A stretch of 42,466 bases of DNA from an uncultured archaeon (GTDB lineage Archaea; Halobacteriota; Methanosarcinia; Methanosarcinales; Methanoperedenaceae). The stretch's first letter is position 1, and every line of letters begins with the position of its first letter. The stretch is from NCBI GenBank assembly GCA_902386255.1, contig CABMII010000068.1, positions 1 to 42,466 on the forward strand, in the 5' to 3' direction. Positions 1 to 42,466 of the stretch are shown here, piece after piece. The notes below the pieces were generated by a model. The model saw only the letters and a list, made by a program, of their open reading frames with translations, made no database searches and was not told where the DNA came from. Both the position numbers and the translations under genes were made by a program.

Positions 1-77
1 GACGGCGGAAATTTTTGGCAAACTTCAGCTTGGAACATTCATTCCCAACTGAATAAAGATTTTGTTAGACCCACAGT

Positions 78-1763
78 TTACTTAGCGCTGCTATTTGATT
101 TTGATGATTTCTTATAAACTCCGGTTAAACCAATGGATTCAAGTTTTTCTTTAACTAAGTCTTTGCCTTCAAATGTAAGAGAAAAAGGATGACGTGTTGT
201 TATGATAAGCTGTGTCATCTTGCCACTGTAAGACAAATATCTGAGAAGCGCTTCCATGATTGGTACAGCCTCGGCGCAAATTTGAAGATCCCCCTCTTTT
301 ATTCTCACAATGTTCTTCTCAAAATCATCAAGTAAAATCAGGTAAGTCCTTTTTTGAAAAGCTGAGGGGCATAATTTTCTGATTATATTGGGAATTTCTT
401 CTTTTTCCTCCAATGCCTTCAGCCCCTCAGCATCATTTCCGCGTATAAAACCGTCTTTCAATGCTTCACGAAAAGTATAAGCATTCAGGTCGCCGTGGAC
501 AACTATCAAAGTATGGTCTTTAAAGCGCTCACAGAATTTACCAGCAAGACAGCTTTTTCCAAGTCCTCCTGTTCCATGCAAAAGCAAGCCGACTTTTCCC
601 GTATCTCTTTTCAAGCATCGCAATCCTTGCTGTATCTGTCTCCTTCTGCCTATGAATCCTTTTTCGAGCACCTTCACCTGGCTGCTCAGTAAGTAGGTGT
701 ATTGAAGTTCTCTCGGTTTTGGTCTTGGCATCTGACCTACTTTAACCAAAGGAACATCAAGTGGCGTGCCATCTGAGAAAAGTCGAAGAATAGACCAATC
801 AGGATAGTGCTCAAAAAGTTCATATCTTGTCCTAAGTAAAGCATCGGGTATGTTTTCTCCTCTGCTTAATTCGAAATAGAGTTTCTTGGCCGCAAAACTT
901 GCGCCTCTATCAGATACTGGCAGCCCCCAGCCAAGAACAATAGGTACATGCCCTTTAACAAGATGATGTGCAAACGACATGGCAGCAACATGCTCTGGCG
1001 CTTCTCCAGTCCGGCATCCTGAAAGGAAAACGAGCCTTGGCAGGTTCAAATCAAGTTTTTTCCATAACTGCGAAGGTGTAACCTGAGCAAGCAAACCTTC
1101 TTCATCCTCCATCAAGAAAAATGGTTCGCCCTTTTTATCAATATCCGCATGACCTGTAATGTGAACTACATCGTATTTATTAGATGCAAGCCGTTCACCA
1201 AGTCCATCCAATGAGCCCGTATCCTCTACATCTATCTCTACTGGCAAGTGCTTAGTGACTTCAAAGATTGTATCTTCTTCTTTCTCAAACTCAAGCACTG
1301 GTTCAACATCCTGAGGCGAACATGCCATAAGCAATATTTTTAGAGGACGATTCTCAGTTTTTGATGTTATTTTTTTTCCTCTGTCCGAAACTCTCCTTAT
1401 AAGATGTATCCTTGAAGGAACGAGAAAATCGATGTTGTAGAGCAATTCAAAAGGTAAGTTAGATGGCGCACCTTCATCTTTCAAAATCACCTGAAGACAT
1501 TCGCCATAACTGTCCGCTTCTTCAAGGGCTCTTATCAAAGTCTGCCTGTCACCATTGAGGATAGAAAAAAGCCTTGCACCTATTTGCTTCGATAAATCTA
1601 ACGATTGATTCCACTTGTAATCTCGACATATCTCTTCCAGTTCAGAAATCTCCTTCAAATTTACAGGGCTAGTATCCTGACTGCCATCGGGCAATGTTCT
1701 GGTAAGAGCTAGTTCTTTTCCATCCTTTGAATACTGAAATTCTGCTTGATATACCACGCCCAT
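78..1763 (-). CDS. CHAT-domain protease / P-loop ATPase, possibly C-terminally truncated
   Basis: The 561-residue protein joins a CHAT (caspase-like) peptidase domain to a nucleotide-binding domain. The CHAT part (about 140-335) has the catalytic pair in the motifs HITGHAD (H205) and LSGCRTGE (C250). It is followed by a P-loop HGTGGLGKS (about 396-404), a Walker B LILLDD (475-480) and ITTR (521-524), as in STAND/NB-ARC-type NTPases. Relatives usually continue into helical and TPR repeats, but here the frame stops about 37 residues after ITTR with a low-complexity KKSSKSNSS tail, so the sensor end may be lost. Known CHAT-STAND proteins act in signalling or defence; a role here is inferred. AT-rich flanks and no evident operon with thiC (84-nt gap). 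Confidence 0.8.
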   Translation of the reverse strand: MGVVYQAEFQYSKDGKELALTRTLPDGSQDTSPVNLKEISELEEICRDYKWNQSLDLSKQIGARLFSILNGDRQTLIRALEEADSYGECLQVILKDEGAPSNLPFELLYNIDFLVPSRIHLIRRVSDRGKKITSKTENRPLKILLMACSPQDVEPVLEFEKEEDTIFEVTKHLPVEIDVEDTGSLDGLGERLASNKYDVVHITGHADIDKKGEPFFLMEDEEGLLAQVTPSQLWKKLDLNLPRLVFLSGCRTGEAPEHVAAMSFAHHLVKGHVPIVLGWGLPVSDRGASFAAKKLYFELSRGENIPDALLRTRYELFEHYPDWSILRLFSDGTPLDVPLVKVGQMPRPKPRELQYTYLLSSQVKVLEKGFIGRRRQIQQGLRCLKRDTGKVGLLLHGTGGLGKSCLAGKFCERFKDHTLIVVHGDLNAYTFREALKDGFIRGNDAEGLKALEEKEEIPNIIRKLCPSAFQKRTYLILLDDFEKNIVRIKEGDLQICAEAVPIMEALLRYLSYSGKMTQLIITTRHPFSLTFEGKDLVKEKLESIGLTGVYKKSSKSNSSAK

Positions 1764-1847
1764 AATAATCCCTTTTTTATCTCTCTTGGTAGTATTAATT
1801 TTTTACTTATTTTTTTATTTTTAAAAATTTTCGCTGAGATGTTTACT

Positions 1848-3113
1848 TTATTCCTTCATCACATCTCTCATCATCTTAATCGAACAAAGCTCCCCGCACA
1901 TGCTGCAAGTATCCAAATTCCTGCTCCTTGCATGAATCTCCTTTGCCTTCTCGCTGTCAATCGCAAGCCCAAACTGCCTGCTCCAATCCAAGTCCCTGCG
2001 CGCCAGAGCCATCTCGCGGTCAGAGGCACGCGCCCTCTCACGAACCCCAACTTTCACAAGGTCGGCTGCATGCGCCGCAATCCTCGTTACAATCGTCCCT
2101 TCCTTGATGTCCCCGGCATCCGGCAGGGCAAGGTGTTCTGCAGGCGTTGTCATGCACAGGAAATCAGCGCCGTGCATGCCTGCAACAGTCCCGCCGATGG
2201 CTGCTGTGATGTGGTCATAGCCGGGTGCAATATCAGTAACAAGCGGGCCAAGAAGATAAATCGGCGCATTACCTGTGAGGTGCTTCATTGCAGTGACAGA
2301 CAGGCCGATTTCATCAACCGGAACATGCCCAGGACCCTCAACAATGGTCTGGATTCCGGCTGCACGCGCCTTTTTAACAAGCTCGCCAAGAATAATAAAT
2401 TCCTCGAATTTCGCCCTGTCAGAAGCATCATTGATACATCCGGGGCGCATACCGTCGCCAAGGCTGATGGTCAGGTCGTATTCCCTTGCAATCTCAAGCA
2501 GGTAATCATATTCTGAATAAAACGGGTTCTCCCTGTCATTATGCTTCATCCATGCAATTGTGAAAGCGCCGCCGCGGCTCACCACATCAAGTATCCTGTC
2601 GCTTGATTTTAAGCGTTCAAAAGAACTGAGAGTAACGCCTGCATGGATGGTGACAAAATCGATACCGTCATCTGCATGCTTCCTGACTGCATTGAACATA
2701 TCATCAGAGGTCATATTCCCGATGCCGCTGCCTGCAGCCTGGTATATCGGGACTGAGCCCACAGGCACGCTCACTGCGTCGATAATGCGCTTCCGTGTCA
2801 GGTCGAGGTCGCCGCCTGTGGACAGGTCCATTATGGTATCTGCGCCGTATTTTTCAGCGGTCAGGGCTTTTTCCACCTCGGCCTCAATATCAACATAATC
2901 TCTGGATGTGCCTACGTTTGCGTTTATCTTGGTACGCATTAATTTGCCGATGCCCATCGGTTCGGTTTTGCTATTGATATTTTTTGGGATAACGAGCAGC
3001 CCCTCTGCCACAAGAGCTCTTATGGCATCGGTGTTTACCCCCTCTTTTGCCGCGACTGATTTTATCTCCTTTGTAACGATGCCGGCATGAGCCATTTCAA
3101 TTAATGTTGTCAT
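1848..3113 (-). CDS. thiC: Phosphomethylpyrimidine synthase ThiC
   Basis: A radical-SAM enzyme that converts aminoimidazole ribotide to HMP phosphate, the pyrimidine half of thiamine. The sequence is a full ThiC of 421 residues with the C-terminal cluster motif CSMCGELC (C403, C406, C410) that binds the [4Fe-4S] cluster. The frame is open 17 codons further upstream, but I choose the ATG at 3113. It reads [13 protein letters not shown], as ThiC proteins start. It has a GAGG Shine-Dalgarno 5-6 nt ahead. It also overlaps the herA stop as ATGA, which indicates translational coupling. No THI-box riboswitch can be expected between the two, since they overlap. Confidence 0.95.
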
Positions 3114-4780
3114 TTTTTCCTCGACCCGAACATTTTTTGAGACAAAACCTTTATTTTTTGCCAACCGTTTGTTTTTTGAATCAAACCCATTTCAGGTTTA
3201 GTCCTGGGTTTTTTTGCGCTCTCCTTGCCAGCCTGTTCTTTTTTTTGTCCAATCTTTACTTCAGGTTCCTGCATTTGCGGAACTTCTTTTTTCTTCTCTT
3301 CGACCGCCGCTTTTACGACCGGCACACTTGCTCCCCCGTGCTTGCTCTTTCGCGTCCTGATATCCACCAGTATCGGGCGTTCGATATAGGTACTGACTAT
3401 CATCGCCACACCCGGCGACAGGCGCTTTATGTCCTCCTCGACGTCTGAGCTTATACCTTCAAGACCTTTACTGATGGCTTTCAGGTCGTTGGGGTTTGTC
3501 ACCTTCATTATTATCTGTGTATTGCACTGCGAGAGGATGTTCTTATCCACACGGGCGGGACGCTGTGAAACAACCATAAGCCCGAGACCGAATTTTCGTC
3601 CTTCTGAAGCTATTGTGCGAAGGATATCAGAACTCACCGTCCTGTCAAATCCTTTTTCAGGACAGAAATTATGCGCCTCCTCCAGCACAAGCATGCACGG
3701 AGGTACAGTATTGAGTTTTCGCGCTTCGAAAATATCAGCGCAAAGTTTGGCAACAATCATTGCCTGGAGGTCGGGATTAACGCCTTTCATATCGATAATC
3801 GAAGCCCTGCCTTCCTGGACGAGTTCATTAATTGTAGTAGCTTTATCAGACAATAATCCGGTTTCCCTAAGCGTCTCAAGCTTATTGATAACGTTCCATT
3901 TGATTTTGCTTTTATTCTGTCCCACTTCAAAAATGATATCGTCAATCGTATATTTCTCTTTTTCAGCCTTGAGTTTTGAAGCTGCTTCAAAGAGTATGCC
4001 CGTCTCGTTCTGCGACCTGTCTTCAGAGAAAAGCTGCGTGAACTCTTTCATTCCGAGGTTTATGCCGTTCAACCTGAAAAGAGCATCTGCGGCAGGGTTG
4101 AGGAGTTTACTCGCAGGCGTGTAAACAGTTATCTGGGTGGCGTAACCTTTTGGTGTTATGCCGTAACGCTCAAAGGATGCGGGTTTATCATCATTCGGGA
4201 ATTTCAACGTTGAATATTCACCGTGCGGGTCGATTATCAAAAGCGGTACGCTCTTATCGAGCAGTTCTTCAAGAATAACTCCTCCCGTATAGGATTTTCC
4301 TGCGCCGGTCTTTGCAAGGATGCTGCAGTGCTTCTGCACGAGATTATTGGCATCGAGATTGACATGGACATTCTGCCCGTCAAGAAGGCCGATATACACA
4401 TCCCCGCGCATTAAACCGAGTGTCTGTTTTATGAGCAGTTCATCTGCTTTAAAAACCTTGTCGCCGGGACTGAACGGGGATTTGGGGGCGCGAAGCACCC
4501 CTTCCTTATCCCGGACTCCTATCACGGTTGCGTCTGCGATGATATGTTCATTCATGTCGCCTATCTTCGATGAGCCTTCTGCTACATCTACCGCTTCTTC
4601 AACTGAGAAATCCTCGTTTGAGCTTGTGATTGTTGAGACCTGTCCAAGAGTCCAGCCGTCGGATTCATGCCAGACCTTGATGTAATCAGACCTTTTGGTT
4701 GCCAGGCTGTCAGAAACAGCGAACCTGAAATTCAATGAACTGGTTTTCCCGAATATTACGCCTATTGAATCCTTCGCCAT
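3110..4780 (-). CDS. herA: HerA-family hexameric ATPase (bipolar DNA translocase)
   Basis: 556 residues. The N-terminal HAS-barrel region (about 1-140) precedes a FtsK/HerA RecA-like core. The core has Walker A AKTGAGKS (156-163), the DPHGEY segment (184-189), Walker B MLVLEEAH (363-370) and an arginine finger in SEGRKFG (R395), followed by VVSQRP. The last 80 residues are a Lys/Glu-rich extension. In archaea HerA works with the nuclease NurA and Mre11-Rad50 in DNA end resection, but no NurA is adjacent here. Instead the gene is coupled to thiC through an ATGA overlap. The family is certain; whether this is the repair HerA or a paralogue is less so. Confidence 0.88.
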
Positions 4781-5075
4781 TGTGTATCAAAATTAATTCC
4801 ATGGAGTATTATACTTTCTATAAGACCAGTAGTTCCGCAAGTAATTACAGAATCCAATAAATCCTTCTTGGAAATATAAATTACACGTCGAACCAAATTT
4901 TAGCTTTATCAACTGGATTTCTCCATATCCAAGAATCCTTTAACTTAGAAAAAAGAAAGCCTACGATATCTGGTTACTATTATTGGGCCAGAGAATCGTA
5001 TTTTACAGTATCCTGTTTCAATCCCCCACCGTTTCCGATACGCCGCTGCAATGCGTTCTATGTCCTTTTTATATA
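4781..5075. other. Intergenic stretch holding an IS remnant
   Basis: There is no intact gene in this stretch. Most of it is the 3' end of a decayed IS4-superfamily element, described separately. The part next to herA (4781-4827) should hold the herA promoter on the minus strand, but no convincing TATA box stands out. Confidence 0.5.
4828..4965. repeat. Dispersed repeat, copy A (IS 3' end)
   Basis: About 138 bp, roughly 93% identical to 18693-18835 in the same orientation. It encodes the C-terminus of the transposase remnant plus the noncoding element end. The homology starts abruptly at AGTAGTTCCGC in both copies, which marks the IS boundary. Confidence 0.85.
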
Positions 5076-5085
5076 CTATTTCAAA
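4828..5085 (-). mobile_element. 3' remnant of an IS4-superfamily insertion sequence (copy A)
   Basis: On the minus strand from about 5082 a frame reads YKKDIERIAAAYRKRWGIET. It contains the YREK-type signature of IS4-superfamily transposases (Y-x2-R-x3-E), and continues after a +2 frame change into FLFSKLKDSWIWRNPVDKA and a stop. Positions 4828-4965 match 18693-18835 base for base, apart from about five substitutions, a 1-bp indel and a 6-bp indel. The outer border AGTAGTTCCGC is shared exactly, so it is probably the element end. The N-terminal two thirds of the transposase are absent. The remnant is fused to the 3' end of the surface-protein gene beside it. Confidence 0.72.
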
Positions 5086-5315
5086 ATTAGCTGGTCAGCT
5101 CTCACATTCCAGGACAATGTCCCTCCGCCGGTATTGGATATGTAGAACTCCTGATATCTGGCTCCTGCGCTGCTGATATCAAAATTAAAGGAGGGCGGGT
5201 CCGGGGCTACGGACAGAACTGGCGGTCTGGCTATAAAGTATGCTATTATGGCAATGATGATGAAAACAGCAACGATAATTATATTTTTTATGTTTGAAGG
5301 CTTCTCTTCGTTCAT
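5076..5315 (-). pseudogene. Membrane-anchored surface protein, truncated by IS remnant
   Basis: From the ATG at 5315 (Shine-Dalgarno GGTGAGAG just upstream) the product is 79 residues: a short cytoplasmic N-terminus, one transmembrane helix (about 12-32), then an extracellular segment with ISNTGGGTLSWNV. That segment is the start of a BACON-like immunoglobulin-fold repeat of the kind found in long archaeal surface proteins. The frame stops ten residues later, where the IS4-type remnant begins, so the rest of the ectodomain is missing. I read it as a surface-protein gene cut off by IS insertion and decay. An upstream in-frame start at 5396 is possible but lacks a ribosome site. Confidence 0.6.
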
Positions 5316-5530
5316 TTCTCTCACCACTTTGTTTCCAGGCCGAAATCGTCTGACTTTGTTGTTTGCATAGTTTATTCCACCCTTTCCTTCATACATCCTC
5401 CAAAGACATTAACATTTACCTGTATCGAATAAAGGAATGCACTAAACAAACTGAAATGCCAAGCCCTCAAACATCCGCGCCGATGCTTCTCTCTCTCCTT
5501 ATCTTGGTCACCGATTATAGATTGCTGCAA

Positions 5531-5545
5531 TCACCCTTCGGGTGA
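5531..5545. other. Short hairpin between genes
   Basis: TCACCC-TTC-GGGTGA is a perfect 6-bp stem with a 3-nt loop, 36 nt past the stop of the 429-aa gene on the minus strand. It may stabilise or end that transcript; no T-run follows, so terminator function is not shown. Confidence 0.3.
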
Positions 5546-5580
5546 AAGGACCGGAACGGTTTTATGATTCTACCTCGTCT

Positions 5581-6870
5581 TTACGACCATCTAAAACCTA
5601 ATTGAGCTATATCTGATTCATTAAGCTTCGATTCCGTTACTGCATACTTATTACTAATATACATTGTATTATCAAAATCTGTACTAAATACTGCTACACC
5701 GCTCAAATTTTTCTCTTTAACATCATCAAAAAACTTCATTAGTCCTGTATGAATTGGTTCAAAATTTTCAATACCCGAAGCAATCCAATTGTAACATTGA
5801 ACGAGGACTATATTTGGCTTATTGGGCTGAATTTGCTTCTCCTCATATACCTGCTTTATGATATGTCTTATTATACGATTAACAAATGAACCTTGTTCAA
5901 GAAATGCCGCTCTTGATGGATAGACATTTTCTGTGTGAATTTCTACGAGCAGATATTTAGATGGAGAGCCGATTATAGATTTTATTAGCTTGCTGGCTAC
6001 TAATTTGCTACTATTACAATAACTAATCCATTCATTCATTCTCGAATCCTTTACGAGGTTTAGTAGCTCTTTATCCTGCGGAAGAAGCAAACTCGTTCTA
6101 TCTATATCTTCGTAAAGTGATAAACTTCTAACCATTTCAATAATTTCTTCCAACATGAACCAACCTTCAAACCCTGCAAGTTTTTGAATACCATACTTAT
6201 CAATTTCTGAATTTAATTTTGAAATAGATTTTTCGACATTCATGATATTGCCATCAAATACGAATTCAGCAGTATCAATTTCAATCTCTAAATAACAAGT
6301 AGTTCCCAATTTCTGACCCAGATATTCAGCAGAAGCATCAAGTATGCTCTGAATTTTTTTCTGAGGCTTACCTTCTCCTAAATTTCCGATTTCGATATAA
6401 ACAGATTTTCCATTCAGCGTAATAAGGACATCAGAGAAACGCCCGTTTTGCAGCTTTGGGTAAAGTTCAACATTCTCTTCTCTAATACGTTCTGCCAGTT
6501 GTTTGGCTATCGTTAACTCTGTAAAAGGGGACAAACTCTTATCGTATTCATCATTACAGAGGCTCGATTTTAGATTGTTTAATTTGGCTTTAGCCCAATT
6601 TGTTACGTCAAATAATTTTATGGAATCCTCTAATTGAGTTAATGATTTTATTGAATTATGTTTAAGAAATCCATTAAAATTTGGCAAAGACAAAAATAAA
6701 ACAACATTTCTTGTTTGAGAGTATTGTTTACTCTCATAACCTTTAAATTCATCAAATAGCTGATTCAAGAATGTAAATTCTTTGAGTACATTTCTGGCAT
6801 TTACCAGTTCTTTTAAGTACCATTTCTGCAATAAATCGTCAGTGGAATAGATACCTACATTCATGTTCAT
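5581..6870 (-). CDS. Hypothetical 429-aa protein, possible nuclease-like fold
   Basis: I do not recognise the family. The protein is soluble, without signal peptide or membrane helix, and is more AT-rich in codon use than its neighbours, which suggests acquired DNA. Around residues 115-165 it shows an E...D...E arrangement: FTELTIAKQ, then RFSDVLITLNGK, then VYIEIG. The layout resembles a PD-(D/E)XK core, but the usual E-x-K is E-I-G here. The C-terminal half has YLLVEIHTENVYP and NIVLVQCYNW. It stands alone, with noncoding DNA on both sides. A role in nucleic acid cleavage or defence is only a guess from the fold pattern. Confidence 0.5.
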   Translation of the reverse strand: MNMNVGIYSTDDLLQKWYLKELVNARNVLKEFTFLNQLFDEFKGYESKQYSQTRNVVLFLSLPNFNGFLKHNSIKSLTQLEDSIKLFDVTNWAKAKLNNLKSSLCNDEYDKSLSPFTELTIAKQLAERIREENVELYPKLQNGRFSDVLITLNGKSVYIEIGNLGEGKPQKKIQSILDASAEYLGQKLGTTCYLEIEIDTAEFVFDGNIMNVEKSISKLNSEIDKYGIQKLAGFEGWFMLEEIIEMVRSLSLYEDIDRTSLLLPQDKELLNLVKDSRMNEWISYCNSSKLVASKLIKSIIGSPSKYLLVEIHTENVYPSRAAFLEQGSFVNRIIRHIIKQVYEEKQIQPNKPNIVLVQCYNWIASGIENFEPIHTGLMKFFDDVKEKNLSGVAVFSTDFDNTMYISNKYAVTESKLNESDIAQLGFRWS

Positions 6871-7259
6871 TAGATAGATAATGTTAAGTTAAATACTTCC
6901 TGTTCTTTTCCCTCTTTAGTAAGTTTCCTTTACCCAAAAATAGTGTGCTAATTTGGCATCATTGCATTTGTGCAAGAACCTCAAACGCATTTTTTCGATT
7001 ACGAAAATTGAGGATATTAATTTTTATAATATAATTTATATAATTAAAAATCCCAAAATTCGAACTTCAAAATCGCCATTCATCCTCACCGATGCCTTCC
7101 GATTCAGAGTCCGTTACTTTTGCCGTTCATCTTATACATTCTGCAAGTTTAAAACTTTTTATGCCTTAAGTTATATCGGGTTTATCGCTCCTGATTTTAA
7201 TCCAAATTACGCTCATACAGAGCAATTATAAATAGTTTCATCCTTATTTAGCCTCAAAC
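6871..7259. other. AT-rich noncoding gap before aroA
   Basis: About 390 bases with no supportable gene. The 92-codon frame inside it (6953-7231) has no ribosome site and an unlikely composition. The right end carries the aroA promoter. The left end should carry the promoter of the minus-strand 429-aa gene. Confidence 0.5.
7224..7235 (+). promoter_or_regulatory. aroA TATA box
   Basis: AATTATAAATAG is centred about 30 nt before the aroA ATG. In archaea transcription starts about 25 nt downstream of the TATA centre, so the message is predicted to be leaderless or nearly so. This fits the lack of a Shine-Dalgarno before this ATG. Confidence 0.6.
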
Positions 7260-8537
7260 ATGAAAGTGACAATCCAGAAATCAGATATTAAGGGAACCGT
7301 CAACGCCCCACCCTCAAAAAGCTACACCCACAGGGCTATTGCAATAGCCGCGCTCTCAAAAAAAGCAACAATCAACAACCCGCTGATATCCGAAGACACA
7401 AAAGCAACGATAAGGGCATCCGAAGCTTTCGGGGCTGAAATCGTATCAAAAAAAGATTCGCTGGCCATCAAAGGCTTTGACGGGAAATTAAGAATCCCTG
7501 ACAATGTAATAGACGTTGCAAACTCTGGCACCACTCTTCGTATAATGACCGCGGTGGCTTCACTCGTAAACGGCGCGACGGTTCTCACGGGTGATGCAAG
7601 CATCAGGACAAGACCCAATACGCCGCTCCTGAATGCGCTGAACGACCTCGGCGCAGAAGCATTCTCCACACGCAATAATGGGAAAGCCCCGATTGTGGTG
7701 AGAGGTAAAATGAGGGGAGGGCCTGTTTATATCGACGGCTCAGTAAGTTCGCAGTTCATTTCCGCGCTCCTCATCGCCTGCCCGTTTGCGTCTCACAAGA
7801 CAAAAGTAATGATAAAAGGCGAATTGAAATCCCGGCCGTATGTGAACATTACAATCGACATGCTAAAAGGCGCAGGCGCCAGAATAACCGCAGATAACCC
7901 GAACACTTTTACAATTCCGCCTGAACAGGAATACGACATGAGTTCCTACAATGTCCCGGGTGATTTTTCATCAGCATCGTATATGATGGCCGCAGGCGCG
8001 CTGTGCGGTGATGTTATCATTAAGAACCTGTATCCCTCAGAGCAAGGTGATTCGGCTTTGATAGAAATTCTGGGGAAAATGGGGGCGCAAATCTCATGGA
8101 ACGAGAAAAAAGGAGAGGTCAGGGTGAACAAGAGCGAGCTTACCGGAATCGAAGTGGATGTCGGGAAAACGCCTGACCTTGTGCCTACGCTGGCAGTACT
8201 TGGCGCTGCCTCAAAGGGAACCATGGTCATCGGGAACGCAGAGCATGTGAGGTATAAGGAAACCGACAGGCTTCATGCAATGACAGTCGAACTTAAGAAA
8301 ATGGGCGTGGATATCACAGAGGAAAAGGACAGGCTGGTAATAAATGGCGGCGCGATAAAAGGCGCGGCGGTGCATGGCTGGGATGACCACAGGATTGTCA
8401 TGGCGCTGGCTGTTGCCGGATTGGTAGCTGGCGATACTACGATTGATACAATTGAATCCGTGAGCATTTCGTATCCCGGGTTTTTTGAGGATTTAAGAAA
8501 AGCGGGCGCAGCAGTTGAGGTGCCTTCGCAAGATTAA
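7260..8537 (+). CDS. aroA: 3-phosphoshikimate 1-carboxyvinyltransferase (EPSP synthase)
   Basis: Sixth step of the shikimate pathway: joins phosphoenolpyruvate to shikimate-3-phosphate, toward chorismate and the aromatic amino acids. The 425-residue length is typical. Family motifs seen: APPSKSYTHR at the N-terminus (shikimate-phosphate binding), NSGTTLRIMTA (about 88-98), the RPNTPLL loop, KETDRL, and DDHRIVMALAVAGL near the C-terminus. It stands alone with its own TATA box; the predicted start of transcription coincides with the ATG. The tRNA-Met gene follows 60 nt downstream. Confidence 0.95.
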   Translation: MKVTIQKSDIKGTVNAPPSKSYTHRAIAIAALSKKATINNPLISEDTKATIRASEAFGAEIVSKKDSLAIKGFDGKLRIPDNVIDVANSGTTLRIMTAVASLVNGATVLTGDASIRTRPNTPLLNALNDLGAEAFSTRNNGKAPIVVRGKMRGGPVYIDGSVSSQFISALLIACPFASHKTKVMIKGELKSRPYVNITIDMLKGAGARITADNPNTFTIPPEQEYDMSSYNVPGDFSSASYMMAAGALCGDVIIKNLYPSEQGDSALIEILGKMGAQISWNEKKGEVRVNKSELTGIEVDVGKTPDLVPTLAVLGAASKGTMVIGNAEHVRYKETDRLHAMTVELKKMGVDITEEKDRLVINGGAIKGAAVHGWDDHRIVMALAVAGLVAGDTTIDTIESVSISYPGFFEDLRKAGAAVEVPSQD

Positions 8538-8562
8538 CCTACCGCGCAGGAATACGATATAT

Positions 8563-8571
8563 TTTAATATA
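8563..8571 (+). promoter_or_regulatory. TATA box of the tRNA-Met gene
   Basis: TTTAATATA, about 30 nt before the first base of the mature tRNA, at the usual archaeal spacing for a transcript that starts a few bases ahead of the acceptor stem. Confidence 0.5.
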
Positions 8572-8596
8572 CCCTTTGCATGTAGGAAAGGTTTGT

Positions 8597-8706
8597 GCCC
8601 AGGTGGCCTAGTTGGTTAGGGCGCCAGACTCATAGGGTATTTTTGATGAGGCGCTTGTGCTTCCTGAGAAATCTGGAGGTCACGGGTTCGGATCCCGTCC
8701 TGGGCA
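8597..8706 (+). tRNA. tRNA-Met(CAT), elongator type, intron-containing
   Basis: Acceptor stem GCCCAGG (8597-8603) pairs with CCTGGGC (8699-8705), with discriminator A at 8706. The anticodon stem CCAGA (8624-8628) pairs with TCTGG (8672-8676), and the anticodon CAT is at 8631-8633. The T arm is ACGGG-TTCGGAT-CCCGT. Removing the 36-nt intron leaves a normal 74-nt tRNA with loop CTCATAA. The acceptor stem and CCAGA anticodon stem argue for elongator Met, since an initiator would have GGG/CCC in that stem. CCA is not encoded. A tRNA-Ile2 with lysidine-like modified CAT is the alternative, but less likely. Confidence 0.95.
8635..8670 (+). other. tRNA-Met intron with canonical bulge-helix-bulge
   Basis: The 4-bp central helix is CTCA (8629-8632) with TGAG (8665-8668). 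It is flanked by 3-nt bulges T8633-A8634-G8635 and A8669-A8670-A8671. The archaeal splicing endonuclease cuts after the second base of each bulge, giving an intron of 8635-8670 at position 37/38, the usual archaeal site. Confidence 0.92.
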
Positions 8707-8833
8707 TCGATTACTCTGCTCGCATCCCATACTCCATACATATTACCATGGAGGCTAACAGATCGAAGTCAAGGTTTTATATCATTTCAAGTAGTATATT
8801 GATTGATAATTATTTTGAAAGGGGGACTAGAAA

Positions 8834-9040
8834 ATTCACAGCGCAACGGAGAATGACGAGGAACGAGAAAAAATTGAAGAACTGATAAAGGAAGAGGAAA
8901 AGAAAAGTCACCCAACGCAAGTCCTTCTATGCCCGGTATGCAATTCCAGTAATGTTACATATTACTTGGGAGGAGAACTGGGTTATCAGTATAGATGTAA
9001 GGACTGCGGATATGTTGGTGCACTGGTTCTTGAAAAATAA
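8834..9040 (+). CDS. Small zinc-ribbon protein without a standard start codon
   Basis: The frame encodes an acidic, helical N-terminus (DEEREKIEELIKEEEKK) and a zinc ribbon: CPVC (about residues 33-36) and CKDC (55-58), with TYYLGGELGYQYR between them. The C-terminus is GALVLEK. The ribbon is clearly coding, but no ATG, GTG or TTG lies in this frame before it. A TAG at 8828-8830 closes the frame upstream. The only candidate near a purine-rich GGGGGA is ATT at 8834. A TATA-like TTTATATC lies at 8776-8783. Options are an ATT start, a frameshift in the sequence, or a decayed 5' end. Function is unknown; such ribbons often bind nucleic acid or another protein. Confidence 0.6.
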   Translation: MHSATENDEEREKIEELIKEEEKKSHPTQVLLCPVCNSSNVTYYLGGELGYQYRCKDCGYVGALVLEK

Positions 9041-9187
9041 AACGGATTAAAACCTGTGCACCGCCACCTCCACCGTGGTAATTTGTGATATAAATCGTTT
9101 CAGGAAAAATATTTATTCTATTGACTGCAGATAATTATGTGGCGAAATAGAAAGAAAAAGATTTCAAGACCTGCGGAGGAGGTTAGA

Positions 9188-9334
9188 ATGAGCGATGAAG
9201 ACAAGGATAAAAAAAGTAATCCAGAAATTCGATGCCCGATTTGCGGGGGCAGAATGATTGGCCACAAAGGGATTTATCGATGTCCCGATTGCGATGCCGA
9301 TGAGGATATTGCCAGACGACGGGATCATATTTAA
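9188..9334 (+). CDS. Small zinc-ribbon protein, 48 aa
   Basis: An acidic and lysine-rich N-terminus (MSDEDKDKK) is followed by a zinc ribbon with CPIC and CPDC, 16 residues apart, and a charged tail. The start at 9188 is fixed by a strong GGAGG seven bases upstream; the same frame is open to an ATG at 9137, which has no ribosome site. It is the second small zinc-ribbon gene in 350 bp. Function unknown. Confidence 0.65.
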   Translation: MSDEDKDKKSNPEIRCPICGGRMIGHKGIYRCPDCDADEDIARRRDHI

Positions 9335-9566
9335 GAGTAAAATGATCTAGAAATTGAAAGCAATCACATATGCAGCATTGAATCCGGCTTCTCTTTTTTA
9401 CCCTCCTGTTCTTCCTGGATGAATGCAGGTTGATGCCGTATTGAATCCAGAGACGCCACGCATCACGCCGTCCCTTAAAGCTGCAGGAGTTGGGAATTAA
9501 GCCAAGTTTTCGGTAAGCTATTAAAGGTTGCTATGTCAATATAAGTTACGATGAGTGGTAATAAAT
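9335..9566. other. Noncoding gap
   Basis: About 230 bases in which I see no gene. A TCAATATAAG TATA-like box lies about 30 nt before the small membrane protein that follows. Confidence 0.35.
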
Positions 9567-9764
9567 ATGGATAAAAGAAGCACGTATATACGGGGGGTTG
9601 GAGTTGGACTGATAATTTCTTGGGTGACAAGTGCCATAGCCTATTTTAGGGCGGGAGTCTCCACATATACGACACTCATACAATTTCAGTTAATTCTGAG
9701 CATGATATTTATCTTACTGGCTTATCTTATAGATACTGAAAGAGGAAAGAGAGGAAGGTCTTGA
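9567..9764 (+). CDS. Small membrane protein, two helices, 65 aa
   Basis: Begins MDKRSTYIRGVGVGLIIS, with two hydrophobic helices (about 8-26 and 37-56) separated by a short loop, and a basic tail GKRGRS. The ATG at 9567 is preferred over the in-frame GTG at 9555, because a GTGGT-like ribosome site lies just ahead of it. Family and function not recognised. Confidence 0.5.
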   Translation: MDKRSTYIRGVGVGLIISWVTSAIAYFRAGVSTYTTLIQFQLILSMIFILLAYLIDTERGKRGRS

Positions 9765-9930
9765 AATTATCTTGAGAACCGCTCGCAGGACCTTTTTGGG
9801 TTAATTGCACATACGTTTCAATCCTGCACTTTTAATAAGCCAAAATGACCTATTTAAGTGCAAAGCCGTTGAAGTTTAAACGTCTATCTTGCTCCTAAAG
9901 TCCGTCACTTGCTCCTAATGTCGCCGAAAA

Positions 9931-12369
9931 TCAGGCTTTTTGGGGCAAAGCCCCTTCAAGCCTCTTATAGAAATAAATTTTCACAGAATCAGCCACGATG
10001 AAATCCGCAAGCGCAAATCCTATGGCAAGCGCCGCAAGGCTCCAGCCCAAGGGCACCATGAAAACCCCATACACCGCGAACAGCACACCCACGAACTGCG
10101 TGGCTTCAGTCGTCCAGAAAAGAATACCCGCAGGGAACGGGCGCGACCAGAAATGGTGTGAATGCGTACGCGTAAGGTAAATCGTCAGGTGACCTGCCAC
10201 CGCGAATTTCATGAACATCAGCGTCTGTATGACGGGGCGTGGAAGGTGCAGCACCTGTTCGCTGTAAAAGAACAGGAGGAAGCTGAAGACAACACCCACC
10301 GCACCGATAATGGTTGCGATGAACAGAACTTTCCTCATCTCCCAGCTTGCAGGTCTACCGATTATCCTTGTGTTATCATAGGCAATCGTCATTATGGGTA
10401 AATCGTTAAGCAAAGAGAGGATGACTATCATCACCGCGGTCAGGGGATAGAAATTAAAGAAGATGATGGCAAGCGTAAGCATTATCAGTACGCGGATCGT
10501 CTCCGCGATGCGGTATGTGGCGTAACTCGTCATTCGCTGGAATATTTTGTGGCTTTCCCTGATGGCATCGATAATGACCGAAAGCCCTGGTCGCGTGAGC
10601 ACGATGTCTGCAGCGGATTTAGCCGCGTCCGTTGCTCCTGCGACTGCAATCCCCGCATCTGCTTTCTTAAGCGCAGGGGCATCGTTTACCCCATCGCCTG
10701 TCATGCCCACGATATGTCCTTTGCTCTGTAAAAGTTGTACAATCCGGTATTTATGCTCGGGGAATACCTGGGCAAAACCATCTGCTTTTTCAACCACAAC
10801 CTGCGCCTCAGTGTCTGGTTTATCAATGAAGGCTGAAGCTGGTGCGATATTGGTTCCCATGCCCACCTGGGATGCTATCTGCTTTGCAATCGCAATGTGG
10901 TCGCCAGTCACCATTTTTACATCCACTCCCATCGATTGCGCAGCTTTTATGACCGAAGCTGAATCCTCACGAGGCGCATCATAGATGGCAATAATCCCCG
11001 CATACTTCCAATTGCCCTGAGAATCTGTGCCTGCCACCCCGAGGGAGCGGTGTCCCTTTGCAGCAAAACCGCTGACTATTTCATTGACACGAGAACTCAC
11101 TTCCTTATCGGCTGCAAGTTCGAAGATGACCTGCGGCGCGCCTTTGGATACCTTGAACCTGACGCCATCGGCACCCTCGATTGTCGTCTCGGTGCGTTTT
11201 GAAACCGGATCGAAAGGAACGAAAGAAATTGTTTTATAGACAGGCATCTCATGCCTCAGGGGTTTTACCCTCGCGAATATCGCATTATCAATGGGATCCT
11301 GGTCTTCCTCACGTGATGCAAGGGCGCCCAGCAGGAGCACGTCATTCTCCTTGAACCCTTCAAACGGTCTGACTTCGGCTACCGTAAGCTCGTTCCTGGT
11401 GATTGTGCCTGTCTTGTCCGCACACAGGGTATCCATACCCGCCAGTTCCTCTATTGAGACAAGCCTGCTGACAATTGCCTCTTTTTTGGCAAGTGCTATA
11501 GCGCCAACCGCCATCGTTACGGACAGAACCGCGGGCAGTGCTACAGGAATAGACGCAATGGTCAGAACCAGCACGAACTGAAGTGTCTCAAGCACGCTCT
11601 CGTGGCGATAAATCGCAAGAATAAATACAATTGAGACAAGCACCGCATCCAGCCTGATAAGATAATCGCCGATCTTGATCACTGCCCGCTGGAAATGACT
11701 CCTGGTTTTTGCCTCTTCGACAAGCTTTGCGGTTCTGCCGAAATATGTGCTCATCCCTGTGCTGACCACGAGCGCGTTCATTTCCCCCTGCCTGATTATG
11801 GAACCTGAGTATCCTATATCAGAGGCGTGTTTTTCCACAGGCAGGGATTCTCCCGTGAGTGCGCTTTCATCCACGAGGAGATACTCGCCCTCCATCAGTT
11901 TGATATCCGCAGGGATAATATCCCCCAGGCGCACGCGCACCACATCCCCAGGTACAAGCTCGCGTGCCGGGATCTGGAGCCATTTGCGATCCCGCAGTAC
12001 ACGAGCCCTGAGCGCAAGCTTCTGCTTTAATAATTCGATGGCGTTTTCAGCCTTGTGCTCCTCCCAGAACCCCACAACTGCGTTTATAACCAGCAGCGCA
12101 AAGATTATCGCGAAATCATCCCAGTGGCGGATAATTGCAGAAAGGATTGCTGCAATCTCGATCATCCAGGGAATAGGTCCCCAGAGATATCGTAAGAACT
12201 TGATAAGTGGGCTTATTTTCTTCTCGGATATTTCATTGTATCCGTACTGCAAGAGCCTCTTCTCAGCTTCTTGCGAAGAAATACCATTTTCACCTGACGA
12301 GAGCTTCTGTTCAAGTTCACTTAATGAAGTATTTTTCGCCTCTTCCGTACTTATTATATGCTGATCCAT
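9931..12369 (-). CDS. Plasma-membrane H+-transporting P-type ATPase (P3A)
   Basis: 812 residues with the layout of proton-pumping P3A ATPases. It has a cation-transporter N-terminal domain, an actuator domain with LTGES (171-175), and the phosphorylation motif DKTGTITRNE (D318). The nucleotide domain is followed by MTGDGVNDAPALKKADAGIA. About ten membrane helices include IASIPVALPAV in M4, which lacks the acidic Ca2+ ligand typical of P2 pumps. It would pump protons outward at the expense of ATP. Monocistronic; the divergent neighbour is a K+ channel, so the two may together serve ion homeostasis. Confidence 0.9.
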   Translation of the reverse strand: MDQHIISTEEAKNTSLSELEQKLSSGENGISSQEAEKRLLQYGYNEISEKKISPLIKFLRYLWGPIPWMIEIAAILSAIIRHWDDFAIIFALLVINAVVGFWEEHKAENAIELLKQKLALRARVLRDRKWLQIPARELVPGDVVRVRLGDIIPADIKLMEGEYLLVDESALTGESLPVEKHASDIGYSGSIIRQGEMNALVVSTGMSTYFGRTAKLVEEAKTRSHFQRAVIKIGDYLIRLDAVLVSIVFILAIYRHESVLETLQFVLVLTIASIPVALPAVLSVTMAVGAIALAKKEAIVSRLVSIEELAGMDTLCADKTGTITRNELTVAEVRPFEGFKENDVLLLGALASREEDQDPIDNAIFARVKPLRHEMPVYKTISFVPFDPVSKRTETTIEGADGVRFKVSKGAPQVIFELAADKEVSSRVNEIVSGFAAKGHRSLGVAGTDSQGNWKYAGIIAIYDAPREDSASVIKAAQSMGVDVKMVTGDHIAIAKQIASQVGMGTNIAPASAFIDKPDTEAQVVVEKADGFAQVFPEHKYRIVQLLQSKGHIVGMTGDGVNDAPALKKADAGIAVAGATDAAKSAADIVLTRPGLSVIIDAIRESHKIFQRMTSYATYRIAETIRVLIMLTLAIIFFNFYPLTAVMIVILSLLNDLPIMTIAYDNTRIIGRPASWEMRKVLFIATIIGAVGVVFSFLLFFYSEQVLHLPRPVIQTLMFMKFAVAGHLTIYLTRTHSHHFWSRPFPAGILFWTTEATQFVGVLFAVYGVFMVPLGWSLAALAIGFALADFIVADSVKIYFYKRLEGALPQKA

Positions 12370-12679
12370 AATCGCCTGAATTGCATTTCAGATTAATTCT
12401 TCCCCCGAATTTTAAGGTGCATGCAGGTTCAACATTATTGAGAATGAACTGCCCACACACTTTTCAATAATAAGTTGGATATTTTACTATTTAATCATAT
12501 CTTGAAAAGCAATATCTTTTCTATATATATCTAATATTTTTTATTCTTCAATATATCTGGGCAAAAGGAAAAGCCATATCGCCCATTGTTGACATCCAGA
12601 CAGCACTTGCAAAGGAAAGGGTTCTTTTCCCCGAACCGATTTCCATAAATAAACCATATTACAATGAATTGATATATCG
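12370..12679. other. Divergent intergenic region, H+-ATPase / K+ channel
   Basis: Contains AT-rich TATA-like tracts around 12518-12545 and 12648-12660. An inverted repeat TTATTGA...TCAATAA lies near 12436-12468, and a short stem GGTTC-N8-GAACC near 12619-12637. These are plausible promoter and operator elements for the two divergent ion-transport genes. No gene is seen. Confidence 0.4.
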
Positions 12680-13729
12680 GTGAAATTGCCCGTGGCTAAC
12701 AAAATAATAAATTCATTGGAGGATTGGCTGGACTTTTTTATTTACGCCCCGTATTCCGTGCTCAAACACATATGGATACAGCTTTTGATTATCGGCTTGA
12801 TGTTTGGGCTCGGTACTCTAATATTCATGCAATATCAGAAACTTGACTTTCTTACTGCCTTTTTGGGTTCGGTTTCCACTATAACAACCATCGGCATCTA
12901 TGCTCCTAACATAGTAACCATGCCTGCATCGGAAAAAGCCTGGTTGATAATCATATTTATAGTAAGCGTAGGCTCCGCTGCCTCCGTTGTGCAGGGAACC
13001 GTCTCCGCAGCGGTGAAAAAAGAGTTTCTGATCGAAGAACTTACTTTAAAGAAGGCGAAAAGAATGAAGAACCACGTAATAGTTATGGGTTATAAATTTT
13101 TGGGAAAGTATATTGTAGAAAATCTGAAAAAACTCGAATTGGAATACATAGTGATTGCAAAGGATGCAAACCAGGTAGATGCATTAAGAGCACAGGGAAT
13201 CCCAGCGATACACGCACCGGTTACCCATGCCTTTGAAGCACTCAGGCAGGCTGGAGCGGAAAGAGCTTGTGCACTGGTTTCGACGTTCGATGATGACTGC
13301 GATAATATGCTTGCAGTCCTGAGTGCTAAAAAGCTCAATAAAGAAATCCGCACAATAACCATAGTTAATGAGAGAGAACTTATGGAAGGTGCCAGGGAGT
13401 CCGGTGCTGATGTAGCGGTTTCCCTGCATGATGTAATTGGAGAGATGCTTGCCATTTCCACAATTTCTAAGGAGATCACAGGTGTTTTCCTCACCGAAAG
13501 GCTCAAGTCAAGGCATATCGCTGAATTCGAGATAACCGCTTCAGGAATAAAGTACGGAGACTTGAAGGGGATTTGCCCCATACTGATGATATCCAGGAAA
13601 GAAGAGGTAATTTACGATATGAGCGATGATTTCCAGCTTCATAGCGGGGATTTTGTTTATGCGCTTATCGATCATGAATCTCTTAAATCCTTCAGAGAAA
13701 AATTAAAATCTCTGAGTTCTGGCAGATAG
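12680..13729 (+). CDS. RCK-domain potassium channel with non-standard filter
   Basis: A 349-residue channel subunit. Helix 1 (about 30-50) and a pore loop with STITTIGIYAP (66-76) are followed by helix 2 (about 87-112). A TrkA-N/RCK domain begins at KNHVIVMGYKFLG (130-142), and a TrkA-C domain follows (about 265-345). The architecture is that of MthK-type ligand-gated K+ channels. Two key sites deviate. The selectivity filter is T-I-G-I-Y instead of T-V-G-Y-G, and the Rossmann glycine motif is G-Y-K-F-L-G instead of G-x-G-x-x-G. Ion selectivity and ligand may therefore differ. Start is GTG at 12680, without a clear ribosome site. Confidence 0.82.
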   Translation: MKLPVANKIINSLEDWLDFFIYAPYSVLKHIWIQLLIIGLMFGLGTLIFMQYQKLDFLTAFLGSVSTITTIGIYAPNIVTMPASEKAWLIIIFIVSVGSAASVVQGTVSAAVKKEFLIEELTLKKAKRMKNHVIVMGYKFLGKYIVENLKKLELEYIVIAKDANQVDALRAQGIPAIHAPVTHAFEALRQAGAERACALVSTFDDDCDNMLAVLSAKKLNKEIRTITIVNERELMEGARESGADVAVSLHDVIGEMLAISTISKEITGVFLTERLKSRHIAEFEITASGIKYGDLKGICPILMISRKEEVIYDMSDDFQLHSGDFVYALIDHESLKSFREKLKSLSSGR

Positions 13730-13810
13730 ATCCTTATTTTGCTTAATTCTTCTTAACATGAAATTAATATATAATGAGATTTATTAAACACTTAGGTTGA
13801 TGAACATAAC

Positions 13811-15574
13811 TTGAAACTCAATGAAATTCTAAAAGAACTTAATCTTCGAGAGGTTCAAAGATGGACATTATTCAGTATTGTGATAGGAATAGTTTCAGGT
13901 TTTGGAGCCATATTATTTTATTTAGGATTGAGCGCAGTTTCCAATTACGCCCTAGGTGGAATCGGCGGCTACTATCCTCCTCTGCCGGGCTGAGAACCTT
14001 CTTTATTCGGACATCCTGTAACCAATATTAGATGGTTTCTCTTCTTATTACCGGCAGCAGGAGGATTGATTGCAGGCATCATCGTATTTACCTATGCCCC
14101 GGAAGCTGAAGGGGACGGCGTTGATGCGGTTATTGACGCCTATAACAATAAAAGAGGTTTTATCAGGAAAAGAGTCCCGCTTATTAAGGCAATAACATCA
14201 ATGATAACCATAGGCTCAGGCGGGAGTGCAGGCAGGGAAGGACCGATAGCCCAAATCGGCGCAGGCTTTGGTTCAACGCTTGCCTCGTTCCTGAAACTGA
14301 GTGACCGTGACCGAAGAATAATGGTCATCTGCGGTACTGCTGCCGGTATAGGGAGCATATTTAAAGCGCCGCTCGGCGGTGCCATCTTTGCAATAGAAGT
14401 GCTCTATAAAAGCGATATGGAGACAGAGGGACTTGTGCCTGCGTTTATTTCATCCACAGTAGCCTATTCTATATTCTCATCCTTTTTCGGGTGGGGGCAT
14501 GTATTCACTACGCCAAGTTTCAATTTCACAGACCCGAGGGAACTTGTTTTTTATGGGATTCTCGGGGTATTATGCGCCGTAACTGTAATATTGTTTGTAA
14601 TAATTTTATACGGTTTGCGCGACAGGGTATTCAAACCCCTGAAAATCAAGCCTCATTTTAAACCTGCAATCGGAGGGCTTTTGGTGGGAATTATAGCGAT
14701 AATTTTCCCGGAAGTTCTGGGAACCGGTTATGGCTGGACTCAGATAGCTATTAACGGCGAAATTGTCAAGATGTCGATAATTTTGATGATGGTTCTTGTC
14801 CTTGCAAAAATCCTCGCAACATCGTTTACCATCAGTTCGGGCGGCAGCGGCGGTTTATTTGCCCCTTCTCTTGTCATCGGGTCTATGGTTGGGGGTGCTT
14901 TCGGGCAGATAATAGCTCTTGTATTTCCGAATATAATAACCCAGCCTGGCTCTTATGCACTGGTGGGGATGGGAGCGCTGCTTGCAGGTGCTGCAAAAGT
15001 GCCGATAGCGGCGATTGTTATGGTTTCAGAAATGGGAGGGAATTATAATTTACTCGCTCCGCTTATGGTAGCCTCGACAATTTCCTATACGCTCTCAGGC
15101 AAATGGACAACGAACGAAAAACAGGTAGAAAACCGCGCATCATCACCTGCGCACAGGCGTGAGATGACCGTGGATATACTTGAGAGGGCGCAAGTGAAAG
15201 AGGCGATGATTACGAAGATCGTCACGGTTAGCCCTTCATTGAGCGCTCAGGAGGTACTTGATTTAATTCATAAATCTGGCTTTACAGGTTTTCCTGTTGT
15301 AGAGGATGAAAAACTGGTCGGAATAATAACTTTTGAGGATGCAGAGAAGGTTCCTCCCGATAAGAGAGATAAAACCCAGGTAAAAGATGCGATGACCAGG
15401 GAACTGATAGTGGCAGAACCTGAAGATTCGCTTGAAGAGGCTCTTATGGAGCTTCTCGATAAGAAAATTGGCAGGCTTCTTGTAGTCGATAGCAATGACC
15501 CGACAAAACTTGTGGGAATTTTGACTAAATTAGATATCATAAGAGCCCATGCCAGATTGAGTTCCAGCAGATAG
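13811..15574 (+). pseudogene. ClC-type chloride channel with CBS pair, interrupted by in-frame TGA
   Basis: A ClC channel/antiporter of about 587 codons, interrupted once by TGA at 13991-13993. The two sides stay in the same frame: LGGIGGYYPPLPG, stop, EPSLFGHPVTNIRWFLF. Downstream are the anion-pathway motif GSGGSAGREGP, the FKAPLGGAIFAIEV segment, about ten membrane helices, and a C-terminal pair of CBS domains (from about 15190) that would bind adenine nucleotides. Start is TTG at 13811 with GGTTGATG ahead. Relatives usually have Gly at the stop position, so one substitution (GGA to TGA) explains it. It may be a recent pseudogene or a sequence error. Translation from a downstream start would lose the first helix. 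Confidence 0.8.
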
Positions 15575-15974
15575 CGTTACTCAGTTATGATCTCCTTATC
15601 ATTTTGTGAGAATATTTAAAAAAGATAACTGGAAGGAGAAGGTGTTTGAGGAACCAAAAAAAGTTGGATAGACTCTTTGGATAGGATAGGAATCTGGTCC
15701 CTCTGTCCATAAATTAGATTGAATACCTAAAGCAATTTTCCAAGATTATGCCAAATTTATGCCAGAATTAACTTTTAGCCTTAAGCTGCATGGAGTTTGA
15801 GGTTCTATGTCTATCTGCCAATTACTACTGCTATACTATCTCCAAGATGATGGAGTTCTGGGATTCGAGTCCTTAATCATATCCCCTCATGGGCATGTCT
15901 TAACAACCATAAATGCCCTGGAATTTAAGAGATGATAAGAAGCAAAACGGCTGCTACTGCAGCAGCTTAAAATA
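15575..15974. other. 400-bp noncoding gap
   Basis: No gene, no tRNA fold and no repeat that I can support. The right edge holds a hairpin that may end the taw2 transcript. Confidence 0.45.
15950..15966 (-). terminator. Putative terminator of the ACT-hom-taw2 operon
   Basis: On the minus strand, GCTGC-TGCAGTA-GCAGC lies about 10 nt past the taw2 stop and is followed by CGTTTTGCTTCTT, a T-rich stretch. Position and orientation suit transcription termination. Confidence 0.4.
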
Positions 15975-16961
15975 TTAACAAACCTTCGCATCCACCACTA
16001 CATGCCACACCCCGGGCGAGTATTTCTTTATCCTACGAACCTCGATTATCTCCGCATTCCTCCCTAGCTTCCCCGAAGCCGCGATTACCCTCTCAACAGG
16101 GCGGCTCTCAACAGCTTCGGGCACAGCCTCATGATAGTGAATAATCCCGCCCGGCAAAAGCGCACGGATGCCATGCTCAAGATAAGGATGTGCATCTAAA
16201 TAACCCATGAGCACACGGTCTGCTATCCCTCGCGGAGCGACTTTCGAGCAGTCGCCTGCTACAGGCTCGATTTTGTCTCCGACCCTGTTAAGCCTGATAT
16301 TCTCTTCCAGATAACCAAAAGCTTCAGGGTTAATCTCTATTGCAAATATCTTCCTCGGTTTTGAATGCACTGCCATGGGTATTGAGAAATACCCGATGCC
16401 GGCGAACATATCGACAACAACCTCACCTTTTCCAAGCCTGCTCATTCGCTTTTTTTCAGCGAGATTACCCCCGGAAAACATTATCCGCATGGCATCGAGC
16501 TTAAAAAAGCAGCCATTCTCCCGGTGTATGGTTTCTGTATTTTCCCCTGCAATTATTTCCCGGACCGGCTGCCTCATCCGACCTGTGATTCCCCTGTCAA
16601 GCAGCACTGTCCTGCATCCAGGATATAAAGACAATAATGCCTCTCCTATCTCTGCTTTTCGATGTTCCAGTTCTGCCCTGACCGTAACTATGACAATATC
16701 CCCGAGAACCTGCCATCCAGAAGGTAAAAGTTTTCTTTCGCCTGCGGGAATACCGAGAACATCGCCGAGGGTCTTTTTCGGGATGTATAAGCAGGGAGTT
16801 TCCTGTTCGACCACTGTGAAACCTTTGATATCGGACTTTACCGGGATTTCAACAAAGCGTTCCTTCCTGACGAGTTTCCTTGTTTTATCAAGCGCATCCA
16901 CTAAAAGCAGTTTTTGCCTTACGCTTTCAGCTTCCTCAACCCTCGCGAGAACAGCCTTCAT
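15975..16961 (-). CDS. taw2: tRNA(Phe) wyosine aminocarboxypropyltransferase Taw2 (Trm5/Tyw2 family)
   Basis: 328 residues: an N-terminal Trm5-like domain and a SAM-binding Rossmann domain with VVDMFAGIGYFSIP (about 183-196) and AIEINPEA. Trm5 methylases have NPP(Y/F) after motif IV. Here the site reads VLMGYLDAH, followed by GGIIHYHEAVPE and RRIKKYSPGVWHVVVDAK. To my knowledge these are Taw2/Tyw2 traits. It would transfer the aminocarboxypropyl group of SAM to 4-demethylwyosine at G37 of tRNA-Phe. Its ATG overlaps the hom stop (ATGA), so it is the third gene of an ACT-hom-taw2 operon. Trm5 is the alternative. Confidence 0.82.
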   Translation of the reverse strand: MKAVLARVEEAESVRQKLLLVDALDKTRKLVRKERFVEIPVKSDIKGFTVVEQETPCLYIPKKTLGDVLGIPAGERKLLPSGWQVLGDIVIVTVRAELEHRKAEIGEALLSLYPGCRTVLLDRGITGRMRQPVREIIAGENTETIHRENGCFFKLDAMRIMFSGGNLAEKKRMSRLGKGEVVVDMFAGIGYFSIPMAVHSKPRKIFAIEINPEAFGYLEENIRLNRVGDKIEPVAGDCSKVAPRGIADRVLMGYLDAHPYLEHGIRALLPGGIIHYHEAVPEAVESRPVERVIAASGKLGRNAEIIEVRRIKKYSPGVWHVVVDAKVC

Positions 16962-17956
16962 GGATTTCTTGCAATGTAGAGGATATCGCTCAGGATAGAA
17001 CTTGCAGTCTCAATCGAACCCGCCCCTTTCCCGCTGATGGTTATCCTTCCCGCAAGGTCTGTCAGTATCGACGCTACGTTCAATGTCCCGCCCACTGCAA
17101 GCGGGTGGCGCTTCGGGACAAGGCGCGGCGCAACAGTGAGCTTTCCCTCCCGCGCCTCGCATACGAGTTTCACAACATAATTATTCTTGTTTGCAAGTTC
17201 AAGCGCTTCGGGCGTGATTTTTGTAATACCGGTTATATCCACATCGCCGTACGTTGCATTCTGCCCGAATATTGAATTTGCTATAATGACCAGTTTAATC
17301 GCAGAATCGATGCCTTCCACATCATACGCCGGGTCGGTTTCTGCTATCCCGAGTTCCTGCGCCTCTTTCAATACAAGCTCATACGGCATTCTCTCTTCCG
17401 CCATCCTTGTCAGGATATAATTGCAGGTGCCGTTGAGTATGCCCTCAATCCCGATAATGAAATTTCCGGCAAGAGCTTCATGTACAAGGTTGAATATGGG
17501 AACCGCACCCCCAACTGTCGCCTCATACCGCAGGTGCAAACCGTTGTCTTCGGCAGCTTCCTTTAACTCGGTGAAATGCAATGCAAGAGGACCTTTATTT
17601 GAAGTTACCACATGCTTTCCCGACATAAGCGCGGCGCGTATGTTACCAAGCCCCGGTTCTCCATTTTTAATATTAGTGGGAGTAACTTCCACGACAATAT
17701 CATGCTCGACATTGCGGATTAGCTCAATCGCATTTGACCCACCGGTTGCGACTGTGCCTTTTTGTTTCTTTCTGTTCAAAGCGCCTTCAAGGTCTATTCC
17801 CTTCGTGTTTATTTCACTGCCCTTTGAATCGGATATTCCCACGACCCGAATATCAAAACCCTCTTTTTTAAGATATTCCTGTTTTGAAATGAGTGAACGG
17901 GCGACTCCCTGCCCCACGGCGCCAAACCCTATAATCGATATCCTGATAGTCTTCAT
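16958..17956 (-). CDS. hom: Homoserine dehydrogenase
   Basis: Reduces aspartate semialdehyde to homoserine with NAD(P)H, toward threonine and methionine. 332 residues. It has an N-terminal Rossmann motif IIGFGAVGQG (8-17), the VEVTPTNI and SNKGPLALH segments, the catalytic-domain signature GGAVPIFNLV, and GILNGTCNYILTRM. The short form lacks a fused ACT domain, but an ACT protein is encoded immediately upstream. The two genes overlap as ATGA, so feedback control by a separate ACT subunit is likely (inference). Confidence 0.94.
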   Translation of the reverse strand: MKTIRISIIGFGAVGQGVARSLISKQEYLKKEGFDIRVVGISDSKGSEINTKGIDLEGALNRKKQKGTVATGGSNAIELIRNVEHDIVVEVTPTNIKNGEPGLGNIRAALMSGKHVVTSNKGPLALHFTELKEAAEDNGLHLRYEATVGGAVPIFNLVHEALAGNFIIGIEGILNGTCNYILTRMAEERMPYELVLKEAQELGIAETDPAYDVEGIDSAIKLVIIANSIFGQNATYGDVDITGITKITPEALELANKNNYVVKLVCEAREGKLTVAPRLVPKRHPLAVGGTLNVASILTDLAGRITISGKGAGSIETASSILSDILYIARNP

Positions 17957-18465
17957 GCTTCCACCGAATTCAGCCGTATTGGTTCTATCATGAGAAGGTC
18001 TTTTTTATCTGCCACTTCCCTGAGGATATCCAGAGCCATGCCCAATTCCTTCTCGCCGACGGCGTTGATGACGAGATAGGCGGACGATGTTTTTTCTATG
18101 GCAGGCATTGAGAGCGACATGTCCACAACTTCCGCAAAACCTGTGGAGTCTATTTTGTCGATGGTGTCGCCCATATCCGAATGAACGATGTGCCCTATAA
18201 GAATAACTGAAACCGTGGAGCGCAGGCGCTCTTCTCCGACCCTTGCTACCCTGACGCCGCTTTTTTCAAGCCGCTGGATGAGTTTGTTAAGGACCGTGTG
18301 CTCTATTTCGAAAGTGACCTGAACCGGGATTGTCCCGCGTGGCGTCTTCTCGTAATGCTGGTGCACGACGCTCATGATATTGCCATGGAGTTCCGATATT
18401 GGCGCAAGCGCCAGGACCAGTTGCCCCGGGATATCCTTGAGTTCAAGGGTCATCGAAATAATCAT
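17953..18465 (-). CDS. ACT-domain amino-acid-binding protein, probable Hom regulator
   Basis: About 170 residues with tandem ACT-like folds. The first reads MTLELKDIPGQLVLALAPISELHGNIMSVV, a classic ACT amino-acid-binding loop. The second half ends with ALDILREVADKKDLLMIEPI. I choose the ATG at 18465 (GTGAG ahead of it) over a GTG three codons upstream. The stop overlaps the hom start as ATGA. It is the usual partner of stand-alone archaeal homoserine dehydrogenase, presumably sensing threonine or a related amino acid. Confidence 0.85.
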   Translation of the reverse strand: MIISMTLELKDIPGQLVLALAPISELHGNIMSVVHQHYEKTPRGTIPVQVTFEIEHTVLNKLIQRLEKSGVRVARVGEERLRSTVSVILIGHIVHSDMGDTIDKIDSTGFAEVVDMSLSMPAIEKTSSAYLVINAVGEKELGMALDILREVADKKDLLMIEPIRLNSVEA

Positions 18466-18618
18466 GGCTCTCACTATGCACAGGTGAGTAATAAGTTTTT
18501 TTGGTGGTTTAGAGGCACTTCAAATGCATCACAACTCTACTCCGCTCATTTGCGACCTTCCCAGCCACTTCCACCACACCCAACCATAAGCGGCCAGCTT
18601 CAACTTCGCAAGTAAAAA

Positions 18619-18637
18619 GTCCCCATCAGCGCGGGGA
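18619..18637 (-). terminator. Possible terminator hairpin
   Basis: On the minus strand TCCCC-N8-GGGGA is followed directly by CTTTTTAC. It lies downstream of the transposase remnant and may be an old terminator. Short stem, weak support. Confidence 0.3.
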
Positions 18638-18692
18638 GTTCGGATTTAACTTTGAGTGCCAGGACCGTAGCATCCTGAAATAATTTTTATTT

Positions 18693-18835
18693 AGTAGTTC
18701 CGCTAGTAATTACAGAATCCAATAAATCCTCTTGGAAATATAAATTACACGTCGAACCAAATGAATATTTTAGCTTTATCAACTGGATTTCTCCATATGC
18801 AAGAATCCTTTAACTAAGAAAAAAGAAAGCTTACG
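18693..18835. repeat. Dispersed repeat, copy B (IS 3' end)
   Basis: Same sequence as 4828-4965, with a 6-bp longer stretch after CGAACCAAAT. Both copies have the same orientation, 13.9 kb apart, so they could support deletion of the DNA between them by recombination. Confidence 0.85.
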
Positions 18836-19170
18836 CTAGCATTATCGTTTGAAAGCTGGGTTAGTGGTATTGCCTTTAATGTAAGCCTCTGATTTTTCTC
18901 GACTAGGTCTATAGTTGCGTATTTGTAGCAATAAGAAGTTGTGCTTGCAACCCATGATAAGAGAGTTGTTAGCCTTCCCATATAAGGAATATCGTGAATA
19001 TCGATGGCAACTGTTGTATATTTTCCAAAAAGCGTTCTTCGTTGTGCCATCTGACATGAAAAATTGACCGAATTTCCTAACTGTATCTGTAATTCTGAAT
19101 ATATTTGTTTTTCAATGTGATGAAAAACACTATCTGTGGATGGAATTTTTTGCATTTTGTTTGTGAGCAT
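18693..19170 (-). mobile_element. Internally deleted IS4-superfamily insertion sequence (copy B)
   Basis: The minus-strand frame 19170-18814 encodes the N-terminal part of an ISH3-like DDE transposase. TTVAIDIHDIPYMG carries the first catalytic Asp region, and TSYCYKYATIDLVEKNQR follows. It then joins abruptly, after TQLSNDNAS, to SFLFS, which is the same C-terminal segment seen in copy A. A TAG replaces the lysine codon of copy A, and LKDSCIWRNPVDKA continues in the same frame past it. The middle, with the remaining acidic residues and the YREK motif, is gone. The element is dead. Its outer end (18693) matches that of copy A. Confidence 0.75.
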
Positions 19171-19371
19171 CGATAAACCATATCTTTCTATCCACTGAGC
19201 GTATCTTTAACTAAAATTCCGATTATATTATTCAAATATCCATCCCACTGTATTTTTAACACTAATATAAAATATTTCAGTGCGGAAGTACTATTCTAAA
19301 GGATAAGTTTATTATGGTTTATTGCAAGTATAAACCAACTTCATTATTAATGATGGATAGGAGTTACTCAT

Positions 19372-20331
19372 ATGCGATTAAAAAACGGTTCAAGCACCAT
19401 AGTAGGAATAGTTTTTGTCTTGGTGGCCGTATCTATACTAATGGCTCAGCCTGCGATAGCGGCAACACCAAATTTACCCAATAACTCTTGTGCAGATTGC
19501 CATCGCACATTACTTTTTAGTACAGGAGAACAGAGGCAATTTATTGAGATACGTATCCAGCATCTTGAAAATGGCATTTCGTGTTCAATAGTGTGCCATG
19601 AGGATAAACTAAACAAGACCACGGCCAGCACCTATGCGTTGTGGTCTATATCCTCGCATGCCCTTTTTGGCGTAACATGCGAAAAATGCCACGGCGGCAA
19701 TGCATCTGCAGTTTCAATGCAAGGAGCTCATGTGGGTTTATCGAATATCAGCATAGCACGTGCCAATACACCAGAAACCTGCGGAAAATGCCATCAGGCC
19801 GAACTCGAGGAATTCAAGAGTTCTAAACATTATATGAATTTGGAGTCAGGTTTAGAAGTACCTGCCCCGGCATGCATCACATGTCACCAGGCGCATAGCG
19901 TGCATGTCCTGACAGCTTCTGAAATAGAGGATTTCTGCAGTAACTGCCATAATAATATAACTGGCATCAACCCGACAATACCAGCAAAAGCAGAAAAAGC
20001 ATTGTCTTCGGTTGCTGAATTGCGGATTGAAATTTCAAAAGCCAGTAGCGCAATAAATACTGCAAAAGCAAAAAATTTGGATGTGACCCGGGCAGAAGTA
20101 AATCTGGGTTCAGCAATGACAATCCTCAAAGAGACTCCCTCGGTATGGCACAGGTTTAATTTAACCTTTTTTGATACTGAAGTCCAAAGGGGTATTGCAG
20201 ACGCACAAAATGCTACGAATGCAGCGTCATATGCTCAGGCAACGCCAGAAACTACGAAGGCACCAGGATTCGGGGTAGCCCTTTTTGTAATTGGCCTGTT
20301 TGTTGCATATTTCTTGAAACGGTCTAGGTGA
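19372..20331 (+). CDS. Hexaheme c-type cytochrome with PGF-CTERM anchor (1)
   Basis: 319 residues: signal peptide (about 1-30), a heme domain, a helical stretch (about 205-285), and a PGF-CTERM tail APGFGVALFVIGLFVAYFLK with basic end. Five CXXCH sites (C40, C103, C137, C168, C189) and one CX3CH site (CSIVCH, C71-H76) indicate six covalent hemes. Several isolated His residues (e.g. EIRIQH, SSHALF, KHYMN) could be distal ligands. The PGF-CTERM tail predicts processing by archaeosortase A, encoded elsewhere, and lipid attachment outside the cell. First gene of the Rieske/cyt b operon; Shine-Dalgarno GGAG at 8-11 nt. It is a paralogue of the next gene. Confidence 0.88.
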   Translation: MRLKNGSSTIVGIVFVLVAVSILMAQPAIAATPNLPNNSCADCHRTLLFSTGEQRQFIEIRIQHLENGISCSIVCHEDKLNKTTASTYALWSISSHALFGVTCEKCHGGNASAVSMQGAHVGLSNISIARANTPETCGKCHQAELEEFKSSKHYMNLESGLEVPAPACITCHQAHSVHVLTASEIEDFCSNCHNNITGINPTIPAKAEKALSSVAELRIEISKASSAINTAKAKNLDVTRAEVNLGSAMTILKETPSVWHRFNLTFFDTEVQRGIADAQNATNAASYAQATPETTKAPGFGVALFVIGLFVAYFLKRSR

Positions 20332-20362
20332 ATCAAAGTGAAACTGATATAAGGAGGCAGAA

Positions 20363-21292
20363 ATGAAATTTAAAAAACCATTTTTATTTGTTATTCCGCT
20401 TTTATTAGCTATTTTATTCGTACCTCAGGCTATCGCAGATAATTCATGTTTAAATTGCCATGAAAAACTTTCTGCGTTTAATGAGACTGAACAACAATTC
20501 AATGAGATAAGGTTACAGCATCTGGCGCGGGACATACCATGTTCTCTTCAATGCCATACATCAACCCTCAATAATTTTGCTCAAAATAATTATTTACAGT
20601 GGACAAAATCCAAACATGCGCTTTTCAATGTCACATGCGATAATTGCCATGGAGGCAATCCGAATTCGGATGTAAAAGAAACGGCGCATATCGGAATATT
20701 TTTAGCTTCTAATCCCAACAGCAGTATTTTTTACAGGAATGTTCCTGAAACTTGCGGAAAATGCCATACTAATGAATTAGCCCAGTTCAAGAATTCTGAA
20801 CACTATCAGAAATTGAAAGCTCTCCAGCAGGCCCCTTCGTGTGATACCTGCCACAAACCGCATGAGTTCAAGGTTCTGAATATAAGCGAGTTCCACGACC
20901 TTTGCAGCCAGTGCCATAATATCGACATGAGAATCGCCCCATCGGATGCTCCTGACAGGGCAATCGCAGCGCTTCAGAATGCAGATGAATTGACGAATGA
21001 AATAAAACTGGCATATAATGACATACAGCAGGCAAAACAGAACGGGACGGATGTATCGGCCGCACAGAACGACCTTAATAACGCAATATCAATAAGAGAC
21101 GGCCTTCCAATCCTCTGGCATGCATTTGACTTGAAGTCATTCGGAAATGTAACTAATAGTGGAATAGCGGCTGCTCAGAAAGCACAGCAGGAGTCCGGAG
21201 TGCCGCCAGTGTCCAAACCGACTCCGGGATTTGGCATGATAGCATCCATGACAGGAATTATTGCAATATACCTGCTCCGGCGCAGAAAATAA
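20363..21292 (+). CDS. Hexaheme c-type cytochrome with PGF-CTERM anchor (2)
   Basis: 309 residues, paralogous to the preceding cytochrome over its whole length. It has a signal peptide (1-25), CXXCH at C29, C92, C131, C160 and C181, and CX3CH (CSLQCH) at C60-H65, the same second position as in the neighbour. A helical region is followed by the tail TPGFGMIASMTGIIAIYLLRRRK, a clear PGF-CTERM. The ribosome site AAGGAGG lies 7 nt before the ATG. The pair looks like an old tandem duplication. Likely electron acceptor or relay for the membrane complex encoded downstream. Confidence 0.88.
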   Translation: MKFKKPFLFVIPLLLAILFVPQAIADNSCLNCHEKLSAFNETEQQFNEIRLQHLARDIPCSLQCHTSTLNNFAQNNYLQWTKSKHALFNVTCDNCHGGNPNSDVKETAHIGIFLASNPNSSIFYRNVPETCGKCHTNELAQFKNSEHYQKLKALQQAPSCDTCHKPHEFKVLNISEFHDLCSQCHNIDMRIAPSDAPDRAIAALQNADELTNEIKLAYNDIQQAKQNGTDVSAAQNDLNNAISIRDGLPILWHAFDLKSFGNVTNSGIAAAQKAQQESGVPPVSKPTPGFGMIASMTGIIAIYLLRRRK

Positions 21293-21307
21293 ATGAGGTG
21301 TAAATAG

Positions 21308-21652
21308 ATGAATAACAAAAATTTACAAATCCTTTTTTTGCTTGCGATAATACTTATATCATATTTGCCTGCCATAACATCCGCGAGGCCCGAGTATGCG
21401 GTAAAGGAAAGCCGGAATTGCCCGTATTGCCATTCACCTGACGGCCCTCCGCAGCTCAATCCAACTGGTGTTTATTATGGGACACATAATCATTCGTTTG
21501 CAGGTTATGTGCCTGCTCCTGTAACCACGCCTACTCCCGAACCTACGAAGGAAATCGAAATAGGAATCCACATGAATACCTGGGACGTGGGTCTGCGCGC
21601 AATGGCCACAATTTTTCTAATATTAATTGTAGTTTATATTATACGGTTGTGA
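21308..21652 (+). CDS. Monoheme membrane-anchored cytochrome
   Basis: 114 residues: an N-terminal signal helix (about 5-25), one heme site CPYCH (about 38-42), a proline/threonine-rich linker (VTTPTPEPTKE), and a C-terminal transmembrane helix (about 95-113). The heme domain would sit outside the membrane, placed to take electrons from the Rieske protein or pass them to the hexaheme cytochromes. Ends inside the ribosome site of the next gene. Confidence 0.78.
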   Translation: MNNKNLQILFLLAIILISYLPAITSARPEYAVKESRNCPYCHSPDGPPQLNPTGVYYGTHNHSFAGYVPAPVTTPTPEPTKEIEIGIHMNTWDVGLRAMATIFLILIVVYIIRL

Positions 21653-21657
21653 GATTT

Positions 21658-21933
21658 ATGCATATAGAAAATATTGAATACGGGCCGGAGAAACTAGGTT
21701 TCTGGTCGCAGATCGCATTTATTTTAATAATTTTACTGACATTCGCTGCTGCGGGAATTACAAGCGACATGGTCTGGAAGATTATATTTAGTGAACCTTC
21801 GGCGGCATCAACGGAATCATTCATAGAAGGCATTGGAAAACTGATGGCGTACCTCCTTTTCATCCTGGCGGCCATTTTGTATCTTTATGTAAAGGGATTG
21901 CTGCAGGATGAATACGTTACAACGCTGGAGTGA
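21658..21933 (+). CDS. Small membrane subunit of the Rieske/cyt b operon
   Basis: About 91 residues with two hydrophobic helices (about 18-45 and 62-82), no heme or metal motif. The start ATG at 21658 follows GTGAG; an in-frame GTG at 21649 is the alternative. It lies between the monoheme cytochrome and the Rieske gene with no gaps, so it is probably an accessory subunit. Family not recognised. Confidence 0.62.
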   Translation: MHIENIEYGPEKLGFWSQIAFILIILLTFAAAGITSDMVWKIIFSEPSAASTESFIEGIGKLMAYLLFILAAILYLYVKGLLQDEYVTTLE

Positions 21934-21937
21934 AAAC

Positions 21938-22432
21938 ATGGACGATAAAATCACCATCACCTTAACACGAAGGAAACTCACCGAGATATTAATCGGTCTT
22001 GTGGCATTATTTTTCGCATCGGGTGCGGTAGCAGCGGTATTGAAATATCTCTGGCCGCAAATCCAGGCAAAGGGTGAATCCGTAGAAGTAAGAATTGCTT
22101 CGGTGGATGAAGTCCCGACAGGTAGTGCAAAAAATTTTGTTTTCAATGGCAAGGCTGCAGTCCTTCTGCACATGCCCGCGGGCTTCAAGGCATTCGGGAG
22201 TGTATGCACTCACCTTGGATGCATCGCCTCATGGAAATCCGATGAGAGTGTGATAGTTTGCCCCTGCCATCTAGGGAAATACGACCCGAACACGGGCGCC
22301 GTAATCTCGGGACCTCCTCCATCTCCTTTGCCAGCGATCGATATTGCAGTAAGGGAGGGCGCGGTTTACGCTCTTACATGGAAGGACCCCAACTATGTGA
22401 AATCCATATCGTTCTATGCGGGGGCGGCTTAA
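21938..22432 (+). CDS. Rieske [2Fe-2S] protein
   Basis: 164 residues from the ATG at 21938 (GGAGTGA just ahead, overlapping the previous stop). An N-terminal RRK with a following hydrophobic helix (about 14-36) resembles a Tat signal-anchor. Cluster ligands: C90 and H92 in CTHLGC, C108 and H111 in CPCHLGKYD; C95 and C110 would form the disulfide. The usual CPCHGS is CPCHLG here, so one hydrogen-bond donor that tunes the potential may be lost, suggesting a lower-potential cluster suited to menaquinol. GPPPSPLP is the Pro loop. Extracytoplasmic subunit of a quinol oxidase complex. Confidence 0.92.
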   Translation: MDDKITITLTRRKLTEILIGLVALFFASGAVAAVLKYLWPQIQAKGESVEVRIASVDEVPTGSAKNFVFNGKAAVLLHMPAGFKAFGSVCTHLGCIASWKSDESVIVCPCHLGKYDPNTGAVISGPPPSPLPAIDIAVREGAVYALTWKDPNYVKSISFYAGAA

Positions 22433-23095
22433 ATGTCATTCAGTGACAAGATATACAAGTGGCTTGACGACAGGTTTAAATTAAGAGAACTGCTGCCCTC
22501 AATAGTCAAGCATCCTGCGCCCGAAAATGTTATTTCAAATCCACTTTATTGCCTCGGCGGGACAGCGTTCCTGTGTTTCATTATTCTTGTTATAACCGGA
22601 ATATTCCTGGCAATGTATTACAAACCAACACCCGCTGAAGCGTACAATAGCGTGCAGGCTATCATGACAACAGTCCCGATGGGGTCACTCGTCCGGAGCG
22701 TGCATCACTGGGCTGCAAATACCATGATAGCAGCTGTGATGCTACATATGATCAGGATATATTTCATGGGCGCATATAAGAAGCCCCGTGAATTGAACTG
22801 GGTTGTAGGCATATTCCTTCTTTTGACCGTCACTACCTTCGGTTTCTCAGGATATTTGCTCCCGTGGGACCAGCTTTCATTCTGGGCCACAAAGATAGGA
22901 ACCGGCATCGCAGGCTCACTACCGATTATTGGCGGATACATCTCGCTAATCCTGATGGGTGGAACGGATATCGGCGCCGAGACGCTGACAAGGTTTTTTG
23001 CCATACACGTATTGATTCTTCCAATGGCCATTGCGGTTTTACTGGGAATACATTTCCTGATGGTAAGGATACAGGGTATTTCAGGGAGGCTCTGA
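22433..23095 (+). CDS. Cytochrome b, N-terminal (b6-type) subunit
   Basis: 220 residues, four membrane helices. Heme b ligands: H91/H105 (13 residues apart) and H192/H207 (14 apart), the spacing of cytochrome b6 rather than mitochondrial b. C40 in LYCLGG matches the b6 cysteine that holds heme c_n, so this extra heme may be present. SGYLLPWDQLSFWAT is the Qo-side segment. It starts directly after the Rieske TAA. With the next gene it forms the split b6/subunit IV arrangement. Confidence 0.92.
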   Translation: MSFSDKIYKWLDDRFKLRELLPSIVKHPAPENVISNPLYCLGGTAFLCFIILVITGIFLAMYYKPTPAEAYNSVQAIMTTVPMGSLVRSVHHWAANTMIAAVMLHMIRIYFMGAYKKPRELNWVVGIFLLLTVTTFGFSGYLLPWDQLSFWATKIGTGIAGSLPIIGGYISLILMGGTDIGAETLTRFFAIHVLILPMAIAVLLGIHFLMVRIQGISGRL

Positions 23096-23096
23096 T

Positions 23097-23561
23097 ATGA
23101 CATTGATTGAAGTTGAAAAACATGAAGTGGAAGAAGAACCGAAACCAGAAGTATTACGTGTGCGCGGGCTTCCGTTTTTCCCGCATTTCCTGCTTCGTGA
23201 AGTTGTGGTGATGTGCCTTATTGCGGGAAGCCTAATATTACTGGCATCGAATTACCCGGCAAGCCTACTTAAGCCGGCTGACCCATTTGATACCCCGACT
23301 CCGATATATCCGGAATGGTATTTCCTTTACGTCTTCGGTTTCCTGAAGTTCTGGACATGGAATATTGGACCGATAGAAGCAAAAATCATAGGAGTAACGG
23401 TGCCAATGATTCTCTGGTACGGTCTTTTGATACTGGTGCCGTTTATTGACAGGAATCCCTCATCTGATATAAGGAAAAGAAAACTGGCAGTTGCACTTGG
23501 GATTATTGCCCTTATCGGTGTACTGTTCTTCACATACTACGGCATAGTTCACGGAGAATGA
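23097..23561 (+). CDS. Cytochrome b, C-terminal subunit (subunit IV type)
   Basis: 154 residues: a cytoplasmic acidic N-terminus, three membrane helices, and the Qo-site motif PEWY (72-75) in YPEWYFLYVFGFLKFW. As in cyanobacterial PetD, it completes the quinol-oxidising half of the cytochrome b. The start (23097) is one base after the b6 stop. The stop overlaps the next small gene as ATGA. Confidence 0.9.
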   Translation: MTLIEVEKHEVEEEPKPEVLRVRGLPFFPHFLLREVVVMCLIAGSLILLASNYPASLLKPADPFDTPTPIYPEWYFLYVFGFLKFWTWNIGPIEAKIIGVTVPMILWYGLLILVPFIDRNPSSDIRKRKLAVALGIIALIGVLFFTYYGIVHGE

Positions 23562-23737
23562 AACTTTCAAAATCCAAATACGAACGCATAGATGCAGTAT
23601 CCAAAATACTGGGACTGGTACTGCTGGCGTTCAGTATAGATAATGTATCAAAGGGCAATTATTATATTGCCATTGCCCTTTTTGGTTTGGGCGGGCTAAT
23701 AAGTATAGTGCCAGTGTTCATCGAGGTTGAGATTTGA
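23558..23737 (+). CDS. Small membrane protein at the end of the cyt b operon, 59 aa
   Basis: ATG at 23558 overlaps the subunit IV stop (ATGA), with GGAG ahead. The product begins MKLSKSKYERIDAVSKILGL and has two hydrophobic segments, KILGLVLLAF and YYIAIALFGLGGLISIVPVF. It ends at 23737, 20 nt inside the convergent glutaredoxin-like gene. Coupling, ribosome site and membrane character support it as a real last gene of the operon, perhaps a small subunit. Family not recognised. Confidence 0.6.
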   Translation: MKLSKSKYERIDAVSKILGLVLLAFSIDNVSKGNYYIAIALFGLGGLISIVPVFIEVEI

Positions 23738-23969
23738 GTTTTAGAATCGTTTTTAATTCAGCCTCGTTTACTTTGTAAGTGAAGGTTTCTTCTCCGTCTA
23801 TTTTTATTACGGGTATCAGATACTTGTATTTTTCAAATATCTCTTTGTCTTTTTCGATGTCCACTTCTGTCAGGGAGAATGGAAATTCTTTTCTGGTTTT
23901 TAGAAGTGTTTCCTTAGCAATATCGCACAGGTGGCAATCTTTCCTTGAATAAATTGTTATTTTTACCAT
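23718..23969 (-). CDS. Glutaredoxin-like protein (DUF836 type)
   Basis: 83 residues with a thioredoxin fold: ITIYSRKDCHLCDIAKETL carries the redox pair C12-x-x-C15, and LIPVIKIDG gives the cis-proline. It would act as a small thiol-disulfide exchanger in the cytoplasm. Convergent with the cytochrome operon; a link to cytochrome maturation is only positional. Confidence 0.82.
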   Translation of the reverse strand: MVKITIYSRKDCHLCDIAKETLLKTRKEFPFSLTEVDIEKDKEIFEKYKYLIPVIKIDGEETFTYKVNEAELKTILKLKSQPR

Positions 23970-24021
23970 ACCGGATTGGTTTTAGTTATCCTTTAATACA
24001 TCAAAAACCTATCCGAGAGTT

Positions 24022-25428
24022 ATGGTATGCGAAGATTTCACAGGGAAAATTGATGATTATAAAAACATCCGCAAGCAGAAGAAACTTTTCGGGACTTTCG
24101 GTTTCAGAGGAGTTGTAAACGAGGGAATCGGCGCTGACAAAGCTAAACGTGTGGGCGGAGCGTTAGCGGCATATCTGGGGGAGGGAAAAACAGTGGCGAT
24201 AGGAAAAGACCCCCGAATTTCCTCACCCATGCTTGAGGAGGCGCTGGCAGAGGGAATAACGGAACATGGCTGCAATGCGCTTACACTCGGGATAATAACC
24301 CCGAACGCACTCTCGCTTGAAATTGGCAGGCAGGCTGACGCGGGCGTTATGATTACAGCAAGCCATAATCCGCCTGAATATAACGGCATAAAGTGCTTGA
24401 ACAAAAAGGGAATGGGTTTTTCACCTGAAGAAGACTTTGCGCTTGAGAAAATATATTTCGGTAATATCCTGCCCCCTTCAAAAAAAGGAAAAGAACTGAC
24501 CGACAGCGGCGCGGGGGAGAGATACCGCGCCCACATCGTACATTATGTGAAGAAGCTATTTCCCGCAAAACCTATGAAAATCGTAGTGGATGGCGGCGGC
24601 GGCTCAGCATCAACCGTAACGCCTGAAACCCTTGAAAGCCTGGGTCATGAGGTAATGAGGTTTAATTGCAAATACGACGGCATGTTCAGGGAGAGAAATC
24701 CCGAGCCCACGGATGCGAATCTTGAAAAACTTAAAAACCTTGTAAACTCTGGAAATGCCGATATGGGTGTCGCGCATGACGGCGACGGTGACAGGACGGC
24801 TTTCGTGGATGAGAACGGGAGATTCATCCAGGGCGATGTCTCGGCTGCGATAATCGCAGACCATGTGCTGCGCCAGACCAAAGATAGGAAAAATATAATC
24901 GCTGTGACGATTGCCTTCTCCAACATCATTGAACACGTTGCCGGGACACTCGGCGCCGAAGTTATTTACACGCCGGTGGGAGAACCGTATCTTGCCCAGG
25001 CAAAACTCTTATGCGGGGCGCAGGTAGGGCTTGAGGAACACGGCTCGGTGCTTCTTGAATGGAGCCGTGAGGGTCCGATGCTTGCAGGAGTGATGGCAGG
25101 GATACTGGCGAAGGAAGAGCTGACACTTTCTGAGCTTGTTGCCTCGTATCCTAAATATTACCAGATAAAGGATGCAAAAACGCTTCCTGCGGGAACGGGT
25201 ACAGAGGTGATTCTCAACAGGCTGAAGCAGGAGATTCCACAGGATTATGAACGGCTCTCCGACATGGACGGTGTCCGCGTGGATTATGCGGACGGATGGT
25301 TCCTTGTGAGGGCAAGCGGGACAGAGCCGAAGGTGAGGGTTTTTTCAGAAGGGAAGACCGAAGAAAGGGCGCGGCGGCTGAATAAGGTTGCGATGGAGGG
25401 GCTGGAGAGGGCGATGGGATACGAGTGA
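24022..25428 (+). CDS. glmM: Phosphoglucosamine / phosphohexomutase
   Basis: 468 residues, alpha-D-phosphohexomutase family. Active-site phosphoserine is in ITASHNPPEYNG (S114), the metal loop is DGDGD (253-257), the sugar-binding region is GLEEHGS, and the phosphate-binding loop is RASGTEPKVR near the C-terminus. It would interconvert glucosamine-6-P and glucosamine-1-P (or a mannose pair). The neighbourhood, with two GlmU-type genes and GlmS, makes GlmM the best reading. FGTFGFRG near the N-terminus is typical of the archaeal group. Starts monocistronically with a TTTAATA box about 30 nt upstream. Confidence 0.87.
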   Translation: MVCEDFTGKIDDYKNIRKQKKLFGTFGFRGVVNEGIGADKAKRVGGALAAYLGEGKTVAIGKDPRISSPMLEEALAEGITEHGCNALTLGIITPNALSLEIGRQADAGVMITASHNPPEYNGIKCLNKKGMGFSPEEDFALEKIYFGNILPPSKKGKELTDSGAGERYRAHIVHYVKKLFPAKPMKIVVDGGGGSASTVTPETLESLGHEVMRFNCKYDGMFRERNPEPTDANLEKLKNLVNSGNADMGVAHDGDGDRTAFVDENGRFIQGDVSAAIIADHVLRQTKDRKNIIAVTIAFSNIIEHVAGTLGAEVIYTPVGEPYLAQAKLLCGAQVGLEEHGSVLLEWSREGPMLAGVMAGILAKEELTLSELVASYPKYYQIKDAKTLPAGTGTEVILNRLKQEIPQDYERLSDMDGVRVDYADGWFLVRASGTEPKVRVFSEGKTEERARRLNKVAMEGLERAMGYE

Positions 25429-25487
25429 TAAAAAAACAGTTCTGGCGATGTAAGGTTTTTTAAAGAAAAACTTCATTTACTGAAAAA

Positions 25488-25592
25488 ATGCTTGATTTAT
25501 GCATTGAAGGGATGGGGGATAATATTGAAGTGAAAAAGTTTTATCCCCACAAAATGAAAATCGGCCCCTGTACAAGCTGCTGGTCTCCTAGG
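25488..25592 (+). pseudogene. Fragment of an NADPH-dependent FMN reductase / Fe-S flavoprotein
   Basis: About 33 codons read DLCIEGMGDNIEVKKFY and KMKIGPCTSCW, the piece of an iron-sulfur flavoprotein or FMN reductase that ends at the first cysteines of the family CxxC. Neither the flavin-binding N-terminus nor the rest of the domain is present, and the sequence after CTSCW is unrelated. I read this as a gene relic left by deletion. Confidence 0.5.
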
Positions 25593-25690
25593 TGCCAACT
25601 ATTACTGGCCGGCCTATTTTCCTGTATGTTTCAGGTATCTCCTTTCTCCCTATACCAAAGTGCTTTTGCCGGAGTGTCTTAAATTTTTTT

Positions 25691-26929
25691 CTATTTCACG
25701 AATTCCCCGGGCGCTATCATCGCCCCGCTTTCTACCACAACACCGACATTAATCATACTGTTGATACCTGTGTGCACATCATCTCCCATAATCGTGCCAA
25801 GCTTTCTCCTGCCCGAGTCCGTGAATTTGCCCTTCAGCCGCACACGGATTGTCCTGCCGTCGTGCCTCAGGTTTGCAACCTTTGTTCCGGCCCCAAAATT
25901 ACATCTTTCCCCTATGATGCTGTCTCCCACGTAACTCAAATGCCCAACGTGTGTTCCATTCATGATTATGCTGTTCTTGATCTCAACAGCATTGCCAATA
26001 CGCACACCATCGCCGATGCTGGTGGCGGGGCGAATATAACAGTTAGGCCCTATGTCACAGTTCTTGCCGATTATCACAGGCCCGACTATATAAGAGCCGT
26101 TTCTTATTATCGTGCCTTCCCCGACCGAAACATTGCCTTTCAATGTGGCAAGCGGCTCGATTTCACCTTTTATCCCGGGTTGCAAATTTGATGAACCCAT
26201 AGATAATCCATCCTTTTTAGACGGGTTCATCAAACAGGACAGGAAATGTTCATTGGCATCAAGAAGATCCCAGGGTCTCCCTATATCAAGCCAGTTTCCT
26301 GAAAGAGTCAAAAAACCTACATCTGTACCATCGTTTATCAGCAACTGCAATGATTCGGTTATTTCGTATTCACTCCTGGTTGAGAGCGCCGTTTTGTTTA
26401 TGGCATCGAATATCGCCAACGGGAAAACGTATATGCCGGCATTGGCAAGATTTGTGGGCGGTTTTTCCGGTTTCTCTATAATACGCAAAACCCTGTCATC
26501 CTCTACCTCAAGAACGCCGAATTCAGAAGGGTTATCAACATGTCTTGCCGTTATAACCACATCCCGGCTTTGTTTTACCATGTTCCTGATATGCATAGGG
26601 CTTACAATTATGTCCCCATTGAGCATTAAAAACCGGTCTTTTACGAATTCTTTTGCCGAACGTACGGCATCCGCTGTGCCAAGCTGCCTTTCCTGGTAGG
26701 CATATTCAATGCTGACATCCATAGAAGAGCCATCCCCGAAATACCGCTCAATAATCTCCTGCCCAAATCCCACCACAAGCACAAATTCCCTGATTCCTGC
26801 ATCACGCGCACAAAGTATTACGCGGGAAAGCAGGGGCATATTGGCTACCGGCAACATGACCTTGGGTCTAGTCCGGGTAAGCGGTCCCATCCTCGTTCCT
26901 TGTCCGGCGGCAAGAATTACAGCTTTTAT
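25691..26929 (-). CDS. glmU: Bifunctional sugar-1-P nucleotidylyltransferase / acetyltransferase (archaeal GlmU), apparent ATA start
   Basis: About 412 residues. The N-terminal nucleotidyltransferase has KAVILAAGQGTRMGPLT, KVMLPVANMP and MLNGD. The C-terminal left-handed beta-helix has IGKNCDIGPNCYIRP, followed by VANLRHDGR and SGRRKLGTIMGDDVHTGIN, the archaeal GlmU acetyltransferase end. It would make UDP-GlcNAc from GlcN-1-P. No ATG/GTG/TTG fits the family start. A perfect GGAGGT lies 6 nt before an ATA (26929-26927), exactly where relatives have ATG (MKAVILAAG). The in-frame GTG at 26974 has no ribosome site and lies in a leader shared with a noncoding leader elsewhere in the window. Promoter: regulon site 1. 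Confidence 0.88.
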   Translation of the reverse strand: MKAVILAAGQGTRMGPLTRTRPKVMLPVANMPLLSRVILCARDAGIREFVLVVGFGQEIIERYFGDGSSMDVSIEYAYQERQLGTADAVRSAKEFVKDRFLMLNGDIIVSPMHIRNMVKQSRDVVITARHVDNPSEFGVLEVEDDRVLRIIEKPEKPPTNLANAGIYVFPLAIFDAINKTALSTRSEYEITESLQLLINDGTDVGFLTLSGNWLDIGRPWDLLDANEHFLSCLMNPSKKDGLSMGSSNLQPGIKGEIEPLATLKGNVSVGEGTIIRNGSYIVGPVIIGKNCDIGPNCYIRPATSIGDGVRIGNAVEIKNSIIMNGTHVGHLSYVGDSIIGERCNFGAGTKVANLRHDGRTIRVRLKGKFTDSGRRKLGTIMGDDVHTGINSMINVGVVVESGAMIAPGEFVK

Positions 26930-26966
26930 AAAATAACCTCCTTGACTATTTTTTCGGCTTTTGCGG

Positions 26967-27031
26967 GCTGTCACACTGTAAAAGCACGTTTTTCCGCGTA
27001 TTTTTCTATCGATGTTTGAAGCGACTCAAAT
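26967..27031 (-). promoter_or_regulatory. Conserved transcribed leader upstream of glmU
   Basis: On the minus strand the stretch includes ACATCGATAGAAAAA, then GCGG, GTGCTTTTACAGT and TGACAGCC in the same order as the leader at 32031-32102 upstream of the PEF-CTERM gene. Only small indels separate them. It lies downstream of the TATA box and should be in the mRNA. Confidence 0.65.
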
Positions 27032-27078
27032 CTTTAAATAAGTTTAACTAGTAAGAGCATCTGCTAAAAACACATATT
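27032..27078 (-). promoter_or_regulatory. Regulon promoter site 1 (glmU)
   Basis: Read on the minus strand: 13-bp box AATATGTGTTTTT (27078-27066), dyad AGCAGATGCT (27065-27056), 14-nt spacer, then TATA element TTATTTAAAG (27041-27032). Same order and spacing as four other sites in the window. Confidence 0.8.
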
Positions 27079-27121
27079 TCTTTCATCGATATCACTACAA
27101 CAATAAAAAAAATCCAGCAGT

Positions 27122-27130
27122 CTTTAAATA
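27122..27130 (+). promoter_or_regulatory. TATA box of the epimerase gene
   Basis: CTTTAAATA about 29 nt before the ATG at 27155 predicts a leaderless or nearly leaderless message. It lacks the AGCA-N2-TGCT dyad of the regulon promoters. Confidence 0.5.
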
Positions 27131-27154
27131 TTCATCTGACACAAAAGGCAATGA

Positions 27155-28087
27155 ATGAAAAACAAACGTGTATTGGTCACCGGTGGTGCAGGTTTCATAG
27201 GAAGCAACCTGGCAGAGAAATTGGCAGAAGAAAATGAGGTCGTTATTCTTGACGACCTTTCCACTGGCAGGATAGAAACCATAAATGCACTAATTAAAAA
27301 AGACAATGTTACGTTCATACAAGGGAGCATTACTGATTTAGATTTGCTCCAAAAAAGTTTCAAGGACATCGATTACGTGTTCCATCAGGCAGCCATTGCA
27401 AGTGTTCCAAAGAGCATAAAAGACCCCAAAAGCTCAAATGAAGCCAATATCACAGGCACATTAAATGTGCTGATAGCCGCTAAAGATGCAGAAATTAAAA
27501 AATTGGTCTGTGCTTCGTCGTCATCAGTCTATGGTGATACTCCTTTATTACCAATATCTGAAGACATTCCTTTGAATCCCTTATCGCCATATGCTGTAAC
27601 AAAAGCGGCGGGTGAGTTTTACTCCAAAGTTTTCCATGACCTTTATGGTCTTCAAACAATCTCCCTGCGATATTTCAATGTGTTTGGGCCCAAGCAGGAC
27701 CCGGATTCCCAGTATGCAGCGGTAATTCCAAAATTTATAAATGCCATTATGAATGATGAACCGCCTGTTATTTACGGGGATGGAGAGCAAAGCCGGGATT
27801 TTACTTTTGTTAAACATGTGGTTGAAGCCAATATCCTGGCATGTGAATCTGATATGACCGGGGTGTTCAATATAGCATATGGCAAAAGGATAACTATTAA
27901 TCAGCTGGTTTCGATGATTAATGAGATTCTTGGCAAGAATATCGAACCGGTATATACTGAGCCAATATCCGGAGATATAAAACATTCAATGGCTGATATA
28001 TCAAAAGCTAAGTCTATCGGATACAAGCCAGAAAGTGATTTTAAGAAAGAATTGAGAGAAACTATAAGATGGTTTAGTAAAAAATAA
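27155..28087 (+). CDS. NAD-dependent UDP-sugar 4-epimerase (GalE-like SDR)
   Basis: 310 residues, extended short-chain dehydrogenase. NAD motif [10 protein letters not shown] (9-18), ASSSSVYG with the catalytic Ser (about 122-124), YAVTK with Y146 and K150, and the downstream RYFNVFGP. It probably epimerises UDP-Glc/UDP-GlcNAc to the galacto form. Location between GlmU and surface-protein genes suggests supply of sugar nucleotides for surface glycans. Exact substrate cannot be read from the sequence. Confidence 0.88.
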
Positions 28088-28135
28088 CCTGTTTGGAAAC
28101 CATTATTATTAGTTGTCCTTATTTTAAATTCTGAA

Positions 28136-30307
28136 TCATATAATCTTGAAAAAGTTGCAAGCTTTAAATGTACTATTACCATTGTCATTACAGCCAAATA
28201 GCAAATTCAGAAGGGTATTAACTTCGTTCCGTGGCTTTGAAGCGGTCTCATTTGATATAGATTCATTTGACAGAAATTTATTCGATCCATTAACAATTAA
28301 GGCGTTAGAACCACCAATGGCTGGAGGTATTGTCAAATTCGGCGATTTATCGCCATTTTCAAAGCCCGGGTTTGCAACGAGATTTGGAGCTAGAGACTTG
28401 CTTTTTAGCTTTAGCATTATATCATCCACCCAGAATGTTCCATAGCCGTTCCAGATATTAGAATAAACATAAAAATAGGAAGTATTAGGACCAGTCTGAA
28501 AATCTATTTGTTTTTGCGTCCAGCCATTTGTACCCAGGTTGAAATATAGAGTTGTCTGTCGTATCCAGCTCTTATTACTACCAAGTTCCACTACCCTCAC
28601 AGCCGGCGCACCAGTACCATAAGCATTTAATGTCTTAACCCAGGCTGAAAGGGTGTAGTTCTTAAGAGATTCTGCTGTTATGAGGTCAGATTGTGGATAT
28701 CCGCTCTTTCCATCGGTTGCTCCAGGTACGCTTATTTTAATTGATTTTAAGCCGCTGTGATAGACGTTGTCCCATATCGGGGAATTTCCGTTGCTTGTCA
28801 CAAACATCCAGCCAACAGGTTTTCCTGGATTCGCTGGCGTTTCGTTTAGAGACTTGAGATTTATTTCAAGTTCCTGGCTCATTGTACTTATTTTCCTGCC
28901 CTCGGAACCAAGTTCATAATAATCAGCCGATGCAGGAGGGAGTTTAATCGATTCGTTGGAGGAAAATTTAAGAATATAGCTGAAACTGACATTCTTGTTG
29001 GCTTCCAGAAGCTCTTCATAGGAAGTAATACCGCTAACTACAGTAGCATCTTTTGGCAAGTTATCCTTGATAGTTACTTTTGTAGGAGTATTGCCCTTAT
29101 TTTCTGCAATCACCGTTACTTTAAAAGTATCACCTGGCTTGATTTCGGAAACATTAGTCAGTTTCCTGAGTACAATTTTGGGTCCATACACCACAATCGT
29201 CGGCAGGTTTGATCGCACGCTATAGTGGTCGTTATTTAGTATGAATCCGGCAGTGGCAGCAGGAAAGACGATTCCTTCTTTGTTCGCTTCAAGAGGTCTT
29301 ATCAAATAGTGGTAGTTCCATTCTTCATTGACAGGAATATCTGCATCCCAATGCAGCGATTGGTTGCCAATGAGTCCAAAACCGCCCGGAAGAGAATCCG
29401 TAATACTCACGTTTTTAGCGTCTATCCTTCCATTGTTTTTTACAGTTAATGTAACGATGGTGTAGTCCTTTAAATACATCTTATTAACCGTACTTTTGCT
29501 TACGGAGAGCAGCACAGGAAGCGCGAATGCCATTGAAATGTTCTTTTTGGATGTTGCCGTATACGGAATAGCTGTAACATCATGTCCGCTGACGTTTGCT
29601 GATATGTTGTACATCTTCTGTTTTGCGACGATGGGTGATGCGAATGTAATGGTCTCGGTAATGGATTCGCCTATTTTGATTTTATCATAATGATATTTTA
29701 AATATCCCCTATTTATTGGAAGTTCTGTGTCAATAATCATATCAACATTAACTGCGTCAGCCGAGCCTGTATTATGTAAGTTTACAGTTGCAATAATTTC
29801 GGTAGTGTATGAAGATACGTATTTATCTTGGTCTGTCTGTATCGATATCCCAAGGCTTGGAGTGCCTCTTGGATCCATTTCTATCAAAGCCCATGGAGCA
29901 TAATTTTCAAAGGTCCACTCTTTTGCATATTGCCCGGGGAGTCCGGTTGCTGTAACTCTCAATCCACCATCAGGCGCAATATACGATTCTGCCAATCCGA
30001 GAGGAACAGTGTCTATAAAACCGCCGTTTTTCGAAATATTCAGCTCCACAAAAGGCTCAACAGGTTCTTCAGGTTCTTGTTTGTATTTCGCAGATTCCAC
30101 TGGGGCTGGAAATCCTATCACTTCAACAGAATACCCGTTATATGCGAGCATTTCGCCGCGAATGAGCTTTCCTGAAATACCATTATCCCATTGAAGTTGC
30201 GAAGTCTCAAAAGCACTGCTGTGGCCAATAAATCCTAATAAGACAAAGAATATCACGAATCCTTTTAATAGTCTATGATTCCTATCCCATTGAGACAAGA
30301 TAATCAC
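28136..30307 (-). CDS. Large secreted surface protein with DUF11-like and carbohydrate-binding-like domains
   Basis: 723 residues: a signal helix (about 14-33), then beta-rich extracellular domains. At least three DUF11/CARDB-like repeats are recognisable by phrases such as ATVNLHNTGSADAVNV, LTVKNNGRIDAKNVSI and VIAENKGNTPTKVTI. A jelly-roll, CBM-like domain (about 510-650) has SGLKSIKISVPGA and WVDDIMLKLK. Many NxS/T sequons suggest N-glycosylation. There is no C-terminal helix, PGF- or PEF-CTERM tail; the protein ends in NSTFKACNFFKII, so anchoring is unclear. Its ATG overlaps the stop of the RAD55-like gene (ATGA), so both are read from regulon promoter 2. Confidence 0.75.
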   Translation of the reverse strand: MIILSQWDRNHRLLKGFVIFFVLLGFIGHSSAFETSQLQWDNGISGKLIRGEMLAYNGYSVEVIGFPAPVESAKYKQEPEEPVEPFVELNISKNGGFIDTVPLGLAESYIAPDGGLRVTATGLPGQYAKEWTFENYAPWALIEMDPRGTPSLGISIQTDQDKYVSSYTTEIIATVNLHNTGSADAVNVDMIIDTELPINRGYLKYHYDKIKIGESITETITFASPIVAKQKMYNISANVSGHDVTAIPYTATSKKNISMAFALPVLLSVSKSTVNKMYLKDYTIVTLTVKNNGRIDAKNVSITDSLPGGFGLIGNQSLHWDADIPVNEEWNYHYLIRPLEANKEGIVFPAATAGFILNNDHYSVRSNLPTIVVYGPKIVLRKLTNVSEIKPGDTFKVTVIAENKGNTPTKVTIKDNLPKDATVVSGITSYEELLEANKNVSFSYILKFSSNESIKLPPASADYYELGSEGRKISTMSQELEINLKSLNETPANPGKPVGWMFVTSNGNSPIWDNVYHSGLKSIKISVPGATDGKSGYPQSDLITAESLKNYTLSAWVKTLNAYGTGAPAVRVVELGSNKSWIRQTTLYFNLGTNGWTQKQIDFQTGPNTSYFYVYSNIWNGYGTFWVDDIMLKLKSKSLAPNLVANPGFENGDKSPNLTIPPAIGGSNALIVNGSNKFLSNESISNETASKPRNEVNTLLNLLFGCNDNGNSTFKACNFFKII

Positions 30308-30948
30308 TCCTTTTTATATGCTACGTTTATATATGACGCTTTGCCTGTGATGATTAGCCGCGTCCATTTTTTTATCTGGATGTACATATTGACATTTTTC
30401 TTACATCTAACTGTCCCCACTTCTATTATGCCATCTGCAAGGGAACACTCAGGGCTTTTCATGTCAGGAGACTGAGTTTCCATAATGAGAAAAGAAGTCA
30501 AGTCGTTATCCCGCAGCATTGTGAAAAAGCGGTATATATTTTCCCTGAGATTTACCTGGTTTGAAGCCTGATAGAGCGTGTTCAGCGAATCAATAGCAAA
30601 AACGGTAAGGTTATCGTATTTTTTCCTGTAGAAATTTATCATATTTTCTGTAACATTTATCAAATCAAGTTCTTCATTTTTCCATTCATATATTATATCC
30701 TTATAATCGAATACGTGCAGCCTGTCTACTTTTTTGATTACGGAGCTTAGAGTAGTCCCGGGATAGCTTTCTCCTTCTATAGTTGCATAAAGACCCTGCT
30801 CGTTGTTGCCAGCGAGATAGTTAGACATCATGTCCATAACAAAACCTGATTTTAATGCTCTTTCTTTCCCCGTTATCAGTATCACCGAGCCTCTCGGTAT
30901 GTCACCAGGAAATAACACGTTCTGACCCTTGATAGAGTTCACAAACAT
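30304..30948 (-). CDS. RAD55/KaiC-like ATPase with degenerate Walker A
   Basis: 214 residues, RecA-fold of the KaiC/RAD55 type. It has the typical N-terminus GDIPRGSVILITG, the Walker B strand LTVFAIDSLNTLY (D120), and a later FLIMETQSP strand. The P-loop reads GKERALKSG (27-35), which lacks the G-x4-GK[ST] form, so ATP hydrolysis is doubtful. Archaeal proteins of this group often act in signalling or surface-structure regulation (inference). Coupled by ATGA to the large surface protein and transcribed from regulon promoter 2 with a leader of about 120 nt. Confidence 0.75.
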   Translation of the reverse strand: MFVNSIKGQNVLFPGDIPRGSVILITGKERALKSGFVMDMMSNYLAGNNEQGLYATIEGESYPGTTLSSVIKKVDRLHVFDYKDIIYEWKNEELDLINVTENMINFYRKKYDNLTVFAIDSLNTLYQASNQVNLRENIYRFFTMLRDNDLTSFLIMETQSPDMKSPECSLADGIIEVGTVRCKKNVNMYIQIKKWTRLIITGKASYINVAYKKE

Positions 30949-31091
30949 ACATCCCCTCTCAATCTCAATCCCCCGAAACTTGTGACTACTGTTATAATAC
31001 CGGGAAATGCAGGGGATGACCTTAAATGTTCAAAATGTTTGTTCATAATATTCCTGGTCAGATTAACTATTTGAATTTCATACACTCAATT

Positions 31092-31138
31092 CTTTAAATA
31101 AGTCTGACTATTAAGAGCCTATGCTAGAAGCATATATC
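31092..31138 (-). promoter_or_regulatory. Regulon promoter site 2 (RAD55-like / surface protein operon)
   Basis: On the minus strand: 13-bp box (31138-31126), dyad AGCATAGGCT (31125-31116, one arm mismatch), 14-nt spacer, TATA element TTATTTAAAG (31101-31092). The start codon is 143 nt further on. Confidence 0.8.
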
Positions 31139-31164
31139 AGAAGCACATATCAGAAGCACATATC
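31126..31164 (-). repeat. Three tandem 13-bp boxes upstream of promoter site 2
   Basis: Three head-to-tail units, 31126-31138, 31139-31151 and 31152-31164. Read on the minus strand each is GATATGTGCTTCT, with one change in the dyad-proximal unit. Single copies of the same box abut the dyad at sites 1, 3 and (weakly) 5. The tripling suggests extra factor binding at this promoter. Confidence 0.85.
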
Positions 31165-31189
31165 TGCAGCATACAGCATATAATAAAAA

Positions 31190-31209
31190 GTTATAAATAA
31201 TATTATAAC
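31190..31209. promoter_or_regulatory. Palindrome over the TATA box of the winged-helix gene
   Basis: GTTATAA-ATAATA-TTATAAC is a perfect 7-bp inverted repeat that includes the TATA box, about 25-30 nt before the ATG at 31225. A repressor bound here would block TBP, so autoregulation by the wHTH product is plausible. Confidence 0.55.
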
Positions 31210-31224
31210 TAAAATCACAATAAT

Positions 31225-31428
31225 ATGAAATATCTTGACAAGACACTTGAACTTTTACGGGACTCCCAATGGCATAGCATTATGTTCCTAGAAAAGGAAA
31301 TCTCATTGCCAAATGAAAAATTAAATACAATACTTTTCTTCCTTCAAGAGCATGGATTTATTGAGAAAGAAAATGAAAAGATGAGAATAACGCCTTTGGG
31401 ATTAAGATTTTTGGAACTTTCATCTTAG
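31225..31428 (+). CDS. Small winged-helix DNA-binding protein
   Basis: 67 residues: LDKTLELLRDSQWHSIMFLE, then a recognition-helix region NEKLNTILFFLQEHGFIEKE and the wing MRITPLGLRFLEL. This is the single-domain archaeal wHTH layout. The gene is divergent from regulon promoter 2, is predicted leaderless, and overlaps its convergent neighbour by 4 nt. It is a candidate regulator of the surrounding surface-gene promoters (inference from position). Confidence 0.7.
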   Translation: MKYLDKTLELLRDSQWHSIMFLEKEISLPNEKLNTILFFLQEHGFIEKENEKMRITPLGLRFLELSS

Positions 31429-31685
31429 CGCAATATTTCATGCACTTCATTCAATTTCTTTAATAAATTTCCTCCATTCTCTGTTAGCTTATAGCATTCA
31501 TCATCTGGATTACACTTCATTATAAAACCCTCATCTATCAAAAAATTAAAATGTCTCCGGAAATTTCTCCAGTCAAGATATGCCTTATGCATTATTCGTG
31601 TCTTTTTCGCTTTTTCCTCTACCCGAATTACTTCGAGAACGTCTATGATTATTTCCCACTTGTTTCTTTCTTTTCGCATTTTCAC
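31425..31685 (-). CDS. Winged-helix transcriptional regulator, 86 aa
   Basis: Basic N-terminus (MKMRKERNKWEIIIDVLEVI), then EKAKKTRIMHKAYLDWRNFRRHFNFLIDEGF, the helix-turn-helix of archaeal COG3432-like regulators. The wing CYKLTENGGNLLKKL follows. Convergent with the other wHTH gene. With its promoter facing the PEF-CTERM gene across 470 bp, it is the second candidate regulator of the region. Confidence 0.72.
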   Translation of the reverse strand: MKMRKERNKWEIIIDVLEVIRVEEKAKKTRIMHKAYLDWRNFRRHFNFLIDEGFIMKCNPDDECYKLTENGGNLLKKLNEVHEILR

Positions 31686-31983
31686 CGCACCTCTATTCTC
31701 TGTTTAAGATTGTCCGGTTAGGAAAATCCATTTTTGGAAAGTTTTTGACCCCAAACGTTTTTTTACTGATATTTAATATTGTAAAACAATATTAATATTG
31801 CCCAATTATAGCAATAAACTACCATATTAATAAATTTTTCGAAACCTGCTTGAACTTCCAAAAGTATATTGGTAAATTAAGAAGACGGGAAAATGAAATT
31901 AAACGATACATCTGCCAAACAGGTAACGTGTTAAACAAATGCTGGCATTGAACCTTGTTATTCAATATCTGCTGTATGCTTTT
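31686..31983. other. AT-rich regulatory gap
   Basis: Apart from the dyad at 31774-31794 I see no gene here. It separates the 86-aa wHTH gene from regulon promoter 3, and is one of the most AT-rich stretches of the window. Confidence 0.45.
31774..31794. promoter_or_regulatory. Inverted repeat upstream of the 86-aa wHTH gene
   Basis: TAATATTG-TAAAA-CAATATTA, a perfect 8-bp dyad about 90 nt before the minus-strand ATG. A further AATATTG follows at once. Likely an operator for one of the adjacent winged-helix proteins. Confidence 0.45.
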
Positions 31984-32030
31984 GATATGTGTTTCTAGCA
32001 GATGCTGTTACTAGTTAAACTTATTTAAAG
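31984..32030 (+). promoter_or_regulatory. Regulon promoter site 3 (PEF-CTERM gene)
   Basis: 13-bp box GATATGTGTTTCT (31984-31996), dyad AGCAGATGCT (31997-32006), 14-nt spacer, TATA element TTATTTAAAG (32021-32030). Nearly identical to site 1 through and beyond the TATA box. Confidence 0.82.
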
Positions 32031-32102
32031 ACTTGAGTCACTTTAACATACATCGATAGAAAAAATACACGCGGTGAATGTGCTTTTACAGTACTGACAG
32101 CC
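32031..32102 (+). promoter_or_regulatory. Conserved transcribed leader upstream of the PEF-CTERM gene
   Basis: Shares ACATCGATAGAAAAA, GCGG, GTGCTTTTACAGT and TGACAGCC in order with the leader of glmU at 26967-27031. It lies between TATA box and ribosome site, so it is probably in the 5' UTR of about 105 nt. Confidence 0.65.
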
Positions 32103-32154
32103 GCATTATTCTCAGATATCATGACCTAAAATACTGAGAGGAGGTGAAAAAGGA

Positions 32155-32643
32155 ATGGGAAGAAATCTAATATTAGCATTAACAGCGCTAGCGATGCTAC
32201 TGTCGACAGTAAGTCTAGTGAGCGCCCAGGGATCAAACCTTGTGGTAAGTCCTTTAGAGCAGAAAATACACGTTGGAAGTACTGGAACATACGAACTAAC
32301 TCTAAATACTACATATAAGGGAGCTGCATCTTTATCATGGGATACAGATGACGCCTTTGTGGTAGCCGGTATAAATGGACTTACCTTGGCCCAGACCGGT
32401 AAATTTGTCTTTACCAGCACAGGCGGTAAACAGACATTTACACTCGAAGCAAAACCACTATCAGGGATAACAGTGGGAGAAGAGCATGACGTCACTATTT
32501 CATTCTCTCAGGGTGGATCAACAACAGCTAAAGCCGCAGCTACAGCAGGAGTAATCCCGGCTCCCGAGCTGAGCACAGTAGCTCTCATGTCGGCAGGCAT
32601 GATCGGTCTGTTCGGGCTGGTAAGAGTACAGAAAAGAGATTAA
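32155..32643 (+). CDS. Small PEF-CTERM surface protein
   Basis: 162 residues: a signal peptide (about 1-24, cleavage after VSA), a compact beta-rich ectodomain (about 25-130), and a sorting tail PAPELSTVALMSAGMIGLFG ending VRVQKRD. The tail matches the PEF-CTERM pattern P-E-(F/L)-x-T-x-x-L, a hydrophobic helix and a basic end. A strong ribosome site GGAGGTGA lies 9-10 nt before the ATG, which suggests high expression. A hairpin follows the gene, so it can be an abundant monocistronic product. Expected substrate of the archaeosortase encoded 3 kb downstream. Confidence 0.78.
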   Translation: MGRNLILALTALAMLLSTVSLVSAQGSNLVVSPLEQKIHVGSTGTYELTLNTTYKGAASLSWDTDDAFVVAGINGLTLAQTGKFVFTSTGGKQTFTLEAKPLSGITVGEEHDVTISFSQGGSTTAKAAATAGVIPAPELSTVALMSAGMIGLFGLVRVQKRD

Positions 32644-32671
32644 AAGGAGGTAAAAACTAAGCTTTAAAATT

Positions 32672-32695
32672 GGCATCCTTTTATTTAAGGATGCC
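32672..32695 (+). terminator. Hairpin after the PEF-CTERM gene
   Basis: GGCATCCTT-TTATTT-AAGGATGCC: a perfect 9-bp stem 28 nt past the stop. No long T-run follows; it could act as a partial terminator or protect the upstream mRNA 3' end, raising the level of the surface protein over the sortase operon. Confidence 0.55.
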
Positions 32696-32789
32696 ATAAA
32701 TATTTAGAAAATACGCTAAAAAACGCCAGGATGCGCGCAGAGGTGAGCGCATCAGAAGATTATGAACAATAATACAATCAGATGAAAAC

Positions 32790-33500
32790 ATGACAAATGG
32801 AGTGATGACAATCGCGATATTTTCCCTTGTAGTACTGGTGACCGCATTAGCTCCGCGTGTTCTCACCCCGACAGCCCTGGTTGAGTCAGGTAGCATTGAA
32901 ATTACTCCGGCTGCAACTCCGGAAGCTCACAGTATCCCGATTGGTAATACATTCACTCAGGTTGATGCTTTGACTGCCACTCCGACACATAAAGTTTCTC
33001 CAACGCCTACATCTACGCTCATACCAAGAAGAAAAGGCGGTGGCAGCAATAGAATCGGGACTGTATCCAGCGATACACCCAAAATCGAGATTGACGACAT
33101 GGATAACAAAATAAAATATCAAAACTTCGACGAAGGAAATTCCTGGAATATAAGTCTGCGGAATGTTACCACGGGTGCCTTAGAATACCAATTCAATGGC
33201 GCCATAGGAGAGCAGGATACTGATAATAATTGGTTTGTCTGGTTTGGATATATCCCTTCAAATGAAGAATATGGGATTCAGAACTGCATATTCCCTGGAA
33301 GTTATAACGTATACGCAAACGCAAGCCATAGTGGAATTATAACCGAGAAAAACGGGAATATAACTGTCAATTCTCAAGAGGCGTGCCGGCCGCCAATAGT
33401 CCCAGCCCCGGAATTGAATCCAATTATCCTGGTATTGGCCGGGCTGCTCGGAATACTGTTCATTTCAAGGAAACACAGAGGAAATTTTCATGATCAGTAA
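32790..33500 (+). CDS. PEF-CTERM-type surface protein 2
   Basis: 236 residues: a signal helix (about 5-22), a Thr/Pro-rich linker (about 37-80), a beta-rich domain (about 95-205) with WNISLRNVTTGALEYQF, and a tail PAPELNPIILVLAGLLGILF plus a basic end. This is a second PEF-like sorting signal, though the T of the motif is absent. The stop overlaps the next start by 11 nt, so it heads an operon with the 514-aa protein, archaeosortase and EpsI-like gene. Confidence 0.72.
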   Translation: MTNGVMTIAIFSLVVLVTALAPRVLTPTALVESGSIEITPAATPEAHSIPIGNTFTQVDALTATPTHKVSPTPTSTLIPRRKGGGSNRIGTVSSDTPKIEIDDMDNKIKYQNFDEGNSWNISLRNVTTGALEYQFNGAIGEQDTDNNWFVWFGYIPSNEEYGIQNCIFPGSYNVYANASHSGIITEKNGNITVNSQEACRPPIVPAPELNPIILVLAGLLGILFISRKHRGNFHDQ

Positions 33501-35034
33501 AAAAGTAATTATGTCGATTATCTCAATCTTTCTTATCGGAACCGGTGGGGTTGGGGCGTCCTTAGCCTTAACAAAGATTATGGGAAAAGATACACAGCCT
33601 CAGCTTGAGCCTACATCCAGGTTTTTTGTGATAAATGAAAGTGAAATAGTTTTTGGAGAACCTGCATATTACAGGATAATAGTTGAAAACAATGAAGGAA
33701 ACAATGCAACTTACGATTTAAAAGTTCGATTGGCAGGGCAGGAAATTTACAACCAAGAAATAAAGATGAACAACAGCGCCGCCAGTTTAAACGAGACAAT
33801 AACATTAAACAACATAAGCGGCGGTTACCAGAAGCTTGAATTCTTGCTATATAAGAACAATGAAATTTATAAAACCAGAGTATTTCAAGTAATTCCCGTC
33901 GTTAATTACGATCTTGCACCAAGTCTAATCATTACACCTCCTTTATTGCAAAATAGTGACATGGAAATGGATAATTCCTGGAAATTCAACGGCAAGGGAT
34001 TTGCAGGAGGCTATACATCATACGAGTGGATCTCGCCAGAGCGCTCATATCAGATAAGTGTTTATAAGCATGCTAAAAAAGATGCTTTTGGTTCCATAAT
34101 TCAAAACTTTTCAAATAAAGAGGAGGGATTTGCATCCCTTTCTTTTGATATTAAGAGTATGGATAAATCATATTACACACAGGCGCTTATTAACGATGAG
34201 GTCGTGTGGGAAAACTCTTCCGGGGAGGATTGGTTAAGAGTAAGAGTTCCCGTATTTTTGAGAAAGTCAAACAAGCTTGAGTTTAAAGTTATTGCTAAAA
34301 ATGATACAAATTCCAGCATGACAGCATGGGTGGATAATATCAAATTTGTGACTTATTCTCCTGAAATAAAGAAAGATGCCATCAAGAAAGAGGAATTGCC
34401 CTATTCCAGGAAGAAGAATGGAAATGCTGTCGTTTTTAAATTTAATACCGGAGAAAAGCTTGAGTTAAACGTCACAGAAGGCAATGTGAGTGCGGGAGAT
34501 GCATTATACATAGCAACAAACAAAGGAAATAACCTTACATTCTTGGGAGAAGAGTATGAAAAAATATCTCCTCCACTAATAACAAGTGTTCTCCTCCCCG
34601 TCATTGAAAATATCAAAGATATAAAATTAAAAACCGGGGAGACACTAAAACTTAAAAATGGCTACGCAGTTACATTAAAACAAATAGATAACCAGAGTTT
34701 GAAGTTAGGAATCTCCAGTAATAACAGGGTAGTGAGAGATATAATAACAGGCGTAAAAAATTCTTCTGTAGATTACTGGAAGGAAATCGATGATTATAAA
34801 AAACAAAAGGTTTTGCAGATAATCCCAGAGAAAATAGATCAGGGGGAGCTGGTTCTTGATATAATCCAATATGACGACAGCAAGAAATTGGTCAAGATTG
34901 GAGATAAATATGGAGAATTCAAGGTCATCAACATTACTGAAAATTCCATCGTTATGAAAAACGTGGAGGCTATTAAAATAGAAACCGGAATGGAGACGTC
35001 ATTAATGAATGGCAAAATAAAAATAAGGGTGTGA
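33490..35034 (+). CDS. Multidomain secreted protein of the archaeosortase operon
   Basis: 514 residues with an N-terminal signal-anchor helix (about 5-30). Residues 45-140 (PAYYRIIVENNEGNNATYDL, YQKLEFLLYKNNEIYKTR) resemble the ectodomain of DUF1616 proteins, one of which is encoded at 37.6-38.4 kb. Residues 155-290 form a jelly-roll-like domain with SSMTAWVDNIKF. The C-terminal 200 residues have repeated short beta motifs (GEKLELNVTEGNVSAGDALY, GETLKLKNGYAVTLKQIDN) of the S-layer-like type. No sorting tail. Function unknown; coupled on both sides to sortase-related genes. Confidence 0.68.
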   Translation: MISKKVIMSIISIFLIGTGGVGASLALTKIMGKDTQPQLEPTSRFFVINESEIVFGEPAYYRIIVENNEGNNATYDLKVRLAGQEIYNQEIKMNNSAASLNETITLNNISGGYQKLEFLLYKNNEIYKTRVFQVIPVVNYDLAPSLIITPPLLQNSDMEMDNSWKFNGKGFAGGYTSYEWISPERSYQISVYKHAKKDAFGSIIQNFSNKEEGFASLSFDIKSMDKSYYTQALINDEVVWENSSGEDWLRVRVPVFLRKSNKLEFKVIAKNDTNSSMTAWVDNIKFVTYSPEIKKDAIKKEELPYSRKKNGNAVVFKFNTGEKLELNVTEGNVSAGDALYIATNKGNNLTFLGEEYEKISPPLITSVLLPVIENIKDIKLKTGETLKLKNGYAVTLKQIDNQSLKLGISSNNRVVRDIITGVKNSSVDYWKEIDDYKKQKVLQIIPEKIDQGELVLDIIQYDDSKKLVKIGDKYGEFKVINITENSIVMKNVEAIKIETGMETSLMNGKIKIRV

Positions 35035-35037
35035 GTT

Positions 35038-35853
35038 ATGATTTATCTTGTGCTGGCATTTATTGGAATTATCGGAATTTTTTATTATAATACTTTTGTC
35101 TGGCTGGTCGGATCATGGCAGAATAATATATATTATTCCCATGGTTTTCTTGTACCACTTATTTCCGGATACATTATCTGGAGCATGCGGAAGGAGCTTA
35201 CAGCCATAGAAAAAAAGCAATCCCAGGCAGGTCTAGCGCTTTTCACCGGAGGTATTCTACTTCAAGGTATTGGAATCATGTGGACGATACGTTTTCTTTC
35301 AGGTTTATCCCTTGTCGTAACGATTTCAGGAATAATCTTGTTCATGTATGGATGGGAATTCATAAAGAAAATCATGTTTCCCATTTTATTTTTATTTTTG
35401 ATGATACCGGTGCCATTTGTTGATGTGATTGCGCCTCCTCTTCAGACAGTTTCCGCAATCGGTACAGAGAACCTCGCATACTTCGTTGGGATACCTGTGC
35501 AACGGGATGGACTCATACTCCAAACTCCGGCAGGCGCTTTCGAGGTTGCACTGCCGTGCAGCGGCTTGAGATCCGTAATATCGTTGCTAACGATAGGAGT
35601 CATCTTTGCCTTTATTCTGGAAGGAGGAATGCTAATGAAGTTAATCGTAATTGCCTCTTCAGTTCCTCTGGCACTGGCAGGAAATATCCTGAGAATTACA
35701 TCGGTGCTTGAAGTTGCTAATAAATATGGGACCGAAGTTGCTATGAATTATTTCGAGGGCTTTTCAAACCTGATTCTTTTCAGTATTGCTCTTTTAGGTT
35801 TGTTTATGGTAGGGAGGTGTTTCGGACGGCTGAGACTCAAAAAAATCTTTTGA
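35038..35853 (+). CDS. Archaeosortase (exosortase-family transpeptidase), His site replaced by Glu
   Basis: 271 residues, about eight membrane helices. Family landmarks: YYSHGFLVPLI (33-42), the catalytic Cys in ALPCSGLRS (C174), and the Arg in GNILRIT (R219). The third conserved residue is normally a His in a pattern like H-x-F-S-G; the matching stretch here is YFEGFSN, with Glu (E240). The enzyme class cleaves C-terminal sorting tails and transfers the protein to a membrane lipid. With two PEF-like substrates next to it, it best fits the PEF-CTERM archaeosortase type (ArtC-like). Starts 3 nt after the upstream stop; overlaps the EpsI-like gene. Confidence 0.85.
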   Translation: MIYLVLAFIGIIGIFYYNTFVWLVGSWQNNIYYSHGFLVPLISGYIIWSMRKELTAIEKKQSQAGLALFTGGILLQGIGIMWTIRFLSGLSLVVTISGIILFMYGWEFIKKIMFPILFLFLMIPVPFVDVIAPPLQTVSAIGTENLAYFVGIPVQRDGLILQTPAGAFEVALPCSGLRSVISLLTIGVIFAFILEGGMLMKLIVIASSVPLALAGNILRITSVLEVANKYGTEVAMNYFEGFSNLILFSIALLGLFMVGRCFGRLRLKKIF

Positions 35854-36629
35854 TCCTGATTGGGATTCTTTCCCTTTCTTACGTGATCATATTCTTAGTT
35901 GCGCCAAAAAATATCACTGACTATACGGTCACTGATACTGATTACTGGCATGAAACAGGAAACCGCTTGCTGCTTAAAACGGCATACGAATACAATAATA
36001 AAGAGGATATCCAGTCCTTTCCAAAAACCATTGGAGAATGGAAAAGCTACGATTTCAAATATCCAAATTATACTTATAAATTGTTGAATGCAGATATTAT
36101 CATGAGCAGGGCATATACAAAGGGCAACGGAGACATTGTATGGATGGACATCATAAACAGCAAGGTGGGAGAAAGCTTCCACAGGCAAAGAATATGTGTA
36201 GAAGGCGCCGGCTGGACGGTAGATAAGGAGAGCACCGCAGAATTTACGATTGCTGCTCCTCCAAATCCATTTACAACACTCTACGCAAATCGGCTTGATA
36301 TAAGTAAAGGAAATGAGAAACAGGTATTGGTATATTGGTTCATGTTCAAGAAGTTTGGCTCAAACGACTCAGTTACTATGATACGCCTGACATCTCCTGT
36401 TGCTAATAACGAGACAGCGACTTTTGACTCTATAAAAAGTTTCGTGGAAGATAATTTGTTTTATGCCATGTACGAACGTTCGGAAGCAGACACCGGCACT
36501 GTTGCCGAGTACATAATCCGGGGATATGGGAACTTAGGGATTTTTGCCGTAGCACTGGGTATTTTAGTGCCCACCGGCCTTGTGTTCCTGGGAGTAAGGC
36601 GAAAGAATAAATTTACAAAAGGAGTATGA
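35817..36629 (+). CDS. EpsI-like exosortase-associated protein
   Basis: 270 residues: an N-terminal helix (about 10-29), an extracellular domain, and a C-terminal helix (about 238-258) with a basic end. The core ESFHRQRICVEGAGWTV (H122, C127) and LVYWFMFK match the EpsI/DUF3485 family, which accompanies exosortases. The gene starts with GTG at 35817 inside the archaeosortase gene, sharing 37 nt, and its own stop overlaps the next start (ATGA). It probably assists sorting or envelope assembly; the precise role of the family is not known. Confidence 0.78.
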   Translation: MFRTAETQKNLLILIGILSLSYVIIFLVAPKNITDYTVTDTDYWHETGNRLLLKTAYEYNNKEDIQSFPKTIGEWKSYDFKYPNYTYKLLNADIIMSRAYTKGNGDIVWMDIINSKVGESFHRQRICVEGAGWTVDKESTAEFTIAAPPNPFTTLYANRLDISKGNEKQVLVYWFMFKKFGSNDSVTMIRLTSPVANNETATFDSIKSFVEDNLFYAMYERSEADTGTVAEYIIRGYGNLGIFAVALGILVPTGLVFLGVRRKNKFTKGV

Positions 36630-36865
36630 TTAGTATGGGTATAATAGCTGCAATTAATACGCAAACTTCTTTCCCTGCAGGAGTTGTCTCTCAGGGAGGA
36701 ATAATTGCAATCATTTCTCTTATAGTTTGTCTTTCTATTGCCCTCTTAATCTCAGATTCTAAATACTGGAACAGGTGGTCTTCAAGTACTCTTGATGTCT
36801 GCTCCGGCCCACTCTTGATAACCTTTGCAGCCATCGTGGTTTTTAAGGTGATTGTAGCATTATAG
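36626..36865 (+). CDS. Small membrane protein at the end of the archaeosortase operon
   Basis: 79 residues with two hydrophobic helices (about 22-43 and 60-78). The start overlaps the EpsI-like stop as ATGA; an ATG three codons later is an alternative. Its 3' end overlaps the convergent protease gene by 23 nt. Family not recognised; coupling suggests a role with the sortase. Confidence 0.55.
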   Translation: MISMGIIAAINTQTSFPAGVVSQGGIIAIISLIVCLSIALLISDSKYWNRWSSSTLDVCSGPLLITFAAIVVFKVIVAL

Positions 36866-37601
36866 ACAATACGCCAAATAAAAGTACATTTGCAATACCA
36901 TGGATTGCCAGTATGAAAGGATAGCTCCTTGTCTTCTGGAATAAATAGCCAAGAATAATTCCAAAAAAGCTTGCAAACAGGATTTCATTTATAATTCCAT
37001 AGCCAGCATGCATTATTCCGAACAAAATACCGCTAAGAAGAAGACCGTATTTTAAACCAAGCGCTTTTTCAAGCCTGGTTTGAAGTATCGATCTGAATAT
37101 GAGTTCTTCAACCGCTCCCACAAAAATAAACATTACTATAGTTATCAGGATGATGTTCGAAAGTTGAATATTTGCTATGAGAGGCTGCGGATGCAGGATG
37201 CGATACTCAAGAAAAGCCATTCCTGCACCTATTACAAAAGCCGCCGGCAGGTAAAGCCACAAACGGCTAAAATCCAAACCCAGCTCTTTCAATGAGATAC
37301 GCTGATTTTTGATAATTAGATATATCGGTATGAACATGACACCATATACCAATGGGTACCACAGGAGGGTGACCGTAAAAAACTGTGGCATAGCAATATT
37401 TACAATTCGCATTAACAGCAGCAAAAGCAGGCTTTGATGAGCCTTTTTGATATCAGACGAAAAATCGCCAAATATCAGGGACAGGTTAATCGCCAGAAGG
37501 TTTATTATATGTATTACCAATCCGGCATACACCTGTCCGTAGAATATCATTAATTCCCCTGCTGCAATCCCCAAAGCCGGCAGATATATCTCTTTTTTCA
37601 T
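36843..37601 (-). CDS. CPBP-family intramembrane metalloprotease
   Basis: About 252 residues, roughly eight membrane helices. Active-site motifs: EELIFR, then FGIMHAGYG, then LAIHGIANVLLF, as in CAAX-protease/Abi (CPBP) proteins. I choose the ATG at 37601, because it overlaps the DUF1616 stop as ATGA; the upstream GTG would add six residues. CPBP proteases cut membrane peptides or confer bacteriocin immunity. Beside an archaeosortase, a role in clearing cleaved sorting tails or signal remnants is a reasonable guess. Confidence 0.82.
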   Translation of the reverse strand: MKKEIYLPALGIAAGELMIFYGQVYAGLVIHIINLLAINLSLIFGDFSSDIKKAHQSLLLLLLMRIVNIAMPQFFTVTLLWYPLVYGVMFIPIYLIIKNQRISLKELGLDFSRLWLYLPAAFVIGAGMAFLEYRILHPQPLIANIQLSNIILITIVMFIFVGAVEELIFRSILQTRLEKALGLKYGLLLSGILFGIMHAGYGIINEILFASFFGIILGYLFQKTRSYPFILAIHGIANVLLFGVLSIMLQSP

Positions 37602-38449
37602 GTTGTAACATTCACCCACAGATGTAGCTCTCGATAGGGGGCTGTAAAATTATCCTCCTTAAACAGCCAGAACTCAAGCTTCATGCGTCCAATCTTATCA
37701 GGCACGTAGGTTATATTTTTTGTCCAGGTGGTGTTGTGATTCAGCCTGAACGATGTATCAGTTAAAACTTCCCCTTCAAGAGCCACCTGAACAGTATAGT
37801 TGACGGGAGCATACTCATGGTTTGCAACTCCAACTAAAATTTCATCAGGAGAATCGTATTTCAGGTTAGTTGGGTAACTATACGCTGCGCCGGCCGGGTC
37901 AAGTATGTAAAACTCGGTAAATCTTTCTCCAATCGTGGGGGAGGTGATTTCATAATATACCGTGCCTATTGCAAGAACTATGACAAATATAAGAATCACA
38001 TTCAGAATCCTTTCGGTTCCAGGGATGGTTTCGTTATTGATAGCCGAAAATATTCTATGGAAGGGAACCTGGAACCTTTCTTCTTCGCGCACTTTTCCCC
38101 GTCTGTATGCTGCAATGATGACCAGGGCTATATTGTATATGCAAAGTGTAATGAGAAGTGGGAGCAGCCATATTCCAAAGGTGAAATTGAGCAGAAAACC
38201 GAGTAGAGGAGCTACTGCTATACTGAACCCCAGGCTCAGAGCTATGCGCTCTAAGGCATCCAGGTCATCCTTCTTTGGAAATAACGCTGCTATCAGAACA
38301 TAGCCTGGAATAAATAATACTGCAGGTATGCCAAGTACGGTTCTCATGAAAGTATCGCTGAGCACCGGATTAAGAACGAATACCAGTGTGGATATAGTCC
38401 ACGTAAGCATTATTAAAAGGTCTAATGGAAGTTTTTTCAGTTTTTGCAT
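37598..38449 (-). CDS. DUF1616 membrane protein
   Basis: About 283 residues: four N-terminal membrane helices (within about 15-115), a cytoplasmic basic loop, a fifth helix (about 150-165) and an extracellular domain with ERFTEFYILDPAGAAYSYP and VGVANHEYAPVNYTVQV. This is the DUF1616 layout, common in archaeal surface-polysaccharide and sortase loci. ATG at 38449 has AGGTG 5 nt ahead. Coupled to the CPBP protease (ATGA). Function of the family unknown. Confidence 0.82.
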   Translation of the reverse strand: MQKLKKLPLDLLIMLTWTISTLVFVLNPVLSDTFMRTVLGIPAVLFIPGYVLIAALFPKKDDLDALERIALSLGFSIAVAPLLGFLLNFTFGIWLLPLLITLCIYNIALVIIAAYRRGKVREEERFQVPFHRIFSAINNETIPGTERILNVILIFVIVLAIGTVYYEITSPTIGERFTEFYILDPAGAAYSYPTNLKYDSPDEILVGVANHEYAPVNYTVQVALEGEVLTDTSFRLNHNTTWTKNITYVPDKIGRMKLEFWLFKEDNFTAPYRELHLWVNVTT

Positions 38450-38674
38450 TTTTAACACCTAATTTAATAGCTCATAAGTTCCTGGACATGGCCGGAATAC
38501 CCGCATGATATATTTAGGGATGTTATCCTTAAAAAGGCTTGTGAAAAATCTTTTCTCAGAATCGCCGTAAAAAACAAAAGGACATTTTTTCGCAACTTGC
38601 CAGGTACTTCAAAGTGAGCATCCGAGGCAGTTTACACAATCTATTAATTCTATATGTCTCTGGCACATTTTTTT
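38450..38674. other. Intergenic region upstream of promoter site 4
   Basis: No gene seen. It should contain the promoter of the DUF1616-protease pair on the minus strand; no dyad of the regulon type points that way. Confidence 0.4.
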
Positions 38675-38708
38675 AGCATGTGCTTTTACTTCTTCAAGTT
38701 ATTTAAAG
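38675..38708 (+). promoter_or_regulatory. Regulon promoter site 4 (second glmU - glmS)
   Basis: Dyad AGCATGTGCT (38675-38684), 14-nt spacer, TATA element TTATTTAAAG (38699-38708), then GACTCAAG. The 13-bp box is hardly recognisable here. The start codon is 82 nt downstream. Confidence 0.8.
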
Positions 38709-38790
38709 ACTCAAGTTAAGATATTGCCTAGGATTTGCTCGTGTTTGCAATTTCATTGCTAAGTGCCACGAAAAAATATGGGAGAAATAT

Positions 38791-39999
38791 ATGAAAGCTG
38801 TAATTCTTGCTGCGGGAGAGGGACTAAGATGCCGGCCTCTAACCATGACGCGTTCTAAAGTCATGCTGCCGGTTGCGAATAAGCCAATACTGGAATATAT
38901 TATCCGTGCGCTTGCCCAAAACGATATCAAAGATATAATTCTGATTGTGGGATATAAAAAAGAGCGCATTATGGACTATTTCGGGGATGGAATTGACTTT
39001 GGAGTAAGTATAAGTTATATTGAACAGAGTTCCCAGCTCGGGACCGCTCATGCAGTCAAACTTGCAGAGCGTTTGATTGATGAAAAGTTCCTTGTGCTTA
39101 ATGGAGATAACCTGATCGATGCAGATACAGTTTCTGATTTGCTGGCAGGTAATTCGGGTGACGTAGCACTTCTCACCGTTATGCGTGAGCAGACCGCAGG
39201 GTATGGTGTAGTATTACAGGATAAGGGACGGGTTTCAAGGATTATTGAAAAACCCATGGAAAAAATCAGCCATCTGGTAAATACTGGCATTTACATGCTC
39301 TCACCCTCTATAATCGATGAAATAGAGATGACGCGGGCCTCCGATACAGGAGAATACGCCATCACAGACGCAGTACAAAGGATGATAGACGGTGGAGGTA
39401 CTATTACAAATGTTACCACACGTTCGACCTGGATTGATGCTGTGCATTCATGGGATTTGTTGAAAGCAAATGCAATATTGCTCAGCAACTATGATGGTAT
39501 GGAAGTCGCAGGAGTGGTCGAGCATGGCGCGGTTATAGTTGGCAAAGTAGCAATAGGGGAAAAATCTGTAATAAGGTCGGGATCGTATATTGTAGGGCCT
39601 GTAGTCATAGGGAAGAATTGTGATATTGGTCCAAATACCACCATATTGCCCTCAACTGCGATAGGGGATAATTGCAGAATTGATTCATTCACTGAAATTG
39701 AGAACAGTATCGTAATGAATGATGTGTGTATTGGAGCGGGGTCTCATGTCGCACATTCGATAATAGGCGTTCATAATATCATCGGATCTCATTTTGTTAC
39801 AGAGGTGGGGAGAGATTTAAAGATTGAAATGAAAGGCATATTGCATCATGCCGATGAATTTGGTACAGTAATCGGCGACGATAATGCAATTGGTCAGGTG
39901 GTTCTGGTACATGCAGGCAAGATGATTACAACAGGTTGCTCTGTGGAGTCAGGAGTTACAGTCTCCAGGGATATTCCACAGGATTCTACAGTTTTATGA
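38791..39999 (+). CDS. Second GlmU-like nucleotidylyltransferase with beta-helix domain
   Basis: 402 residues, paralogue of the 25.7-26.9 kb glmU. Nucleotidyltransferase motifs: MKAVILAAGEGLRCRPLTMT, KVMLPVANKPILEY, VLNGDN. The hexapeptide beta-helix (about 248-330) reads IGKNCDIGPNTTILPSTAIG. The C-terminus differs from archaeal GlmU: it lacks the LRHD and SGRRKLG segments and has EFGTVIGDDNAIGQVVLVHAG. So it may use another sugar-1-phosphate or lack acetyltransferase activity. Co-transcribed with glmS (7-nt gap) from promoter 4. Confidence 0.85.
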   Translation: MKAVILAAGEGLRCRPLTMTRSKVMLPVANKPILEYIIRALAQNDIKDIILIVGYKKERIMDYFGDGIDFGVSISYIEQSSQLGTAHAVKLAERLIDEKFLVLNGDNLIDADTVSDLLAGNSGDVALLTVMREQTAGYGVVLQDKGRVSRIIEKPMEKISHLVNTGIYMLSPSIIDEIEMTRASDTGEYAITDAVQRMIDGGGTITNVTTRSTWIDAVHSWDLLKANAILLSNYDGMEVAGVVEHGAVIVGKVAIGEKSVIRSGSYIVGPVVIGKNCDIGPNTTILPSTAIGDNCRIDSFTEIENSIVMNDVCIGAGSHVAHSIIGVHNIIGSHFVTEVGRDLKIEMKGILHHADEFGTVIGDDNAIGQVVLVHAGKMITTGCSVESGVTVSRDIPQDSTVL

Positions 40000-40006
40000 G
40001 GTAACA

Positions 40007-41821
40007 ATGTGCGGCATAGTGGGTTATGTTGGGAAAAAACAGGCTACACCGATTCTGATCGATGCACTGAAGAGGCTTGAATACAGGGGATACGATTCCG
40101 CCGGAGTTGCAGTCTTAACAGACAAGGGTGTAGAGGTATATAAAACAGAGGGACGGATTTCAGAACTTGAGGCGCAACTTCCTGATATAAACGGGTTGTG
40201 CGGTATAGGTCATACGCGCTGGGCCACACAGGGTGCACCCACGACGATCAATGCTCACCCCCATGTTTCCGGCAATATCTCAGTTGTACACAACGGTATC
40301 ATCGAGAACTATAATGAACTGCATAAGTTTCTAAATAATGAAGGATATGAATTTGTTTCAGAAACCGATACCGAGGTGCTGGCCCATTTAACCAACATGT
40401 ATTATAAAGGGAATCTTGTTTCTGCTGTTATACAGGGGCTTAAAAAAGTCAAAGGTACGTATGCTGCGGCATTCTTATGCGGTGATTCAAAACAGGTAGT
40501 GGCAGCCCGTAAGGAAAGCCCTCTTATAGCGGGTATTGGAAATGGAGAGAATTTTATTGCTTCGGATGTCACAGCATTATTGAAATATACCCGCGATATA
40601 GTTTATATGCACGACTACGAAATCGTATCGTTGGCCGGTGGTCAAATCCAACTTTATGATTTCTGGGGAAATCCTGCTAAAACACATATAGATTCGATTG
40701 ACTGGAATATAGAAGCTGCCGAGAAATCGGGATATCCCCATTTCATGCTGAAAGAGATAAATGAGCAAGTGACATCAGTTCATGATATAATGATGGGCAG
40801 GGTATCCAAACTTAATGGTGATGTCGCACTTGATGAGATCAAACTTTCTATGGAAGAAATCCAGAATCTTGAGCGCATAGTTATAGTTGCATGCGGGACA
40901 TCCTATAATGCCGGACTTATCGGGAAGTGCCTGTTTGAGGGGCTTGCCGGTATCCATACGGACGTGGAAGTAAGTTCAGAGTTCAGGTACTCGAATCATG
41001 TACTGGGAGATTCTACTTTAGTTGTGGCGATATCCCAGTCGGGCGAGACTGCTGATACTCTTGCGGCTATCAGGGAGGCAAAGAATTATGGTTGCAGGGC
41101 TATTGCAATAACAAATGTGGTAGGCGCCACGCTTGCAAGGGAAGCCGAAAACATATTTTATACGAGGGCAGGCCCCGAAATTGGGGTTGCAGCAACGAAA
41201 ACCTTTACATCGCAGCTTGTCGCCCTGTATCTGCTTGCGATTTATTTTGCAAGAATAAGGAAACGGATGGACATGGATAGGTCAAAACGCTTGCTTGCAT
41301 CATTAACGCAGCTGCCGGGTATGATACAGCAGATTCTTAACAGCAAAGACTTGATCAAGAAACAGGCTGTCCGATTTTCAAATGCAAAAGATTATTTCTT
41401 TTTGGGCAGGTCTTTGAATTACCCTGTTGCACTTGAAGGGGCATTGAAGCTGAAAGAGATTTCTTATATACATGCAGAAGGTTACGCAGCAGGAGAACTC
41501 AAACATGGTCCTCTTGCCATTATCTCAAAAGATACTCCTGTTGTTGCCATCGCTACACGCTCTCCTACTTACGATAAGATGCTGAACAATATAAGGGAAG
41601 TGAAAGCGCGGGGTGCACAGGTGTTGGCAATCGCAGATCTTAATGATGCAGAGATAGATAAAAATGCTGACGCAGTGATAAGGATTCCGGTAACTGACGA
41701 ATTGTTGAACCCTGTCCTATCATCGGTAGTGGTGCAACTTCTTGCCTATTACAGCGCCTATGCTCTGGGTTGTCCTATCGATAAGCCGAGAAACCTGGCA
41801 AAAAGCGTTACAGTTGAATGA
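40007..41821 (+). CDS. glmS: Glutamine-fructose-6-phosphate aminotransferase (isomerizing)
   Basis: Makes glucosamine-6-phosphate from fructose-6-P and glutamine, the entry to UDP-GlcNAc. 604 residues. The N-terminal glutaminase has nucleophile Cys2 (MCGIVGYVG), RLEYRGYDSAG, GHTRWATQG and HNGIIENY. Two SIS sugar domains follow, with ACGTSYNAG and SQSGETADT, and SYIHAEGYAAGELKHGPLA. The C-terminus is PRNLAKSVTVE. It directly follows the GlmU-like gene, so amino-sugar flux is set by regulon promoter 4. No glmS ribozyme is seen in the 7-nt gap. Confidence 0.96.
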   Translation: MCGIVGYVGKKQATPILIDALKRLEYRGYDSAGVAVLTDKGVEVYKTEGRISELEAQLPDINGLCGIGHTRWATQGAPTTINAHPHVSGNISVVHNGIIENYNELHKFLNNEGYEFVSETDTEVLAHLTNMYYKGNLVSAVIQGLKKVKGTYAAAFLCGDSKQVVAARKESPLIAGIGNGENFIASDVTALLKYTRDIVYMHDYEIVSLAGGQIQLYDFWGNPAKTHIDSIDWNIEAAEKSGYPHFMLKEINEQVTSVHDIMMGRVSKLNGDVALDEIKLSMEEIQNLERIVIVACGTSYNAGLIGKCLFEGLAGIHTDVEVSSEFRYSNHVLGDSTLVVAISQSGETADTLAAIREAKNYGCRAIAITNVVGATLAREAENIFYTRAGPEIGVAATKTFTSQLVALYLLAIYFARIRKRMDMDRSKRLLASLTQLPGMIQQILNSKDLIKKQAVRFSNAKDYFFLGRSLNYPVALEGALKLKEISYIHAEGYAAGELKHGPLAIISKDTPVVAIATRSPTYDKMLNNIREVKARGAQVLAIADLNDAEIDKNADAVIRIPVTDELLNPVLSSVVVQLLAYYSAYALGCPIDKPRNLAKSVTVE

Positions 41822-41867
41822 TTTAATTCTTAATCCTTTTATGACAATTACACCTGTTGTAACAATT

Positions 41868-41887
41868 ATAGCTATTCGTGAAGCTAT
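41868..41887 (+). other. Short hairpin after glmS
   Basis: ATAGCT-ATTCGTGA-AGCTAT, a perfect 6-bp stem 47 nt past the glmS stop. It may mark the operon end; no T-run follows. Confidence 0.3.
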
Positions 41888-41917
41888 CTAAGGATTAGAA
41901 ACAACATATCCTCCTTG

Positions 41918-41964
41918 TTTATATGTTCCTAGCACATGCTAGCACCAGATATAGTTATTTAAAG
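41918..41964 (+). promoter_or_regulatory. Regulon promoter site 5 (no ORF downstream)
   Basis: Box TTTATATGTTCCT (41918-41930), perfect-arm dyad AGCACATGCT (41931-41940), 14-nt spacer, TATA element TTATTTAAAG (41955-41964). No open frame longer than 12 codons follows on this strand before the convergent gene. Confidence 0.75.
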
Positions 41965-41987
41965 GATTTAAACCCCATACTATTTTG

Positions 41988-42155
41988 AACCACTATATGG
42001 CTCTTCTAAGTGAGTAGGGATAGTGGTTTCAGCAGAGGTTGCACCCTTCCCCACTCTACCAACCTCTGCTAGATGATTATGAATTTGTTATGTCAAGCAA
42101 TGAACTTTTGACCTTTGAATCTGAATGATGTCATAAAGCACTAAACTTCGTTTTT
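41988..42155 (+). ncRNA. Putative small RNA driven by promoter site 5
   Basis: The expected start of transcription (about 25 nt past the TATA box) falls at the base of a stem CCACTAT (41990-41996) / ATAGTGG (42020-42026). A second, perfect 11-bp stem follows: AGCAGAGGTTG (42031-42041) with CAACCTCTGCT (42060-42070). The loop GAGTAGGGA of the first could pair with TCCCCACTC in the second (8 of 9 bases), a possible loop-loop contact. A T5 run at about 42150 could end it. No protein frame is seen. The 3' end is uncertain. Confidence 0.5.
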
Positions 42156-42170
42156 ACTTGCTTTACGTTC

Positions 42171-42466
42171 TCAACCCGCTGCAATCCTCGTCAAAGTCCT
42201 TGTCTCGGTTTGATTTACGTTCCCCATCAAGTTCTGGGCGTAAGCCCTGTAACTGTAAACTCCATCTGGCAAATTCGTGAAGTTGTGGTATAACCGGTTT
42301 ATACCTGCATTATAAGAGGCTTTTATTTCTTCGGGGCCCAATACCCTGTTATAAATACGTACTTCATCAATTTTTCCATTAAAGTATCCTGTATTTGCAA
42401 AAGGCAGGGCACCAATCCGCACATTGGAAGATGAATCGCCCATCCCGCCGGGTAAACTTGCATAAC
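42171..42466 (-). CDS. C-terminal end of a LamG/concanavalin-domain surface protein (partial)
   Basis: The frame runs off the right edge of the window; only the last 98 codons are seen. GYFNGKIDEVRIYNRVLGPEEI is the closing part of a LamG-like jelly-roll domain. It is followed by an Ig-like stretch LPDGVYSYRAYAQNLMGN and a short tail TRTLTRIAAG without membrane helix. Such domains occur in large archaeal surface proteins, in keeping with the envelope theme of this region. Confidence 0.7.
   Translation of the reverse strand, partial: YASLPGGMGDSSSNVRIGALPFANTGYFNGKIDEVRIYNRVLGPEEIKASYNAGINRLYHNFTNLPDGVYSYRAYAQNLMGNVNQTETRTLTRIAAG

Follow-up and report, generated by a model that had tools for sequence, protein, structure and literature searches.

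A candidate gene for a short non-coding RNA in the surface-polymer regulon of a Methanoperedens archaeon

What does a regulon promoter transcribe when the DNA in front of it holds no evident gene? The question arises in the window (the whole stretch of DNA analysed, 42,466 nt), which is contig C68 of an archaeal draft genome of 2.6 Mb; the relative G011 is placed in the same genus. On one side the region of interest is bounded by the sugar-synthesis gene glmS (40007..41821, plus strand), an ORF that has homologues in 29 of the 34 genomes compared, and on the other by a convergent gene for a LamG-domain protein, whose 3′ end lies at 42171..42464 (minus strand; PF13385, E=2.8e-8). This intergenic region is found downstream of glmS in none of the relatives, and in almost all of them glmS is followed by glmM. 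From the sequence, we give roughly even odds (about 0.5) that the locus is a genuine gene for a small structured RNA, that is, a short non-coding RNA belonging to a surface-polysaccharide/exosortase regulon.

The regulon promoter and the predicted RNA

Regulon promoters were scored with a weight matrix (PWM) built from a 31-base pattern that recurs at several places. It has 15 sites, on C68 (five), C161 (seven) and C152 (three), and 208 kb of further contigs of the same genome hold no site of comparable score. The site at 41915..41971 (plus strand) combines a dyad-like upstream element with TTATTTAAAG and carries the TATA-like sequence TTATTTAAA at 41955-41963. Its leave-one-out score is 33.8 bits against a background maximum of 7.6 (415,700 windows), which bears out the original prediction of a full regulon promoter: the segment is a genuine member of the promoter family. 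The sequence-only model R1, which has this site among its 15 training sites, recognizes it with E=3.8e-12 and finds more sites in the window's genome and in several relatives. In one promoter, on C13 (L181:3668, minus strand), the upstream element has a perfect dyad (ACATGTGCT-CGT-AGCACATGT), a sequence that suggests the operator of the regulon.

The genes behind the sites are glmU-like, KaiC-domain, PEF-CTERM-type (a label given from reading of the C-terminus, without a family match), glycosyltransferase-like and aminotransferase-like, or encode small winged-helix (wHTH) proteins (HTH_45, Sso10a-like). The regulon was named the surface-polymer regulon because of these gene types. The small winged-helix proteins belong to HTH_45, one of them also matching the Sso10a family, and several are encoded directly behind regulon promoters; judged from sequence, they are possible regulators of the regulon. 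Their set is expanded (window 31425-31685; C161:26442, 34670, 39590 and 40211; C152:14672; C116:508). At 35038-36629 the window also encodes an exosortase, nearest to bacterial XrtA (TIGR03109, 179.8 bits, below the cut-off), and after it an EpsI-like-looking protein; both lie within an archaeal surface gene cluster. Elsewhere, at 8597-8706, Rfam finds a tRNA of 110 nt and ARAGORN in its default settings none; this is probably an intron-containing gene.

One wHTH gene on C161 is leaderless, and transcription is therefore expected to begin ~22 nt past the TATA element. Applied to the window, this spacing would place the start at ~41986, at the foot of a first hairpin (H1), and no ORF of at least 60 amino acids is present on the plus strand between there and 42171, where the convergent LamG gene lies. 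That the promoter faces an ORF-less stretch, as originally claimed, is thus correct. The predicted non-coding RNA (41986..42155, plus strand) would be ~170 nt long, with an estimated start and end and a U-tract at its 3′ end; its fold has z=-2.32. The 106 nt between 41985 and 42090 fold with -34.2 kcal/mol (z=-3.84).

H1 (41988..42028, plus strand) has a stem of 9 Watson-Crick pairs (AACCACTAT/ATAGTGGTT; arms 41988-41996 and 42020-42028) and a loop of 23 nt; the first 46 nt of the transcript give z=-3.67. A stem had been announced at the predicted start with a length of 7 bp; it is there, two pairs longer. When the intergenic region is shuffled with its dinucleotides preserved, 6% of the sequences contain a stem of at least 9 bp, so that H1 alone is only mildly unusual. 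The small ORF that fills its loop (MALLSE, 41997-42017) was taken as chance. The second hairpin, H2 (42031..42070, plus strand), is exactly as first described: a perfect 11-bp stem (AGCAGAGGTTG/CAACCTCTGCT; arms 42031-42041 and 42060-42070) closing an 18-nt C-rich loop (CACCCTTCCCCACTCTAC; 42042-42059). Stems of at least this length, with a loop of at most 40 nt, appear in 0.35% of the dinucleotide shuffles. A fold with an extended H2 is an alternative to H1 plus H2. The two loops, for which complementarity over 8 of 9 bases had been claimed, pair at best over 7 of 8 (or 7 of 9) positions; after shuffling, 32% of loop pairs do as well (p=0.32), or 66% when G-U pairs are counted. Kissing between the loops of H1 and H2 does not rise above chance and is not supported.

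A run of five T at 42151-42155 (plus strand) is a possible U-tract terminator that would close the RNA just ahead of the LamG stop codon, and we infer from the sequence that the locus would be transcribed up to this point. U-tract termination is established for archaea (PMC8716108). Rfam has no family at or above its gathering threshold for any of the hairpin RNAs described here; a C/D-box-like match at 42095-42155 is at chance level.

Copies of the H2 hairpin near regulon promoters

Searches with the H2 arms identified three more hairpins that share these arms while their loops are unrelated: C152:15032-15078 (first met as a partial match in a search of the window's genome), C161:34826-34861 and, in G011, C31:20956-20995. 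The common element, in which the arms are kept and the loops are not, corresponds to 42020..42078 (plus strand) of the window. When 34 genomes of the family and 186 of the order were scanned with a covariance model of the four hairpins, no other credible copy turned up. Arm matches in bacteria and viruses are scattered, several of them falling within coding sequence or palindromic repeats that are unrelated, and were treated as background; among the matches outside the window's genome only a Methanoperedens nzgw23 record was counted as relevant. Intrasporangiaceae/Tetrasphaera genomes (L070, L074, L076-L079) have multi-copy palindromes of their own, built on AACCTCTGCTAGCAGAGGTT and apparently unrelated.

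All four copies are near regulon promoters or the genes that these drive. The copies of the window and of C161 lie inside an ORF-less predicted transcript. The C152 copy comes immediately after the stop codon of a wHTH gene that has a regulon promoter in front of it, and the G011 copy precedes an R1-positive promoter by ~20 nt. The unit on C161 (34916-34749) repeats the order found in the window: promoter, 5′ stem, H2 hairpin and a T tract. The hairpin is at +53 there and at +46 in the window, and the U-tract, a T9 at +157, compares with the T5 at +166. Behind the C161 unit the next gene has a promoter of its own. The 5′ stem of the unit is weak by itself (z=-1.54 for the first 50 nt), and H1 itself is absent from the other H2 copies.

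The four paralogous hairpins display no compensatory change. Nine of the 11 core pairs are invariant and the remaining two are broken by arm differences, one in C152 (A.C) and one in C161 (G.A). Fixed arm letters, loops without relation to each other and arm changes left uncompensated would fit a DNA-level inverted repeat near regulon promoters, either a site bound by a regulator or what is left of a small mobile palindrome, whose hairpin in RNA is incidental. The location of the G011 copy upstream of its promoter points the same way, as does the C161 copy, whose better match to the covariance model is obtained when it is read against the direction of its promoter. The loops, however, measure 16, 18, 20 and 27 nt, and this lack of a constant spacing is unusual in a dimeric DNA site. 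Insertion as a mobile element was considered for the hairpin after the C152 wHTH gene: the C116 paralogue of this gene has no hairpin, yet the flanking sequence does not continue after it, so there is no clean empty site. A DNA-level repeat also leaves unexplained the unrelated hairpins found at the starts of other ORF-less regulon promoters (see below). We regard this account as unlikely.

The arrangement on C152, with exactly the order promoter, HTH_45 gene, stop codon and hairpin, raises another alternative, namely that the window retains only the promoter and 3′ hairpin of a lost unit of this type, now functionless and perhaps still transcribed. The letters that precede H2 (TGAGT..TAG..GGATA.T.GTTTCAGC) resemble the end and stop codon of the C152 gene, and the locus is confined to the window's genome. 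Against this, the likeness upstream of H2 is short, the promoter and the 11-bp stem are intact, and C161 shows the same gene-less layout complete with its T9 tract. Such decay of a protein gene seems to us quite improbable, and a small RNA gene remains the preferred reading of the window locus.

Hairpins at other ORF-less promoters of the regulon

The best hairpin in the first 110 nt past the predicted start was scored against shuffles for each promoter, and a promoter was called ORF-less when no ORF of at least 60 amino acids lies within 180 nt. Significant hairpins follow six of seven ORF-less promoters in the window's genome versus two of the 14 others (Mann-Whitney p=0.0016; Fisher p=0.003), p-values that are optimistic because the split was defined after inspection of the data. 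Together, the ORF-less units with hairpins may represent a group of small RNAs that has so far gone unrecognised.

Part of this group is a hairpin family, family I, with five copies, four in the window's genome (C152:14008, L129:13987-14070; C9:2027, L182:2047-1966; C143:2597 and 2372, L180:2618-2535 and 2393-2309) and one in G019 (L189:3632-3715). Its hairpin, GGGCAAAGGG-(~40 nt with AGTCTCCTTCAA)-CCCTTTGCCC, begins exactly at the predicted start of the regulon promoter and has a conserved pyrimidine-rich loop. One compensatory change and two G-U pairs were found in the stem; this covariation is weak, since 94 of 500 shuffles reach the same level. Family I shares with the window locus the regulon promoter, an ORF that is mostly absent or distant and, at the predicted start, a hairpin whose loop is rich in pyrimidines; the sequences of stem and loop differ. 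A single RNA family comprising family I and the window hairpin is not supported, since the family I model R3 scores the latter at 5.5 bits with E=1.3 (search space 2.5 kb). Another promoter-hairpin pair, in which the hairpin starts with GGGCAGG and has a T6 run in its loop, is found at C161:15810 (minus strand, L124/L125) and C145:3309 (plus strand, L183).

Some structured regulon transcripts do precede genes. The copy C143_2393 is a family I leader ahead of a PGAM-like gene, and a surface-protein gene of G019 (L191:4706) is separated from a regulon-like promoter by a 5′ leader of very high stability (z=-4.64). By the same logic the window hairpins could belong to the 5′ leader of a downstream sense gene; alternatively, they could be a 3′-end structure of the convergent LamG mRNA, as the palindromic H2 could form in LamG read-through RNA too. 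The first possibility is opposed by at least 300 nt of LamG antisense sequence downstream, with the T5 run before it, and the second by the minus strand, which past the LamG stop codon has no comparable U-tract as far as H2. Either assignment strikes us as very unlikely. The reading as a non-coding RNA, which was the central claim of the original prediction, is supported at the sequence level by the promoter, the absence of an ORF, the non-random hairpins, the parallel plan on C161 and the regulon-wide association of hairpins with ORF-less promoters; the interaction between the loops of H1 and H2 is not supported.

Possible mode of action and targets

According to this reading of the locus as an RNA gene, the promoter at 41915-41971 would direct synthesis of an RNA of ~170 nt that runs from ~41986 to the U-tract 42151-42155 and folds into H1 and then H2, leaving the C-rich loop exposed. 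It would be one of several ORF-less regulon units with hairpin RNAs. Its likeliest action would be pairing of the pyrimidine-rich loop with the purine-rich ribosome-binding regions of co-induced mRNAs. This mode is proposed by analogy with sRNA154 of Methanosarcina mazei, a nitrogen-regulon sRNA with two stem-loops for which an anti-RBS loop acting on mRNAs of the same regulon was proposed (PMC5867862). Both are intergenic and place two stem-loops under a regulon promoter, the fold being predicted in the present case. They differ in lineage at the order level and in the regulon concerned (nitrogen versus surface polymers), and sRNA154 is highly conserved in Methanosarcina whereas the window locus occurs in one genome and is known from its sequence. 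A second archaeal intergenic sRNA of M. mazei, sRNA162, was demonstrated experimentally to mask the ribosome-binding site of a transcription-factor mRNA (PMC3510493); a wHTH regulator mRNA is likewise a possible partner of the window RNA, but sRNA162 does not work through a hairpin loop; it relies on its 5′ end and a single-stranded linker. Alternatively to loop pairing, strand exchange could take place between the H2 arms and their near-identical counterparts in the C152 wHTH mRNA, which lie in its 3′ UTR. A literature search on small RNAs of the anaerobic methane-oxidising Methanoperedens archaea retrieved no paper.

The original prediction envisaged that the RNA may act on other surface-gene mRNAs; target prediction with the C-rich loop yielded no convincing candidate among 11 regulon starts and 8048 windows. 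No start region stands out in the duplex search, and the mean energy on the 11 regulon starts is no better than for shuffled loops. The leader of the KaiC-domain gene ranks 80 of 8048 windows (p=0.12), and the best non-self site, C161:37721, lies inside a glmM-like coding region. A regulatory function is therefore hypothetical, and we consider action by loop pairing unlikely. For the family I loops, the strongest gene-start match is the leader GGGGGATTGAGATTGAGAGGGGATGTATG of the KaiC-domain gene (window 30948-30990, minus strand), with -31.9 kcal/mol at the start of the gene (window 30948); it ranks fourth among 8048 windows, or second once the antisense sites of family I itself are set aside (loop-shuffle p=0.011); this lead is one among several loops times 11 start regions tried. 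By its sequence this leader is a possible target of the family I RNAs.

A broader scheme, in which the surface-polymer regulon of this lineage runs at least eight small hairpin RNAs from at least two unrelated families, each with its own copy of the promoter and with pyrimidine-rich loops directed against ribosome sites of regulon mRNAs, is speculative and seems unlikely to us; the match of a family I loop to the KaiC-gene start would be an example of such a target. If the RNA reading is true, a regulon of exosortase-type, polysaccharide and surface-protein genes would yield testable candidate RNAs with predicted starts, and the two-stem-loop, anti-RBS style of Methanosarcina sRNA154 would reach the control of the cell surface.
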